Source: Oceanobacillus halotolerans (GTDB lineage Bacteria > Bacillota > Bacilli > Bacillales > Amphibacillaceae). Taken from it: 64,000 nt of DNA. This document shows positions 1 to 64,000 of this stretch, in pieces. Made by a program: the position numbers and the translations under genes. How positions within the stretch are numbered: position 1 is the first letter of the stretch; each line of letters begins with the position of its first letter. Below the pieces are notes generated by a model that searched no databases, was not told the DNA's origin, and was given only the letters and a program-made list of their open reading frames with translations. The stretch lies in contig NZ_WIXL01000002.1 in NCBI RefSeq assembly GCF_010993955.1, positions 124,001-188,000 on the forward strand, given 5' to 3'.

Positions 1-9
1 CCTATTCCA

Positions 10-447
10 TTAAGCTGTATAAACATCTACTTTTTGCATAACATCTCCATTTTTCATCTGTTTTACATATTCCATTCCAGAAGTGACTTGACCAAAAACA
101 GTGTGAACTCCATTTAGGTGTGGTTGCTCCTCATGAACAATAAAGAATTGGCAGCTCCCAGTATCCTTTCCAGCGTGTGCCATTGATAATGACCCTTCAA
201 CATGCTTATGTGGATTACCTTCTGTTTCACATTTAATTGTATATCCTGCATTTCCCGTACCATTTCCATTCGGGCATCCACCTTGGCTAACAAATCCATC
301 AATGACTCTATGGAATGTTAATCCATCATAAAATTTTTCGTTAGCTAGTTTTTCAAAGTTAGCAACTGTATTAGGTGCTTCATTTTCATATAAATCAAAT
401 TCAATCTTATTTCCATTTTCCATTAAAATATATCCTTTTTTAGCCAT
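10..447 (-). CDS. ppiB: Peptidyl-prolyl cis-trans isomerase, cyclophilin type
   Basis: Cytosolic cyclophilin of 145 residues that catalyses cis-trans isomerisation of X-Pro bonds during protein folding. The cyclophilin core is visible: [13 protein letters not shown] with the catalytic Arg, then GSCQFFI, then [10 protein letters not shown]. The position of the drug-binding Trp of eukaryotic cyclophilins is a His here, as is common in bacterial PpiB. The start is placed at MAKKGY because an AAAGGAG site lies about 8 nt upstream; an upstream in-frame ATG at 474 has no such site. It follows lysA on the same strand with a 64-bp gap and no clear terminator between, the same pairing as in B. subtilis. 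Family assignment is secure; its substrates are unknown. Confidence 0.95.
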
Positions 448-511
448 TGCTGTTGCTCCTTTATATAAAATCATAGTTTATCATATCATGAACTTCTCTG
501 TAATAAAACCA

Positions 512-1816
512 TTACAAATAAGATAAGTCATTTTGCACGACATCTTTATATGTCTCACGGCGAACTACTTCTTTTGCTTGTCCATTTTCTACAAAAACGA
601 CAGATGCTTTTGGAAATCGATTATAATGACTTGCCATCGAATATCCATAAGCTCCTGTAGAGAAGACTGCAAGTATATCACCACTATCGACAGAAGGAAC
701 TGGTAAATCCCAAATGAGCATATCCCCTGATTCACAGGCTTTCCCAGCGACTGAGACTACTTCCGTGTTAGGTTGATCTGCCTTATTAGCTAAAACACCT
801 TCATATTTTGCCTCATATAAAGCAGGCCGTAAATTATCTGTCATACCACCATTCACCGAAATATAAGTGCGTACATCAGGTATATGCTTTTTAGCTCCTA
901 TTGTGTATAAAGTGATTCCAGCATTTCCAACAATAGAACGTCCTGGCTCAATCCAAATTTCTGGTATTGGAATATCAATCATACGGGAATAATTTTGTAC
1001 ATTTTCAACCAACGCTTCAACGTACTTATTGTATGGTAGTGGTTGATCATCTCCCGTATAACGAATTCCAAAACCACCACCTAAATTTAATACTTCTGGT
1101 ATAAAGCCAGTTTGTTCTTTCCATTCACCTAACTTTTCAAATAAACTCTCCGTTGCTTTAACAAAACGATCAGTCTCGAATATTTGTGATCCGATATGAC
1201 TATGCAACCCTTTAAAATGAATATGTTTTTGATTTCGTAGTTTTTGGAATGCTTCATCTGCCTGACCATTATTTAAATTAAATCCGAACTTGGAATCCTC
1301 GTTTCCTGTCATAATATAATGATGAGTTTTTGATTCAATTCCTGGTGTAACACGTATTAATACATCCATTTTCTTGTTATATTTTTCGAGTAGCTGTTGT
1401 AGCATTTCTATTTCTAGAAAATTATCAACTACAATACAACCAATATTATTTTCAACTGCCATTTTAAGTTCTTCATAGCTTTTATTGTTTCCATGTAAAT
1501 GAATTTTTTCAGTAGGAAAATCTGCTTGAAGCGCTGTAAAAAGCTCTCCTTCAGATACAACATCTAAGCTTAAGCCTTCCTGGTCTGCTATTTGAACCAT
1601 TGCAATAGAAGAAAATGCTTTACTTGCATAGGCAACTTGTGCTTTCACATTTAATTTCTTAAAGGGATCTACAAAGGAACGACAATTTTTTCGGATTATA
1701 TTTACATCATATACATATAGTGGTGTACCAAAATCACGCGCCAAATTAATGGTATCAAGACCGCCTACTGTTAAATGGCCTTTATCATTTACTTTAAATG
1801 GGTGGTTCTCTAACAT
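512..1816 (-). CDS. lysA: Diaminopimelate decarboxylase
   Basis: PLP enzyme that decarboxylates meso-diaminopimelate to L-lysine, the last step of lysine synthesis. It has 434 residues, the normal length. The PLP lysine is about K66 in VAYASKAF, followed by HSHIGSQI and the active-site GKACESGD motif with the Cys supplied across the dimer interface. An upstream in-frame ATG at 1843 exists, but GGAGGAG sits just before the ATG at 1816, so that start is preferred. In spore formers this gene also sets how much diaminopimelate stays available for cell wall and dipicolinate, which fits its place next to the spoVA genes. No lysine riboswitch is visible upstream. Confidence 0.96.
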   Translation of the reverse strand: MLENHPFKVNDKGHLTVGGLDTINLARDFGTPLYVYDVNIIRKNCRSFVDPFKKLNVKAQVAYASKAFSSIAMVQIADQEGLSLDVVSEGELFTALQADFPTEKIHLHGNNKSYEELKMAVENNIGCIVVDNFLEIEMLQQLLEKYNKKMDVLIRVTPGIESKTHHYIMTGNEDSKFGFNLNNGQADEAFQKLRNQKHIHFKGLHSHIGSQIFETDRFVKATESLFEKLGEWKEQTGFIPEVLNLGGGFGIRYTGDDQPLPYNKYVEALVENVQNYSRMIDIPIPEIWIEPGRSIVGNAGITLYTIGAKKHIPDVRTYISVNGGMTDNLRPALYEAKYEGVLANKADQPNTEVVSVAGKACESGDMLIWDLPVPSVDSGDILAVFSTGAYGYSMASHYNRFPKASVVFVENGQAKEVVRRETYKDVVQNDLSYL

Positions 1817-2022
1817 AACCTTAACTCCTCCGTCTATCGTCAAGCTGCATTTTCGCTATCATAACAAATGCAGTTCAAATAATACAAACACTTTATCACA
1901 TTGAATAAAAAAACAAAAGAATTTTGTCATAAAGTGTGAAAGACCAATATTTGACTGCTTTGGAAAAGATTATTACTTCTGCCTTACTCTAGTTTAAATG
2001 CACGGATGTAAAAAGATCATTT

Positions 2023-2315
2023 TTATTTTAAATAAGCATGTTTGTATCGTCTATTCTTCTTATTGTTGCGAAAGATATTGAGACATTGTAATACATACCA
2101 ATCTATACGGTTTAACCACCGTTTGGACATAGGTGAAAGTTGATAGTAGTTTTTAAACCCTTGTAATTTGCGGTTTAATCCTTCTATGAGATCTCCTATA
2201 TCTACATGTAATTTATGTCGTGGGATGTATAGTCTTTTATTTTCTTTCTCATTTTCTTCATTGCTTTCTTACTCGGAACATGATGCATGAAATAGAAGAT
2301 GTTTCGACTTCCCTT
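2023..2315 (-). pseudogene. Group II intron maturase, C-terminal remnant with frameshift
   Basis: Two reading frames together give a maturase tail. The first reads FMHHVPSKKAMKKMRKKIKD and stops after DINYM. The second picks up at PRHKLHVDIGDLIEGLNRKL and continues QGFKNYYQLSPMSKRWLNRI, then WYVLQCLNIFRNNKKNRRYK, ending in TAA at 2023-2025. The pattern GLNRKLQGFKNYY...W...RR is the X/thumb and C-terminal maturase region of bacterial group II intron proteins. A single shift near 2220 breaks the frame, and the catalytic RT motifs (YADD and neighbours) are absent, so the gene is dead. It belongs to the deleted intron described for 2023-2521. Confidence 0.7.
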
Positions 2316-2521
2316 ATTCCTCCTAGAGGGTTGTAATTGACAAGGCTGCAAGATTCACTTCATGTTACGACCTGCTAAGTTGCTCGCACTCTTTCAAGAG
2401 TTACTTTGTCACCAGGCTTCAACCTTAAGGTTTCTCCACCAGTTGCTCGTCAGTTACCGATCGTCTTGGCACTTACTTGGATTGGACTTTCACCAATTAG
2501 CAATCAACGCTTGTTGGGCAC
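2023..2521 (-). mobile_element. Internally deleted group IIC intron remnant
   Basis: On the minus strand a group II intron-like 5' end (GTGCCC, from 2521) is followed by domain-I-like RNA sequence: GGTGAAAGTCCAA, GTAAGTGCCAAGACGATC, GGTAACTGACGAGCAACTGG and GGAGAAACCTTAAGG down to about 2330. It then joins the 3' end of an intron-encoded reverse transcriptase/maturase (about 2315 to 2023). Everything between, meaning most of the RT domain, is gone, and no domain V/VI hairpin is visible after the ORF end. The 5' end lies just after the spoVAF terminator hairpin, which is where group IIC introns typically insert. The stretch 1817-2022 shows nothing recognisable. Assignment to class IIC rests on my recall of motif wording, not on an alignment. 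Confidence 0.72.
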
Positions 2522-2529
2522 TCATCTTT

Positions 2530-2572
2530 TTAAAAAGGGTTTATAGCTTGGAAAAAAGCTATAAACCCTTCT
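2530..2572 (-). terminator. Intrinsic terminator of the spoVA operon
   Basis: A perfect 15-bp stem (AAGGGTTTATAGCTT at 2535-2549 against 2556-2570) is followed on the minus strand by a T run. The TAG stop codon of spoVAF (2559-2561) lies inside the stem. The group II intron remnant starts about 14 bases after the stem. Confidence 0.88.
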
Positions 2573-4052
2573 TTTTGGAAGGCTGACTATAATTGTTCTT
2601 AGGGTGAACAATACTTGGTCTGCTATTGGACAGAGGTACGGGAATACGAATTAAAATGTGTAGAAATGCTTTTGCGTTAAATGGCAAAAACGGCCATAAA
2701 TATGGTGTTTTTAAAGACTTTAAGCTTGCTAAAAACAGAAAGTATATAGTAACACCAATTAGAAAGCCGTATATGCCAAATAGCCCTGTCACAATAAGAA
2801 GGATGATACGAACCAAACGATTTGCAACACTTAACTCATAACTAGGTGTTACATACGTTCCAATTGCACTTATCGCTATATATAAAATAGCTTCTGGGCT
2901 AAGCATACCTACCTGAATTGCAATTTCACCAATTAATACGGCTGCAATTAAGCCCATTGATGTTGCTAATGGGGTAGGTGTATGGATCGCCGCCATACGT
3001 AGGAATTCGATTCCCAAATCCGCTAATATAAGTTGTATGACGATTGGTATATTTCCCTCGTCGTTTGGTCCAATGAACGATAATGGTTGCGGTAATAAAG
3101 AAGGCTCCATTGTAAATAAAAGCCATAATGGTAATAAAAACATGGATGCTAAAATAGCTAGAAACCTTGTCCATCTAATAAATGTACCTATAGCAGGTGC
3201 TTGACGAAATTCTTCTGCATGTTGTAAATGATGAAAATAAGTAGTTGGTAAAATAATGACACTCGGTGATGTATCCACAATAATCAAAACATGTCCTTCC
3301 AATAAATGATTCGCAGCAACATCAGGTCTTTCCGTGTATCTTACAAACGGAAATGGGTTCCATCCACGCTGAACCAGAAATTCATCCAACGTTTTATCTG
3401 CCATCGCAATCCCATCAATTTCGATCGATTCAATTTCTTCCTTTATTAATTGAACCAAGCCATCATCGGCAATATCACTAACATAGCTTAGACAAACGTC
3501 TGTTTTTGAACGCTCTCCTACTTTAAGCATCTCATGACGTAATCGTTCATCTCGAATCCTTCTTCTTGTTAAAGCAGTGTTTTCAATAATATTTTCCGTA
3601 TATCCGTCACGGGAACCACGGACAACATGCTCTGTATCTGGCTCCTCTGGACTACGACCTGGATAACTCCTTACATCAACAACAAATGCTTGTTTTTCTC
3701 CATCAACAAAAACAATAATTAAACCAGAAAGCATTTGATCTACTGCTTCATCCATTGATTCAATGGCATTAACTTGTTGATGTACTAAACGATTTTCTAG
3801 AATTTCTGGTAATTTTTTTGAGTTCGATTCATGGTCATTAATTTCAATTAATTTTTCCATTAATTCTACAATAATCGCAGAATCACACAAACCAGTTAAA
3901 TAATATAGGTGTATTTTTTTCTTTAAAACAGTCAATTCTCGAGAACCAACATCAAAGGAAACATCTAGTCCTACTCGTTCCTGCATATATGCTTTGTTTT
4001 CTTGAATGGTTGGAGAAATTGCTGTGCTTTTTGTTTTTTTTCGTCTCAACAT
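2559..4052 (-). CDS. spoVAF: Stage V sporulation protein AF, GerA-type membrane protein
   Basis: About 497 residues. A soluble N-terminal half of roughly 280 residues contains the GerA A-subunit signature region (VDVRSYPGRSPEEPDTE, VVRGSRDGYTEN, NTALTRRRIRD). A C-terminal half with about five hydrophobic segments contains PTPLATSMGLIAAVLIGE. This is the SpoVAF/GerA family, inner spore membrane proteins linked to dipicolinate release and germination. The start at 4052 (MLRRKK) has GATGGAG upstream; an in-frame ATG at 4070 is also possible. In B. subtilis four or more genes lie between spoVAB and spoVAF; here only about 50 bp separates them. Its stop codon is embedded in the operon terminator. 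Confidence 0.92.
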   Translation of the reverse strand: MLRRKKTKSTAISPTIQENKAYMQERVGLDVSFDVGSRELTVLKKKIHLYYLTGLCDSAIIVELMEKLIEINDHESNSKKLPEILENRLVHQQVNAIESMDEAVDQMLSGLIIVFVDGEKQAFVVDVRSYPGRSPEEPDTEHVVRGSRDGYTENIIENTALTRRRIRDERLRHEMLKVGERSKTDVCLSYVSDIADDGLVQLIKEEIESIEIDGIAMADKTLDEFLVQRGWNPFPFVRYTERPDVAANHLLEGHVLIIVDTSPSVIILPTTYFHHLQHAEEFRQAPAIGTFIRWTRFLAILASMFLLPLWLLFTMEPSLLPQPLSFIGPNDEGNIPIVIQLILADLGIEFLRMAAIHTPTPLATSMGLIAAVLIGEIAIQVGMLSPEAILYIAISAIGTYVTPSYELSVANRLVRIILLIVTGLFGIYGFLIGVTIYFLFLASLKSLKTPYLWPFLPFNAKAFLHILIRIPVPLSNSRPSIVHPKNNYSQPSKKKGL

Positions 4053-4101
4053 AACACACTCCATCTTCACAAACTAAAATACAAGCGTAATTTTGAGTAA
4101 A

Positions 4102-4530
4102 TTATCGGACAAAAAATGTCCACTGAAATAGAGAACCAGTGATTTTTCCGAATACAATAGCCATAAATAACCAGACTATTTTGTCGTCTATTCCAATTCG
4201 TTTCGATAAAATTGGAAAAACATTTATCACTTCTGTTAAGGCTGCAGCAAGCATCCCATTAAAAATACCATGAAGCACACCCCAAATTATTAATAGTAAT
4301 TCAGGATGATTCCATGTAACATTCGTAAAAGATAAAAACGTTCCAAATATGGAACCTATTATGATGCACGCAGTATAAACTTTGATATATGCTTCTGATC
4401 TTGTTAATTGTATTAATCGAGGAATAATCCCTAACAATGTTAAAAATGCAACAAATCCAGCGCCCACCGCAAGACCACCAGCGAAACCGACTACTATTTC
4501 CACTCCGATTATAAGAAAATTACTTATCAT
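4102..4530 (-). CDS. spoVAB: Stage V sporulation protein AB
   Basis: Integral membrane protein of 142 residues with about four hydrophobic segments. The conserved GFAGGLAVGAGFVAFLTLLG and the following IPRLIQLTRS match SpoVAB. The SpoVA proteins form or assist the dipicolinate channel of the spore inner membrane; the exact role of AB is not settled. Its ATG overlaps the end of spoVAA by 11 bp, typical of translational coupling. The next gene in the usual order, spoVAC, is missing and spoVAF follows directly. Family assignment is confident from sequence and position. Confidence 0.9.
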   Translation of the reverse strand: MISNFLIIGVEIVVGFAGGLAVGAGFVAFLTLLGIIPRLIQLTRSEAYIKVYTACIIIGSIFGTFLSFTNVTWNHPELLLIIWGVLHGIFNGMLAAALTEVINVFPILSKRIGIDDKIVWLFMAIVFGKITGSLFQWTFFVR

Positions 4531-5125
4531 TTATCCTATTTTCATAATGGGTTAAGTATTGGTCTAAGTTTTGCTGGTAGTTAAAAATCTCAACTTCTAA
4601 TGGACTCGGCTCTTCATTAATACGTTTTTTAAACCAATGATTAAAAAACAGAACCATTCCAAGTCCAAGTCCTAAAGAATATGGTATTTGAATCCATAAT
4701 GGAAATTCTTCCTCTTTTCCGGTTAAAATATAATGAAGCTTTTGCTGGACTTCTTGCATACTGACATCATAATGGAAATTCATAATGGTCATAGCAGCCC
4801 CAATAAATAAAAGTAACCACACAGCGGATACAAGTAAGATGGAAGCATTTTTCTTCGTTCGATTGATTCGTACAACGGTGTGTGGGGGACCTACTAATTG
4901 TATTTCGATATTTGGAAATAAACGATTTAAATGGTCAATTATTAAAAAACTATCGATAACGACAATATTTTTGTCCTTTTTTGAGACCCGATAAATTGGT
5001 GTTTTTTCCAATTCTTCTTTTTGCAAGGATGTTGTTGAGATGAAGGCTAGATCCTTAAGGGTTAAGCTTTCATATTTTTGTTGCTCCACATTCTTTTTCA
5101 TACGTAAATAAACTATTTCTTTCAT
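4520..5125 (-). CDS. spoVAA: Stage V sporulation protein AA
   Basis: 201 residues, close to the usual 206. A soluble N-terminal part of about 95 residues starts MKEIVYLRMKKNVEQQ and runs to HTVVRINRTKK; two hydrophobic segments follow (SILLVSAVWLLLFIGAAM and IPYSLGLGLGMVLFFNHW). SpoVAA is a forespore membrane protein of the dipicolinate uptake system. The start at 5125 has AAAGGATG upstream; an ATG at 5188 would run through the candidate SigG promoter and is unlikely. It is the first gene of the operon. In B. subtilis it follows sigF closely, but here a 0.7-kb repeat element and a terminator lie between, so it probably depends on its own SigG promoter. Confidence 0.9.
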   Translation of the reverse strand: MKEIVYLRMKKNVEQQKYESLTLKDLAFISTTSLQKEELEKTPIYRVSKKDKNIVVIDSFLIIDHLNRLFPNIEIQLVGPPHTVVRINRTKKNASILLVSAVWLLLFIGAAMTIMNFHYDVSMQEVQQKLHYILTGKEEEFPLWIQIPYSLGLGLGMVLFFNHWFKKRINEEPSPLEVEIFNYQQNLDQYLTHYENRINDK

Positions 5126-5154
5126 GTGGATCCATCCTTTACACTGTTTGTAAT

Positions 5155-5184
5155 TAGTATTGGTTAAAACCATTATTTTTATCA
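5155..5184 (-). promoter_or_regulatory. Candidate SigG promoter of spoVAA
   Basis: Minus strand: TGATAA (5179-5184), 17 bp, then AATACTA (5155-5161). This is close to the SigG pattern (TGnATA, 17-18 bp, CATnnTA). Its place 30 bp upstream of the spoVAA start, just inside the edge of the inserted repeat element, fits forespore expression. Pattern match only. Confidence 0.5.
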
Positions 5185-5195
5185 GCATTTTTTAA

Positions 5196-5913
5196 GGTGG
5201 TTTTTTTAAAAGGATTGTAGCTTTCTAGTTCGAAACGTCATGCATATAAGATGTATTATGCGCAGTAGTTTAGCTTATGAATACTTCTACGGAAAAACAC
5301 TTCGCTTTCCGCGGGGGAGTGGTAAGCCTCCTCGGGCTATCGCCCTGTGGGGTCTCACCGATCTCCTACTTCCCGCAGGAGTCTCCGTGTTTTTCCTACG
5401 CTAGCTCGTGTTCGTGTTCTATTTCTTATTAATATCATCATTAATGCTAATACAATAGTTGATTGGAGCGTAGGACAGTCGACTCCTGCAGGAAAAGCAC
5501 GTGTCCAGACCTGAGCAGGAAGTGGTTTTGTTCCGATGTCTAGCTACAGCGCCTGCCCCCTCGAGGTCTTAAGTCAATCCTCTTTGTGGCAAAAAGCGCC
5601 ACACCGAGGCTCGGCTTAAGCTTGGCAGATAAGAAAAACTTTCTTACTTCATAAGTGCAACTAAGGCTTTCGCCACTCGGCGACAAGCCAAGTTTTCTAA
5701 TCGGGGGTGACCAAGGCACTTACGCTTTTCTATAGAGGAGGCTGAGGCCGTGCCTGCGGTAAAGAAGACACTGTGAAAACGTAAAGTTTGAACAGATGTC
5801 GCACTTATGCCCGTGGTGAAAGCGACTGTCCGAAGCGGAAATCAATGGCACCTTTTATTGCGCATTATATAGATTATGTACAGTAAAAAACAACAAAGTA
5901 TTCGAAAAGTGCC
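5196..5913. mobile_element. ORF-less MITE-like element, long copy 1
   Basis: 718 bp in the gap between sigF and spoVAA, visibly richer in G+C than its surroundings. Ends: left GGTGGTTTTTTTAAAAGG, right (reverse complement) GGCACTTTTCGAATACTTTG, the two end types shared by the family. Just inside both ends is ATTATGCGCAGTAG-like sequence. Inside: a palindromic module near 5288-5400 (GGAAAAACAC at 5291-5300 against GTGTTTTTCC at 5387-5396), a hairpin module near 5537-5735 (CTTAAGTCAATCCTC against GAGGCTCGGCTTAAG), and a third module near 5755-5840. Unlike the other long copies I see no matching 8-bp flanking repeat, so its ends may have been exchanged by recombination. No gene inside. Confidence 0.75.
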
Positions 5914-5932
5914 ATTAGAAAAAGGCTTTAAT

Positions 5933-5964
5933 TAAAAAAATCACCACATGAAGTGGTGATTTTT
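5933..5964 (-). terminator. Intrinsic terminator after sigF
   Basis: Stem AAATCACCAC (5938-5947) against GTGGTGATTT (5953-5962), followed by T-rich sequence on the minus strand, directly after the sigF stop codon. It should separate sigF transcription from the spoVA genes. Confidence 0.88.
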
Positions 5965-5965
5965 A

Positions 5966-6739
5966 TTAGACTTGATCCATTTTTAATTTAATATCCTCTA
6001 ATATTTTCTTTTCTAGTCTAGATACTTGTACCTGTGATATTCCTAACCGCTCCGCAACTTCTGATTGTGTCTTGTCTTTATAATACCGCAGATACACAAT
6101 TAAACGTTCTCGTTCAGTTAACCCTCGAATAGCTTCCTGTAAACTAATTTTATCAAACCATTTCGTATCGGTATCTGCGATTTGATCGATTAATGTAATT
6201 GGGTCGCCATCATTTTCAAATACAGTCTCATGAATGGAGTGAGGTGATTTTGCTGCTTCTTCAGCATGAACAACCTCTTCAGGTAAAATATCTAATGACT
6301 CCGCAATTTCATTAACAGTAGGTGATCGGCCAAGTTGTTTCGTCAACTCATCCTTTTTTTTGCGGATTTTGTTTCCAACTTCCTTAAGTGACCGACTTAC
6401 TTTTAAACTGCCATCATCACGTATAAAGCGTTGAATTTCACCAATGATCATTGGAACGGCATATGTTGAGAAGCGAACATCATAAGATAAGTCAAATTTA
6501 TCAATGGACTTAATTAAACCGATACTGCCAATTTGAAAAAGATCATCTGGATCATATCCACGATTCATAAACCGTTGCACAACAGACCAAACAAGCCGTA
6601 TATTCTTTTCTACCAATTTATCTCTAGCCTGTTTATCTCCATTCTGACTCTTCTTAATTAATTCCTTTACTTGATCATCTGTCAAGGTTTCATTCTGGCT
6701 ACTATGATGCTCCTGTTTCACATTAACATCCATAGGCAT
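5966..6739 (-). CDS. sigF: RNA polymerase sigma factor SigF
   Basis: Forespore-specific sigma-70 family factor, 257 residues. Region 2 is clear (IRLVWSVVQRFMNRGYDPDD, LFQIGSIGLIKSIDKFD, VRFSTYAVPMIIGEI), then region 3 (LGRSPTVNEIAESLDI) and region 4 with its helix-turn-helix (KDKTQSEVAERLGISQVQVS). It drives the first forespore genes after asymmetric division. Last gene of spoIIAA-spoIIAB-sigF, 2 bp after spoIIAB, so made at the same time as its anti-sigma factor. A second ATG two codons in (6733) is an equally possible start. A terminator follows directly. Confidence 0.97.
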   Translation of the reverse strand: MPMDVNVKQEHHSSQNETLTDDQVKELIKKSQNGDKQARDKLVEKNIRLVWSVVQRFMNRGYDPDDLFQIGSIGLIKSIDKFDLSYDVRFSTYAVPMIIGEIQRFIRDDGSLKVSRSLKEVGNKIRKKKDELTKQLGRSPTVNEIAESLDILPEEVVHAEEAAKSPHSIHETVFENDGDPITLIDQIADTDTKWFDKISLQEAIRGLTERERLIVYLRYYKDKTQSEVAERLGISQVQVSRLEKKILEDIKLKMDQV

Positions 6740-6741
6740 GC

Positions 6742-7182
6742 CTACTTACTTACCGTTTTTGATTTTGATAATTGTTTTCTCATATGAACAGTCGTACCTT
6801 CACCTTGAATCGAGATGATCTCTACGGAATCCATAAAATTTTCAATGATGGTAAAACCCATTCCAGATCTTTCTAGGTCTGGTTTCGACGTATACAATGG
6901 TTGTCTAGCCTCATCAATATTAGGGATTCCTATACCAGAATCTTTTATCGTAATATCTACTTCACCATCGTATAGTACACAAGAAATAGAGACAATGTGA
7001 TGGGGCTCGTTATTATATCCATGAATAATAGCGTTTGTTACTGCCTCAGATACAACTGTTTTAATTTCTGTTAACTCCTCCATCGTTGGATCTAATTGTG
7101 AAACAAATGAGGCTACCGTCACCCTAGCAAATGATTCATTCTGACTTACACTTGAAAACTCGACATGCATTTCGTTTTTCAT
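6742..7182 (-). CDS. spoIIAB: Anti-sigma F factor and serine kinase SpoIIAB
   Basis: 146-residue GHKL-type kinase that binds SigF and keeps it inactive, and that phosphorylates SpoIIAA. The nucleotide-binding boxes are visible: [11 protein letters not shown] (N box), DSGIGIPN (G1) and [15 protein letters not shown] (G2). Its ATG overlaps the TGA of spoIIAA (ATGA), so the two proteins are translationally coupled, which matters because their ratio decides when SigF is freed. Normal length, all key motifs intact. Confidence 0.97.
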
Positions 7183-7532
7183 GAAGCCACCCCCAACGTT
7201 TCTAATGCGTAGTCCTCTGTTTCTTCTTCTCGTACAATCTTAAATAAACCAGACATCTCAAACAATCGTTTAATTGGAGGAGAAACCGAGCAGACGACCA
7301 TTTCTCCTCCTAATTGTAAAACCTCTTTATATCTACCTAAAACAACACCTAATCCTGAACTATCCATAAATGTAACTTCTTCCAGATTTAAAATGACATG
7401 CTTCACTGGGTTTTTATACATTGTTTCTTTCCATTCATCCCGTAGTGCTTCTGATTCATGATGGTCTAGCTCACCAGACAAACGGACAACTAAAACATCT
7501 TTCCTAACATCAAAAATAGTTTGTAGACCCAT
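7179..7532 (-). CDS. spoIIAA: Anti-anti-sigma factor SpoIIAA
   Basis: 117-residue STAS-domain protein that, when unphosphorylated, pulls SpoIIAB off SigF. The phosphorylation site is Ser58 in [14 protein letters not shown], the same position as in B. subtilis. The start at 7532 (MGLQTIF) has GGGAGG 8 nt upstream; the reading frame stays open further upstream, but that part covers the SigH promoter and looks unlike protein. SpoIIE, which dephosphorylates it, is not in this window. First gene of the operon; dacF lies 106 bp upstream. Confidence 0.96.
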
Positions 7533-7568
7533 TTGCGTTTCCTCCCTACATATCTTTCTATTCACGTA

Positions 7569-7594
7569 ATTCGTGATGAAGGGGGTATATTCCT
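7569..7594 (-). promoter_or_regulatory. Candidate SigH promoter of the spoIIA operon
   Basis: Minus strand: AGGAATA (7588-7594), 15 bp, GAAT (7569-7572), resembling the SigH pattern AGGAWWT and GAAT. Just upstream are two sequences close to the Spo0A box TGTCGAA: AGGCGAA (7619-7625) and TGGCGAA (7649-7655). B. subtilis spoIIA is driven by SigH with Spo0A bound upstream, so the layout fits. Pattern match only. Confidence 0.5.
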
Positions 7595-7638
7595 GCTTCA
7601 TGACAAAACTAGAAGAACTTCGCCTGAAATCGTGAAAT

Positions 7639-8823
7639 TTAGCGATGTTTCGCCATTTCACCTAAAGTACGTTTCAAATAGGTTAAGAAAGATGCCTCAT
7701 CTACATCATGACTAACAATTAATGGTGTATCGGTAACAACTTTATCTCCCATTTTCACTTGAAGTGTACCGATTTGATCTCCTTTTTTCATTGGAAAAAC
7801 AATCTCTTCATCAATTTGAACATTTGTTGAGATGTCTTCTGGTGATTCTCCTTTTGAGTGGATCGTACTAACTGATTCAGATGTCACAACATTAATTTTC
7901 TGTTGTTCTGCTTGTAAAAATTGTAATTCCGTTATCGTCTCTCCCTTTTCAAATAATTTCTTCGTATCAAAATGGTTAAAGGCATAATCGAGCATATTAG
8001 AGATATTTCCATTTCGCTGCTTTGTCGTTTCCGCACCCATAACAACAGAAATTACTCGCATATCATCTTTTTCTGCGGTTGCAGTTAGACAATATTTGGC
8101 TTCATCGGTATACCCTGTTTTTAATCCATCTACACCATCATAGAAACGAACTAGTTTATTGGTATTGACTAACCAGAATTCATCTTCTTCACCTTCTCGT
8201 AAATAATCTTCATAAATAGAGGTATATTCCGTTATTGTTTCGTATTTTAATAATTCTTTTGCCATTACCGCCATATCATAAGCGGTACTGTAATGATTAT
8301 CTGCTGGTAATCCAGTTGAATTTTGAAAGTGTGTATTTTCTAATTTTAATTCCTTTACTTTTTCATTCATTTGCTCAACAAATGCCTCTTCACTACCTGC
8401 GATTCGTTCAGCTAAGGCAACACTTGCATCATTACCAGAAGCAATTGCTACACCTTTTAGAAGCTCCTCAACCGTCATTTCCTCACCAGCTTCTAAAAAT
8501 ATTTGTGATCCGCCCATTGATGCGGCACGTTCACTAACTCGAACCGTTTCATCAAGCTTCAGTTTTTCCTCTTCTAGTGCTTCCATAATCAATAATAGGG
8601 TCATAATCTTAGTCATGCTTGCAGGTGGAAGTTTTTCATCAACATTTTTATCAAAGATGACCTCCCCTGTATCTCGTTCCATTAAGATTGCTGACTTAGC
8701 GTCTGGTGCGAGATCTGGTGAATCGTTAGAATCATTGGAACCTTCTTCCTCACCAAACACTGGTGTGGTAAAGACAAATAGTAATGTAAAGATAATACTA
8801 GTTAACAACATGTTTTTTTTCAT
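7639..8823 (-). CDS. dacF: Sporulation D-alanyl-D-alanine carboxypeptidase DacF
   Basis: Penicillin-binding protein of 394 residues that trims D-Ala from peptidoglycan stem peptides, affecting spore cortex cross-linking. An N-terminal signal peptide (MKKNMLLTSIIFTLLFVFTT) precedes the peptidase S11 domain with catalytic S69-M-T-K72, S129-G-N131 and K235-T-G237; a C-terminal PBP5-like domain follows from about residue 270. The start at 8823 has GGAGG upstream; an in-frame ATG at 8844 is less likely. It sits upstream of spoIIAA as in B. subtilis, with a SigF-like promoter and a repeat element upstream. Confidence 0.95.
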   Translation of the reverse strand: MKKNMLLTSIIFTLLFVFTTPVFGEEEGSNDSNDSPDLAPDAKSAILMERDTGEVIFDKNVDEKLPPASMTKIMTLLLIMEALEEEKLKLDETVRVSERAASMGGSQIFLEAGEEMTVEELLKGVAIASGNDASVALAERIAGSEEAFVEQMNEKVKELKLENTHFQNSTGLPADNHYSTAYDMAVMAKELLKYETITEYTSIYEDYLREGEEDEFWLVNTNKLVRFYDGVDGLKTGYTDEAKYCLTATAEKDDMRVISVVMGAETTKQRNGNISNMLDYAFNHFDTKKLFEKGETITELQFLQAEQQKINVVTSESVSTIHSKGESPEDISTNVQIDEEIVFPMKKGDQIGTLQVKMGDKVVTDTPLIVSHDVDEASFLTYLKRTLGEMAKHR

Positions 8824-8852
8824 AGTTTTACCTCCAACAATCAATATAATGT

Positions 8853-8883
8853 TAGTATTGCCATGATTATTGGACTTTATAAC
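8853..8883 (-). promoter_or_regulatory. Candidate SigF promoter of dacF
   Basis: Minus strand: GTTATA (8878-8883), 15 bp, GGCAATACTA (8853-8862). The -10 part fits the SigF pattern GGnRAnAnTW at every position and the spacing is as expected; the -35 part is a looser match. It lies 30 bp upstream of the dacF start. Confidence 0.55.
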
Positions 8884-8917
8884 GCGGAAATTAGAAAACC
8901 TTTCCTACTTAGTAAAA

Positions 8918-9633
8918 GGCTGTTTTCTAAAAGCTTTCTAATTGGAAAACGTCGTGCATATAAGATGGATTATGCGCAATAGTTTTATCTATGAATACCG
9001 CTACGGAAATACACTACGCTTTCACCAGGGGCATAAGTGCGACATCTGTTCAAACTGTTCGTTTTCACAGTGTCTACTTTACCGCAGGCACGGCCTCAGC
9101 CTCCTCTATAGAAAAGCGTAAGTGCCTTGGTCACCCCCGATTAGAAAACTTGGCTTGTCGCCGAGTGGCGAAAGCCTTAGTTGCACTTATGCAGTAAGAA
9201 AGTTTTTCTTATCTGCCAAGCTTAAGCCGAGCCTCGGTGTGGCGCTTTTTGCCACAAAGAGGATTGACTTAAGACCTCGAGGGGGTAGGCGCTGTAGCTA
9301 GACATCGGAAGAAAACCACTTCCTGCTCAAGTCTTCGGACACGTGCTTTTCCTGCAGGAGTCGACTGTCCTACGCTCCAATTAATTATCGTAAAATACAA
9401 TATATATAATAGGAAATATTGATCATATCAGTGGAGGAAATACACGGAGACTCCTGCGGGAAGAATGGCCTAGATGAGACCCCGCAGAGCGAAAGCTCGA
9501 GGAGGCTCAACAGCCACCCGCGGAAAGCGAAGTGTATTTCCGGAACGGGTAAACGTGCTAAACATCGCCTTAACTTACTGCGCATTATATGGATTATGTT
9601 CAATAGAAAACGACAAAGTATGCGAAAAGAGCC
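8918..9633. mobile_element. ORF-less MITE-like element, long copy 2, with 8-bp target repeat
   Basis: 716 bp between pdp and dacF. Left end GGCTGTTTTCTAAAAG; right end (reverse complement) GGCTCTTTTCGCATACTTTG. The direct repeat TAGTAAAA flanks it exactly (8910-8917 and 9634-9641). The internal modules match copy 1 but in reversed order and orientation: third module near 9020-9085, hairpin module near 9105-9300, palindromic module near 9430-9545. The right target repeat overlaps the pdp terminator stem. No gene inside; the short open frames on the plus strand are repeat sequence. Confidence 0.8.
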
Positions 9634-9635
9634 TA

Positions 9636-9673
9636 GTAAAAAAGTACACAGAACAATTCTACGTACTTTTTGC
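9636..9673 (-). terminator. Intrinsic terminator after pdp
   Basis: Stem AAAAAGTAC (9639-9647) against GTACTTTTT (9663-9671) lies just downstream of the pdp stop codon, with T-rich sequence on the minus strand. The element at 8918-9633 abuts it. Confidence 0.65.
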
Positions 9674-9685
9674 TAAATTGAATGT

Positions 9686-10990
9686 TTACTCTGTAATGGT
9701 ATCGTATATTAAGGTCGGTGCTTTTACAGTCTCACCCGAAATGGTGATACTTTCATATAATTTGGCCTTAACTTCATCGATTGCTTCCTTGTTTGTATGA
9801 ATGGTAGCTAATGCTTCTCCTTCTTGCACTGGATCTCCAATTTTTTTATGGAGGACAATTCCTACCGCTAAATCAATTTCCGACTCTTTTGTTGCTCTTC
9901 CTGCACCAAGCATCATAGCCGCTGTGCCAATATCATCTGCAACAATTTCATCTACATAGCCTGACGATTTAGCTGGAAGTTCAATGGTGTATGAAGCCTT
10001 TGGTAGTAACGTAGGATCGTCTGCGATTTCACTATTTCCCCCCTGAGATTCTAGGAATGTTTTAAACTGCTCAAACGCCCTTCCATTTGAAATATTCTCT
10101 TCTAGTATGGAACGGGCTTCCTCAACTGTGGCAGCCTTATTAGCTAATACAACCATTTGAGAACCCAATGTTAAGCATAGCTCTGTTAAATCTTCTGGTC
10201 CGTTTCCTTTTAGTGTATCAATAGCTTCTTCTACTTCTAATGCATTCCCAATAGCATTTCCAAGTGGTTGACTCATATCTGAAATGACCGCCATTGTGTT
10301 CCTTCCTACACGATTCCCAATAGAGACCATTGCTTTTGCCAATTCTTTTGCTTCATCATAGGATTTCATAAAAGCACCTGCACCTGTTTTCACATCTAAA
10401 ACAATCGCATCTGCTCCTGAAGCAATTTTCTTACTCATAATCGAACTAGCTATTAATGGAATTGAATTTACAGTTGCGGTTACATCCCGCAAACTATATA
10501 ACTTTTTATCAGCAGGAGTTAAATTGCCAGACTGACCAACTACGGCTACTTTATTTTTGTTAACAAGCTCAATAAATTGATCATTCGTAATTTCAACATG
10601 AAACCCAGGAACTGCTTCCAATTTATCGATGGTACCACCAGTATGGCCTAAACCACGTCCACTCATTTTTGCAACAGGGACACCAACGGAAGCAACAAGT
10701 GGAGCTAGGATTAACGTGGTTGTATCCCCCACACCGCCTGTAGAATGTTTATCGACTTTTATTCCCATGATAGCTGAAAGATCAATTGTGTCTCCAGAGT
10801 CCACCATTGCACTTGTTAGCAAAGCCCGTTCTTGTTCTGTCATATCTCGAAAATAAATCGCCATTAACAAAGCACTTACCTGGTAATCTGGAATATCCCC
10901 ATTTGTATATCCATTAACAAAAAAGCGAATTTCTTCTTCTGATAGGGCTTGTCCATCACGCTTTTTTTCAATTATATCGTACATTCGCAT
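9686..10990 (-). CDS. pdp: Pyrimidine-nucleoside phosphorylase
   Basis: 434-residue cytosolic enzyme that splits uridine, deoxyuridine and thymidine with phosphate to free base and (deoxy)ribose-1-phosphate. The family signature is clear: [20 protein letters not shown] for phosphate and sugar binding, [19 protein letters not shown], and [20 protein letters not shown]. The start at 10990 (MRMYD) has a GAGGTG site at good distance; an ATG two codons later is the alternative. It follows punA by 14 bp and deoB before that, so the three form a nucleoside salvage operon whose sugar phosphates DeoB converts for central metabolism. In B. subtilis pdp sits elsewhere. Confidence 0.96.
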
Positions 10991-11004
10991 TCGTGATCAC
11001 CTCA

Positions 11005-11829
11005 CTAATCATTAGGTAGCGTTGCTATTATTTTTCCAATAAACTTCAAAAAGTTCTCTTTTACTTTTTCTGTCGTTTCGATTACTTCATGATGTGTTAA
11101 CGGTTGATCTAGAATTCCTGCCGCCATATTGGAAATACAGGAAACCCCCAAAACACGCAAACCTGCATGATTTGCAACAATAACTTCTGGTACAGTAGAC
11201 ATACCTACAGCATCCCCACCGAATGTACGTAACATTTTCACTTCGGCTGGGGTTTCATATACTGGACCAGTATTCGCAACGTATACACCTTTCTGTATCG
11301 ATAAATTCAGTTCGCTTGCGCATTTTTCGGCATGTTCAATATAATCCCGATCATAGGCATGAGACATATCAGGAAATCGAACCCCTAATTCGTCATCATT
11401 TGGCCCAAGCAATGGATTATCGCCTAAATTATTGATGTGATCTGTAATGAGCATTAAATCACCTGGTTGAAAATTCTCATTGATACCACCAGCCGCATTT
11501 GTAACAATTAAGGAATCGATCCCTAACGCTTTCATAACACGAACTGGAAATGTGACTTGCTTCATGGTGTAACCTTCATAAAAATGAAAACGACCCTGCA
11601 TCGCTATAACTTGTTTTCCTTCTAACTTTCCTACTACTAATTGACCTTTATGACCAGAAACGGTTGATTCTGGAAAATGGGGAATCGTTTTATAGGGTAT
11701 TGTCACAGCATTTTCAATTTTGTCGGCTAATACACCTAATCCAGATCCTAATATTAACCCAATAGACGGGGTTTCCGTTATGTTTTCTTTAATCTTATCC
11801 GTTGCTTCTACGATTTCATTACGCTGCAT
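11005..11829 (-). CDS. punA: Purine nucleoside phosphorylase, trimeric type
   Basis: 274-residue phosphorylase of the PNP/MTAP family acting on inosine and guanosine type nucleosides. Motifs in order: [12 protein letters not shown] (phosphate loop), [56 protein letters not shown] and [20 protein letters not shown]. Length is normal. It lies between deoB (19 bp upstream) and pdp (14 bp downstream) in a salvage operon. The same gene is called pupG or deoD2 in some annotations. Confidence 0.95.
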
Positions 11830-11848
11830 GTCACTCTCCCTTTCTCTT

Positions 11849-13027
11849 TTATAAAATTTCTTTCAAGAAACTTTTCCCATGTTCTGGCATTTTGACACTA
11901 AAATTATCTGCAATCGTTGCTCCAATATCGGCAAACGTTTCTTTTAAGGGTAGCTCGCGTCCTTGTCCAATACCATTATGATAGACGAGCAATGGTACAT
12001 ATTCTCTAGTATGATCTGTTCCATGATGGACTGGATCATTGCCATGATCAGCTGTAATGATTAATAAGTCATCATCTTTTAATTCATTGAGTACCTCTGG
12101 AAGTCTTTTATCAAAATCTTCTAATGCTTTTCCATACCCTTCTGGATCACGACGATGGCCATACTTTGCATCAAAATCAACGAGGTTTAAAAAACTTAGA
12201 CCATGAAAATCTTGCTTGGTGGATTCTACTACCTTTGTCATGCCATCCTCATTGTCTACAGTTCGTACTGCCTCTGTAACCCCTTCTCCATCGTATATAT
12301 CAGATATTTTCCCAAGTGCAATGACATCATACTGTTCATCTTTTAACTCATTCATGACCGTGCGACCAAACGGTTTCAAGGCATAGTCATGTCGATTTGA
12401 AGTCCGTTCGAAGGCACCAGGTTCACCAACAAAAGGTCTAGCAATCACACGACCTACCATGTATTTTTCATCCAATGTTAATTCTCTAGCGATTTCACAA
12501 ATACGGTATTGTTCATCAATTGGAATAATCTCTTCATGAGCTGCAATTTGTAGAACGGAATCAGCAGATGTATATACAATTAATGCTCCCGTATTCATAT
12601 GTTCCTCACCTAACTCCTCTACAATAGCCGTTCCAGATGCTGGTTTATTTCCAATTACTGTTCGACCTGTTTTCTGTTCTAATTCCTGTATTAAAGCATC
12701 TGGAAAACCATCTGGAAATGTACGGAAAGGCTGTTGAATATTTAAGCCCATAATTTCCCAATGACCTGTCATCGTATCTTTTCCATTTGATGCTTCTTGC
12801 ATCTTCGTGAAGTATGCCTTTGGCGAAGCTGCTTTTTCAATTCCTTTAATTTCCCTTATATTACTTAGGCCTAGTTTCGCCATATTTGGCATGTGAAGCC
12901 CATTCATATGATCAGCTATATGGCCTAATGTGTCAGCTCCTTTATCATTAAACTTCTCCGCATCAGGGGCCTCGCCAATGCCCACTGAGTCCATTACAAT
13001 TAAGAAAACACGCTTAAAATTATTCAT
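11849..13027 (-). CDS. deoB: Phosphopentomutase
   Basis: 392-residue alkaline-phosphatase-superfamily enzyme that interconverts ribose-1-phosphate and ribose-5-phosphate (and the deoxy forms), linking nucleoside breakdown to the pentose phosphate pathway. Metal-binding motifs are visible at both ends: [20 protein letters not shown] near the N-terminus, and [20 protein letters not shown] near residues 325-345. The phospho-acceptor Thr lies in [13 protein letters not shown] good AGGAGG site precedes the ATG. First gene of the deoB-punA-pdp operon; xerD is 102 bp upstream. Confidence 0.96.
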
Positions 13028-13129
13028 GTTTCATACCTCCTGTAGATAGGTTTCCAATTTTCTTATGTAATATGTCCTTATTCTAGTTTATGTGTTGTAT
13101 GATGTCAGACGACTGATTAGAAATACATA

Positions 13130-14023
13130 TTAAGCACGTGGATGATAAGTTTGATACATATCTTTTAATCTAGTTTTGGTTACATGTGTATATACTTGTG
13201 TAGTGGAAATATCGGCATGTCCAAGCATCTCTTGGACAGCACGTAAATCCGCCCCATTTTCTAAAAGATGAGTTGCGAATGAGTGTCTTAGCGTATGTGG
13301 TGTTATTTTCTTTTGAATGCCTGCTTCTGAAGCAATTGCTTTTAAAATCTTCCAAAACCCTTGCCTTGATAGTGGTCTCCCATGTTGATTTACAAATAAG
13401 TTATTTTCATTTCGTTGTTTTTTGACCAAACTGTTTCGTCCCAATTGTAAATAATCTTCTACTGCTTTTTTTGCTACATCTCCTAATGGAACGATTCTTT
13501 CTCTTGATCCTTTTCCAAAGCAACGAACAAATCCCATCGTTAGATGTAGATCACTTACGTTTAAGGATATTAATTCTGTAACACGCAAGCCAGTAGCATA
13601 TAATAACTCAAGCATTGCTTTATTTCGATAGCTTAGTGGATCTTTACATGGGATATTTAACAATGCATCCACTTCTTTTGCCGACAAAACATCTGGTAAT
13701 TTTCTCTCTTTTTTCGGTGTTTCTATATGTAAACTAGCATCAAAGGAAACGATTTGTTCACGAAATAAAAATTGATGGAAAGACCGTATAGATGAAATAG
13801 CACGTGCAATAGTTGAAGATGACTTTCCACTATCTTTTAGCATATACAAAAATCCAATAATGTCCTGTCTCACAACGGCATCCCAATTCGATTTTTGTTC
13901 CACTTTCTCGATATATTGTTTATATTGCTTCAAATCACGTTTATAGGATTGAAGTGTATTGTCGGAAAGACCCCTTTCCACTTGTAAATAATGGAAAAAG
14001 TCTTCTAATGCTGTTGTGAGCAT
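13130..14023 (-). CDS. xerD: Site-specific tyrosine recombinase XerD
   Basis: 297-residue recombinase that, with XerC, resolves chromosome dimers at dif. The N-terminal SAM-like core-binding domain ([20 protein letters not shown]) is followed by the catalytic domain with R147 (ATGLRVTE), H243-x-x-R246 ([10 protein letters not shown]), H269 (MLGHADI) and nucleophile Y278 (QVYTHV). All five expected residues are present and the length is standard. It follows the yqzK-like gene by 6 bp. The place beside fur, yqzK and deoB matches xerD (ripX) in B. subtilis, so this is housekeeping XerD rather than a mobile-element integrase. Confidence 0.95.
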
Positions 14024-14029
14024 ATCACA

Positions 14030-14239
14030 TTACTCCCCTAATCGAAAGAATAAATTTAACCGATCAATAAAATGCTGATCTTCTGCATTAAACACTTTAA
14101 CAGAATTACCTTCTGGTGCATCGTAACGATGATATTGTTCATACTCTGCATGCATTGTACGCAATCCAAAGTAAAATAACAGTGTACACGCCACAAATAT
14201 TACAAATACTTTTAGCATGTCCCATACTAGTTTTCCCAT
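14030..14239 (-). CDS. yqzK: YqzK-like small membrane protein, DUF4227
   Basis: 69-residue protein with one transmembrane segment (VFVIFVACTLLFYFGL, residues about 11-26) followed by a charged, probably extracytoplasmic tail (MHAEYEQYHRYDAPEGNSVK). It matches the DUF4227/YqzK family in size, layout and position between fur and xerD. Function unknown. It sits 6 bp upstream of xerD and is probably co-transcribed with it. Confidence 0.85.
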   Translation of the reverse strand: MGKLVWDMLKVFVIFVACTLLFYFGLRTMHAEYEQYHRYDAPEGNSVKVFNAEDQHFIDRLNLFFRLGE

Positions 14240-14460
14240 ATCTGCATATCTCCCTTTACAAATGGCATCCTATTAAAAGATATGCCAAAAAAGGATGATA
14301 ATATACATAGTTGTGCAGATTTGAGAGATAATAAACGAGTCTTTAAAATCTAGTAATATAGCATCCTACCAATACCACATCATAAACGTATCGTATTTCC
14401 ATCTATTTGTAAATAAAAACCCAAAGACTTTCAAAAAACTTCCATATTGTTTCTTGTTAA

Positions 14461-14771
14461 TAGCTCTTTTTGCATTTTTTGTTGTTTTTACACCATCAGA
14501 GTTGACTTATAGTACGATGTATCTGCTATGTTCATTTCTACTCCGTACAGTCAATTTTTACTCATTCATGATGATTGAGTGCTTTGATTCGTTAGGGCAG
14601 AATACTCCGCTTTAAGGCAGTGCTGGATTAGTACCTATCCTGTACGACGCAGTATAGATCACCTTTTCTTTATTAAGATTCGTATGCCTGAATGGTAAGT
14701 TACTGCGTATAATATATCAACTGTGCATTAAGATTTATACTTAAAAAGCAACAATCCTTCAGAAAACAGCC
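14461..14771. mobile_element. Degenerate MITE-like copy between fur and yqzK
   Basis: This holds most of the gene-free stretch 14240-14853. The left edge TAGCTCTTTTTGCATTTTTTG resembles the GGCTCTTTTCGCATACTTTG end type. The right edge (ACTGCGTATAATATATCAAC, then AAAGCAACAATC and AGAAAACAGCC) is the other end type, nearly as in the copy ending at 21382. The middle is too decayed to align with the shared modules. A possible decayed flanking repeat (TTGTTAAT against TAATTAAT after a second TAGCC at 14785) is weak. No gene is visible in 14240-14460. Confidence 0.5.
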
Positions 14772-14810
14772 TTTAGAAAATAGCCTAATTAATTAAGAGT
14801 TACTTAAATT

Positions 14811-14846
14811 AAAAAGCCTTTCTTCATCTTAGAAAAAAGGCTGTTA
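14811..14846 (-). terminator. Intrinsic terminator after fur
   Basis: On the minus strand AGCCTTTTTTCT and AGAAAGGCT form a stem followed by TTTTTAATTT, just downstream of the fur stop codon. Confidence 0.7.
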
Positions 14847-14853
14847 TTTCTAT

Positions 14854-15309
14854 CTATTTGGTTTTCACTGCCACATCTTGACATTGTTTACAAACGCCAT
14901 GAAAAGTTAATCGGTGATCTTTCACTCGAAATCCCCAATCCTTCTCAACAATTCGCTCTACATCTTCCAATAAATCATCAATGATTTCTTCCACCGAACC
15001 ACATTCAATACAAACTAAATGATGATGAAAATGTTCTGCGCCTTCCTTTCGTAGATCATACCGGGAAACACCATCACCAAAATTAATTTTATCAACTATT
15101 TTTAATTCTGATAACAATTCTAACGTACGATAAACAGTTGCAAGGCCAATTTCCGGTGATTTCTCTTTAACGAGCAGATAAACATCCTCCGCACTTAAAT
15201 GGTCTTCTTCCCGTTCTAACAACACTCTAACCGTAGCTTCCCTTTGTGGAGTTAGCTTATAGCTCTGTGCATGGAGCTGTTTTTTTATCCGATCAATCCG
15301 ATGTTCCAT
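14854..15309 (-). CDS. fur: Ferric uptake regulator Fur
   Basis: 151-residue metal-dependent repressor. The winged-helix DNA-binding domain (YKLTPQREATVRVLLEREED, AEDVYLLVKEKSPEIGLATV, YRTLELLSELKIVDKIN) is followed by the metal-binding dimer domain with HFHHHLVCIECGSVEEI and a second CxxC in HGVCKQCQ, together forming the structural zinc site. Placement beside spoIIM, yqzK and xerD matches B. subtilis fur rather than perR or zur, although family members differ little in sequence. A PerR-box-like perfect palindrome lies about 100 bp upstream. Confidence 0.93.
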   Translation of the reverse strand: MEHRIDRIKKQLHAQSYKLTPQREATVRVLLEREEDHLSAEDVYLLVKEKSPEIGLATVYRTLELLSELKIVDKINFGDGVSRYDLRKEGAEHFHHHLVCIECGSVEEIIDDLLEDVERIVEKDWGFRVKDHRLTFHGVCKQCQDVAVKTK

Positions 15310-15405
15310 GGCAAGTCTCCTCCCTCATATCCCCATCTTTATTATAGGCACACATGAAATAACTGTCAAAGTATAATTGATCTCATGTTTTATTGATAAG
15401 AATTA

Positions 15406-15430
15406 TTATATTATAATCATTATAATATAA
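15406..15430. promoter_or_regulatory. PerR-box-like perfect palindrome upstream of fur
   Basis: The core TTATAATCATTATAA (15411-15425) fits the PerR box TTATAATnATTATAA at every position. The symmetry extends to 12-1-12 bp (TTATATTATAAT, C, then its exact inverse). It lies between spoIIM and fur, about 100 bp from the fur ATG. In B. subtilis fur is a PerR target, which supports the call. Confidence 0.7.
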
Positions 15431-15438
15431 TCAAGGGA

Positions 15439-16095
15439 TTACTCATAATAAGATCGAATCATTGACTCCATTGCTTCATTTGCTACAAATGCTTCTAACA
15501 GTGCAGGTATGAAAGAAAGGCCAATTAAAACCGTAAATACCATCGCATATTTACCAAGCGGTTGTAAAATCGGAAACGATACAGTTCGACTAAATAATTT
15601 ACGTAAAAGGGTAAGTGAAAAAATCATTGATAAACTACCGGCAACCAAATAAATAGGAATAATGACTAGATTTTGTGGTGCAATAGATAGAGACGATAGA
15701 AATAATCCCTGAAGAAATAGATCTTGTGATGCTAGTTGATTTACAATAAAGCCCACAGAAAACCCAATTACGAGTCCCTTTGAAAACAATAAAATCCATA
15801 CTATTGGCAGGCCGATCACTGATAACCCTAATACAAATAAAAGTAATAAATACTTTACATGATAGAAAAAGCTTTCTTTAAAGATCGTACTATTTTCAAT
15901 GGTTTGGCCATCTGAGATCTGACCAAAAAAACGCTCCAAATAAAAAAATAAATCTTGTTTTTGCACGAAGGTCATACTATTTACAATGATCGCTCCAAAA
16001 ATAACGCCAGTTAAAAACAAAATAATCATAAATGAATAGATTGCTGCATGGTCTTTTACATGATCCAATACGAACGTTTTTCTTTTATGGTACAT
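15439..16095 (-). CDS. spoIIM: Stage II sporulation protein M
   Basis: 218-residue membrane protein with about five hydrophobic segments (YSFMIILFLTGVIFGAIIVN, then YLLLLFVLGLSVIGLPIVWI and three more). SpoIIM belongs to the SpoIID/M/P machine that thins septal peptidoglycan during engulfment. The conserved FSKGLVIGFSVGFIVNQL region is present. The start at 16095 (MYHKRK) follows TGGAGG; a start six codons upstream is less likely. Located between fur and the endonuclease Q gene, as in B. subtilis. Confidence 0.93.
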   Translation of the reverse strand: MYHKRKTFVLDHVKDHAAIYSFMIILFLTGVIFGAIIVNSMTFVQKQDLFFYLERFFGQISDGQTIENSTIFKESFFYHVKYLLLLFVLGLSVIGLPIVWILLFSKGLVIGFSVGFIVNQLASQDLFLQGLFLSSLSIAPQNLVIIPIYLVAGSLSMIFSLTLLRKLFSRTVSFPILQPLGKYAMVFTVLIGLSFIPALLEAFVANEAMESMIRSYYE

Positions 16096-16191
16096 CGGAA
16101 TCCTCCATTTCACGATTCATTAGCTTATAGTAAAATCTATGAAGGATTCCTAGAAAACATGCCAATTAATAGTTGTTTCTTTATTACTATT

Positions 16192-17361
16192 TTATTTGGT
16201 AGTCTGTATACTTCCGTACTTACCTCCTCCGCCTGCCTTAATTGACAATTTGCCTTTTCTCATTTCTATAATAGACCTAGCTAGTTTCTCTGGGACTATT
16301 TCTCTTAATTGATCAAATGAAGCATGATGGATGACATTCATTTCTGTTTGAAAATGGTCTAATAACTTTTGAAATGTCTTTGGTCCAAGTGATGGTAAAT
16401 ATTCTAATGGTACTTGATATAGATAAGGAGGGCGTTTTTTTCTATTTGGTGTTGCGTTACTAAGTTCTCCAATTCGATCAGCGACACCTTTAATAATTTT
16501 CGTCGATCCACAAGTTGGACATTTTTTCACCACTGTTGAAAGAGCTTGAAAACAGTGATTACATACAGTTATATGGTATTTTCCTAACTGCGGATTCATG
16601 CCGAAATTACGTAACACTTTTCGATCATCTACATGATGCAAGGCCCAATTAAATTCCTTAAACGAAGGTGTATCCATTTGAAGTTCTTGATACTCTCGTG
16701 CAATTTTTGGCAAAGAATGTGCATCTGAATTAGTTAAATATGTATAGTCATGTAGTTCTGCGATTTGGTCAGCCATATAGGTATCCGCACTCAATCCCAG
16801 CTCTATTGCATCTATTAAATCGGTATCAAACACTTCCTTCATGGAAGTACGTACCCCTTTACCGTACATGCTCTTAAATGGTGTAAAAACATGTGCAGGG
16901 ATGAAAATACCTTCTAATTCTTTTACTTTAAACTGTAACTCTTTTGCGGTCCCGTAATAACGCTGGGAGCTTAATGTTATATTTTTCATCTTTGTTGTCA
17001 ACCATTGGGAAAATTTTTCCATCGTATGAAGTGACGGGAAATAACATAATACATGAATTGGACCTTGACAATTGTCATCATACACTTCAATTTCAGACCC
17101 TAATAGTAATGTTACTTGTTCAAATTTAATTCCACCGTCATACAATTCTTTCGCTTTACCAGCATCCATCAAATGCTTTATTTCAGTTTGAACAGCAGGT
17201 GCATGACTATCGATGACACCAACTAAATGGATTCCTTTATTCCTGCTAGCTTCTTTTAAAATATTAGTTAAGGTTAAGCTTTTTGCACCTGTAATTTTCA
17301 CTGGTTTATCATATATATCCCGGCCAATATGAATATGCATATCCGCAAAGTAAGATTGCAC
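16192..17361 (-). CDS. Endonuclease Q family protein (YqxK-like)
   Basis: 389-residue PHP-domain nuclease. The N-terminal half has the metal-binding pattern of PHP enzymes (YFADMHIHIGRD, VGVIDSHAPAV, GSEIEV, FIPAHVFTPF, YLTNSDAHSLPKI). A zinc finger follows (CNHC ... CPTCGSTKI, residues about 262-285), then a C-terminal helical region with a helix-hairpin-helix-like stretch (YLPSLGPKTFQKLLDHF). Members of this family (EndoQ) cut 5' of deaminated bases and abasic sites. The gene is 6 bp downstream of nudF, so DNA repair and nucleotide-pool cleaning sit together. Activity on uracil or hypoxanthine is inferred from the family. Confidence 0.88.
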   Translation of the reverse strand: MQSYFADMHIHIGRDIYDKPVKITGAKSLTLTNILKEASRNKGIHLVGVIDSHAPAVQTEIKHLMDAGKAKELYDGGIKFEQVTLLLGSEIEVYDDNCQGPIHVLCYFPSLHTMEKFSQWLTTKMKNITLSSQRYYGTAKELQFKVKELEGIFIPAHVFTPFKSMYGKGVRTSMKEVFDTDLIDAIELGLSADTYMADQIAELHDYTYLTNSDAHSLPKIAREYQELQMDTPSFKEFNWALHHVDDRKVLRNFGMNPQLGKYHITVCNHCFQALSTVVKKCPTCGSTKIIKGVADRIGELSNATPNRKKRPPYLYQVPLEYLPSLGPKTFQKLLDHFQTEMNVIHHASFDQLREIVPEKLARSIIEMRKGKLSIKAGGGGKYGSIQTTK

Positions 17362-17367
17362 CCTAAT

Positions 17368-17913
17368 CTACTTCCTTTCCATTGATTCTAAATATAATAC
17401 CGCAAAATTCGTTTTCGCATCATGAATGCGATTTGTTTTTACATATTCTTTCGCTTCTTCCAAAGATAATTCTCGTAACTCCACAAATTCATCTTCATCG
17501 CCTGCTACCTTTTCTTCTAGAAGTTCTAATTGATCCGTTAAATAAATATACATTAGCTCATCTGCAAAGCCTGGTGAGGTATAAAAAGAAGCAACAAATT
17601 GTAAGTGATTAGTCGTATAACCTGTTTCCTCCTCTAACTCTCTCATCGCTGTTACTTCTGGTTCCTCCCCTTTTTCCAACTTTCCAGCAGGGATTTCAAT
17701 GATAGATTTCTCTAAAGGTTTACGGTATTGTTCCACGAATACAATTTTATTATCTGCTGTTATCGGAATAACAGCAACTGCACCAGGATGCTTAATAATT
17801 TCACGCTTTGCTGTTTTTCCATCTGGTAATTCGACATCATCGACTTGCAATTTCACTACTTTACCATTGTAAACCGTTTCTGTATATAATGTCTTTTCCT
17901 CAAATTTTTTCAT
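17368..17913 (-). CDS. nudF: ADP-ribose pyrophosphatase, Nudix family
   Basis: 181-residue Nudix hydrolase that cleaves ADP-ribose to AMP and ribose-5-phosphate. The Nudix box is complete: GKLEKGEEPEVTAMRELEEE followed by TGY. Upstream HPGAVAVIPI and FVEQYRKPLEKSIIEIPAG are typical of the ADP-ribose subfamily, as is the proline after the box (SFYTSPGFADE). Normal length. It leads the operon with the endonuclease Q gene and is divergent from the aldo/keto reductase, as nudF and yqkF are in B. subtilis. Confidence 0.93.
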   Translation of the reverse strand: MKKFEEKTLYTETVYNGKVVKLQVDDVELPDGKTAKREIIKHPGAVAVIPITADNKIVFVEQYRKPLEKSIIEIPAGKLEKGEEPEVTAMRELEEETGYTTNHLQFVASFYTSPGFADELMYIYLTDQLELLEEKVAGDEDEFVELRELSLEEAKEYVKTNRIHDAKTNFAVLYLESMERK

Positions 17914-18041
17914 TTATATTCACCCTTTTTTCATGCACTTTATGTGGCTCTATTGTAGCATCGATTGTGAATTAGTTGTATTCAGGATGTGCTATTCCTA
18001 CAATGAAAGTACAAAAGAATGTAAAAAAGGAGTAGTCTTGT

Positions 18042-18965
18042 ATGCTAAAAAGTAAGCTCGGAAAGTCTGACCTTCATATTTCAGCATTAACACTTGGCTG
18101 TATGTCACTTGGTACAAATGAAAAAACGGCAACCACTATCATTGAGAGAGCACTAGATGCAGGAATAAATCATCTCGATACTGCAGATCTATACGATTTT
18201 GGAGTTAATGAAGAAATTGTCGGAAAAGCAATCCAACAGAAACGAAATGACATTATCCTTACAACCAAAGTCGGCAATCACTTTAATAAAGATACAAAAG
18301 ACTGGTTTTGGGATCCATCTAAGGAGCATATTGAACAAGGATTACAGGATAGTTTACGTCGCTTACAAACAGATTATATTGATTTTTATATGTTACATGG
18401 CGGTACAATTGAGGATCCAATTGATGAGGTAATTGAAACGATGGAAAGATTAAAACAGAAGGGCATGATTCGTGCATATGGCATCTCATCAATTCGACCA
18501 AATGTCATTAAAGAATATGTGAATCGGTCGAATATTGATGCTGTTATGATGCAATATAGTTTATTAGACAGACGACCAGAAGAGGAAATATTGGATCTAT
18601 TACATGCAAACGAAATTAGTGTACTTGCGCGTGGACCACTTGCTAAAGGAATGGTTAGTAATAACGCTTTAAAACAAATTGAATCAAAAGGAAAAGACGG
18701 TTTTCTTGATTATTCTTATGAAGAGCTAAAGCAAATACATCAAGAGCTGCAAGACTTTACTGGCGATACAGCAACCTTAAATGAACTGGCATTAAAATAT
18801 GTACTAAAGCATCCCGCTGTTGCAAGTGCTGTGTTTGGTGCAAGCTCGATCGATCAAGTAAAAGCTAATACTGATTTTAATCTGGCTGATATGTTAGATG
18901 ATGAAACGTTTCATCGACTACAATCTATTACAAAACCAAATTACTATACCAAACACCGTGATTAA
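18042..18965 (+). CDS. yqkF: Aldo/keto reductase, YqkF-like
   Basis: 307-residue NADPH-dependent oxidoreductase with a TIM-barrel fold. Catalytic tetrad residues are recognisable: Asp and Tyr in HLDTADLYDFG, Lys in ILTTKVGNHF, and His in YMLHGGTIED. The cofactor end is near AVASAVFGASSIDQVKANTD. Substrate unknown. RBS AAAGGAG precedes the ATG. The place next to nudF on the opposite strand supports orthology with B. subtilis yqkF. A hairpin with a short T run follows at 19180-19207. Confidence 0.88.
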   Translation: MLKSKLGKSDLHISALTLGCMSLGTNEKTATTIIERALDAGINHLDTADLYDFGVNEEIVGKAIQQKRNDIILTTKVGNHFNKDTKDWFWDPSKEHIEQGLQDSLRRLQTDYIDFYMLHGGTIEDPIDEVIETMERLKQKGMIRAYGISSIRPNVIKEYVNRSNIDAVMMQYSLLDRRPEEEILDLLHANEISVLARGPLAKGMVSNNALKQIESKGKDGFLDYSYEELKQIHQELQDFTGDTATLNELALKYVLKHPAVASAVFGASSIDQVKANTDFNLADMLDDETFHRLQSITKPNYYTKHRD

Positions 18966-18977
18966 ATTATTGTGCAA

Positions 18978-19130
18978 GACACGTTTCGCATTGTATGTTG
19001 CTATACTTTTAGATTGTGTCATAGTTTATGTAATACCACTCCGAAAATACACTTCGCTTTCACCAGGGGCATAAGTGCTCATGATAAAAGTGACTGCCCA
19101 GAGTGAAATCAAAGATTCTCAGTTATGTCA
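18978..19130. repeat. Degenerate short copy of the MITE-like family
   Basis: The stretch CGAAAATACACTTCGCTTTC, then ACCAGGGGCATAAGTGC (about 19042-19079), matches the third internal module of the long copies. Upstream ACGTTTCGCATTGTATGTTG looks like a worn end of the TTTTCGCATACTTTGTTG type. No right end or flanking repeat could be fixed. Confidence 0.5.
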
Positions 19131-19179
19131 CAATTTGCATCAATTACGATTAAAAATGTATTCCAATATTCTGTGCAGA

Positions 19180-19207
19180 GGAGGCAGCCTATTAAATGCC
19201 TCCTTTT
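19180..19207 (+). terminator. Hairpin terminator after yqkF
   Basis: Stem GGAGGCA (19180-19186) against TGCCTCC (19197-19203) followed by TTTT on the plus strand. An outer GCAGAG/CTCTGC pair extends it. It also lies at the 3' end of the convergent polymerase gene, so it may serve both directions. Confidence 0.55.
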
Positions 19208-20477
19208 ACTCTGCATAATGTCCGCCAACTAGTTTACTTCGTTGTAAGGCTGTCCCAGCAGGTGTATAGGAAACAGCACGCAACAGAGCATCTTTTCCAT
19301 ATTTATCACGAACGGCATCCATCACATAGCCAAGTTTTTGCTCCCGTATACGGTTTTTTTCAAATAAATTCAATTGTACATGCTGATCGTCACAAATGTT
19401 TTCTAATGATATAGAAATTTTACGAACGGTTTTCTGTTGATAAAATTTGGCAAATAAATGCATACAAGCATCATAAATTTCCATCGTAATATTTGTAGGT
19501 GTTTCTACCGTGATGGAGCGGTGAAAGCCACCTCCCTCCTCATCCTTACTATAGCCAATCCCTAGACTGACTGTACGACCTGCTTTACGATTAGCACGTG
19601 CTCTTTTTCCTACCTCTTCACACATCTCCAGGATGACATAGGAAACCTCTTCTGGATCAGGATAATCACGGAGCAGAATTTGACTTTTCCCATAACTGAT
19701 TTGGCCTTCTAATATAGGAGCACCAAGTTCTGATAAATCAACTCCGTGTGCATGATAATATAACTGATTTCCCATTACGCCAAATGTCTTTTCCAGCCGT
19801 TCTAACGAATAATTGGCTAATTGGCCAACTGTCGTGATTCCCATGTGATTCAGCCGTTTTTCCAATCTTGAACCAATTCCCCACATGTTAGATAACGGGG
19901 TTACAGGCCATAATTTAGTCGGGATGTCTTCATATGTCCAACGTGCAATCCCACTTTTTTTAGCCTCCAAATCTAAACATAATTTAGCGATTAGCATATT
20001 TGGTCCAATACCGATGGCAGCAGTTAACCCAAACGTATCTTTTAATTCATCTAAAATAAGTTTTGCCACCTCTTCTGCAGTTCCCCATAGCTTTGTCGTA
20101 CCATCTACCTCTAAAAAACTTTCATCAACACTGTACGTATGAATAGATTCCTTTGGGACATATTTGTGAAATAAACGTGTGATTTCAGTGGAAACGTGTA
20201 AGTATAAATTCATTTGCGCAGAAACGACAGTAATTTTTGGGTCATTAGGAATTTCAAATAACCGACTTCCGGTTCGAATCCCAAAATCCCGTTTTAATGC
20301 TGGTGTTGCTGCTAATACAACACTTCCTTGCCGATTAGTATCCGCTACAACCGCTAAATGTGCTGTTAATGGATCTAACCCTTCCACTAATGCTGCACAG
20401 CTAGCGTAAAAGCTTTTCATATCAACACACAGAATATGACGGTTTTTAAACATACTGTAATCTATTTTAGGATTCAT
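19206..20477 (-). CDS. polY2: Y-family DNA polymerase, PolY2/UvrX type (YqjW-like)
   Basis: 423-residue translesion polymerase of the UmuC/DinB superfamily. Palm motifs are visible: ILCVDMKSFYASCAAL (first Asp), YSVDESFLEVDGT (catalytic Asp-Glu), and AIGIGPNMLIAKLCLDLEAK; a helix-hairpin-helix thumb region follows (NMWGIGSRLEKRLNHMGITT) and then the little-finger domain. YSVDESF and MKSFYASCAAL separate it from the DinB-type polymerase at 29487-30743 and match B. subtilis YqjW/UvrX. A LexA box sits 36 bp upstream, so it is expected to be damage-induced. It would allow error-prone replication past lesions. Confidence 0.9.
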   Translation of the reverse strand: MNPKIDYSMFKNRHILCVDMKSFYASCAALVEGLDPLTAHLAVVADTNRQGSVVLAATPALKRDFGIRTGSRLFEIPNDPKITVVSAQMNLYLHVSTEITRLFHKYVPKESIHTYSVDESFLEVDGTTKLWGTAEEVAKLILDELKDTFGLTAAIGIGPNMLIAKLCLDLEAKKSGIARWTYEDIPTKLWPVTPLSNMWGIGSRLEKRLNHMGITTVGQLANYSLERLEKTFGVMGNQLYYHAHGVDLSELGAPILEGQISYGKSQILLRDYPDPEEVSYVILEMCEEVGKRARANRKAGRTVSLGIGYSKDEEGGGFHRSITVETPTNITMEIYDACMHLFAKFYQQKTVRKISISLENICDDQHVQLNLFEKNRIREQKLGYVMDAVRDKYGKDALLRAVSYTPAGTALQRSKLVGGHYAE

Positions 20478-20512
20478 CCGAACGACTCCTTTCTGTTATT
20501 ATGTATGATAAA

Positions 20513-20526
20513 CGAATATACGTTCG
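20513..20526. promoter_or_regulatory. LexA (SOS) box of polY2
   Basis: CGAATATACGTTCG (plus strand; CGAACGTATATTCG on the gene strand) matches the Gram-positive SOS box CGAACNNNNGTTCG with one mismatch. It lies 36 bp upstream of the polymerase start, where LexA would block transcription. Confidence 0.8.
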
Positions 20527-20575
20527 GTTATCAAGTGTAATTTTTCCCAAATAAAAGGAGTCAGTGATTTTAAAA

Positions 20576-21382
20576 GGCTCTTTTCGCATACTTTGTTGTT
20601 TTCTACGACGCATAATCTATATAATGTGCAGTAGTTAGGATATGCACATAGCCTCGCTACGGAAAAACACTACGCTTTCACCAGGGGCATAAATGCGACA
20701 TCTGTTCAAACTGTTCGTTTTCACAGTGTCTACTTTACCGCGGGAGAGTGTTTTTCCTCCGCTAAGTTATGCTGCACTCAATTTAATCATTACTATTGAC
20801 AATATAACAGTTGATCGAAGCGAATGATAGACATTGTCAATATTGCGTCTTTTTAATTTAGAAAACTATTCGAAGCTGTGGAAAATGCGAGACTCCTACG
20901 GGAAAAGGAGCAGTCTGAAGACCCCACAGCGAGCGCTTTTTAGTAGAAAAGAGAAAGCGCCTTGATCACCCCCGATTAGAAAACTTGGCTTTTCGCCAAA
21001 TGGCGAAAGCCTTAGTTGCACTTATGCAGTAAGAAAGTTTTTCTTATCTGCCAAGCTTAAGCCGAGCCTCGGCGTGGCGTTTTGTTCCACAGAGAGGATT
21101 GACTTAAGACCTCGAGGGGGTAGGCGCTGAATCTAGACATGGCTCGCGAGGAGGCTGAAGCGTTCCCCGAGGGAAAGAAAACACTGTGAAAACGACCGTT
21201 GGGAGTTTGAACAGATGTTGCCCTTGTGCCCATGGTGAAAGCGAGTGTTTTCCACAGCGTGGGTATAGCACTCACTTTATAAAGGATGAAGGAAGCCATG
21301 CTAAACAGTTACTACGCATAATACATCAACTATGCATTATGATTTATACTTGAAAAAAGCAACAATCTTTTAGAAAACAGCC
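20576..21382. mobile_element. ORF-less MITE-like element, long copy 3, with 8-bp flanking repeat
   Basis: 807 bp between polY2 and the dehydrogenase. Left end GGCTCTTTTCGCATACTTTG; right end (reverse complement) GGCTGTTTTCTAAAAGATTG. It is flanked by TTTTAAAA on both sides (20568-20575 and 21383-21390). The left arm is a hybrid of the palindromic and third modules (about 20655-20765), the hairpin module follows (about 20930-21140), and an inverted third module is at about 21180-21250. Sequence after the right flank (AAAGATTGTTGCTTTTGAAT) again resembles a family end, so the copy may be nested in an older one. No gene is recognisable in 20478-21586. Confidence 0.75.
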
Positions 21383-21586
21383 TTTTAAAAAGATTGTTGC
21401 TTTTGAATATGAATCTTAATGTAGTAGCTCCTATATTGTGATGTAACATATGTAGTTGATTTTTGGAGCGCGGTATTTACGTTCATTTTAAATCAATAGC
21501 AACATACACAAAGAAAGCAGTTCAACTCAGAAGCACACACAAATTCACCCCTAAGTGACCTACTTTCATTTTCTGTTAAATACTGA

Positions 21587-22384
21587 TCACTTTTTATTAA
21601 ATTGTTTTTTTAATAACCGTTCCAATCCCGTTGGAAAGAGATGGTATAACTTACTTCCAATCTCCATCCACCATGGTAAGTTGATTTCACGTTTTTTCGT
21701 GAACAAATGTGCAGCAACCTTCCTTGCGACTGTATCTGCATCCAGCATGTAACGTGCAACATTTTGTTGATATTTCCCACTAGGATCAGCATTTGTGAAA
21801 AAATTTGTTTGTACTGGTCCTAAATTAACGGCTGTCACATAAATAGGATAATCAACTAATTCTAAACGAAGTGCATTCGTAAACCCTAGTACAGCATGTT
21901 TCGTGGAGGCGTAAACAGCCGACTTTGGTGTAGCCATTTTTCCTGCCTGTGAAGCAACATTTACTATATGTGCTTCCTTTTGTGTCATGAAATGCGGTAA
22001 TAATTTTACCGTCCCATGCATTAAAGCATAAACATTCAGTTGGAACATTTGCTCTATATCCGGTAAGTTCATATTTTTTACATAATCAAAAATACCAATA
22101 CCAGCATTATTAATTAGTCCGTCAATTTGTCCATGTTCCTCTACTAACTGATGAAAAACATATTCTAGGCCCTGCTTCTGTTGCAAATCCACCTGATAAA
22201 TAAAACCCATGACATCAAGTTCCCGATGGATAAGCTCTTGTTGGGCTTCTAATTTATCAATAGAACGGGCTAACATAAGGGGAATTCCACCCTGATTTGC
22301 AATATGCCAGCTAAGTCTTTCCCCTATTCCACTAGAGGCTCCTGTAATAATGATCTTTTTTCCTTCTAATCTACGTTTGTGCAT
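21587..22384 (-). CDS. yqjQ: Short-chain dehydrogenase/reductase, YqjQ-like
   Basis: About 265-residue classical SDR oxidoreductase. The N-terminal Rossmann motif TGASSGIG (residues about 14-21), NNAGIG, and the catalytic Ser...YASTKHAV (YxxxK) are all present. Substrate unknown. The start is uncertain: ATG at 22384 and an in-frame ATG at 22399 both lack a strong ribosome site, and both overlap the 3' end of the upstream hydrolase gene, which suggests translational coupling. The pair corresponds to yqjP-yqjQ in B. subtilis. Confidence 0.87.
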   Translation of the reverse strand: MHKRRLEGKKIIITGASSGIGERLSWHIANQGGIPLMLARSIDKLEAQQELIHRELDVMGFIYQVDLQQKQGLEYVFHQLVEEHGQIDGLINNAGIGIFDYVKNMNLPDIEQMFQLNVYALMHGTVKLLPHFMTQKEAHIVNVASQAGKMATPKSAVYASTKHAVLGFTNALRLELVDYPIYVTAVNLGPVQTNFFTNADPSGKYQQNVARYMLDADTVARKVAAHLFTKKREINLPWWMEIGSKLYHLFPTGLERLLKKQFNKK

Positions 22385-23333
22385 AAAAATCAATACCATT
22401 CTTCACATTTTTCTGAATAGCCCCTTCACTTTCCAGGTAATCTAACTGACCTATCGTTTCTGAGAGTGTTAAATCTAATTGTTTTTCATATTTTCTCGGA
22501 AACAACTGTTGACAGACTTGAAAAGGGGTAAGCTCATTCCCTCGTAAAATTTGCAGTACCTTTTCCGCACGTGCTTCTTGTTTTTGAAACCGCTTCATAA
22601 TAACATCTTCCACATCAGAGAAAATAATGCCATGTCCTGGAAGTACGGTTTGAATACCTAGTGCTAAACACTTTGTTAAGTTCCGACGATATTGTAGAAG
22701 AGGTCTAGCACGTTCCATTTCTTCTTCATAAGGTGGTTCAATGATTGGATTGGGCGATATATGATGGAGTAAATGATCTCCACCAATGAATATGTGGTCA
22801 TGCTGCCGATAGAAAGATAAATGGGTTTGAGCATGCCCTTTTGTTTCTATGACCTGCCAATCAGGGTGCCCTGGTAACAAATCACCTTCATCAATCGTTT
22901 GCGTTAATGCTCCCTCACCAGCAAAGTGTAATAGCTTAGGTAGTTGCTCCAAAAGTGGATAAAATGTTTCTGGTACACCACACGATATAAAATAGGCTTT
23001 ATAAAATTCTTTATAGTGCTGGAAGAACATTTCATCACGTTTTAACCATACATCAACATGTTTATGTCCGATTAGTTCCTGTACACGTGGAAATTGTTCT
23101 ATTAACCCAATGTGATCAGGGTGATGGTGGGTTAAAATAATTTGTTCAATATCGTTTGGGTGATAACCAATTTCCTTTAACTGAAATTGTAATGCCTCCC
23201 ACGCCTCTTTTGTTTTAACACCAGCATCCACTAATGTTAATGTATCCCCTTTTATTACATAAATATGTGTATCCCCAACTGCAAAAGGGGTTGGAATAGT
23301 AAGTTGGCTAACTGTTTTGTCTAGTACTTGCAT
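22371..23333 (-). CDS. yqjP: Metallo-beta-lactamase-fold hydrolase, YqjP-like
   Basis: About 320 residues. The zinc-binding signature THHHPDHIG (HxHxDH) is clear near residues 78-86, followed by a second metal His in ETKGHAQTHLSFY and a third in LPGHGIIFSD. A C-terminal winged-helix-like extension of about 70 residues (LRGNELTPFQVCQQLFPRKY, then QLDYLESEGAI) is typical of the YqjP group. Substrate unknown. The start at 23333 (MQVLDK) follows GGAGG; an ATG ten codons upstream is less likely. It overlaps the downstream SDR gene. Confidence 0.85.
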   Translation of the reverse strand: MQVLDKTVSQLTIPTPFAVGDTHIYVIKGDTLTLVDAGVKTKEAWEALQFQLKEIGYHPNDIEQIILTHHHPDHIGLIEQFPRVQELIGHKHVDVWLKRDEMFFQHYKEFYKAYFISCGVPETFYPLLEQLPKLLHFAGEGALTQTIDEGDLLPGHPDWQVIETKGHAQTHLSFYRQHDHIFIGGDHLLHHISPNPIIEPPYEEEMERARPLLQYRRNLTKCLALGIQTVLPGHGIIFSDVEDVIMKRFQKQEARAEKVLQILRGNELTPFQVCQQLFPRKYEKQLDLTLSETIGQLDYLESEGAIQKNVKNGIDFYAQT

Positions 23334-23410
23334 CTCTGTAATCCTCCAAGAATGAACGTCCATTCATTTTCTTTTCATTTTACACCCTTACCCCCGAAAT
23401 GTCACCTCAG

Positions 23411-25042
23411 CTACAAATCGTCCTTTGAAAATAGTTGTGATATTGCTTCTGATAAAATAGAAGGTAAATAATCAAAACTATATGTTAATTCTAACCGTTC
23501 TGTCCACTGGTGCGGATCCTTCCCTAATGGTCCAATATTTAATACAGGCATTGTCAGTTGTTCCATAACAAATTCTGGGAATTCAAATCCGTTATGCTGT
23601 AATGGCATGTTAGCGGTTAATCCACGTAAAGTACTTTTCTTCACTACCGGTCCGATATAACTTAGATCCGATAACCCTGTAAAATATTCAGCAATTGTTA
23701 AATCGACAGCATACTGATCTTGGGTAAAATCCTTCACTTTTTCCAACACGCTTTTAATCACAGGATCATTGTAAGAAGATACTGCTTGATAAAAAGGTGG
23801 ACTATAAAATAACACAATCATTGGTGCTAAATCCTTACACATCGATGCGAGATCTTGTACTAGTAGAGTGGAAAAGTCACGGTCTCCCTGTTCCCGTTGA
23901 CTCACTAATAGATTTTGACGTCTTCTAACCTCTTTTTCTCCATGTCGTTTTACTGCTTCCTCATATAAATCTTTATACTGCAAAACACGTATGGTTGGAT
24001 TTAGCCCTTGAAAATCAGTTGCAACCTTACTAAAATTAGTCGCCTTTTCCTGTACATAACGTTCTATTTCATGAGCTGCTATTTGAACATGGTGCATAAG
24101 TTTTTCATTTATTTGATTAAATGATTGTTTTAAATAGAGTACATTATACATCGAAACAGCTGCATGCGGTGTTTGTACTGAATACTCACCCTTTAAATCC
24201 CGATGCATCAAACTAACTGGTGGTGGTGTTACTTCATCATCAACCTTCTCGATGAAAGCTTCATTCAACTCAAGCTGTTGGCTTAAAAAACTTAGCATTA
24301 AGTTGGGATTTATACCAGAAAACGGATCCCCAACATGTGTTTCTTTCCCATAACAATAAAAACCAGGTAACACCTTTCCAATTGATCCAGCATAAATATA
24401 ATGATGAGGGTCCCCAGGGTACTTTTGAAACATTGGCTCGGCATTTAGACACGCTTTATAATGAAGTGATTCCTCTTCTTTTAATTGTTGGAGTATAGGC
24501 AGGGCTGCTAGCATACCTTGTGAATTGGCTTCCTCATCTGGAACAGAAACCATTAAAATGTTACCATCAAATTCTCCGTCCATTGCTTTTTCCAACATTG
24601 CTAAATGGAGAGCGATACCCGCTTTCATATCCATCGTTCCCCTACCAAATAGCCAATCACCTGATTGCAGATCGTTTTGAATAGATTGCGGCAGTCTGTC
24701 AATCGATTTAGCTAATTCTTGTGTAAGTTCACGTGGATAAAAGGCAAGGTTTTCTAATGACCCATAGTCTTCCACATTCACCACATCAAAATGGCTTAGT
24801 AACACGACTGTATCGTCAACTTGCTTTTGCCCTCTTACAAAAGCTGTTAGAAATCTTCTCCCGTCCTCCAATGGATGTAAGCTCAAATGATCTGGGTATT
24901 CTTGAAAATACGTTTTTTGTGCCAATAAATGATGCAGGTATTCAGCGATAGCAATTTCGGCATTACTTCCAGTTATACTTTGGTGATGAACAAGATCGCA
25001 GACTAAATGAATTAATCCTTCTTTCGTTTGCCAACTTGTCAT
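23411..25042 (-). CDS. M20-family metallopeptidase, RocB-like
   Basis: About 543 residues, longer than ordinary M20 aminoacylases. Metal-binding motifs: LLSHFDVVNVEDYG, then LFGRGTMDMKAGIALHLAML and VSVPDEEANSQGM, matching the H/D/E pattern of zinc M20 peptidases. The length and the C-terminal MPVLNIGPLGKDPHQWTERL stretch resemble RocB, a protein of arginine use whose exact reaction is not settled. The start at 25042 (MTSWQTK) has AGGAGG upstream. It ends 78 bp upstream of the yqjP start on the same strand and is divergent from the GDPD gene. No other roc genes are in the window. Confidence 0.83.
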   Translation of the reverse strand: MTSWQTKEGLIHLVCDLVHHQSITGSNAEIAIAEYLHHLLAQKTYFQEYPDHLSLHPLEDGRRFLTAFVRGQKQVDDTVVLLSHFDVVNVEDYGSLENLAFYPRELTQELAKSIDRLPQSIQNDLQSGDWLFGRGTMDMKAGIALHLAMLEKAMDGEFDGNILMVSVPDEEANSQGMLAALPILQQLKEEESLHYKACLNAEPMFQKYPGDPHHYIYAGSIGKVLPGFYCYGKETHVGDPFSGINPNLMLSFLSQQLELNEAFIEKVDDEVTPPPVSLMHRDLKGEYSVQTPHAAVSMYNVLYLKQSFNQINEKLMHHVQIAAHEIERYVQEKATNFSKVATDFQGLNPTIRVLQYKDLYEEAVKRHGEKEVRRRQNLLVSQREQGDRDFSTLLVQDLASMCKDLAPMIVLFYSPPFYQAVSSYNDPVIKSVLEKVKDFTQDQYAVDLTIAEYFTGLSDLSYIGPVVKKSTLRGLTANMPLQHNGFEFPEFVMEQLTMPVLNIGPLGKDPHQWTERLELTYSFDYLPSILSEAISQLFSKDDL

Positions 25043-25110
25043 TCCCATTCCTCCTATTGAAATTGACTTTTTTTTGAAAATAAAACACAATCAGATATGA
25101 GGTGAAATAA

Positions 25111-25857
25111 TTGACTACTATTATAGCACATCGTGGTGCAAGCAAACTGGCACCTGAAAATACTATGGTTGCATTTAAATTAGCTTACCAACATGGTGCG
25201 GAAGGAATAGAAACAGATGTACAATTAACAAAAGACAATGTTCCGATATTAATGCATGATGAAAAAATTAATCGAACGACAAATGGGGAGGGTTTTATTA
25301 AGGATTTAACTTATAAGCAGCTACAACAATACGATGCAGGTAAATGGTTTCACCGTAAATTTGAAGGAAGTATGGTCCCAACATTAGAAACATTTTTAAA
25401 ATGGATCAAAGATAAGCCGTTATATTTAAATATTGAGTTAAAAAATAATAAGATAGATTATAAGCACTTGGAATCGATTGTCTATGAAATGGTGACGCAT
25501 TTTAAGTTACAGGACCATACCATCCTATCATCATTTAACCCTAACAGTATCAAACGAATGAAACCGTTTCAAAAGACAATGGATATTGCTTTTTTAACCA
25601 AAAAAGGATCAAAAAACATCCTAGACGCTACAAAACAACTAGGTGCTAGTTCACTTCATATGAATCATAAATATATAACGGAAAATCTAGTGAAACAATC
25701 TCATGCTAAAAACCTTTCCGTGCGTGCTTATACCGTTAATAAAGCAAATCATATGATGACGTGTTTCCAAACTGGTTGTGATGGTATTTTTACAGATTTA
25801 CCACACAAAGGAATGCAATACCGAGAGCTTTATCATTATTACGAAACATTTTTATAA
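25111..25857 (+). CDS. Glycerophosphodiester phosphodiesterase, TTG start
   Basis: 248-residue GDPD-type TIM-barrel enzyme that hydrolyses glycerophosphodiesters to glycerol-3-phosphate and an alcohol. The catalytic [19 protein letters not shown] contains the active-site His-Arg; metal ligands follow in [11 protein letters not shown] and a second catalytic His in [14 protein letters not shown]. No ATG fits; the start is TTG at 25111, with GAGGTG six bases upstream. No signal peptide, so it is probably cytosolic. First of a plus-strand run with namA, rnz and an aldehyde dehydrogenase, with gaps of 14-21 bp. It resembles B. subtilis YqiK. Confidence 0.9.
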
Positions 25858-25871
25858 GAGGAGGAGTTACA

Positions 25872-26888
25872 ATGGCTAAACTATTTACACCAGTAACCTT
25901 AGGTGGAGTGACCCTTAACAATCGTATTGTAATGTCACCAATGTGTATGTATTCATGTATGCAAGAGGATGGGAAGGTAACACCGTTTCACATGACCCAT
26001 TATGTTTCACGTGCAGTTGGACAAGCAGGATTAATTATGACAGAAGCAGCAGCAGTGCAACCAGAAGGGAGAATTTCTCACCAAGACCTTGGTATATGGA
26101 GTGATGATCATGTAGAAGGATTAAAAGAACTAAATAAAGAAATGCATACATACGGTGCAAAAACGGCTATTCAGCTAGCCCATGCTGGAAGAAAAGCACA
26201 GGTTCAATCATCGATATATGCACCATCTGCTGTTCCATTTAATGATCAATTCAAAACACCAGTAGAAATGAGTACAGAAGATATTCAAACAACGATTCAA
26301 GCATTTAAAGATGCTGCGAAACGGTCCAAATTAGCTGACTTTGATATCATTGAAATTCATGCTGCCCACGGCTATTTAATCAATCAATTCTTATCACCGT
26401 TAACGAATAAACGCTCAGATGAGTATGGTGGGACTCGTGAGAATCGTTATTTATTCTTAAAACAAATTATTGAAGCTGTGCAAACAGAATGGACTGGTCC
26501 TATTTTTGTCCGTATTTCTACTGATGAATACCATCAAGATGGAAACACATTAGATGACTTTATTTATTTTTCTACAAAAATGCAGGAGCAAGGGATTACA
26601 TTAATTGACTGTAGTTCTGGAGGAGTTGTGCCAGCGAAAATTCATCCTTATCCTGGTTACCAGCTTAAACGCTGTGAAGCAATTAAACAAGAGGCAAACA
26701 TTGCTACAGGTGCAGTTGGCCTGATAACAAGTGGACTCCAAGCAGAGGAGATTGTCCAAAATGAACGAGCAGATCTTGTCTTTATTGGCAGGTCCCTCCT
26801 TCGCAACCCTTATTGGCCAAAAGCAGCTGCTGATGAATTGGGGATAGAGCTTGAAGCGCCAACACAATATAAACGAGGCTGGAAATAA
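25872..26888 (+). CDS. namA: NADPH dehydrogenase, old yellow enzyme family
   Basis: 338-residue FMN-dependent ene-reductase of the YqjM type. N-terminal [17 protein letters not shown] contains the redox-tuning Cys of this class. [12 protein letters not shown] holds the substrate-binding His, followed by [20 protein letters not shown] and the FMN phosphate region [17 protein letters not shown]. Members reduce activated double bonds of alpha,beta-unsaturated carbonyls and nitro compounds, often as a stress defence. RBS GAGGAGG is strong. In the run yqiK-like, namA, rnz as in related Bacillaceae. Confidence 0.94.
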
Positions 26889-26909
26889 GTGGATGGAGTG
26901 TGAATTATA

Positions 26910-27839
26910 ATGGAATTAGTTTTCCTTGGTACTGGTGCTGGTGTACCTTCCAAAGAACGGAATGTATCAGCTATCGCCCTAACTTTACTTCAGGAAGAAA
27001 ATAGTATTTGGTTATTTGATTGTGGTGAAGCAACACAGCAGCAAATTTTACAAACATCGATTAAACCAAGAAAAATCACTAAAATTTTTATTACTCACAT
27101 GCATGGAGACCACATTTTTGGTCTCCCTGGTTTGTTAAGCAGCCGTTCATTTCAAGGTGGAAAAGACCTTTTAACAGTTTATGGTCCACCTGGTATTAAA
27201 AGATATATTGAAACAAGTCTCATGGTGAGTGAAACCCATTTAACGTATCCTTTGGAAATTGTCGAGCTTAAAGAAGGAATGTTATTTGATGAAGGCCCCT
27301 TCCAAGTGATGTGTCAAAAACTGGAGCATGTTATCCCTAGTTATGGTTTTCGTATTGTGGAAAAAGACAAACCTGGTGAATTATTAGTAGATAAATTACG
27401 AGAGAAAGGGATTTTACCAGGACCTATCTATCAGCAAATTAAAGAAAATGATGTCGTAACAACGCTTGATGGCCAAGCGATCTATCAACATGAATTTCTC
27501 GGGCCAGCTAAACCAGGGCGCATTGTCTCGATTTTAGGGGATACCCGAAACACTGAGAAACATGTTGAACTCGTTAAACAATCAGACGTGCTCGTTCATG
27601 AAGCCACATTTGAAGATGCGAAAAAAGAGATGGCGAAAAACTATTATCATTCCACCACAACAGAAGCAGCATCTCTGGCAAAAAAAGCACGTGTGAACAA
27701 ACTAGTATTAACCCATATTTCGTCACGTTATCAAGAAGAAGATTCAGCACATTTGTTAGAAGAAGCAAGAGCAATTTTTCCTAACACAATGATTGCACAT
27801 GATTTTGATCAAGTAACTATTCCTGTCAAAAAAGCCTAA
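26910..27839 (+). CDS. rnz: Ribonuclease Z
   Basis: 309-residue metallo-beta-lactamase-fold endonuclease that cuts tRNA precursors 3' of the discriminator base. Motifs: [19 protein letters not shown], then [16 protein letters not shown] (HxHxDH), a third His in [20 protein letters not shown] and the [10 protein letters not shown] His near the end. Length and motif order are those of the long bacterial RNase Z (YqjK). It ends 4 bp before the next reading frame, so it is probably co-transcribed with its neighbours. Confidence 0.95.
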
Positions 27840-27855
27840 AGGAGTGATAATTGGT

Positions 27856-29226
27856 ATGTCACATTTAAGAGAATTGGTATCTTCTCAACATGCTTTTTTC
27901 TTAAGTGGCAAAACGCTAGACTACTCCTATCGAAGGAAACAATTATTTGCCTTACGAGAGATGTTGAAGAATTACGAAAAAAAGGTCTATCAGGCACTTA
28001 AAAAAGATTTAAATAAATCAGCTTATGAAGCACTAACAACCGAAATTGGTTTTCTATATCAAGAAATTGACCATACGATTAAATATTTAAAAAAATGGAT
28101 GAAACCTGAAAAAGTCGATGCACCTGCTACACACAAAGGTTCTAGAAGTGTTATTTATCATGAACCGTATGGCGTTACGCTTATAATCTCACCGTGGAAT
28201 TATCCAGTTCATTTAGCCATTGCTCCTGCCATTGGTGCGATCGCTGCAGGAAACACCGTCATCATTAAACCATCAGAATATACGCATACTACTTCAAAAC
28301 TTCTTCATGAAATGATTGCTGATACATTTGATCCAGCATATATTGCTGTTGTAGAGGGAGGTAAAGAAGTAAGTGAGCAATTACTACAGGAACAACTTAA
28401 TTATGTCTTTTTTACTGGAAGTTCAGCTATTGGACAGAAAGTAATGGAACAAGCAAGCAAACAATTAACACCTGTCACACTTGAGTTAGGTGGCAAAAGT
28501 CCAGTAATTGTTGATCAAGATGCAAACATTGACCTTGCAGCAAAGCGCATTGTTTGGGGGAAATTTACAAATGCTGGTCAAACATGCGTTGCACCTGATT
28601 ATGTCTATGTACATGATAAGGTCAAGAAACCTTTTCTAAAAGCATTGAAAAAATATTGTAAGACCTTTTATGGTAAAACTCCACTTGAAAATGAAGATTA
28701 CACACATATTGTACATGAGAAGCATTTTCAGCGATTGGCAGCATTTTTATCAAACGGCGACATTGTATATGGGGGACGAACTAATAAGAACAAGTTGATC
28801 ATAGAACCAACTATTCTTGATCAAATTTCATGGGAAGATCCAATTATGAAGGAAGAAATTTTTGGACCACTTTTGCCAATCCTCTCCTTTACTAACCTAG
28901 ATGGGGTCATTCATACACTTCAGTCAAAGGATAAACCACTTGCACTATATTATTTTGGGGACAAGAAAAAACGACAGAATAAAGTCTTGAAGCATGTTTC
29001 CTTTGGTGGAGGTTGTATAAATGATACACTTTATCATTTAGCTAATCCACACCTCCCATTCGGTGGTGTTGGTAATAGTGGTATCGGTTCTTATCATGGT
29101 AAATATAGTTTTGAAACATTTTCACATCGAAAAAGTGTCCTAATCCAAACAACGAAATTTGATTTACCATTTCGATATCCAGGAAGTAAGCTTCTCTTTT
29201 CTGTTATAAAACAAATTATGAAGTAA
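27856..29226 (+). CDS. Aldehyde dehydrogenase family protein
   Basis: 456-residue NAD(P)-dependent dehydrogenase of the short ALDH group that lacks the usual N-terminal extension and resembles B. subtilis YwdH. Cofactor region SPWNYPVHLAIAPAIGAIAA, catalytic Glu in LELGGKSPVIVD, catalytic Cys in FTNAGQTCVAPDYVYV. The C-terminal NPHLPFGGVGNSGIGSYHGK is typical of fatty-aldehyde-type enzymes. ATG at 27856 is preferred, 11 bases after AAAGGAG; a GTG at 27844 is in frame. Substrate is not predictable beyond medium or long aldehydes. Confidence 0.88.
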   Translation: MSHLRELVSSQHAFFLSGKTLDYSYRRKQLFALREMLKNYEKKVYQALKKDLNKSAYEALTTEIGFLYQEIDHTIKYLKKWMKPEKVDAPATHKGSRSVIYHEPYGVTLIISPWNYPVHLAIAPAIGAIAAGNTVIIKPSEYTHTTSKLLHEMIADTFDPAYIAVVEGGKEVSEQLLQEQLNYVFFTGSSAIGQKVMEQASKQLTPVTLELGGKSPVIVDQDANIDLAAKRIVWGKFTNAGQTCVAPDYVYVHDKVKKPFLKALKKYCKTFYGKTPLENEDYTHIVHEKHFQRLAAFLSNGDIVYGGRTNKNKLIIEPTILDQISWEDPIMKEEIFGPLLPILSFTNLDGVIHTLQSKDKPLALYYFGDKKKRQNKVLKHVSFGGGCINDTLYHLANPHLPFGGVGNSGIGSYHGKYSFETFSHRKSVLIQTTKFDLPFRYPGSKLLFSVIKQIMK

Positions 29227-29303
29227 AACTAAAATTAGTAAGCCTTTTTTAAAGAAACTGATTTGCTTTTAGGGATAATTTATAGACTAATATAAAGTCA
29301 AGT

Positions 29304-29411
29304 CTGCTCTGTTACCTTTTTTCAATTTTACATACTTGTTTGTGCATCGAGAGGCCTGCTCTCTTCCCTTTTGGAGATTTTACTTGCTTCTTTGTTCACT
29401 GACAAGCAGGA
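29304..29411. repeat. Imperfect tandem duplication of about 53 bp
   Basis: Two units (29304-29356 and 29357-29411) both begin CTGCTCT and share ATTTTAC and CTT.TTTGT at the same spacing; I count about 33 of 43 aligned bases identical. It lies between the convergent aldehyde dehydrogenase and dinB genes. Nothing else is recognisable in 29227-29486. Confidence 0.4.
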
Positions 29412-29486
29412 TCGATACCCTTGTCGTAATTTCTGTCACCAATTCAAGTAACAAATTAACTTTTCCCAAATACGAATACCACTTCA

Positions 29487-30743
29487 TTAGTGTTTAAAAT
29501 CATCGAGAAAATCCTTTTGAAAACTAGTTCTTGGCTGCTCTTTCTCTTCATTCGAATTCTTTTGTTGTGGGTCTTGTATAAATAAATTATCCCCATATTT
29601 TTCTGTGAGTGTTTCAATTGCTTCATATAGTTTTTCCTTACTTGCCTCTTTCTCATATGTAAACAAATCAAGCTGATGAGCGATATTTTGTTTTTCTTCC
29701 ACATCTTGAACAGTGATCCCGATTAATCGAATGGGATCTTGTGACCAATGCTTTTGCCATAATTCATGTACAATCTGTAAGATATCTTTCCTTGTATCCA
29801 AGTAGTATGGTACTTTTTTACTCCTAGTAATTGTTTTACGATCACTATACCGAATCATAAGTTGTACACTTCGGCCAACAGCTTGTTTTCGTTTCATACG
29901 ACGTTCCACATTATCAGCCAGTTTCTCCATTAAATGATGTATTTCTCTCTCATCCGTTGTATCATGTGCAAAGGTTTGTGAATTCCCAATACTTTTAAAT
30001 TCATGAACGGCATCTGGATCAACTGGACTTGGGTCAATTCCGTTAGCACGGTTTTGTAGTCGTTCTCCATTAATCCCTAACACTTGTTTTAATTGATATA
30101 CATCTGTTTTTGCTAGATCACCAATTGTGTTTATATTAAACTTTTTCAGTTTTTCAGCAGTTTTCGATCCAACACCATACATCTCTTCTATAGGTAACGG
30201 CCATAATTTTGCCCCTATTTCTCGCTTTCGTAGTACTGTGATTCCAAATGGTTTTTTCATATCCGATGCCATTTTAGCTAAAAACTTATTAGGTGCAATA
30301 CCAATACTACAGGATAAATCTAGTTTTGTTTTTATAGCATTTTGTAGCTGCTGAGCAATTTCTAAAGGACTTCCAAGACTCCTGTCATATTCTGTTATAT
30401 CCATATATCCTTCATCTATTGAAACTGGCTGCACGTAAGGAGTTATTTCTGCTAACAGCTTAAAGATTTCCGTTGAAGCTGTCCGATATCGTTCAAAATT
30501 GGGGCGCATGACAACTAACTCTGGGCATAATTTTCTTGCCTGCCAAAGAGGCATAGTCGTTTTGACCCCCTTAGCTCTAGCTTCATAACTACTTGTCACA
30601 ATAATTCCTTTTCGCTCTTCTGGATTACCAGCAATGGCTAATGGTTTTCCTTTTAGTTCTGGATTATATGCCATTTCAACTGATGCATAAAAAGCATTCA
30701 TATCAACATGAAAGATAATACGACCTTTCCTTTTCTGCTTCAT
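29487..30743 (-). CDS. dinB: DNA polymerase IV, Y family
   Basis: 418-residue translesion polymerase. Palm motifs IIFHVDMNAFYASVEMAYNP (first Asp), VSIDEGYMDITEYD (catalytic Asp-Glu) and SIGIAPNKFLAKMASDMKKP; thumb HhH YGVGSKTAEKLKKFNINTI; little finger with RRMKRKQAVGRSVQLMIRYS. The C-terminal tail contains HQLDLFTYEK, whose QLDLF is a good beta-clamp binding motif. The start at 30743 (MKQKRKG) follows AAGGAACGG; an upstream in-frame start is less likely. It corresponds to B. subtilis PolY1 (YqjH). No LexA box is visible upstream. Confidence 0.93.
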   Translation of the reverse strand: MKQKRKGRIIFHVDMNAFYASVEMAYNPELKGKPLAIAGNPEERKGIIVTSSYEARAKGVKTTMPLWQARKLCPELVVMRPNFERYRTASTEIFKLLAEITPYVQPVSIDEGYMDITEYDRSLGSPLEIAQQLQNAIKTKLDLSCSIGIAPNKFLAKMASDMKKPFGITVLRKREIGAKLWPLPIEEMYGVGSKTAEKLKKFNINTIGDLAKTDVYQLKQVLGINGERLQNRANGIDPSPVDPDAVHEFKSIGNSQTFAHDTTDEREIHHLMEKLADNVERRMKRKQAVGRSVQLMIRYSDRKTITRSKKVPYYLDTRKDILQIVHELWQKHWSQDPIRLIGITVQDVEEKQNIAHQLDLFTYEKEASKEKLYEAIETLTEKYGDNLFIQDPQQKNSNEEKEQPRTSFQKDFLDDFKH

Positions 30744-30881
30744 TTCCAACCGTTCCTTTAATATTTGTCTTACTTTTATTATAGCATAGGAAGCCAACAT
30801 TCCATGTAGCTTTCCTATTAGAAGCTAGCCTATCACTCACCAAGCATTATATCAGTTACATTAGCAGTAAAAGTATTATGC

Positions 30882-31042
30882 TGTCCGAACACACAATAAA
30901 GTGGAACTTCAATCAGTGGGGTTCCTTTCCTCCCCCACTGATTGTTAGTTGAACGAATCGGACATTTACGGGCAGTTTGATCCCCCCACTTATCTTTCTT
31001 GGATCTCCTAAGAAATCTTGAAGTGGGGGTCTTACTGCCCGT
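30882..31042. repeat. Two nested hairpins between pepT and dinB
   Basis: Hairpin 1: outer TGTCCGA (30882-30888) against TCGGACA (30958-30964), inner AATCAGTGGGG (30911-30921) against CCCCACTGATT (30933-30943). Hairpin 2: outer ACGGGCAG (30968-30975) against CTGCCCGT (31035-31042), inner CCCCCACTT against AAGTGGGGG (31021-31029), with a further TCTT/AAGA stem. All stems are perfect or nearly so. No ORF. It could be the relic of an IS200/IS605-type or REP-like element or a structured RNA; I cannot tell which. The rest of 30744-31100 holds only the pepT terminator. Confidence 0.65.
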
Positions 31043-31053
31043 TACATGCGGGA

Positions 31054-31092
31054 TAAAAAACCTCCTACAGTACTATTCTTGTAGGAGGTTTA
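31054..31092 (-). terminator. Intrinsic terminator after the tripeptidase gene
   Basis: Stem AACCTCCTAC (31059-31068) against GTAGGAGGTT (31081-31090); on the minus strand a run of six T follows. It lies just downstream of the peptidase stop codon. Confidence 0.88.
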
Positions 31093-31100
31093 TCAAATCT

Positions 31101-32225
31101 TTATTGACTAGCTTCTTGTACAATTGCTGTAATGAATTTCGTAATATCAACCAATGCACTAACTGCTATCCGTTCATTTGTTGTATGAATTTCTTCATAG
31201 CCAACTGCTAAGTTCACAGTCGGAATTCCATGACCCGCAATGATATTGGCATCACTTCCTCCACCACTACTTAACAATTTACTTTTCTTTCCTATTTTTT
31301 GAGCAGCATTACGCGCAACCTCTACTACTTGATCCCCACTTTGGTGTTTAAAACCAGGATACATAATTTTTACTTCTACATCGGCCTGTCCACCATATTC
31401 TTCAGTTGCTTGTTCAAAAGCTTCTTTCATTTTTGCTACTTGTCTATCCAATTTTTTACGTACAAGTGATCTAGCCTCCGCTAATATCTCTACATGATCC
31501 ACCACAATGTTTGTTTGCTTTCCGCCTTCAAAGCGTCCAATATTTGCAGTTGTTTCCTCATCAATACGACCAAGTGGCATTTTCGATATAGCCTTTGATG
31601 CTAAGGTTATCGCGGAAATACCTTTTTCTGGTGCAACACCAGCATGGGCCGTTTTTCCTTTTATCGTTGCAAATAATTTTGCTTGAGTTGGAGCAGCCAC
31701 AACAATATCACCAACATCACCATTACTATCGATTGCATACCCATATTTTGCCTTTAATAAAGAAGCATCTAATGCCTTTGCACCAACAAGACCTGATTCT
31801 TCACCTACTGTAATGACAAACTGAATATCTCCATGCTCCATTTCCTCTTCTTTTAATATGCGAATCATCTCTAAAATAGCAGCAAGCCCTGCTTTGTCAT
31901 CTGCACCTAAAATGGTTGATCCATCAGAGACAATATACCCATTTTCAACAGATGGATTTACCCCTTTTCCTGGGACCACTGTGTCCATATGTGATGTGAA
32001 ATAAATTGGTTCAACATTTGTTTTAGTGCCTGGTAACGTACAAATCAAATTGCCAGCGCCATGTCCAGTTTCTTCCTGGCTATTATCTTCTACCACTTCT
32101 AATCCAAGGTCTGTCATTTTTTGCTTTAACACATCCGCAATCTCTCGTTCATATTTTGTTTCAGAATCAATTTGTACTAACTCGAAAAATTCTTTTGTTA
32201 ATCGTTCTTCATTCACTTGAATCAT
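31101..32225 (-). CDS. M20/PepT-like peptidase (YqjE family)
   Basis: 374-residue zinc peptidase, probably a tripeptidase. Metal and catalytic motifs: YFTSHMDTVVPG, then SDGSTILGADDKAGLAAILE, VITVGEESGLVGAKAL (catalytic Glu) and YAIDSNGDVG; the dimerisation domain sits around residues 180-290; and LLSSGGGSDANIIAGHGIPT ends the active site. Length fits the YqjE/PepT-like group. RBS AGGAG precedes the ATG at 32225. A MITE-like element begins 24 bp upstream of the start codon, so the promoter may lie in or beyond that element. Confidence 0.88.
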   Translation of the reverse strand: MIQVNEERLTKEFFELVQIDSETKYEREIADVLKQKMTDLGLEVVEDNSQEETGHGAGNLICTLPGTKTNVEPIYFTSHMDTVVPGKGVNPSVENGYIVSDGSTILGADDKAGLAAILEMIRILKEEEMEHGDIQFVITVGEESGLVGAKALDASLLKAKYGYAIDSNGDVGDIVVAAPTQAKLFATIKGKTAHAGVAPEKGISAITLASKAISKMPLGRIDEETTANIGRFEGGKQTNIVVDHVEILAEARSLVRKKLDRQVAKMKEAFEQATEEYGGQADVEVKIMYPGFKHQSGDQVVEVARNAAQKIGKKSKLLSSGGGSDANIIAGHGIPTVNLAVGYEEIHTTNERIAVSALVDITKFITAIVQEASQ

Positions 32226-32248
32226 TCTACATTCTCCTCTTAAGGTTA

Positions 32249-33053
32249 GACTGTTTTCTAAAAGGTTGTTGTTTTCAGGTATGAAACGTCATGCATATAA
32301 GATAGATGATGCGCAGTAGCCCTTGCATTACCTGCTGATATTACCGCTACGGAAATACACTTCGCTTTCCGTGGGTGGCTGGTGAGCCTCCTCGTGCTAA
32401 CCGCACTGCGGGGTCTCACCTATACCGCTGCTCCCACAGGAGTCTCCGTGTATTTCCTTCGCTAAATTGAGATGTTCTAATTTTAATCATTAATATTGAC
32501 AATGCACAATTGATTCAAGCGGATAATAGACACATTTGGTTACAGTACCTTATTACTTGTTAGTTAAACTATTCAAAGCAGCGGAAAATGCAAGATTCCT
32601 ACGGGAAAAGGAACAGTCTGAAGACCCCACAGCGAGCGTACTTTGCTCGCGATGTCTAACTTCAGCGCCTACACCCTCGAGGTCTTAAGTCAATCCTCTT
32701 TGTGGCAAAAGCCGCCACACCGAGGATTGGCTTAAGCTTGGCAGATAAGAAAAAACTTACTGCATAAGTGCAACTAAGGCTTTCGCCGCTTGGCGACAAG
32801 CCAAGTTTTCTAATCGGGTGTGACCAAGGCGCTTACGTTTTTCTATGAGGAGGCTGAAGCGTTCCCCGAGGGAAAGAAAACACTGTGAAAACGACTGTTG
32901 GGAGTTTGAACAGATGTTGCCCTTGTGCCCATGGTGAAAGCGAGTGTTTTCCGCTGCGATGTTTAAGCACTCATCCTATTAAGGATGATTAAAACTACTG
33001 CGCATAATATACATTATGCGTCATAGAAAACAACAAAGTATGCGAAAAGTTCC
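32249..33053. mobile_element. ORF-less MITE-like element, long copy 4, with 8-bp target repeat
   Basis: 805 bp between the carboxylase and peptidase genes. Left end GACTGTTTTCTAAAAGGTTG; right end (reverse complement) GGAACTTTTCGCATACTTTG. It is flanked exactly by TAAGGTTA (32241-32248 and 33054-33061). Inside: palindromic module about 32340-32465, hairpin module about 32650-32850, third module about 32875-32955. The right target repeat contains the stop codon of the carboxylase gene (33059-33061). No gene is recognisable in 32226-33058. Confidence 0.8.
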
Positions 33054-33058
33054 TAAGG

Positions 33059-34609
33059 TTATAATGGAATATTACCGTGTTTCTTCCATGGACGGTCTTC
33101 TTTTTTATGGTTAAGCATCTCTAAGGCTTGAATAAGTTTAATTCTTGTATCACGAGGATCAATCACATCATCAACCATGCCTAACCCTGCTGCTACATAT
33201 GGGTTTGCAAACTTTTCCCGATATGTATTGATTTTCTCTTGTCGTACTTTTTCGGGATTACTACTCTCCTTAATTTCCTTTGCAAATATAATATTGGCAG
33301 CACCATCTGGACCCATTACCGCTATTTCTGCATTTGGCCATGCATAAACAAGATCTGCTCCAATTGATTTACTGTTTAAGGCAACATAAGCACCTCCATA
33401 GGCTTTACGTGTAATCACTGTAATTTTCGGTACCGTTGCTTCTGAATAGGCATATAAAATCTTAGCACCATGACGAATAATACCTCCATGTTCCTGTTTA
33501 ACACCTGGAAAAAATCCTGTCACATCTTCAAAGGTAATGATTGGTATATTAAATGCATCACAAAACCGTATAAAACGAGAAGCCTTATCACTTGAGTCTA
33601 TATCAAGACCTCCAGCTAAATATTTTGGCTGATTACATACTAATCCCACTGGCTCCCCTTGAATTCGAGCAAAGCCCACTACAATATTTTTCGCAAAATC
33701 TTGATGAATTTCAAAGAAGCTAGCTGGATCAACTACCTGCTCAATAACTTTTTTTACATCATATGGACGTGTTGAATCAAATGGAACGATGTCTGTTATT
33801 GCATGACATGTATCTTCTTCTTGATTATTATATGGAAGTTTTGTTGCCTTTAATTGATTATTTGCTGGAATATAGGATAACAATTCCTTTACACGATTAA
33901 GTGCATCTTCTTCTGAAATAGCATTAATATGTGCATTTCCACTTTTCGTATTATGGACTTTAGCACCCCCAAGATCTTCAGAAGATATTTTCTCACCTGT
34001 TACCGTTTCAATCACTTTAGGTCCTGTAATAAACATTTGGGATGTTTTATCTACCATAATGACAAAATCCGTTATTGCAGGAGAGTAGACAGCTCCCCCA
34101 GCGCTTGGACCCATAATAACGGAAATTTGTGGAATAACACCAGAGTAAATGGCATTTCGATAAAATACATGTCCATACCCATCTAGTGAAGACACACCTT
34201 CTTGAATTCGAGCACCACCCGAATCATTTAATCCAATAAAAGGAACGCCATTTTTTGCTGCTAAATCCATAACAGCAGCAATCTTTTTACCGTGCATCTC
34301 TCCAAGTGCTCCTCCGTAAACGGTAAAATCTTGTGCAAACAAGTAAACAGGACGATTATTGATTTTTCCGTATCCTGTTACAACCCCCTCCCCTTTTGCT
34401 TTACTTTTGTCCATCCCAAAATCAGAACTTCGATTTTCTATAAATGGATTAAGCTCAACAAAAGAATCTGCATCAAGCAAGTAATCAATTCGTTCTCTTG
34501 CTGTCATTTTTCCTTTCGCATGTTGCTTCTCAATTCGTTCATCGCCACCACCAAGTTCTACCTGCCTTCGTTTATCATATAATTCATTAATTTTTTCGAA
34601 TATATCCAT
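33059..34609 (-). CDS. Acyl-CoA carboxylase/decarboxylase carboxyltransferase subunit (YqjD-like)
   Basis: 516-residue crotonase-fold carboxyltransferase, the beta subunit of propionyl-CoA carboxylase or methylmalonyl-CoA decarboxylase type enzymes. Typical stretches: GMDKSKAKGEGVVTGYGKIN, VPFIGLNDSGGARIQEGV, IMGPSAGGAVYSPAITDFVI, ITFEDVTGFFPGVKQEHGGI, VITRKAYGGAYVALNSK and AEIAVMGPDGAANIIF. The ATG at 34609 overlaps the TAA of the epimerase fusion (TAATG), so they are coupled. Its biotin carboxylase and biotin carrier partners are not in this operon. With the mutase and epimerase it points to conversion between propionyl-CoA and succinyl-CoA. Confidence 0.9.
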   Translation of the reverse strand: MDIFEKINELYDKRRQVELGGGDERIEKQHAKGKMTARERIDYLLDADSFVELNPFIENRSSDFGMDKSKAKGEGVVTGYGKINNRPVYLFAQDFTVYGGALGEMHGKKIAAVMDLAAKNGVPFIGLNDSGGARIQEGVSSLDGYGHVFYRNAIYSGVIPQISVIMGPSAGGAVYSPAITDFVIMVDKTSQMFITGPKVIETVTGEKISSEDLGGAKVHNTKSGNAHINAISEEDALNRVKELLSYIPANNQLKATKLPYNNQEEDTCHAITDIVPFDSTRPYDVKKVIEQVVDPASFFEIHQDFAKNIVVGFARIQGEPVGLVCNQPKYLAGGLDIDSSDKASRFIRFCDAFNIPIITFEDVTGFFPGVKQEHGGIIRHGAKILYAYSEATVPKITVITRKAYGGAYVALNSKSIGADLVYAWPNAEIAVMGPDGAANIIFAKEIKESSNPEKVRQEKINTYREKFANPYVAAGLGMVDDVIDPRDTRIKLIQALEMLNHKKEDRPWKKHGNIPL

Positions 34610-35436
34610 TATTCTGCACCTCGATTCTCTTGATGTTGACATAATTCAAACAAGACACCATTAGCAGCCTTCGGGTGTAAAAATGCTACTTGACTATTAT
34701 GTGCACCTGTTTTAGGTTCCTCATTTATTAACGGAATGCCTTCAGATTTTAGGCGACTCAATCGTTCCTCTAATTCATCGACTTCTAATGCAATATGATG
34801 GATTCCTTCCCCTTTACGATCTAAAAACCGCTTAATCGCTGACGTTTCTTCAATAGGCTCCAATAATTCAATACGGGATTCGCCAATTTTCAAAAACGCT
34901 ACTTTAACACCTTCAGAGGATACTTCCTCTACACCTTCTACTTTTAATCCTAATGAATCCGTATAAAATGATAGTACTTCGTCAATGTTGTTTACTGCAA
35001 TTCCAATATGTGCTATTTTCGTTGGAGACTCTAGTTTTTTCTCTTTTGGATCGATTAATTGCTTGATATAGCTAGCTAGTGCTTCAGTAGAGGACCCACT
35101 TGTAAATACTTTCTTAATTCCTTTTTCGAGTAAAAATGGAATATCTTCACCTGGGATTACACCACCACCAACGACTGGAATATCACTTGCATTCCGTTCT
35201 GCTAGGGCATCTATTACTTTCGGAAACAATGATTTGTGTGCTCCTGATAAGGATGATAATCCAATAACATCAACATCTTCCTGGACAGCTGCTTGTGCTA
35301 TTTGAGCTGGAGTCTGTCTAAGACCAGTATAAATAACTTCCATTCCATGATCTCGCAATGCTTGTGAGATCACTAAAGCTCCACGATCATGTCCATCTAG
35401 TCCTGGTTTTGCGATTAAAACACGTATCTTTCCCAT
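34609..35436 (-). CDS. Fusion: methylmalonyl-CoA mutase B12-binding domain + methylmalonyl-CoA epimerase
   Basis: 275 residues with two domains. Residues about 1-130 are a cobalamin-binding domain: RVLIAKPGLDGHDRG (DxHxxG ligand loop), VIGLSSLSGAHKSLFPKVID and VVGGGVIPGEDIPFL. Residues about 141-270 are a glyoxalase/VOC domain with IAHIGIAVNNIDEVLSFY, GIHHIALEVDELEERL and NGVLFELCQHQ, the His and Glu metal ligands of methylmalonyl-CoA epimerase. The two are joined by a short Lys-rich linker. The protein would supply both the B12 module of the split mutase encoded 24 bp upstream and the epimerase needed to deliver (R)-methylmalonyl-CoA. Domain calls are confident; joint function is inferred. 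Confidence 0.88.
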   Translation of the reverse strand: MGKIRVLIAKPGLDGHDRGALVISQALRDHGMEVIYTGLRQTPAQIAQAAVQEDVDVIGLSSLSGAHKSLFPKVIDALAERNASDIPVVGGGVIPGEDIPFLLEKGIKKVFTSGSSTEALASYIKQLIDPKEKKLESPTKIAHIGIAVNNIDEVLSFYTDSLGLKVEGVEEVSSEGVKVAFLKIGESRIELLEPIEETSAIKRFLDRKGEGIHHIALEVDELEERLSRLKSEGIPLINEEPKTGAHNSQVAFLHPKAANGVLFELCQHQENRGAE

Positions 35437-35460
35437 TTGTCTCTCCCCTTTTTAGCATTT

Positions 35461-37113
35461 CTACATCCCTGTATATTCACCAAACTCATTTCGCAAGACA
35501 TTACAAATTTCACCAATTGTTGCATATGCTTTTACAGCATCTAAAATGAAAGGAATTAAATTCGTTTCTCCCTGAAGACTTGCCTTCCGTAAAGCCTCTA
35601 ATTTTTCTTGGACAGCTTGATGTTCACGCTTTTGTTTAAGATCTTTAATTGATTGTTTTTGTTCTTGCTCGAGTTTTTCATCTACTTTTAATAGATCTGG
35701 ATTTACCTCTTCATCTAATTGAAATTGGTTTAGACCAACAATAATTTCTTCATTTGCTTCAATTCGCTTCTGCGTTTCATAGGCATTTTGATGAATTTCT
35801 CGTTGCATAAACCCTTCTTCCACAGCCTGAACTGCACCACCGATAACTTGAATTCGTTCTAAATAATCTTCCACTTCCGTTTCGATACGATCAGTAAGTT
35901 CTTCTACATAGTAAGATCCACCAAACGGGTCTACTGTATCAGCTACACCACTTTCATGTGCAATAATTTGTTGGGTGCGTAGGGCAATTCTAGCAGACTC
36001 TTCAGTCGGTAATGCCAGTGCTTCATCCCGTGAATTTGTATGTAAGCTTTGTGTTCCGCCCATCACAGCTGCTAATGCTTGTAATGTTACCCGTACAATA
36101 TTATTATCAGGTTGCTGTGCGGTTAATGTCGATCCACCTGTCTGGGTATGGAATCGCAATTTCCAACTTTTTGGGTTTTTTGCCTCATAGTGCTCCTTCA
36201 TAATTCTTGCCCAGATTCTTCGTGCGGCTCGGAATTTTGCGACTTCTTCAAAGAAATTATTATGTGCATTAAAGAAAAAAGCAAGTCTCGGTGCAAATGC
36301 ATCAATATCTAATCCTGATTCTAAAGCAGCATCAACATAGGCCATTCCGTTTGCTATTGTAAATGCCACTTCTTGTACTGCAGTCGATCCTGCTTCTCTT
36401 ATATGATATCCCGATATACTAATGGTGTTAAACTTCGGTACATGCTCGGCACAATATTCAAAGATGTTCGTAATGAGTCGCATGGACGGCTTTGGTGGAA
36501 AGATATAAGTACCTCGTGCAATATATTCTTTTAAAATATCATTTTGAATAGTGCCAGTTAGTTTCTCCATCGGAACACCCTGTTTTTCACCAACGGCTAT
36601 ATACATGCACAATAGAACAGATGCTGGTGCATTAATTGTCATCGAAGTACTAACTTGATCAAGCGGAATTTGATCTAATAACTGCTCCATATCTTGTAGT
36701 GAATCTATTGCTACACCAACTTTACCGACTTCTCCTTCTGCCATATCATCATCAGAGTCATATCCAATTTGAGTCGGTAAATCAAATGCAACAGAAAGCC
36801 CTGTTTGACCCTGTTCTAGCAAATATCGAAACCGTTTATTCGTTTCCTTTGCAGAACCAAATCCAGCATATTGACGCATTGTCCAGAAACGACTACGATA
36901 CATCGTTGGTTGAATCCCACGAGTAAATGGGTATTGTCCAGGAAAGCCTAATTTTTCCGCATTCTTATCACGAGAATAGTATAAGCGATCTACCTCGATA
37001 TTTGATGAAGTCGTAAAGGTATCCTTTCGTTCAGGAAAGCGCTTTATTGTTCGGTCAACAGAATCTCTCCATTCTTGTTCTTGCTTCCAATTACGATCAT
37101 AATTTTTATCCAT
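35461..37113 (-). CDS. Methylmalonyl-CoA mutase, catalytic subunit lacking the B12 domain
   Basis: 550-residue TIM-barrel subunit that rearranges methylmalonyl-CoA to succinyl-CoA. Motifs: [19 protein letters not shown] with Tyr at about 72, then [40 protein letters not shown] with Arg at about 200, and [20 protein letters not shown]. Tyr and Arg at these places are what methylmalonyl-CoA mutases use to hold the substrate; isobutyryl-CoA mutases have Phe and Gln. The C-terminal cobalamin domain is on the separate downstream protein. A charged helical stretch near 480-515 may help them pair. No B12 riboswitch is visible upstream. Confidence 0.92.
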
Positions 37114-37228
37114 TTTTTATTCCCCCATTTCTGTTTAACCTTCATATCAATTTATTTTTACACTTGTCCAAACTACTAATTAACGATAAAATACAAATAG
37201 CAGATAGGTTTAGAAGGAGGCTATGACA

Positions 37229-37375
37229 TTGGCTACAAAACAATCAAAAAATGCAACAAAGCCAAGAAGAAAGTCTAAGCGAGAACGCCGAGTAAAAGTA
37301 ATTATATATATAATGATTTTTGCAATGGTATTATCCGCACTTACGACAGGCTTGGCAATATTTGCGAATTTCTAA
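37229..37375 (+). CDS. Prli42-like stressosome-associated membrane miniprotein
   Basis: 48 residues, on the opposite strand to its neighbours. A basic N-terminus (KPRRKSKRERR) is followed by one transmembrane segment (VIIYIMIFAMVLSALTTGLA) and a short tail. This is the layout of Prli42, the small membrane protein that anchors the stressosome in Listeria. AAGGAGG (37214-37220) is only 2 nt from an ATG at 37223 but 8 nt from the in-frame TTG at 37229, so the TTG start is preferred. Identification rests on layout, the VIxYIMxxxMxLSxLxTGL-like pattern and this neighbourhood. Confidence 0.7.
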   Translation: MATKQSKNATKPRRKSKRERRVKVIIYIMIFAMVLSALTTGLAIFANF

Positions 37376-37378
37376 TCT

Positions 37379-37415
37379 TTTGGCTGGATGCTTCTGTTAT
37401 TCAGCCTCTTTTTTT
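37379..37415. terminator. Bidirectional hairpin terminator
   Basis: GGCTG (37382-37386) against CAGCC (37402-37406), extended by GAT/ATT pairs, with a T run on the plus strand side. It sits between the Prli42-like gene (plus) and the yqjA-like gene (minus), whose stop codon lies in the loop. Confidence 0.65.
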
Positions 37416-38389
37416 AGTCTACGAACGGTATGACGGTCTATATCACTTTTCTTAAACCGCTTTTTTAATAATAGATAATCTTCTATTTCGTGTAGTAAGC
37501 GAAATAGATTTGCTCTCGTTTCAAAAGCCTCTTTTGTTTTTGGCAATGGTTGTTGGTCAAACATTGACCGTAATGCATCTAACTCGTTTAAATACAGGAT
37601 CGCTGTATTACCTGGATGAACAGCATCTGCTAGCTTCTCAAAAAAGTCGGCAATTTTCAGTGATATAGCATCTGTTCGTGGTAATTTACTAACAAGTGGC
37701 AACATTCTCTTCAATAATTCAAACTGCCGCGTACGCATATAGAAATAATCATGGTAAAGATGCTTACTCCGTAACAAATGGTTTTCCCGATCACGTGCTA
37801 CTAATTCTGTAGCTTCCTCTAACAGCTCTTGTGTCTCTGTAATTTCTTTTCCAGTCCAGTCCTCATTTTTATCTCGTATATATAAAGCAATTTCCTTTAA
37901 AATGATTTGAAAATTCTGCTCCAATTTACGTTGCTTCTCTTGTAGTTTATTATCTAAGCTTGGCATATATAGATTTAAGACTAAAGCTACTCCTAATCCA
38001 ACTAGTATTAACAGTATTTCATCTATAACAAATGCTACTGTTATCTCTTTAGCACTATATAAATGCAAAATAATAACAGAGCTGGTTACGATTCCTGGAG
38101 TAATTTTTAACCATACGGTAGTTGGTATGAAAAAAGCTAACATAATGCCAATAGCAATTGGGTAGTAGCCAATTACTTCAAAGAATACAAAAGAAAATAA
38201 TATAGCTAACATACATGCTACAAACCGATGCCAAGCACTTAATACAGAGCGTTTACGAGATGGCTGAATACACAATATTGTTAAAATTCCTGCTGAAACA
38301 AAATTAGTTACTCCGAATAGCTGCGCAATCCAAATGGCAATTGGAGTACCTATTGCTGTTTTTATTGTTCGATAGCCGATCTTCACCAT
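37397..38389 (-). CDS. yqjA: Aromatic acid exporter family membrane protein, YqjA-like
   Basis: 330 residues. About five to six hydrophobic segments fill residues 10-145 (NFVSAGILTILCIQPSRKRS, then FVACMLAILFSFVFFEVIGY and others); the remaining C-terminal half is a charged, mostly helical cytoplasmic domain (QEKQRKLEQNFQIILKEIAL). This layout is that of the FUSC/DUF939 family, to which B. subtilis YqjA belongs; export of aromatic acids is a family-level guess. Monocistronic in appearance, flanked by a terminator and by the bacilliredoxin gene. Confidence 0.83.
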   Translation of the reverse strand: MVKIGYRTIKTAIGTPIAIWIAQLFGVTNFVSAGILTILCIQPSRKRSVLSAWHRFVACMLAILFSFVFFEVIGYYPIAIGIMLAFFIPTTVWLKITPGIVTSSVIILHLYSAKEITVAFVIDEILLILVGLGVALVLNLYMPSLDNKLQEKQRKLEQNFQIILKEIALYIRDKNEDWTGKEITETQELLEEATELVARDRENHLLRSKHLYHDYFYMRTRQFELLKRMLPLVSKLPRTDAISLKIADFFEKLADAVHPGNTAILYLNELDALRSMFDQQPLPKTKEAFETRANLFRLLHEIEDYLLLKKRFKKSDIDRHTVRRLKKEAE

Positions 38390-38409
38390 TCATACCCCTT
38401 TAGTAGTAT

Positions 38410-38455
38410 AACATGAAATGGGGCTGATCCCATTATACGTTGAGACAGCCCCATT
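38410..38455 (-). terminator. Hairpin terminator after brxB
   Basis: AATGGGGCTG (38417-38426) pairs perfectly with CAGCCCCATT (38446-38455), just downstream of the bacilliredoxin stop codon. The T run that follows on the minus strand is weak. Confidence 0.6.
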
Positions 38456-38474
38456 CAATTAAATAATATTTCTC

Positions 38475-38906
38475 TTATACTTCCTCACAATGCTTTTCAA
38501 AGACATCTTGTAGTTTACCTACAACATCCATGGCACTAAAGCCCTCAATATCGTGACGCTCTAGCATCGTAACGATCTTTCCATCCTTTAATAATGCAAA
38601 AGATGGTGAGGACGGTGGGAACCCTTCAAAGTATTCACGTGCTTTCTCTGTTGCTTCTGGGTCTTGTCCTGCAAAAACCGTCACTAAGTTATCTGGTCGT
38701 TTATCATAATGTATCGCATTTGCTGCTGCCGGACGAGCAACACCACCAGCACAACCACATGTAGAATTAATCATGACTAATGTGGTTCCATCTTTTTGAA
38801 GTGCTTGATCTACTTCTTCTGGTGTTGTTAATTCATCATAACCCGCTTCTGTAATATCCTTGCGAGCGGCATCAACAACATCTTTCATAAACAGATTAAA
38901 ATCCAT
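38475..38906 (-). CDS. brxB: Bacilliredoxin BrxB (YqiW family)
   Basis: 143-residue thioredoxin-like protein that removes bacillithiol from S-bacillithiolated proteins after oxidative stress. The active-site CGC motif is in [20 protein letters not shown], followed by [20 protein letters not shown] and [20 protein letters not shown], all typical of the family. Its CGC differs from the CxxC of thioredoxins. ATG at 38906 is preferred because AAGGGG is 9 nt upstream; the ATG at 38915 directly abuts that site. Position beside yqjA and the bkd operon fits yqiW. Confidence 0.92.
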
Positions 38907-39008
38907 ATGATCCATCCCCTTACTTATGGTAATGTGAATTTAGCTTTAATGTAAGGATAGCAAGTATACGTGTAAAATTCAATTGATATTATTTATAGGG
39001 TGTTTTAC

Positions 39009-40286
39009 TTAGTAAAGGTTCGTATTATCCTGATTAATATTCTCTAAGATTTCTTTTACTCGACTCAAGAATTGTCCACAGATAAGACCATCTAAAACAC
39101 GGTGGTCAAGTGATAACGATAAGTTAACCATATCACGAGCTGCAAACATATCATTTAATATAACAGGGCGTTTTACGATGGATTCGATTTGTAAGATGGC
39201 TGCTTGTGGATGATTGATTACACCCATTGAATGGATCGAGCCAAATGAACCAGTATTATTAACCGTAAATGTTCCACCTTGCATATCTTCTGATGTTAAT
39301 TTTCCTGTACGAGCTTTTGTCGCTAACTCATTAATATCCTTTGCAATACCTTTGATGCTCTTCTCATCGGCATTTTTAATAACTGGCACGAACAGTTCTT
39401 GGTCCTTCGCAACAGCAATTGATAAGTTAATATCTTTACGCTGAATAATTTTATCTTCTGCCCATGTACTATTTAGTTGCGGGAATTCCTTCAAGGCCTG
39501 TGCAACAGCTTTAACAAAAAAGGAAAAGAATGTTAAGCTAAATCCTTCTTTTTGTTTAAAATCTTTTTTAACTTGATTACGGTAGCTTACAAGCTCTGTA
39601 ACATCCACTTCCACCGTCATCCATGCATGCGGAATTTCCTGTGTCGAGCGAACCATATTTTGAGCAATTGCTTTTCTTACACCAGTGACAGGTATTTCAA
39701 TGTCACCAGGTTGGGTACTAGGTGTTGGTGAAGGTGTCGGTTTAGTCGGTACTTCCTTCTTCTCTTCTTTAGGTATTTCTGTTTGTTTCGGTTGACTACT
39801 TTCCTCTGCTTTTCTTGGAATATCGCCGGATGCAATGGTTTTTTCAATATCTTTTCTTGTGATTCGACCACCGCGGCCAGACCCTGTTACGTTTTCCAAA
39901 TCGATATCATTTTCCTGTGCCATTCGTAAAACAGCTGGTGAATAACGTTTCTTCATAGACTGGTCTTGCTCAGACGATTCCTCAGATGTATTGGATTCAC
40001 CTTTTGTTTCCTTCTCAGACGATGTCGATTCATTCTCGCCCTCACCCTCGACTTCAATGTAGCACATTAGTTCACCTACTTCGATTGTATCCCCTTCTTG
40101 TGCTACAAGTTCTTTAATGGTACCTGTAAAGGATGATGGGACCTCAGCATTTACTTTATCTGTCATTACTTCTGCGATTGGATCGTATTTATTTACATGA
40201 TCCCCTACAGCTACTAGCCATGAATTAATTGTTCCTTCTGTGACACTTTCTCCGAGTTGTGGCATATTAATTTTTTCTGTAGGCAA
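39009..40286 (-). CDS. bkdB: Branched-chain 2-oxo acid dehydrogenase E2, TTG start
   Basis: 425-residue dihydrolipoamide acyltransferase. A lipoyl domain at residues about 3-78 has the lipoyl Lys near K44 in VMTDKVNAEV. An acidic/Ser-rich linker is followed by the peripheral-subunit binding domain (YSPAVLRMAQENDIDLENVT, GSGRGGRITRKDIE), a Pro-rich linker and the catalytic domain, ending in LDHRVLDGLICGQF with the active His near 395. Start is TTG at 40286 after AAAGGAGG, giving MPTEKINMPQLGES as in relatives; ORF-initial codons further upstream overlap the ribosome site. It is the last gene of the bkd operon and transfers acyl groups from E1 to CoA. Confidence 0.95.
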   Translation of the reverse strand: MPTEKINMPQLGESVTEGTINSWLVAVGDHVNKYDPIAEVMTDKVNAEVPSSFTGTIKELVAQEGDTIEVGELMCYIEVEGEGENESTSSEKETKGESNTSEESSEQDQSMKKRYSPAVLRMAQENDIDLENVTGSGRGGRITRKDIEKTIASGDIPRKAEESSQPKQTEIPKEEKKEVPTKPTPSPTPSTQPGDIEIPVTGVRKAIAQNMVRSTQEIPHAWMTVEVDVTELVSYRNQVKKDFKQKEGFSLTFFSFFVKAVAQALKEFPQLNSTWAEDKIIQRKDINLSIAVAKDQELFVPVIKNADEKSIKGIAKDINELATKARTGKLTSEDMQGGTFTVNNTGSFGSIHSMGVINHPQAAILQIESIVKRPVILNDMFAARDMVNLSLSLDHRVLDGLICGQFLSRVKEILENINQDNTNLY

Positions 40287-40307
40287 TGGAAACCCTCCTT
40301 TGACCAA

Positions 40308-41291
40308 TTAAAATTCAGCTAATTCACGCATTGCTTTCTCTACTTTATCCGGATTCACCATGAAATATTTTTCCATTGTCGGTGCATACGGCATTGCTGG
40401 TACGTCTGGACCTGCTAATCGTTGCACTGGAGCATCTAAGTCAAATAAGCAATTTTCTGCGATAATTGCCGATACTTCTCCAATAATACTACCCTCTTTA
40501 TTATCCTCTGTAACTAACAATACTTTCCCTGTCTTACTTGCTGCTTCGATAATGGCATCCTTATCAAGTGGGTAAACCGTACGTAAGTCAAGGATGTGCG
40601 CATCAATACCTTCTTCTGCTAGCTTTTCAGCTGCTTGTAAGGCGAAATGTACACCTAGCCCATACGTAATTACCGTAATATCAGATCCTTCTCGTTTTAC
40701 ATCTGCCTTACCGATTGGTAATACGTAGTCATCTTCTGGTACTTCTCCTTTAAGTAACCGGTAGGCCCGTTTATGTTCAAAGAAAAGAACAGGGTCATTA
40801 TCCCGAATAGCTGCCTTTAATAAACCTTTTACATCGTATGGCGTTGAAGGCATCACAATCTTCAGACCTGGCTGGTTAGCAAATACAGCTTCAACCGATT
40901 GGGAGTGATATAATGCACCATGTACGCCACCACCATATGGAGCACGTATCGTAATTGGCGCATTCCAATCATTGTTGGAACGGTACCTGAGTTTTGCTGC
41001 CTCGGAAATAATTTGATTAACTGCTGGCATAATAAAATCTGCAAATTGCATTTCAGCTACAGGACGCATACCGTACATTGCAGCACCAATACCTACCCCA
41101 GCAATTGCTGATTCTGCAAGTGGTGTGTCTAATACACGATATTCACCAAATTCGTCGTATAATCCGTCTGTTGCTCGAAAAACGCCACCTTTTTTCCCAA
41201 CGTCTTCTCCCAATATAAATACTTTCTCATCACGAATCATTTCTTCTCTTAATGCAGTCGTAACTGCTTGAATATAGGACATTACTGGCAT
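40308..41291 (-). CDS. bkdAB: Branched-chain 2-oxo acid dehydrogenase E1 beta
   Basis: 327 residues. Transketolase-like pyrimidine-binding domain (MSYIQAVTTALREEMIRDEK, VFILGEDVGKKGGVFRATDG, ESAIAGVGIGAAMYGMRPVA) and a C-terminal transketolase domain (ADVKREGSDITVITYGLGVH). With E1 alpha it forms the heterotetramer that decarboxylates 2-oxoisovalerate, 2-oxoisocaproate and 2-oxo-3-methylvalerate with thiamine diphosphate. It lies 15 bp after bkdAA and 21 bp before bkdB. Confidence 0.95.
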   Translation of the reverse strand: MPVMSYIQAVTTALREEMIRDEKVFILGEDVGKKGGVFRATDGLYDEFGEYRVLDTPLAESAIAGVGIGAAMYGMRPVAEMQFADFIMPAVNQIISEAAKLRYRSNNDWNAPITIRAPYGGGVHGALYHSQSVEAVFANQPGLKIVMPSTPYDVKGLLKAAIRDNDPVLFFEHKRAYRLLKGEVPEDDYVLPIGKADVKREGSDITVITYGLGVHFALQAAEKLAEEGIDAHILDLRTVYPLDKDAIIEAASKTGKVLLVTEDNKEGSIIGEVSAIIAENCLFDLDAPVQRLAGPDVPAMPYAPTMEKYFMVNPDKVEKAMRELAEF

Positions 41292-41306
41292 CGTACGTTT
41301 CCCTCC

Positions 41307-42299
41307 CTACTCTTCATAAACATATTTTAAAGCATCTTCTGGAGCAGCATAATCTGCATTTTCCGCATAGTCCGTTGCTTCGTTTACAATGTCACTTATT
41401 TCTTTTTCTAGGCTTTTATCGATATCATCATTTAAAATACCTATATCTTTTAGGTATGTCGTAAACGTAATAATCGAATCCTTTTTCTTTGCTTCCTCTA
41501 CTTCATCTTTTTCTCGATATTGTCGATCATCATCATCACTAGAATGTGCTGTTAAGCGATAAGAAACTGCCTCAATAAGGGTTGGTCCTTCCCCTTTCAC
41601 AGCCCGTTGTCTCGCTTCTTGAACTGCCTCATATACTGCTAGTGGATCATTTCCATCAACAGTAAACCCGGGCATGCCGTAACTTTGTGCACGATCTGAC
41701 ACATTTTCACTTGCTAATTGTCTTTCTATCGGAACGGAAATGGCATATTTATTATTTTCCACCATCGTAATAACTGGTAAGTCATGAACACCTGCAAAGT
41801 TTAGTCCCTCATGAAAGTCACCTTGGTTGGATGAGCCTTCTCCAAGTGTAACAAATGAAACAAAATCTTTTTGTTCCATCTTCGCTGCTAAAGCAACCCC
41901 TACAGCGTGAGGAAGCTGTGTCGTAACAGGAGAAGATCCAGATAAGATTCTATTTTTCTTTTGGCCAAAATGCCCTGGCATTTGTCTTCCACCAGAATTA
42001 GGATCTTCAGCTTTTGCAAAACCAGACAACATAAGATCTTTTGCTGTCATCCCAAAGGCCAGTACAACCCCTAAGTCACGATAATATGGTGCTACATAGT
42101 CTTTGTTCCGATCAAGTGCAAAAGATGCTCCTACCTGTGCCGCTTCTTGTCCCTGACACGAAATAACAAACGGTATTTTACCTGCCCGATTTAGTAGCCA
42201 CATTCGTTCATCGATTTTTCTTGCTAATAGCATCGTTTTATACATTTCTAACACATCGTCATCAGTTAAACCCAACTTCTTATGTCTCTCATTTGTCAT
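41307..42299 (-). CDS. bkdAA: Branched-chain 2-oxo acid dehydrogenase E1 alpha
   Basis: 330 residues. The thiamine-diphosphate motif is complete: GEGSSNQGDFHEGLNFAGVH, then NNKYAIS; upstream GRQMPGHFGQKKNRILSGSS and RKIDERMWLLNRAGKIPFVI are typical of E1 alpha. The phosphorylation-loop region (YRLTAHSSDDDDRQYREKDE) is present although bacterial enzymes are not kinase-regulated. Fifth gene of the bkd operon, 21 bp after lpdV. It provides short branched acyl-CoA for iso- and anteiso-fatty acids and for ATP via Ptb-Buk. Confidence 0.95.
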   Translation of the reverse strand: MTNERHKKLGLTDDDVLEMYKTMLLARKIDERMWLLNRAGKIPFVISCQGQEAAQVGASFALDRNKDYVAPYYRDLGVVLAFGMTAKDLMLSGFAKAEDPNSGGRQMPGHFGQKKNRILSGSSPVTTQLPHAVGVALAAKMEQKDFVSFVTLGEGSSNQGDFHEGLNFAGVHDLPVITMVENNKYAISVPIERQLASENVSDRAQSYGMPGFTVDGNDPLAVYEAVQEARQRAVKGEGPTLIEAVSYRLTAHSSDDDDRQYREKDEVEEAKKKDSIITFTTYLKDIGILNDDIDKSLEKEISDIVNEATDYAENADYAAPEDALKYVYEE

Positions 42300-42320
42300 T
42301 GTCTATCCCTCCTTATACAA

Positions 42321-43742
42321 TTACCCATGAATTTGTTTACCATCAACAGCTAATGCTCCTTCGCCGATTATTTCAGAAAGCGTTGGATGTGGATGGATAC
42401 TATGTGCAATTTCCCATGGTGTTGCATCCAATACTTTAGCAAGCCCTGCTTCTGAAATCATATCTGTAACATGTGGCCCAACCATGTGAACCCCTAATAG
42501 ATCTTCTGAATCCTTGTCTGCAATGACTTTCACAAAACCCTCTGACTCCCCATGAACAAGGGCTTTTCCAATTGCTTTAAACGGAAATTTTCCAACCTTT
42601 ATGTCATACCCATTTTCTTTAGCTTGTTTTTCTGTTAATCCAACACTTGCTACCTCTGGATTTGAATAAATACAACTTGGGACATTTTCGTACTGAATAG
42701 GCATTGGGTTCTGATTAGCCATATGCTCAACCGCCACTATCCCTTCATGTGAGGCAACATGTGCTAACTGCATACCACCTATGACATCTCCAATAGCATA
42801 GATATGTGTTTCCTTTGTTTGGTAAACTTCATTTGTCTTAATAAAGCCATTTTCTACCACTATATCGGTATTTTCAATTCCAATATTTGACGTATTTGCT
42901 TTCCTACCAACAGAAACTAGCATTTTATCTGCCTTAAACTGCTCATTACTTCCATTTTTCTCTGCTTCAATGGCGATTCCATTTTCTATTTTCAATGTAT
43001 CAGGAAGTACCTTTGCACTTTTCACAAATGAAATCCCTTTCTTTTTTAATTGCTTCTCTACTTCCTTTGCAATTGCGTTTTCTTCTGTTGGCAATATTTG
43101 TTCCCCATATTCAATAACAGTTACGTTTACACCAAAATCAGCCAACATCGATGCCCATTCAATACCTATAACGCCACCACCAACAATTACAATTGAATTT
43201 GGTAATTCATCCATTTGTAATGCTTCATCAGATGTCATAACATATGTTCCATCTATTTCTAAACCAGGTAAGGATTTAGGATTCGATCCGGTAGCAATAA
43301 GGACATTTTTAGGGACAATCATCGTATTTTCCTCACCGCTCTCATATTCAATGGAAATAGTTCCAGGCATCGGTGAAAAGATACTAGGTCCAAGAATGCG
43401 CCCAAATCCTTCAAATACATCTATTTTCCCTTTTTTCATCAACCCCTGTACACCTTGATGTAGCGTGTGAACAATTTGTTCCTTACGATCTTGAACTTTA
43501 GAAAAATTAAGCGTTGGCTCTGTTGTCTCAACTCCAAATTGACTTGCTTCTTTTGTTTGCTTAAAGACTTCTGCACTACGTAGTAATGCCTTGGAAGGAA
43601 TACAGCCACGGTGCAAACACGTCCCGCCTAATTCTCCTTTTTCTACTATTGCTACTTGCATACCTAATTGTGAGGCACGAATAGCGGCAACATATCCGCC
43701 TGTTCCTCCACCTAAGACAACTAAATCATACTCTTTCGCCAT
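42321..43742 (-). CDS. lpdV: Dihydrolipoyl dehydrogenase (E3) of the bkd complex
   Basis: 473-residue flavoprotein that re-oxidises the E2 lipoyl group with NAD. FAD-binding [18 protein letters not shown]; redox disulfide [19 protein letters not shown]-binding [19 protein letters not shown]; and C-terminal [15 protein letters not shown] with the catalytic His-Glu. The start at 43742 (MAKEYDL) has AAAGGAG upstream; the frame is open further upstream but lies within buk. It overlaps the 3' end of buk by 17 bp. Long plus-strand open frames across this gene are shadows. Confidence 0.94.
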
Positions 43743-44853
43743 TTGCTGTCCGCTCCTTTGTCTCAACTTCATTCGGGTAAACCTTTGGTGATTCTTCTTG
43801 ACGGAGCACCCGCAATGTACCTTCATTTAATGCTTGTAATTCGTCTTCCCCTGGATATATTAATGTATCCGCAATCCAACCAACACGGTCAGAAATCATT
43901 TCAATAAACTGTTTGCCGTATGCTAAGCCGCCTGTCAATACAATGGCATCAACGCGGCCACCAAGCACTACACTCATGGATCCAATTTCTTTAGCTATTT
44001 GATAGGCCATCGCTTCATAAACTTTTTTCGCCTCTTGATCTCCTTTTTCGATCCGTTTCTCCACTTCTAAAGCATCATTAGTTTGTAAATAAGCGACAAG
44101 TCCACCTTGGCCGATCAGCTTTTTCATGATTTCATCACGATAATATTGACCAGAGAAACATAGAGCTACCAAATCACCAGCAGGTACAGTACCTGCACGT
44201 TCGGGTGAAAATGGCCCATCCCCATGTAACCCATTATTCACATCAATTACTTTCCCTTTGTAATGCGCACCAACCGTGATACCACCCCCCATATGGGTCA
44301 CAATTAAGGTTAGTTCCTCATAAGATTTCCCTAGGTCCTTTGCGGCTTTTCTAGCTACCGCTTTTTGATTTAACGCATGGAAAATACTTTTACGAGGGAT
44401 TTCAGGTACACCTGAAAATCTAGCTAATTCATTAAGTTCATCTATTACAACAGGATCTACGATATAAGCTGGAATATTTAGCCCCTGTGCAATTTCATGT
44501 GCTAAAATCCCTCCTAAATTAGAGGCATGCTCCCCATTGTAACCAAGTTTTAAATCTTCCAGCATTCGTTCATTTACTTCATAGGTACCGCCTTCAATAG
44601 GTCTTAATAAACCACCCCTACCACAAACGGCATTTAATTTGGAGATATTAATTCCTTCATAATCTAATTGGTCTAAAATAACGTTCTTACGAAAATCATA
44701 TTGATCAATAACACGATCATATTGTGAGATAATCGTTGTATCATGACGAATGGTCTTTTCAAAAATACAATTCTCATTCTCAAAAACACCAACTTTTGTT
44801 GACGTTGACCCTGGATTGATCACTAGTGTGCGGTATACTTCATGTTGTTGCAA
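43726..44853 (-). CDS. buk: Butyrate kinase (branched-chain acyl kinase)
   Basis: 375-residue ASKHA-fold kinase that makes ATP from butyryl- or isobutyryl-type acyl phosphates. N-terminal [34 protein letters not shown], then [20 protein letters not shown], and C-terminal [18 protein letters not shown] are diagnostic for Buk. It works with Ptb: acyl-CoA to acyl phosphate to acid plus ATP. Between bcd and lpdV in the usual operon order. Confidence 0.94.
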
Positions 44854-44885
44854 AACAGGTACCTCCGTTAATATAATATCGTCAT

Positions 44886-45980
44886 TTATCTTTTACTTAG
44901 GATATGATGATTATTTAACAAAAATTGACTACGAGAGTGGTGTAATGCTTCAATCCGTTCTTCTGCCATACGGTCAGCAGCAAGATATGTTGGGATATTA
45001 TCTCGTTTCGAAATTTCAAATACTCTTTCCAAACTACCATAAATCTCTTCTACTTTTTTCATTGCTCTAGCTTGATTATAGCCATTTAGTTCATCTGCCA
45101 CATTAATAACACCACCTGCATTAATAACATAGTCTGGTGCATACACAATTCCTTTTTCATGCAGGATATCACCGTGTTTTGATGATTTAAGTTGGTTATT
45201 TGCCGAACCTGCAATAACACTTGCTTTTAATCGAGGGATTGTATCATCATTTACCGTAGCACCTAGTGCACAAGGTGCATAAATATCACAATCTACATCA
45301 TAGATAGCACCTGGATCTACCGCAGTAGCACCAAATGCGTCAACTACTCGTTTTACTGCTTGGTCATTAATATCTGTTACGACCAATTTTGCACCCTCTT
45401 CATGTAAATACTCACATAACGTATATGCTACATTTCCTAATCCTTGGACAGCAATCGTTTTTCCTGCGAGTGAATCACTACCAAACGCTTCTTTAGCAGA
45501 AGCCTTCATCCCTTTATATACACCGTAAGCTGTTACAGGAGATGGATTTCCCGATGAACCATCTGCAGATGAAGTCCCAGTAACAAAGTCTGTTTCCATC
45601 TGGATATAATCCATATCTTGTTCCGTTGTTCCAACATCCTCAGCGGTGATATATCTTCCATTTAATCCTTGTATATAGCGTCCAAAGGCACGAAACATTT
45701 CAGGGTTTTTATCCTTTCTTGGATCGCCAATGATAACGGTTTTCCCTCCACCAAGATTTAGGCCAGCTGCAGCATTTTTATAAGTCATCCCTTTTGCTAA
45801 ACGTAATGCATCTTCAATTGCTTCTTCTTCGGAATCATATGTCCACATTCTTGTACCACCCAGCGCTGGTCCAATCGTTGTGTCGTGAATTGCAATAATT
45901 GCTTTCAACCCCGAACGTTTATCTTGACAAAATACCAATTGCTCATAATCATAATTCTCCATATACTTAAAAATTTCCAT
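44886..45980 (-). CDS. bcd: Leucine (branched-chain amino acid) dehydrogenase
   Basis: 364-residue NAD-dependent Glu/Leu/Phe/Val dehydrogenase that deaminates Leu, Ile and Val to 2-oxo acids, the substrates of the Bkd complex. [20 protein letters not shown], catalytic Lys region [35 protein letters not shown] and the Rossmann motif [15 protein letters not shown] are all visible. Second gene of the operon, 12 bp after ptb. Often annotated ldh or yqiT. Confidence 0.95.
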
Positions 45981-45992
45981 TAGTATTCCTCC

Positions 45993-46895
45993 CTAAAAAG
46001 TTTTGGATGAAGCTAAAGCTAATGATAATGAATAAAGTTTACTTTCAGCTGAATCTGCTCTAGATGTCAATATAATAGGTGCTTTAGCTCCACTAATAAT
46101 AGCCGCAACCTTTGCTTGTGCAAAATAAATAAATGATTTATATAATGCATTCCCAACATCAATTGTTGGAACCATTAAGAGATCTGCCTTCCCTGCCACT
46201 TCAGAAGTAATGTTTTTTTGATTAGCAGCCTCTAGTGAGATAGCATTATCAAATGCTAATGGGCCATCTACAATACACCCTTTTATTTGGCCTCGTTTTT
46301 GCATTTGTGTTAGTGCAGCCGCATCCAACGTTGACCTTATTGATGGATTTACCACCTCAACAGGACTAATGACAGCAACCTTAGGCATTCTAAAGCCAAT
46401 CCCTCTGGCAACCTTTACTGCATTATCTACTATTTGAACCTTTTGATTTAAATCAGGTTCAATATTCATGGCAGCATCCGTTAAAAAAAACAACCTATTT
46501 TGATTAGGAATTTCAAAAAGTGCAACATGAGACAAGACATTTCCAGTACGTAACCCGTATTCTTTATTTAAGACTGCCTGAAGTATTTTTTTTGTTGGAA
46601 CGTGGCCTTTCATCAAAATATCTGCTTTTTGCTGATGTACCGCTTTAACTGCTTCATCTGCAACATTTGTAACTACATGGCTTACTTCTATATTTCCTTG
46701 CTTAACGTCTAAATTTATATCGTTAGCAATGGCTATAATTTGTTTTTCATCTCCAAATAGAATGAACGAACATAAATCTAGCTCAATTGCCTTTTTTACA
46801 GCCAACAAAACTGTTTCATCACCAGCATTTGCAATGGCAACGGTTTGATTTTTTTCTTGTTTGACTTGATCCTGTAACGTTGCTAATGAATTCAT
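45993..46895 (-). CDS. ptb: Phosphate butyryltransferase
   Basis: 300-residue acyltransferase that turns butyryl- or branched acyl-CoA plus phosphate into acyl phosphate and CoA. The phosphate acetyl/butyryl transferase fold shows in VAIANAGDETVLLAVKKAIE, ILMKGHVPTKKILQAVLNKE, LTDAAMNIEPDLNQKVQIVD and VDGPLAFDNAISLEAA. First gene of the bkd operon with a -24/-12 promoter directly upstream, so the operon depends on sigma-54 (SigL) and BkdR. Confidence 0.94.
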   Translation of the reverse strand: MNSLATLQDQVKQEKNQTVAIANAGDETVLLAVKKAIELDLCSFILFGDEKQIIAIANDINLDVKQGNIEVSHVVTNVADEAVKAVHQQKADILMKGHVPTKKILQAVLNKEYGLRTGNVLSHVALFEIPNQNRLFFLTDAAMNIEPDLNQKVQIVDNAVKVARGIGFRMPKVAVISPVEVVNPSIRSTLDAAALTQMQKRGQIKGCIVDGPLAFDNAISLEAANQKNITSEVAGKADLLMVPTIDVGNALYKSFIYFAQAKVAAIISGAKAPIILTSRADSAESKLYSLSLALASSKTF

Positions 46896-46927
46896 ACCTC
46901 GCCTCCTATTCTCTCACTAATATTAAC

Positions 46928-46944
46928 TGCAAAAATCGTGCCAA
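46928..46944 (-). promoter_or_regulatory. Sigma-54 (-24/-12) promoter of the bkd operon
   Basis: Minus strand: TTGGCAC (46938-46944), five bases, TTGCA (46928-46932), a full match to the SigL/RpoN consensus. It lies 33 bp upstream of the ptb start and directly downstream of the gene for the sigma-54 activator BkdR, whose binding site presumably lies in 46945-47001 or in the end of bkdR. Confidence 0.92.
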
Positions 46945-47001
46945 TCACTTTTCGTTGAAAGCGCTTTTATAGCAAAGGTCGCACTTTGCAATTTATTGCA
47001 T

Positions 47002-49086
47002 CTATGAACGATTTTGCATGTCAGTCTTTTCAATTTTGTACTTGTCCATTTTATAATAAAGATTTCGAACGGAAATATGAAGTGCTTTAGCTGTTTGTGT
47101 TTTATTAAAGTCGTTTTGTTTATAAACTGAGTAAATAAAGTCCTTTTCAAAATCTTCTACAGCCATTTGTAGTGGCTGTTCTGTGGTCCGTTCAGTCCGA
47201 ATTAATTGCCCTGTTTCACCATTTTCTTTAACCTCGTTTTGAAGATTAGGTATGTGGCTTTTTTGAATAACTTCCTCACTCATACCCATATAAATCATGG
47301 CCCGGCCAATAACATTTTCTAATTCTCTCACATTCCCAGGCCATTGATACTCCATTAATTCTTCTAGTGCATCATTAGCAATGGTCCGTACATTTCGTCC
47401 ATAGTCTTGGTTAATTTTATGGATAATATGTTGTACCAACTGTGGTAAGTCAGCAATCCTTTCGTGGAGGGATGGAACAAAAATAGGTAAGCGATTGAGG
47501 CGATAATACAGATCCTCGCGAAAGATTTTGTTCATAATCGCTTTTTCTAAATTTATATTGGTTGCACCTATAATCCGAACATCAATCGTAATTGGATCTG
47601 TTCCTCCAACCCGGACGATTTCACCCTCTTGTAGCACCCGAAGTAGTTTTGCTTGCATATGCAACGATAACTCACCGATTTCATCTAAAAATATACTCCC
47701 TCGATGTGCCTCTTCGAATAAGCCTTTTTTTCCGCCGCGTTTAGCACCAGAAAATGCTCCTTCTTCATATCCAAACAATTCACTTTCTAGTATCGACTCT
47801 GCAATAGCAGCACAATTAACCCGAATAAATTTGTTATGTTTACGATCACTTTCATTATGAATAGCATGGGCAAATAATTCTTTTCCTGTTCCAGATTCTC
47901 CTCTTAAAAGAACTGTTGCTGGTGTTTTAGCACCAACTTTTGCTTGCTCTAGGGCGAGTTTCATCTCTTGTGATGAACCAATAATATCATTAAAGGTATA
48001 TTTTGCTTCTAAGCTTCGAATAATCTGCCTAGCTCGTTTTAACTCACTGGTTAAAGACTGAATTTCAGAAACATCATGTAATACACCGACACTACCTTTT
48101 AATTTACCATCTACAATAACCGGAGCAACGTTCACCAATACATCCTTTTTAGATGGTCCTACTTTCATTCGAACTCCTCTTACGGGACGGCGTGTTTGGA
48201 GAACTTTTAAGTGCATACTTTCTCCTTCTGATATATCAACGGTAGCTGGTTCACCAATAATATCAGCTTCTCGTAAGCCAGTAATTCGCGTATAGGCTGG
48301 ATTAATCATTAATCCGTACCCGTTTTCATCCACAACACTAATTGCTTCATCTGAGGATTGAATAATGGCTTCAAGCATCGTCTTTATATCTTTTAAGTCT
48401 GTATTTTCTTCTGCTAAATCAACGACCTCTGTAATATCTTTAAAAACTGCAAATGCTCCAATTAGCTGTTGTTCTTCATTAATAATAGGGATTCTCGTTG
48501 TAATCACTTTCTTGCCGTTTTCTAACACTAATTTTTGATTAACTTCCTTCCTCCGCGAACGTAAAACATGTGGTAATCGTGAATCTGTAATAACGTCTGT
48601 AATGTGCTTCCCTAAAAAGTCATCCCTCGAAATACCAACAATCCTTTCTGCACTATCATTTACAAATTCTACATTTTCTCGGTCATTAATGACGATCATC
48701 CCGTCACGAATATTATTTAAGACTAACGTTTGATTGTTCATTTGTTGTTTAAGCTGATTCAATAAGGACTCTTTTTCATCAAATAGTTCCGCTATGATAT
48801 ATGCAACAGACCCTGGAATGACAATCGATTGGCTATCTTTTGTTTCAATAATGCGATTTAAAACGTTTTCATCCCCAGTCGCCTCAATAATAATATCGAT
48901 TTCGTTATGTATCCATTTTTCCCATTGTTGAGCCGTTTTAACATTTAAACTTTTGGCTAATTGTAATGCTGGAGCATCTATATTTTTATCAATAATTGCT
49001 ACTACTTTCATTCGATTTGTTGCATGCAGTATTTTTAATAGTGCAGTACCGCCTTTACCACCACCAATAATTAAAACGCGTTTCAT
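47002..49086 (-). CDS. bkdR: Sigma-54-dependent transcriptional activator BkdR
   Basis: 694-residue enhancer-binding protein. Layout: N-terminal Rossmann-like region of about 110 residues (MKRVLIIGGGKGGTALLKIL), two PAS domains (about 130-230 and 245-355), a sigma-54 AAA+ domain (TVLLRGESGTGKELFAHAIH Walker A, FLDEIGELSLHMQAKLLRVL Walker B), and a Fis-type HTH at the end (FNKTQTAKALHISVRNLYYK). The GAFTGA loop that touches sigma-54 reads GAFSGA here, a conservative change. The N-terminal and PAS regions presumably sense a branched-chain signal. Start at 49086 follows GGTGGGGG; the upstream ATG at 49125 is less likely. Confidence 0.93.
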   Translation of the reverse strand: MKRVLIIGGGKGGTALLKILHATNRMKVVAIIDKNIDAPALQLAKSLNVKTAQQWEKWIHNEIDIIIEATGDENVLNRIIETKDSQSIVIPGSVAYIIAELFDEKESLLNQLKQQMNNQTLVLNNIRDGMIVINDRENVEFVNDSAERIVGISRDDFLGKHITDVITDSRLPHVLRSRRKEVNQKLVLENGKKVITTRIPIINEEQQLIGAFAVFKDITEVVDLAEENTDLKDIKTMLEAIIQSSDEAISVVDENGYGLMINPAYTRITGLREADIIGEPATVDISEGESMHLKVLQTRRPVRGVRMKVGPSKKDVLVNVAPVIVDGKLKGSVGVLHDVSEIQSLTSELKRARQIIRSLEAKYTFNDIIGSSQEMKLALEQAKVGAKTPATVLLRGESGTGKELFAHAIHNESDRKHNKFIRVNCAAIAESILESELFGYEEGAFSGAKRGGKKGLFEEAHRGSIFLDEIGELSLHMQAKLLRVLQEGEIVRVGGTDPITIDVRIIGATNINLEKAIMNKIFREDLYYRLNRLPIFVPSLHERIADLPQLVQHIIHKINQDYGRNVRTIANDALEELMEYQWPGNVRELENVIGRAMIYMGMSEEVIQKSHIPNLQNEVKENGETGQLIRTERTTEQPLQMAVEDFEKDFIYSVYKQNDFNKTQTAKALHISVRNLYYKMDKYKIEKTDMQNRS

Positions 49087-49221
49087 AAAACCCCCACCTT
49101 GCAATATTTTGCATAATTTCATCATACGTTATTCTGCACTTTTTGGCAATTAAGTTTTAATTCCTTCTCAAATTATTTTTTGCTATACTTACAATAGATC
49201 ATTAAGTGAAGGAGAAGAAAT

Positions 49222-49464
49222 ATGGTTCGCATAATTGCTGTATTAGCTCTAGTCATCCCAGGTATCATTTCTGCCTTTGGTATAAAATTAATGCGTGATG
49301 CAATGTTTCAAGATATATATCCAATTTTCTTTCATGTTGTTGTTCAATTTATTTTTGGACTTGTCTTTTTCATCGGAGGAATTGCATTTATTGGAGGATT
49401 TATCATTTATCGAGACAGAAAAAATGCATATAAAGCTATAGAAGAAAAGCAAAAAGATAGCTAA
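49222..49464 (+). CDS. yqzF: DUF2627 small membrane protein, YqzF-like
   Basis: 80 residues with two predicted transmembrane segments (IIAVLALVIPGIISAFGIKL and FIFGLVFFIGGIAFIGGFII) and a charged C-terminal tail. Matches the DUF2627/YqzF family by length, layout and position next to bkdR, from which it is divergently transcribed. RBS GGAGAAG precedes the ATG. Function unknown. A repeat element begins about 20 bp downstream. Confidence 0.85.
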   Translation: MVRIIAVLALVIPGIISAFGIKLMRDAMFQDIYPIFFHVVVQFIFGLVFFIGGIAFIGGFIIYRDRKNAYKAIEEKQKDS

Positions 49465-49484
49465 TAGTGCATGTTCAAAAAGGA

Positions 49485-49799
49485 GGATAAAAAAGACCGA
49501 GTCGGCTAAAGTTTCATGCGTCCTGTTGTAACGCCTCATGCTAACGTCCTGTCGAGTCTCACTGGCTAACATCGTCACGTCAATCGCAATGCCAGTACTA
49601 GCACGTCCTGTCGAGTCGAAACGAGCCTAAGAGACCCCGCAGTGTGGGTTTCGCAACGGAGGCTCGTGGGAGTCCTAAGGTGTGCGAAATGTTTTTCCGA
49701 AGCGATAATTATAGCTGAAACTTTACGACGCATCATACATCAACAATGTATAAAGATGCATTCGTAAAAAAACAACAATCTCTTATAAAACAGTATCTT
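49485..49799. mobile_element. Short divergent copy of the MITE-like family
   Basis: The right end (ACGACGCATCATACATCAAC, then AAAACAACAATC and AAAACAGTATC) is the GGCTGTTTTCTAAAAG end type in reverse. The inside contains GAGACCCCGCAGTGTGG and GGAGGCTCGTGGGAGTC of the palindromic module and a different module with TCGTCACGTCAATCGCAA, also seen near 52830. CGTCCTGTCGAGT occurs twice inside. AAAAAGGA at 49477-49484 and 49800-49807 may be the target repeat, but the A-rich context makes this weak. No gene in 49465-49914. Confidence 0.5.
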
Positions 49800-49914
49800 A
49801 AAAAGGATAGAAGGAATCAATATATACAATGTTCGGCCGTTTGAATGACATTTAGACATAATTTGTGGTAATATTTTAAAATGAACTAAATTATTCTACG
49901 GAGAGATGTCAAAC

Positions 49915-51261
49915 ATGAAAGTAGCAAAATTTGGAGGAAGTTCAGTAGCAAGTGCTACACAAATCAAAAAGGTCGGATCAATTATACAAGAAGACCCACA
50001 ACGTAAATTTATTGTGGTATCTGCACCAGGGAAACGTCACGGCAACGATGAAAAAATAACAGATCTTTTAATTAAGCTTGCAGACACCCATTTTCAACAT
50101 CAACCGATTGATGCTATTTTGAACAAAATTATGAATCGATTTTCTGAAATTATAGAAGGATTACAGTTATCAAAAGCTATTATCGATGATATCCTACAAT
50201 CGATTAAATCCATTTTGTCCAGTACAATTACTGATGAACGGAAAGCGGACAGACTTAAATCAATTGGTGAGGATAGTTCTGCCAAAATAGTGAGTGCTTA
50301 CCTTTCTTCTTTAGGACTTAAAGCCAATTATGTTAATCCAAAAGATGCAGGAATTATGGTTAGTAATGAACCAGGAAATGCACAAATATTATCTGAGAGT
50401 TTTGCAAAACTATATAAATTGCGTGAAACACAAGGTATTCAAGTTATCCCAGGCTTTTTTGGGTATACGGCAGATGATGAGTTAGTAACCTTTTCTAGAG
50501 GTGGATCTGACATCACTGGATCAATAGTAGCAGCTGGAGTAAAAGCGTCTTTATATGAAAATTTTACGGATGTTGATTCTGTTTATACCGTCAATCCACA
50601 AATTGTGCAAGACCCAAAGGAAATTACAAGTTTAACTTATAAAGAAATGCGAGAACTATCTTATGCTGGATTTTCAGTTTTTCATGATGAAGCACTTATA
50701 CCTGCATTTAAAGAGAAAATTCCAGTATGCATTAAAAATACAAATAATCCAAAAGCACCTGGAACAATGATCGTCTCAAGTAAGTTACAAGCCGAAAAAT
50801 GTGTCGTCGGGATTGCTAGTGATACCGAATTCTGTAATCTATATGTCAGTAAATATTTAATGAACAGAGAGTTAGGGTTTGGACGTAAACTATTTCAAAT
50901 CTTAGAAGATGAGAATATATCCTTTGAACACGCTCCTTCAGGTATTGATGACATGTCAGTTATTTTAAGACAGTCCCAACTGACTTTAGAAAAGGAAACT
51001 ACGATTGTAGAGCGTATAAAAAATGAATTACATCCAGACATCGTGAGTATTGAACGAGACCTTGCTATGATCATGATTGTTGGAGAAGGAATTATGAGTA
51101 CAGTTGGAATAGCTCAAAAAGCAACAAGTGCCTTCTCTGAGGCAAATGTTAATATCGAAATGATTAACCAAGGTTCTTCAGAGGTTTCCATGATGTTCGG
51201 GATTAAAGCAGAAGGATTAAATCGTGCAATCCAATCCCTATATCGTGTCTTTTTTACGTAA
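49915..51261 (+). CDS. yclM: Aspartate kinase (class III, YclM-like)
   Basis: 448-residue enzyme that phosphorylates aspartate, the entry step to lysine, threonine, methionine and diaminopimelate. Kinase domain: MKVAKFGGSSVASATQIKKV, then VVSAPGKRHGNDEKITDLL, TFSRGGSDITGSIVAAGVKA and YENFTDVDSVYTVNP; two ACT domains follow from about residue 300 for feedback control (MIVGEGIMSTVGIAQKATSA). The start at 49915 follows GGAGAG at 9 nt; an ATG at 49906 sits too close to it. It stands alone between two repeat copies. Confidence 0.9.
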   Translation: MKVAKFGGSSVASATQIKKVGSIIQEDPQRKFIVVSAPGKRHGNDEKITDLLIKLADTHFQHQPIDAILNKIMNRFSEIIEGLQLSKAIIDDILQSIKSILSSTITDERKADRLKSIGEDSSAKIVSAYLSSLGLKANYVNPKDAGIMVSNEPGNAQILSESFAKLYKLRETQGIQVIPGFFGYTADDELVTFSRGGSDITGSIVAAGVKASLYENFTDVDSVYTVNPQIVQDPKEITSLTYKEMRELSYAGFSVFHDEALIPAFKEKIPVCIKNTNNPKAPGTMIVSSKLQAEKCVVGIASDTEFCNLYVSKYLMNRELGFGRKLFQILEDENISFEHAPSGIDDMSVILRQSQLTLEKETTIVERIKNELHPDIVSIERDLAMIMIVGEGIMSTVGIAQKATSAFSEANVNIEMINQGSSEVSMMFGIKAEGLNRAIQSLYRVFFT

Positions 51262-51269
51262 TAAAAAAT

Positions 51270-51466
51270 GTTTTCATCTTCCTTGTTTTTTATGACGTAT
51301 CATCTATATTATGTGCAATAGTTTTGTTTGAACAGATGTCGCACTTATGCCCCTGGTGAAAGCGAAGTGTATTTCGGTAGCGGTATTCATAGCTAAATTT
51401 ACTGTATAATCCATCAACTATGCATTAGATTTATACGAAGAAGCAGCTGTCTTTAGAAAAACAACC
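51270..51466. mobile_element. Short MITE-like copy with 8-bp flanking repeat
   Basis: 197 bp directly after the aspartate kinase gene. The left part GTTTTCATCTTCCTTG with TGACGTATCATCTATATTAT and the right part ending in AGCTGTCTTTAGAAAAACAACC are worn family ends. The centre holds only the third module in inverted orientation (about 51325-51395). It is flanked exactly by TAAAAAAT (51262-51269 and 51467-51474); the left repeat begins right after the kinase stop codon. Confidence 0.65.
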
Positions 51467-51511
51467 TAAAAAATTACTGTATATGATCATTTTCATATAC
51501 AGTAATTTTTT
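51466..51511. terminator. Strong bidirectional terminator between yclM and spo0A
   Basis: A 16-bp perfect stem, AAATTACTGTATATGA (51471-51486) against TCATATACAGTAATTT (51493-51508), with T runs on both strands. It serves the convergent genes spo0A and, through the short repeat, aspartate kinase. Confidence 0.9.
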
Positions 51512-51546
51512 GCTCTAATAAAGAATATTTATATAAATCCATTATC

Positions 51547-52326
51547 TCAGCTTGCTTTATGATCTAGTCTTAGTCGATCTGCCACCATTGCGATAAACTC
51601 AGAATTAGTCGGTTTCGCTTTGGAGATGCTCACTGTATATCCAAATAAAGCAGAAATGGAATCAATATTTCCTCTACTCCATGCTACTTCAATAGCATGT
51701 CGAATGGCACGTTCGACTCTTGATGCAGTTGTATTATATTTTTTGGCTATATCTGGATATAACACTTTTGTGATAGATCCTAACAATTCTATATCAGAAT
51801 ACACCATTGTAATTGCTTCTCTTAAATACATATATCCCTTTATATGTGCTGGAACACCAATTTCATGAATAATGTTAGTGATACTTTCCTCTAGATCTCT
51901 TTTCTTTCGTTCCTTTTTCACAGTGCCATTTGTTGTGTTTGGTTGAATAAGCTGGCTTCCTTGTACTTGACGAATCTGTTCTGCTAAATGATCTAAATCA
52001 AATGGCTTTAATATAAAATAGGAAGCACCTAAGTCAACTGCTTTCTTCATAACCTCCTCTTGACCGAAAGCTGTCAACATAATTACATTTGGCATCGCTT
52101 TTTCACTTTCTCTTAATTTATTTAGTACTGCTAAACCATCTACATGTGGCATAATGATATCTAATATTAACACATCTGGATTTAATTCATCCATTATTTC
52201 CAGACAGTCTTTTCCATTATGCGCTACGCCAATCACCTCAATATCTTTTTGCTCAGCAAAATATTCTTGTAATAAGTCAACCAATTCTCGATTATCGTCC
52301 ACTATACATACTGAAATTTTATCCAC
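51547..52326 (-). CDS. spo0A: Sporulation master regulator Spo0A
   Basis: 259-residue response regulator. Receiver domain: acidic pocket D10-D11 (CIVDDNREL), phosphorylation site D56 (VLILDIIMP), then MLTAFGQ and the conserved Lys in ILKPFD. A short linker leads to the Spo0A DNA-binding domain ending in [20 protein letters not shown] with the recognition helix, then [16 protein letters not shown]. All key residues are intact. It receives phosphate through the phosphorelay and starts sporulation. Located downstream of spoIVB as in nearly all spore formers. Confidence 0.98.
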
Positions 52327-52370
52327 CTAAAGTATCCTCCTTTATGTATTCGATCTTTCCCGTATTATAT

Positions 52371-52395
52371 ATTCGACAGAAAAACGAAATATCCT
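52371..52395 (-). promoter_or_regulatory. Candidate SigH promoter with overlapping Spo0A box, spo0A
   Basis: Minus strand: AGGATAT (52389-52395), 14 bases, GAAT (52371-52374), a good SigH pattern. The -10 overlaps TGTCGAA (52372-52378), an exact Spo0A box. A second exact box, TGTCGAA, lies on the plus strand at 52514-52520. The arrangement fits autoregulation of spo0A. Confidence 0.65.
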
Positions 52396-52574
52396 TTTTT
52401 TTAGCTAAAAACTTTAAATTTTTTTCTAATATCTTTAAATATCTTTTATTTACTTAAAAAATCGATATAAAACGATAAATTATGATAGCATTTGACAAAA
52501 ATTAATGTGTATTTGTCGAATAATATTTTGTTTAAGATTGATTGTATTATATCACAAATCGTCAAAATAATTAA

Positions 52575-52910
52575 AGAACAAAAGCTAGAAGTACTTTGAT
52601 CACTCCCGGTTAAAAACTTGGCTTGTCGCCAAGTCCTTATGGCGAAAACTTTAGTTGCACTTATGCAGTAGGACCGTTGTCTTTCTTATTTGCCAAGCAT
52701 AATCCAAGCCTGGGGCGTGGTGCTTTTTACGCGTAATGTGGATTGACTTATGACCTTGAGGTGGTAGGCGCTGGCCGATGAAAACTCGGGCGTCCTTATG
52801 TCTAGAGGTACTAGGACATCCTATCCGTCTCACTGGCTAAAATCGTCACGTCAATCGCAACGCCAATACTAGGACATAAATGGCTCGAAGCTGACATGGC
52901 CTTTCCTATA
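52575..52910. repeat. Solo hairpin module related to the MITE-like family
   Basis: Carries the hairpin module without family ends: TTGATCACTCCCGGTTAAAA, ACTTGGCTTGTCGCCAAGTC, TTAGTTGCACTTATGCAGTA, GATTGACTTATGACCTTGAG and GTGGTAGGCGCTGG, then the TCGTCACGTCAATCGCAA module. It shows that this module can exist on its own. It fills much of the gap 52327-53000 between spo0A and spoIVB; the remainder holds the spo0A control region and the spoIVB terminator. Confidence 0.6.
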
Positions 52911-52949
52911 AAAGGTAGTAATGGGGCCAACTTTTTTCTTTCTTACATT

Positions 52950-52998
52950 ATAAAAATAAAAAGACTTGAAATGGGGAACTAACCCATTACAAGTCTTT
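52950..52998 (-). terminator. Intrinsic terminator after spoIVB
   Basis: AAAGACTTG (52960-52968) pairs with CAAGTCTTT (52990-52998), with an inner AATGGG/CCCATT stem and a TTTTTATTTTTATAA tail on the minus strand. Confidence 0.88.
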
Positions 52999-53000
52999 GC

Positions 53001-54287
53001 TTAACTTGCTTTATTTTCTTGTTCCTCTTTATCAATTGCTATTCCTGCATCTTGAAGCATCCATTCTATATGCACACCATATCCACTAGTTGGATCATTA
53101 ACAAAAACATGGGTAACGGCTCCTATAATTTTGCCATCCTGAATAATTGGACTACCACTCATCCCTTGTACAATGCCCCCAGTAGCATTCAACAATTTGT
53201 CATCTTTAATCTGAATAATCATCCCTTTTGTTGCTGGGTATTTTTGCGGAACACTACTTACAACCTCTACATCAAATTCCTCCACTTTTTCTCCATCAAT
53301 AACCGTTAAAATTTTTGCAGGTCCCTCTTTTACTTCATGTGAGAGTGCGACAGGCATCGGATCATCATGAACATCATTTGTAATGGATTTATTTAGTTCC
53401 CCGAAAATGCCAAATGGACTATTTTTAGTAATAGAACCAATCTGATCTTCCTTTATCGAAAATTTTGCTTGCTTTTCTCCTGGTGTTCCATTATTTCCTT
53501 TATCAATGGATTCGATGGAGGATTTTACAATGGTACCGTCATGAATTTCAATTGGCTTTTGTGTATCCATATCTGATATAACATGACCTAATGCACCATA
53601 TTTTTTCGACTTTGGATGATGGAAGGTCATTGTTCCAATTCCTGCTGCAGAATCTCGAATATAAAGACCTATTCGATATTCACTTTCTTTTTTATCCATT
53701 ACAGGATGTAATGTTGTTTCAATTGTCTCGTCTCCTCGTTTAATTTTAAGCTGTAAGGATTCGTTGTTTTTACCAGCTTCTTCTACATATGGCTTAACTT
53801 CCGTCATCTCTTGAATAGTGTCACCATTTATTTCTAAAATTATATCGCCGACTTTCACATCGGCATCTTCACCTGGTGATAATTCACCTTCCTTCCCGTT
53901 AACTAAATGATGACCAACTACTAGCACTCCTTCTGTATGAAGTTGGACACCTATTGATTGGCCTCCTGGAATAACCTTTAAATCATCCAATACAGAGACA
54001 TTTACTTTTTTAACAGGAAGTCCTGCAAGTTCATATATTATTTGATCATTTCCAGCCTTTGTTGTTTGAAATTGAGAAGAGTCTAACGCCTGAATCACTT
54101 CTTCTTCTGAATTCACTTCAACATTTGTTCCTAACGTTGGTAATTCCAATGGTATATCACTGTTAAATGTAACAATCTCATTTGGAATGGAAAGATATTT
54201 TTGTAAAGGTGTTAGAAAGGGAGCAGCTATAACTGCAACGAGTAATAAAACACCTATCCATAAACGAATATTAGATATATTTCTCAA
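53001..54287 (-). CDS. spoIVB: SpoIVB signalling serine protease
   Basis: 428-residue forespore-secreted protease that triggers SpoIVFB to process pro-SigK. One N-terminal membrane segment ([17 protein letters not shown]), a PDZ domain at about 115-205 ([20 protein letters not shown], then [16 protein letters not shown]), and the S55 peptidase domain with the catalytic His in [13 protein letters not shown] and the catalytic Ser near 379 in [20 protein letters not shown]. Length and residues match B. subtilis SpoIVB. Followed by its own terminator and then spo0A. Confidence 0.95.
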
Positions 54288-54445
54288 TACATTTCACTCT
54301 CCTCTTTCCAAACCCATACCATAATTGTTGCTGTATTTCTAATGTGACCGAACAACACTTTTTTTAAACTGGTGAAAGATAAGAAAACCTGTGTAACATT
54401 TCCTCTAAAAAAGTTTCCTGAAACGTGAATAGAGATTAATCGAAA

Positions 54446-54474
54446 TAAAAAAAGCCAAAAGGAAGTTGGCTTTT
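54446..54474 (-). terminator. Intrinsic terminator after recN
   Basis: AAAAGCCAA (54450-54458) pairs with TTGGCTTTT (54466-54474), with a run of T on the minus strand, just after the recN stop codon. Confidence 0.88.
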
Positions 54475-54485
54475 GAAGATACTTT

Positions 54486-56201
54486 CTACGTTGTCACTTG
54501 TTTGTAATTTTTTGCTAAATCAAGTAACTCTTTTGCATGTTGTTTAGCTGTATCCGTCAACTGCGTCCCAGTAATCATTCGGCTCAGTTCCTCAACTTTT
54601 GTCGTTTCGTTTAATTCATTTATTTGCGTAATGGTTCGATTATTTTCTTCCTTCTTATGGATTAACTTATGCGTATCTGCCATAGCAGCTACTTGTGGCA
54701 AATGTGTAATACACAATACTTGTGAGTCTGTTGATATTTGATATATTTTTTCGGCAATTGCTTGTGCAACTCGGCCACTTACACCAGTATCCACTTCATC
54801 AAAAATAACACTTGTTACACCTTGATGTTTTGCAAATAACTTTTTCATTGCTAACATTATTCTGGATAATTCTCCACCAGAAGCTACCTTATCGATTGGT
54901 TTTAATGGCTCCCCAGGATTTGTCGAGAGAAGAAATTGGACATAATCAAAACCATCTTCATGTAACTTCAAACCATGTTCACTAGCTGAGTCTTTTTTTA
55001 CGTCAAATTCCACAGAAAAAGACGCTTTTTCTAAATACAATCCCTGTAATTCGGACTGAATTTCCGTCGTTAGTAAAGCCGCAGCTTTTTTACGAAGATC
55101 ATGTAATTGTTTTGCTTCTAAATAGGCATCTGCTTCTAATTCACCTATTTCATTAGCTAATTTGGTTAAGTGTGAGTCTCTATGGGTAATTTCTTCGATC
55201 TCTTCTTCAATTTTACCCAAATAGTCTAGCATTTCATTCACATTTGAGCCATATTTTTTCTTCAAACGATTTATTTCATGAAGTCTTGCCTCGATTTCAT
55301 TTAATCGATTGACATCAAACTCTAACGTTTCGGTATAATTCCGTAATTCAGCAGTTAAATCCTCAATCAAATAATACGAATTTGTTAATGTATCCGCCTT
55401 TTCTGCTATAAAGTTGTCCACATCACGATTCATTTGTAATGCTTGTTGTGCATTATATAACCACTCAAGTCCTCTCTGTTCTCCATATAATGAGTTATAA
55501 GCATCTTGCAAGCCTCTATGTATACGTTCAAAATTCGCAAGTTGTTCTCGTTCCTTTTCTAATTGTTCATCTTCGTTAGGTGTAAGGTTAGCTTGCTCTA
55601 ATTCCTTTTTCTGAAATGATAATAAATCTAAACGATGTGCCATTTCTTGTTCATTTTCACTCAATGTTTTATACCGCTTTTTCAAATTCGATAACTTTAA
55701 GTATAAGTTAATAAATTCTTCTTTAGATCCCTTAATTTGTTCAGCATCAAATAAATCCAATAACACCAGATGATTACCTGGATCCATTAAAGACTGTGTT
55801 TCATGCTGACTATGGATATCGATTAACGTTTTTCCAAATTCCTTTAAAATAGCTAACGTTACTAATTTCCCATTTACACGACAAATACTTTTACCATTTG
55901 CAGTAATCGTGCGGTTTAAAATGACCATCTTATCTTGTACGTCAATTCCATAGTGGTTAGCAATGTGAAAAACAGGGTGCAGATCATCATCAATTGAAAA
56001 TAATCCCTCTATTTCGGCTTTTTTTGTGCCATGTCGCACATACTCTACAGACCCGCGGCCACCAGCCAATAATTGTAATGCATCAATGATGATGGATTTA
56101 CCTGCACCTGTTTCACCAGATAATACTGTAAGACCTCCATTAAATTCAATCACGATCTTGTCAATAATTGCAAAATCACGAATCGATAATTCCATTAACA
56201 T
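54486..56201 (-). CDS. recN: DNA repair protein RecN
   Basis: About 571-residue SMC-like ATPase that acts early at double-strand breaks. N-terminal MELSIRDFAIIDKIVIEFNG with Walker A GETGAGKSIIIDALQLL; long coiled coils over about 160-380; C-terminal signature KPIDKVASGGELSRIMLAMK and Walker B SVIFDEVDTGVSGRVAQAIA. The start at 56201 (MLMELS) follows GGGGTG; ATGs on either side are possible. It lies 24 bp after ahrC. I see no LexA box in that short gap. Confidence 0.95.
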   Translation of the reverse strand: MLMELSIRDFAIIDKIVIEFNGGLTVLSGETGAGKSIIIDALQLLAGGRGSVEYVRHGTKKAEIEGLFSIDDDLHPVFHIANHYGIDVQDKMVILNRTITANGKSICRVNGKLVTLAILKEFGKTLIDIHSQHETQSLMDPGNHLVLLDLFDAEQIKGSKEEFINLYLKLSNLKKRYKTLSENEQEMAHRLDLLSFQKKELEQANLTPNEDEQLEKEREQLANFERIHRGLQDAYNSLYGEQRGLEWLYNAQQALQMNRDVDNFIAEKADTLTNSYYLIEDLTAELRNYTETLEFDVNRLNEIEARLHEINRLKKKYGSNVNEMLDYLGKIEEEIEEITHRDSHLTKLANEIGELEADAYLEAKQLHDLRKKAAALLTTEIQSELQGLYLEKASFSVEFDVKKDSASEHGLKLHEDGFDYVQFLLSTNPGEPLKPIDKVASGGELSRIMLAMKKLFAKHQGVTSVIFDEVDTGVSGRVAQAIAEKIYQISTDSQVLCITHLPQVAAMADTHKLIHKKEENNRTITQINELNETTKVEELSRMITGTQLTDTAKQHAKELLDLAKNYKQVTT

Positions 56202-56225
56202 CGTATTCACCCCATCTAGATGTGT

Positions 56226-56675
56226 TTATAACATCTCAATAAACCGCTTCTTTATTGCTTCTGTATCACTTTCTGTACGACAAATAATAAGACACGTATC
56301 ATCTCCACATATTGTACCCATTATTTCTTCCCAATCTAAGTTGTCAATCAAAACCCCTACCGCATGAGCATTTCCTGGGAGTGTTCTTAATACAATAAAA
56401 TGACTTGCATGATCAATTTTCACAAATGCATCACGGATTAGTCGCTTTAATTTATCCAATGGATTAAAACGTTGATCTGCAGGTAAACTATATTTATAAT
56501 GACCATTTGTCGATGGCACTTTGACAAGATGTAGTTCTTTTATATCACGCGAAACAGTAGCTTGTGTTACTCGATAACCTAATGCTTTTAACTGATCCAC
56601 TAGTTCATCTTGTGTCTCTATCTCATTTTCTGTAATTAGTTCACGAATTTTAATATGACGCTGCACTTTACTCAT
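56226..56675 (-). CDS. ahrC: Arginine repressor AhrC/ArgR
   Basis: 149-residue hexameric repressor/activator of arginine synthesis and breakdown. N-terminal winged HTH ([20 protein letters not shown], then [20 protein letters not shown]) and C-terminal arginine-binding oligomerisation domain ([20 protein letters not shown], then [16 protein letters not shown]). The start at 56675 (MSKVQRH) follows AAAGGGGA; the frame extends upstream inside tlyA but that part is not ArgR-like. Between tlyA and recN, the standard order. Confidence 0.95.
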
Positions 56676-56692
56676 GTAACGTATCCCCTTTA

Positions 56693-57508
56693 TTAAGTAT
56701 GAAGCGAGATATGTGCCTCTTCCACCTTCTGTTTTATCTCGTCTGTTGTGAATCGCTTGTTCTCTTGGTCCGTTCCCCATCCTAAATATGCCAAAAACTC
56801 TATATTTCCATCACCACCAGTTACCGGTGAGTATGTTAGGTCAAAAAGTTGATAGCGCTCCCTTTCAGCAAAATATAGAATTTTTTGAAGTACTTGTAGA
56901 TGAACAGCTTTATCACGAACAATTCCTTTTTTCCCTACTTGTTGCTTTCCAGCTTCGAATTGCGGCTTTATTAAGGCAACAATTTTACTGTTTTTTGCTA
57001 AAATCTCTTTTAATACGGGTAATATTAATTGAAGGGAGATAAATGATACATCAATCGTGGCAAAATTCGGTGTTCCTTGATCAAACATGTTTGGTGTCAC
57101 ATAACGAAAGTTTGTTCTTTCCATAACCACAACACGGTCATCATTCCTTAATTTCCAATCCAATTGATTGTATCCAACATCAATGGCATAACAAAGCTTA
57201 GCACCATTTTGCAGGGCACAATCCGTAAATCCTCCAGTAGAAGATCCAACATCCACCATTGTTTTGCCAGCAACATCAATGGTGAAGTACTTTAAAGCCT
57301 TTTCTAATTTCAACCCTCCACGTCCAACATAAGGGATTCCTTTTCCTTTTACAGTTAATGGGATTTCCTCATCAACTTTCATACCTGGCTTGTCCAAACG
57401 TGTTTGTTCTGAAAATACTAAACCAGCCATAATTACCCGCTTGGCTTTTTCTCTTGTTTCTATTAAGTTCCGTTCTACTAATAATACATCTAATCGTTTT
57501 TTACTCAT
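56693..57508 (-). CDS. TlyA-family rRNA methyltransferase (YqxC)
   Basis: 271 residues. N-terminal S4 RNA-binding domain ([20 protein letters not shown], then VIMAGLVF) and an FtsJ-like methyltransferase domain: [20 protein letters not shown] (SAM site), [15 protein letters not shown] and [18 protein letters not shown], with the K-D-K-E-like residues of 2'-O-methyltransferases ([15 protein letters not shown]). TlyA methylates 16S and/or 23S rRNA cytidines in other bacteria; the target here is inferred. It starts 3 bp after the oapA stop codon; dxs, which usually precedes it, is absent. Confidence 0.92.
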
Positions 57509-57511
57509 TTT

Positions 57512-58132
57512 TTATGCTTTCCCTTTAGTTTGTTTTTTCTTGCTTTTAGAGGATTTTTTATCCTTTGGTAAAATACGTACCTTTAAATTATCCTGAATAA
57601 GTCCAATTACCTTACCTGAGAAAAAAATAATGGTTGTCGAATAATGAATTGCTAAAAACTTCCCAACCGCTTTTCCACCTACTGTAAGCGCAGCAACCAA
57701 ACTAGTAATTATTACTTGTAATACTATTTGTAAGGTAGATCCATCTCCATTTCCAAAAATCATTGAAATCTGTAATACAACTATTGCAGAAGCTGTTCCA
57801 CTTATAATTCCAGAAATATCTCCAATGACATCATTACAAAAACTGGCGAACTTATCTGCATTACGAACGATAACAATTGATTCTTTAGCACCATTTACTT
57901 TTTCTGCAGCCATTGCATGAAAAGGAGTTTCGCTAGCTGCGGTAGCAGCAATACCTAACATATCAAAGACAACACCAAGTAAGACAATTAAAAATACAAT
58001 CAGTAGCCCAACGAGCCATATGACATCCCCTAATATAGAAGATGAAATAATTGAAAAAATAGCCGCTAACACAAACGTGATAACGGCAATAGATATGCTA
58101 AACTTAATCGAACTTTTGGCTTTTGAATTCAT
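57512..58132 (-). CDS. oapA: OLE-associated protein A (OapA)-like membrane protein
   Basis: 206 residues with about four hydrophobic segments (FSISIAVITFVLAAIFSIIS; VIWLVGLLIVFLIVLLGVVF; ASAIVVLQISMIFG; LQIVLQVIITSLVAALTVGG) and a very basic tail (LPKDKKSSKSKKKQTKGKA) that could contact RNA. The ATG lies about 33 nt after the OLE RNA end with GAGG in front. In B. halodurans and relatives the gene directly after the OLE RNA encodes OapA, which carries OLE to the membrane, so identity is inferred from position, topology and charge. The VFDMLGIAATAASETPFHAM stretch is faintly like the DUF21/CorB transporter domain. Confidence 0.85.
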   Translation of the reverse strand: MNSKAKSSIKFSISIAVITFVLAAIFSIISSSILGDVIWLVGLLIVFLIVLLGVVFDMLGIAATAASETPFHAMAAEKVNGAKESIVIVRNADKFASFCNDVIGDISGIISGTASAIVVLQISMIFGNGDGSTLQIVLQVIITSLVAALTVGGKAVGKFLAIHYSTTIIFFSGKVIGLIQDNLKVRILPKDKKSSKSKKKQTKGKA

Positions 58133-58164
58133 AATATACCTCAAAGTAAAAAATAATATGTATG

Positions 58165-58775
58165 CTCGGGGAATGGTCGCATAAAAGGTAAAAACTGCGG
58201 CTTAGGTCCAGTAGGTTTTCCCAAGTGGATACCTGATGTTGCCATCCAGGCGGTTTCCCTTTAAATCCACCTTAGCTATGTCGCCATTAGCTAGACTGGA
58301 TTACCACTTAGCCCGCACTATAATCCCTTTTATACGTCCATATGAACAGTCTAGGAGTTTTCCTCAGCAGTCTTTAGCCGTTCCCTAGCCTCTTTTGCAG
58401 TACTGATTTCATAGAGATGAAAAAATCAAGCTAGTGGCCACCTAGTTTGATTTTTATTAGCTCTAATCCCCTCAATACCACTCAAGGCAGGCTACGCTGC
58501 AAATAAGGTGTCCCTTTCCCTATTATGCAGGTTCATACCCCATTCCATAGTGGTCCCTAAGCTTAGTTACCACCACAGAGATGGGCCTCCGCGGTAATCG
58601 GGTCAACGCCCACATGCCTTTGTGGATCGCCCGAAAACCTTAACTCCCAGCACTGACCCAAGGCTGGGCGCCTCAAGCCAGCACAAGGAACTTCATCGAT
58701 GTGCCCTTTAGCGGATTTTTAGGCCCGCCTTCAGGAACGGAGGACTGACTAGAATACTGCACCATTCCCTGTATA
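58165..58775 (-). ncRNA. ole: OLE RNA (ornate, large, extremophilic)
   Basis: About 611 nt without a gene, G+C-rich for this genome, between ispA and oapA, the published location of OLE RNA. Its ends pair: GGGAATGGT at 58761-58769 (read on the minus strand) with ACCATTCCC at 58169-58177, giving a closing stem and a length close to the roughly 610 nt known for OLE. Many internal hairpins are visible, including CCAGCCTTGGGTCAGTGCTGG and AATCAAACTAGGTGG/CCACTAGCTTGATT. OLE RNA works with membrane proteins in stress and magnesium tolerance of extremophilic Firmicutes. The identification rests on location, length, structure and neighbouring oapA; I did not align it to the Rfam model. Confidence 0.85.
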
Positions 58776-58780
58776 CTTAA

Positions 58781-58789
58781 ATTATAACA
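58781..58789 (-). promoter_or_regulatory. Extended -10 promoter of the OLE RNA
   Basis: Minus strand TGTTATAAT: a perfect TATAAT with an extended -10 TGn. A weak -35 (TAGAGA) lies 17 bases upstream. The start would fall at about 58773-58776, just before the closing stem, so OLE can be made apart from the ispA transcript. Confidence 0.6.
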
Positions 58790-58819
58790 CAAAACTTCAA
58801 AAATCTCTATGCCATTTTC

Positions 58820-59704
58820 TTAATGATCACGTTGACTAACGTAGTCCAAAAAGTACAAGAGATAGGAATTGCTCGCCTCCGCTTTTTCTAGAGCCCCTAT
58901 AGCCCAATCGATATATTCTTCTTTTTTGGCAATTGCTCCTTCTAAACCTAATAAGGCTGGATATGTGCTTTTTTCATTTTCCACATCACTACCAGTTGGC
59001 TTTCCAAGCTTATTTGGATCACCTATAATATCCAGTATGTCATCTTGTACTTGAAAAACTAAACCTAAATAATAAACAAATTCATCTAGATGTTTTAGCT
59101 GGTTCTCACTTGCATTTGCAATTTGTGCTCCACTAAGAACCGCAAAGCGTAATAAGGCACCTGTTTTTAATGTATGGATTTTTTCTAATTCTTCTAGTGT
59201 TATTGCTTTATTTTCAGCTTTCATATCTAAAAACTGACCCGCAACCATCCCTTTAGGTCCACTAGATTCAGCTAATAATTGGAGGATTTTTACTTTTTGT
59301 GTATCTGTTAACAGTGGATCTTTTGCAATAATTTCAAAGCTATACGTTAGTAATGCATCCCCAGCTAGTATTGCAGTAGCTTCGTCAAATTTAATATGAT
59401 TAGTTGGTTTCCCTCTCCGTAAATCATCATTATCCATAGAAGGCAAATCATCATGAATAAGCGAATAAGTATGAATCATTTCTAGAGCAATTGCTGTGGA
59501 AAGTGCCTTCTCGATCTCCTCACCATATGACTTGAAACTTGCAAGAACCAATATAGGTCTCATCCGTTTTCCACCAGCTTCGATCGAGTATAACATGGAT
59601 TCCTTTAATCTGTCTGGGATGGATAACCTTTGTAAGTAGTTGCTCATTACTTGATGTATACGAGCGCTATGTTCTTTTATAAATTCCTCCAACGTAGCAT
59701 GCAC
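58820..59704 (-). CDS. ispA: Farnesyl diphosphate synthase
   Basis: 294-residue all-helical prenyltransferase condensing isopentenyl and dimethylallyl/geranyl diphosphates. First Asp-rich motif in YSLIHDDLPSMDNDDLRRGK, second in LVFQVQDDILDIIGDPNKLG, plus GGKRMRPILVLASF for the diphosphate. Normal length. It starts 2 bp after xseB. In B. subtilis dxs follows; here the OLE RNA and oapA follow and dxs is not present. Confidence 0.95.
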   Translation of the reverse strand: MHATLEEFIKEHSARIHQVMSNYLQRLSIPDRLKESMLYSIEAGGKRMRPILVLASFKSYGEEIEKALSTAIALEMIHTYSLIHDDLPSMDNDDLRRGKPTNHIKFDEATAILAGDALLTYSFEIIAKDPLLTDTQKVKILQLLAESSGPKGMVAGQFLDMKAENKAITLEELEKIHTLKTGALLRFAVLSGAQIANASENQLKHLDEFVYYLGLVFQVQDDILDIIGDPNKLGKPTGSDVENEKSTYPALLGLEGAIAKKEEYIDWAIGALEKAEASNSYLLYFLDYVSQRDH

Positions 59705-59706
59705 CT

Positions 59707-59940
59707 TTATTCTTCCCCCTGTATGTTAAATGATTCCACTTTTCCTTGATCTTTCATAATTTGTGTCATCTGTTCTTGAACATTTGTTAATTTATCATTA
59801 CATAATTTAGACATTTCCATGCCTTCTTTATAATAAGCAATTGCTTTTTCTAAGGGAACATCGCCTTCTTCTAATTTTTTTACGATATTCTCTAGTGCTT
59901 CCATTGCGTCTTCAAAGGAAAGTTCATCTTTTTGCTCCAT
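59707..59940 (-). CDS. xseB: Exodeoxyribonuclease VII small subunit
   Basis: 77 residues. The family core [20 protein letters not shown] and [20 protein letters not shown] forms the helical hairpin that binds XseA. It overlaps the end of xseA by 17 bp and ends 2 bp before ispA, so the genes are translationally coupled. Confidence 0.95.
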
Positions 59941-61285
59941 CTTTCTCCTCCTTTATCGAATCTACATGGCAATATAGATCACCGTCAGATAATGTTACCT
60001 TTATATTGTCATATACCTTCACTTGTTGCGTTGATCTAATAATCTTTGTTTCTTCTGTATATGGAATGGCGTATCCCCGTTTCATAATTTCTAAAGGGTT
60101 TAATAACGTTAGCTTATCAAGCATTGACGATAACTCGGATTGTTTTTGCTCCAAAATAGCTGTCATGATGATCTGATGTTGCTGTTTGAGTCGCTGTAAA
60201 TCTGTCTCTCTTTGTTGCAACTGTTTATTTGGATGTTGAATGTGTAAACGCGTTTGCCAGTTAGAGACATGTTGTCTGCGTTCTTTTACCAAACTTTCGG
60301 TTGCTTTAGCTAATCGCTCTACTAATTTATCTAATTCTTGTTCCTTTCGTGTAACTAATTGTTCTGGGTATCGGAATGCATACGATTGATTTAGCCGTTG
60401 TAAATGATTAGTAGAGTTAGTCATAATAGCTGTAAGCATTCTAGTTAACGAACGTTTCATCGTATTAATTCTTTCTAATAGCTCCACTTGAGAAGGTACC
60501 GCTAGTTCTGCCGCACCAGTTGGGGTAGCTGCTCGTTTATCACTGACAAAGTCACTAATCGTAAAATCTGTTTCATGACCTACTGCAGATATAATTGGAA
60601 TTTCAGAATGATATATTGCATTTGCAACGATTTCTTCATTAAAACTCCACAATTCCTCTATTGATCCTCCACCACGGCCTACAATCAAAACATCATATGC
60701 TTCTGGAGTACGATTTGCATATTCAATCGCACGCTTTATAGACTCTGCTGCACCACTGCCTTGTACGAGGACAGGCAAAATAGTTGTTTTAACAATTGGG
60801 TATCTTCTTTTAATTGTTGTTAGGATATCTCTTACAGCTGCACCAGTTGGGGACGTAATAATCCCAATATGCTCCGGATAAGCCGGCAGATTTTTTTTAT
60901 ACGTATCATTAAAATACCCTTTTTGCTGTAATTTTTCTTTTAATTGTTCAAATGCTAAATATAAGGATCCCATTCCATCAGGCTCCATCTCATGGATATA
61001 GAGCTGATATTGTCCTTGTGGCTCAAAGACACCAATTTCTCCTTTTATGAGAACATCCATTCCATCTTCTGGCATAAACTTTAAGTGTCTGTTATAACCT
61101 GCAAACATCACTGCTTTTATGCGTGTTTGATTATCTTTAATCGTTAAATACATATGACCACGGTTATGGTGTTTAAAATTCGAAATTTCCCCTTTGAGCC
61201 AGATATTCTTAAGATGTGGATCCGTTTCAAACTTCCGCTTTATGTATTTTGTTAAAGCAGTGACCGTTAAATAATTGTTTTTCAC
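59924..61285 (-). CDS. xseA: Exodeoxyribonuclease VII large subunit, GTG start
   Basis: 453-residue catalytic subunit of the single-strand nuclease. N-terminal OB-fold ([20 protein letters not shown], then [20 protein letters not shown]), the catalytic domain with [39 protein letters not shown] and [20 protein letters not shown], then long coiled coils. The start is GTG at 61285, overlapping the folD TAG by one base. Confidence 0.95.
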
Positions 61286-62139
61286 TAATTCTTCAACCCT
61301 TTTGCTGCTTTAATGGTATTTTTCAGTAGCATTGCAATTGTCATAGGACCCACACCTTTTGGGACTGGTGTTAAAAAAGATGCCCGTTCTACTACAGAAT
61401 CAAAATCTACATCACCAGTTAAGGAACCATCCTCTAATCGATTGATTCCGACATCAATCACAACTGCACCTTCTTTTATATGTTGCTTTTGAATAACATG
61501 AGCTTTTCCAATTGCTACAATTAAAATATCAGCTTGTTCTGTATAAGAAGTTAAATCTTTTGTTCTAGAATGGCAATACGTAACCGTTGCATTTTCATTT
61601 AGTAATAGCTGCCCGACAGGTTTTCCTACAATATTACTTCTTCCTATAATAACAACATGTTGTCCCTCAATCTGGATATTCTTTGATTTAAGCATTGTCA
61701 CTATACCAAAAGGTGTACAAGGTAAAAAGGTATCTTTACCAGTCATCATTCTACCGACACTAATTGGGTGAAAACCATCCACATCTTTTTCTGGTTCAAT
61801 TGTTTCAATTACCTTTTGTTCCGATATATGACTTGGCAATGGTAGTTGGACTAAAATACCATGAACAGAATTGTTTTGATTCAAATCCTCGATTGTTGTT
61901 AATAATTCTTGTTCAGTCGTGTTTTCAGGTAATTGGATAAGTTCTGATGAGATCCCCACTTCATTTGAGGCTTTTTGTTTTCCTTTTACATACGATTTGG
62001 AAGCAGGATTATCGCCCACAAGAATAACTGTTAAATGTGGTGTAATGTTGCTACTTTCCTTTAATGCTAAGACTTCCTTTTTCATTTCATTTCTGAGCTG
62101 CTGAGCCAATTCCTTTCCATTAATAATTTCAGCAGACAT
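61285..62139 (-). CDS. folD: Methylenetetrahydrofolate dehydrogenase/cyclohydrolase
   Basis: 284-residue bifunctional enzyme of one-carbon metabolism. [20 protein letters not shown] contains the catalytic Lys region; [19 protein letters not shown] and [16 protein letters not shown] follow; the Rossmann motif is [20 protein letters not shown]; the C-terminus is [20 protein letters not shown]. The start at 62139 (MSAEIIN) has AAAGGGG upstream; an ATG three codons earlier is also open. Between nusB and xseA. Confidence 0.96.
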
Positions 62140-62153
62140 TCCTAACATCCCCT

Positions 62154-62531
62154 TTATGATATAATTTTAGATAACACACCATTTACAAATTTCCCGGATT
62201 TTTCCTCTCCATAACGGTTGGCCAACTCAACCGCCTCATTAATAGAGACATTGGTTGGAACATCATCCAAGTACTTAATTTCATACAAACTAATTCGTAA
62301 TACTGTTTTCTCAACAGAAGCAATTCGATTAATTGTCCATTTCTCAAGATGAGTGGAAATGGTTTCATCTAATTCCTCTCGTTTTTCTCTAACACCCTGT
62401 ACAAGTTTGCTTCCATAATCATCTACTTGTATTGAATCAGTATCATCTTCTATTTCTTCAAGTTGATCATCATTCATATCTAACTGAAATAATATCTTAA
62501 ATGCATTTTCTCTTGCTGTATGCCGATTCAT
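62154..62531 (-). CDS. nusB: Transcription antitermination factor NusB
   Basis: 125-residue helical protein that with NusE binds boxA in rRNA leaders. [20 protein letters not shown], then [20 protein letters not shown] and [20 protein letters not shown] followed by [13 protein letters not shown] are typical. The ATG at 62531 follows AAAGGAG. folD starts 14 bp downstream, so they form one operon. Confidence 0.95.
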
Positions 62532-62673
62532 TATCAATACTCCTTTTAATACATATCTCTTACCAAAATAATAACATGTTTATGGATAGAAAAGCTAGGA
62601 ACTAACCAGCCAGCTATATTATTGAACACACCTACAAGAGACATGCATATCTATGGCAGAATTCAAAAAGAAA

Positions 62674-62751
62674 GGCTGTTTTTAAAAGATATTACGATGT
62701 ATAATATAAATGTTGCGATGTTAAAAACCAATAAAGAATACGAAAAGAGCT
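62674..62751. repeat. 78-bp solo pair of MITE-like ends
   Basis: GGCTGTTTTTAAAAGATATT at the left and AAAGAATACGAAAAGAGCT at the right are the two end types of the family with nothing between but a short AT-rich stretch holding ATGTATAATATAAATG. It looks like a copy that lost its entire middle. No clear target repeat. The short plus-strand open frame here is not a gene. Confidence 0.55.
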
Positions 62752-62859
62752 TAGAAAAACTCGCATTCGATCGTCCTTTAGCGAATGTGTTCGTTTTTCT
62801 TATACTTGGGACATTAAAATTTTAGCAACGTCGAGTCTACTTCTTAGCTAAAATTTTAT

Positions 62860-63112
62860 ACTTTCCTAACGTGGAACTAAAGCTAGAAGCGTCTTGATCG
62901 CCCCCGATTAGAAAACTTGGCTTTTCGCCAAGTTCTTATGGCGAAAGCCTTAGTTGCATTTATGCAGTGGATTGACTTATGACCTCAAGGGGGTAGGCGC
63001 TGGACGATGAAAACTCGTGCGTCCATATGTCTATCCGCACTAGGACGTCAATCGCTCGAAGCTGGACGTGGCTGTTCCTGTATAAATAAAGCCAACATTT
63101 TATACTTTCCTA
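62860..63112. repeat. Solo, internally shortened hairpin module
   Basis: GATCGCCCCCGATTAGAAAA, CTTGGCTTTTCGCCAAGTTC, TTATGGCGAAAGCCTTAGTT, GATTGACTTATGACCTCAAG and GGGGTAGGCGCTGG match the hairpin module of the long elements with the middle deleted. It is most similar to the copy at 52575-52910, including the GATGAAAACTCG stretch. It fills the gap between nusB and yqhY together with the 78-bp element. Confidence 0.6.
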
Positions 63113-63125
63113 ACGTGCAAAAGAA

Positions 63126-63166
63126 AACAAGGTCAAAAAAAGACATAAGCCTTTTTGAGACCTTGT
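63126..63166 (-). terminator. Intrinsic terminator after yqhY
   Basis: AAGGTC with CAAAAAAAG (63129-63142) pairs with CTTTTTGAGACCTT (63151-63164), T-rich on the minus strand, directly after the yqhY stop codon. Confidence 0.75.
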
Positions 63167-63170
63167 TATA

Positions 63171-63560
63171 TTACTCGTAATCTGCTTCTTCTGCATCCAT
63201 TTGCACCCCAACTACGTGGACATTAATTTCATCAATATCAAGTGCAGTCATATTTTTTAACGTTTCACGAATGTTTGTTTGTAACTTTTGTGCAACTTGT
63301 GGAATAGACATACCAAATTGTAATACAACGTAAACATCAATCAAAATCCCATTATCCGTAAGTTCCACTTTTACACCTTTGCTATGGGATTTTTTACCAA
63401 ATCGTTCAACTACCCCAGTGGCAAAATTACCGCGCATCGATGATATGCCATCGACTTCTGAAGCTGCAATTCCTGCAATAACCTCAATTACTTCTGGAGC
63501 AATTTCCACTTTTCCTAGACTTGTTTCATTACTAACATTTAATAATGGTTGCTCAGCCAT
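63171..63560 (-). CDS. yqhY: Asp23/Gls24 family protein YqhY
   Basis: 129 residues. The DUF322/Asp23 core is clear: LGKVEIAPEVIEVIAGIAAS, then EVDGISSMRGNFATG and VELTDNGILIDVYVVLQFGM, with the C-terminal VQKLQTNIRETLKNMTAL-like helix. YqhY is tied to acetyl-CoA carboxylase regulation in B. subtilis and sits directly after accC there and here. Acidic C-terminus (MDAEEADYE). RBS AGGAG precedes the ATG. Confidence 0.92.
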   Translation of the reverse strand: MAEQPLLNVSNETSLGKVEIAPEVIEVIAGIAASEVDGISSMRGNFATGVVERFGKKSHSKGVKVELTDNGILIDVYVVLQFGMSIPQVAQKLQTNIRETLKNMTALDIDEINVHVVGVQMDAEEADYE

Positions 63561-63603
63561 CTTTTCACTCCTTTACATAACATATATATGTCTTGGCAGG
63601 ACA

Positions 63604-64000
63604 TTATTTCTCCACAATAGGATTTTCCTCCAAGAAGTTCGTATTAAAATCACCTTTCATAAATACATCATGTTCCATAATTAAGCGATGAAATGGAATG
63701 GTAGTATGAACACCTTCTACTACAAATTCATCTAATGAACGTTTCATTCGTTTAATTGCCTCTTCTCGAGTAGGAGCATAGGCAATAAGTTTTGCTACCA
63801 TCGAATCGTAATACGGAGGAATTTGATAACCAGTATACACTGCCGAATCTACTCTGACCCCAAACCCACCAGGTGGTAAGTACATATTAATCTGCCCAGC
63901 TGATGGCATAAAGTTTTTAAATGGATTCTCTGCGTTTATTCGACATTCAATTGCCCATCCTTCAAATGTAATATCTGCTTGTTGGAAAGATAGTGTCTCA
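63604..64000 (-). CDS. accC: Biotin carboxylase subunit of acetyl-CoA carboxylase, C-terminal part
   Basis: The gene runs off the right edge; about 132 C-terminal residues are visible. LSFQQADITFEGWAIECRIN, AENPFKNFMPSAGQINMYLP, RVDSAVYTGYQIPPYYDSMV and AKLIAYAPTREEAIKRMKRS are the C-terminal biotin carboxylase domain (YDSMVAKLI is diagnostic). It catalyses ATP-dependent carboxylation of biotin on AccB in fatty acid synthesis. The 5' part, and accB, lie outside the window. 43 bp separate its stop from yqhY. Confidence 0.93.
   Translation of the reverse strand, partial: ETLSFQQADITFEGWAIECRINAENPFKNFMPSAGQINMYLPPGGFGVRVDSAVYTGYQIPPYYDSMVAKLIAYAPTREEAIKRMKRSLDEFVVEGVHTTIPFHRLIMEHDVFMKGDFNTNFLEENPIVEK

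Follow-up and report, generated by a model that had tools for sequence, protein, structure and literature searches.

In Oceanobacillus halotolerans, the spoVA1 operon has very probably been reduced to spoVAA, spoVAB and spoVAF (AA, AB and AF), with C1, D1 and Eb1 lost as redundant beside a spoVA2 operon, and with AA/AB and the AF-FigP partnership kept. The pruned spoVA1 locus is real and widespread, and because a spoVA2-type operon lies elsewhere in the genome and the same pruning is common in relatives, the missing channel genes are explained. All of the genes involved are already known. Our argument draws on gene content, the genome-wide location of the missing genes, the split between D1 and D2 proteins, repeated change at the locus, the joint absence of AA and AB, and purifying selection; all functions, and loss as the direction of change, would follow by analogy with published work in Bacillus species.

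We refer to the whole stretch of 64,000 nucleotides that was analysed as the window. On its minus strand, from 5125 to 2559, spoVAA, spoVAB and spoVAF lie together with no C, D, Eb or Ea gene among them. The features of this locus are as follows.

5155-5184, minus strand: possible forespore (sigma-G-like) promoter TGATA-N18-AATACTA before spoVAA (consensus scan)
4520-5125, minus strand: spoVAA (Pfam PF12164, 2.7e-18; alignment of 46 sequences)
4102-4530, minus strand: spoVAB (Pfam PF13782, 1.8e-35; alignment of 41 sequences)
4053-4101, minus strand: AB-AF junction, the site of C-D-Eb-Ea in a full operon, here a 49-bp spacer only (from the sequence)
2559-4052 (open reading frame to 4070), minus strand: spoVAF, GerA-family A subunit, intact (Pfam PF03323, 1.5e-160; orthologue after AB in 105 of 105 AB-bearing family genomes)
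2535-2570, no strand assigned: inverted repeat of 15 pairs over the 3' end of spoVAF (pattern scan)

The frames of all three genes are intact. The spoVAA reading frame is open as far as 5188, but a ribosome site precedes the start at 5125, which also agrees with relatives, and the spoVAF ATG at 4052 is preceded by a GGAG ribosome site. From the start of the window, the gene order is ppiB, lysA, spoVAF, spoVAB, spoVAA, sigF, spoIIAB, spoIIAA and dacF, all on the minus strand, where the genes outside spoVA carry the names that we take to be theirs from sequence and order. The locus has the AA, AB and AF genes of a spoVA1 operon, ordered between sigF and lysA, and lacks the C-D-Eb genes (and Ea) between AB and AF. 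As the earlier note had claimed, spoVAF directly follows spoVAB. This 49-bp gap, together with the lack of an Ea match in the genome and the presence of C, D and Eb only on another contig (C20), leads us to call the locus a reduced spoVA1 operon and not a full member.

In the scan with the sigma-G consensus, the best site in the window was no better than shuffled sequence (0.66), and among the 81 upstream stretches examined, the window included, the best site had a shuffle fraction of 0.05 or less in 46. The inverted repeat is terminator-like only when scored on the plus strand, its T run being weak on the minus strand, and the scan for terminator-like patterns found 4 sites against an average of 3.1 in shuffles, which lends the repeat no statistical support. 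A group II intron fragment (Rfam RF02003, 83.2 bits) lies at 2360-2499 on the minus strand between spoVAF and lysA, beside a short reading frame that is presumably a maturase remnant. In addition, a large intergenic repeat occupies 5290-5824 between spoVAA and sigF, with copies or parts elsewhere in the window at 9017-9542 (90% identical), 32642-32947, 20944-21140, 52589-52773 and other positions.

The first 91 residues of the predicted SpoVAA structure (mean pLDDT 84.1) resemble 3g74, a Eubacterium ventriosum protein whose function is unknown, with a VIA-align Z of 13.9 over 86 residues and an rmsd of 1.6. The resemblance to FlgA 3frn is weaker (Z of 7.8 over 69 residues, rmsd 2.3), and neither match yielded a clue to function. 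The SpoVAB model, which is of low confidence (69.2), had no PDB match at E under 1.

Profile models were used to search the whole genome of the organism (G000), a draft of 3.32 Mb in 24 contigs that is 99.66% complete. Two SpoVAC/AEb matches and one SpoVAD match were found, all at G000:C20:168039-169770, on a contig other than that of the window, and the SpoVAEa model gave no match at E <= 0.001 across the whole genome. The remote operon consists of seven open reading frames (L004:7198-10894), listed here in order.

Gene 1: DUF1657 (Pfam, 7.4e-23)
Gene 2: YhcN/YlaJ lipoprotein, NJ2 (Pfam Spore_YhcN_YlaJ, PF09580, 1.4e-6)
Gene 3: C (Pfam SpoVAC_SpoVAEB, 1.6e-40)
Gene 4: D (Pfam SpoVAD, 1e-156)
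Gene 5: Eb (Pfam SpoVAC_SpoVAEB, 4.1e-38)
Gene 6: DUF1657 (Pfam, 4.1e-11)
Gene 7: DUF421+DUF1657 protein, 2Duf (Pfam DUF421, 1.1e-42; DUF1657, 7.9e-19)

This is the content of a spoVA2 operon, namely C, D and Eb with the NJ2 lipoprotein, DUF1657 proteins and 2Duf. The earlier note had suggested either a second C-D-Eb operon elsewhere, which the genome-wide search located, or a different means of dipicolinate uptake. Nothing supports the latter beyond the known spoVA2 channel, and given the presence of the spoVA2 set we reject it for this organism.

In a tree of SpoVAD proteins, one fully supported branch parts 30 cis rows, which represent 29 different genes since L181 and L069 are the same gene, from 40 remote rows, which include the D of our organism; the remote region L176, in which D is split, yielded no row of sufficient length. 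Identity to our organism's D is 43-51% for cis proteins and 58-80% for remote proteins, and the solved SpoVAD structures score 446.7 (3lm6) and 464.9 bits against cis D, and 359.3 (3lm6) and 354.4 bits against its own D. The protein falls in the D2 clade, a label that rests on operon content, the tree being without any B. cereus sequence. The genome has D2 only.

SpoVAD was sought in 49 named genomes from 80 loci, with L066 left out, and was present in all 49, including all 30 without C-D-Eb at the AA-AB locus. The remote D region was read for each of these 30, which indicates that the short-form genomes examined have remote, D2-type channel genes. Two Terribacillus genomes show the reciprocal outcome, a single D located at the AA-AB locus. 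Other arrangements were also seen. In Bacillus aerolatus, B. wudalianchiensis and the Bacillales MAG Bu78 (L218, L219, L220, L160-L162), the channel is split across loci, with a C-Eb pair at one and D with DUF1657 and 2Duf-like genes at another. An operon in which D is the only channel gene, accompanied by DUF1657 and 2Duf-like genes, occurs in four Peribacillus-type genomes (L166, L168, L169, L173). Three of the four encode C-D-Eb separately as well, and in L168 (genome G147) the remaining C and D matches are fragmented.

A survey of 120 genomes from the same family indicates how the locus varies among close relatives. SpoVAB is found in 105 genomes and SpoVAA in the same 105, and both are absent from exactly the same 15. 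The two genes lie within 1.5 kb of each other in 104 of the 105; in G025 they are on different contigs, with AA at a contig end. AF follows AB in every AB-bearing genome, and AB never occurs without AF after it. The AB-F form, with a short gap, accounts for 75 of the 105, our organism included, and its gap, measured from the end of the AB model match to the start of the AF match, is 24-89 bp in 67 genomes and 103-228 bp in 8. The AB-Ea-F form accounts for 22 genomes, in which a gap of 598-715 bp holds Ea, and the full operon for 8 genomes from a single genus (g16), which have an insert of 2.4 kb that was read as C-D-Eb-Ea in one genome (L221). Thus, in 97 of the 105 AA/AB-bearing genomes the space between AB and AF is too short for C-D-Eb, and AA/AB have outlasted the channel genes at the spoVA1 locus. 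AF in turn outlives AA/AB, as AB is never without AF and, in 9 of the 15 AA/AB-less genomes, AF is the only one of the three left between sigF and lysA; in a tenth genome, G074 (86% complete), the sole AF match is a weaker one (3.4e-97). The suggestion that AA, AB and AF are a separable unit is therefore upheld with respect to the channel genes and fails among the three themselves, and the nine genomes with AF alone rule out an inseparable unit.

Across the same 120 genomes, SpoVAC/AEb is present in 115, YqhR/FigP in 113, and a SpoVAF match at E <= 1e-90 in 115, with no such match in 5. SpoVAEa is present in 30 of the 120, in contrast with the statement, in the accessible part of PMC3533761, that spoVAEA is present in all Bacillaceae. 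Among the 15 genomes without AA/AB, 10 keep C/Eb, which indicates that AA/AB is dispensable in some genomes. YqhR persists in 8 of the 15, and a co-loss of AA/AB with FigP is unsupported. Our organism encodes YqhR/FigP (PF11085, 1.4e-63, C12:197915-198400), the partner of SpoVAF in the SpoVAF/FigP amplifier; AF occurs without a YqhR match in G008 and G050, so AF and FigP are not partners in every genome. A second, orphan SpoVAF-like protein of 485 aa (L215:5313-6770, G000:C12:223312-224769; GerA family, 1.3e-160) is 49% identical to SpoVAF and is encoded near a rhomboid-like gene. Many family genomes have a second SpoVAF-like match, with 48-52% identity among the matches listed. The reading frame at L215:4231-4488, of only 85 aa, is apparently broken or truncated, and we take it to be glucokinase-like by resemblance.

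Published work in Bacillus provides a rationale for this pattern. For B. anthracis, the accessible text of PMC13059800 reports that spoVA2 alone is enough for dipicolinate import and that either channel is enough for release, that D1 and Eb1 mutants are similar to wild type, and that the germination defect of a spoVA1 deletion is reproduced by F1 and figP mutants. SpoVAF and YqhR (FigP) form an amplifying ion channel according to the accessible part of PMC11841064, and 2Duf, a DUF421+DUF1657 protein, is described for spoVA2mob in the abstract of PMC10126465. By analogy, we propose an ancestor that carried a full spoVA1 operon alongside a spoVA2 operon. The spoVA2 channel, with C2/Eb2 as the membrane channel, D2 as the plug and NJ2 as the cap, would move dipicolinate into and out of the spore core. 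C1-D1-Eb1 would then have been lost in the lineage of our organism because it was redundant beside this channel, SpoVAEa would have been lost too, and channel-gene loss would have happened several times. AF would have been retained because its job, amplifying the germinant-receptor signal as an ion channel with FigP (YqhR), is independent of which dipicolinate channel responds. AA and AB would have been retained to restrain too-early germination, or to tune the response, for whichever channel is present.

The retention of AA and AB could also mean that, in short-form species, they belong to the spoVA2 channel as additional subunits, in an AA-AB-C2-D2-Eb2-NJ2 complex. AA/AB are kept where only remote, D2-type channel genes are found, and AA or AB deletions impair dipicolinate transport in B. 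subtilis, as the accessible part of PMC11841064 has it. However, the same source reports that loss of AA or AB leads to premature germination and that gerA deletion suppresses this defect, the accessible text of PMC13059800 gives C2, D2, Eb2 and NJ2 as the components of the spoVA2 complex in the B. cereus group, and C/Eb is still found in the 10 AA/AB-less family genomes noted above. We consider extra subunits unlikely. A tentative proposal, which we regard as possible, is that SpoVAA and SpoVAB may form an obligate pair whose role is to restrain or gate germinant signalling at GerA and AF-FigP, alongside any C/D/Eb channel, and may not be parts of the dipicolinate transporter. Gating by such a pair would explain why AA/AB occur only with AF beside AB (105 of 105), why their absence is paired, and why they outlive the channel genes in many families.

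Beyond the family, we compared 80 named loci, which are the best 80 by similarity to SpoVAB and not an even sample. The 79 with AB and AF divide into 28 that lack core and Ea alike, 23 with Ea but no core, 15 with C-D-Eb but no Ea, and 13 with the complete set. The window adds a 29th row to the first group, and L073 is cut by a contig end. Peribacillus, Rossellomorea and Sediminibacillus typically have Ea without the core, and Halobacillus and its kin typically have C-D-Eb without Ea. The AB-F form is found in Oceanobacillus, Virgibacillus and Gracilibacillus and, separately, in Bacillus aerolatus and B. wudalianchiensis, and the full order, before lysA or between sigF and AF, in Terribacillus, Pontibacillus, Priestia, Metabacillus and Gottfriedia. 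On a locus tree of 80 rows (FastTree, some long branches), the core label changes 5 times and the Ea label 7 times, and starred branches alone force 4 changes for the AB-F group, all of these counts being undirected, with loss and gain indistinguishable. The window and 21 named loci, all with the AB-F form, make up a set of 22 rows that has full support. In an order-level sample of 140 genomes, 130 have AB, and none of the 130 is without D. The position of D, taken without regard to contig ends near AB, was decidable in 95 and undecided in 35, for which the list of match positions was cut short; D adjoins AB in 59 of the 95 and lies only elsewhere in 36, which represent 17 family codes by hand count. 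In 3 of the 59, D is present with no room for C, standing alone between AB and AF (AA-AB-D-F; L222, L223, L224).

These comparisons bear on whether the short form is ancestral, with the full operon arising by insertion of C-D-Eb-Ea between AB and AF; the earlier note had raised an ancestral short form as a challenge. The short form is indeed normal in the family (75 AB-F and 22 AB-Ea-F genomes vs 8 full), and the undirected tree counts would accommodate such an origin. However, the full order occurs at the same place in the distant Bacillales genera Terribacillus, Pontibacillus, Priestia, Metabacillus and Gottfriedia, and the D proteins of full loci lie on one side of one branch, such that repeated identical insertions would be needed. 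We consider an ancestral short form very unlikely; the D1-type C-D-Eb at the same place in Terribacillus, Halobacillus and kin, and other Bacillales points to loss.

Selection on the remaining genes was assessed by dN/dS in 16 species pairs, 11 core-less and 5 core-bearing, leaving saturated cells or those with a stop in the aligned stretch unscored. Where computable, core-less pairs gave 0.035-0.087 for AA, 0.018-0.189 for AB (8 pairs) and 0.034-0.070 for AF, and core-bearing pairs gave 0-0.036 for AA, 0.010-0.039 for AB (4 pairs) and 0.024-0.030 for AF. AA, AB and AF are under purifying selection, and the somewhat faster AB in core-less pairs may reflect relaxed constraint. This raised AB rate would also fit a functionless, decaying remnant kept by chance between sigF and lysA, as would the graded loss, at the far end of which 9 genomes have only AF left and 5 of 120 give no AF match at E <= 1e-90. 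Such decay is nonetheless highly improbable given three intact frames, dN/dS far below 1 where computable, the keeping of AA, AB and AF in 97 core-less family genomes, and the keeping of AB without an adjoining D in 17 families of the order sample. An assembly error at the AB-AF junction can be dismissed, as nothing was found in its favour, although the genome is a 24-contig draft, and comparison with relatives shows the AB-F junction recurring in 74 other family genomes and throughout the fully supported set of 22 tree rows.

The spoVA locus is commonly regarded as a single operon for dipicolinate transport. The series from the full locus through AA-AB-Ea-F and AA-AB-F to F alone splits it into modules, which are the channel (C-D-Eb), Ea, the AA/AB pair, and AF. 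Genomes in which only a remote, spoVA2-type channel is found often retain the AA/AB pair and AF, and this pattern provides a comparative argument on the role of the poorly understood AA and AB. It also names short-form genera in which the role of AA/AB is testable without resident C1, D1 and Eb1. We found no report of graded spoVA pruning in the best-ranked titles and abstracts (up to 20 per search) of the literature searched, supplements and most subscription journals being outside its coverage.

The spoVA operon of B. subtilis is of the spoVA1 type (AA-AB-C-D-Eb-Ea-F) and lies between sigF and lysA. The window locus has the same order of AA, AB and AF and the same place, and differs in being without C, D, Eb and Ea. 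The remote seven-gene operon resembles the spoVA2 operon of the B. cereus group and the spoVA2mob operon of B. subtilis group strains in gene content, including the positions of the DUF1657 genes. In our organism C-D-Eb is encoded by the spoVA2-type operon only. According to the accessible text of PMC13059800, B. anthracis and the B. cereus group differ in also keeping a full spoVA1. For the SpoVAF/FigP amplifier, both SpoVAF and a YqhR-family protein are encoded in the genome, where the amplifier is a predicted one, and the difference is that AF lies apart from any C-D-Eb genes.
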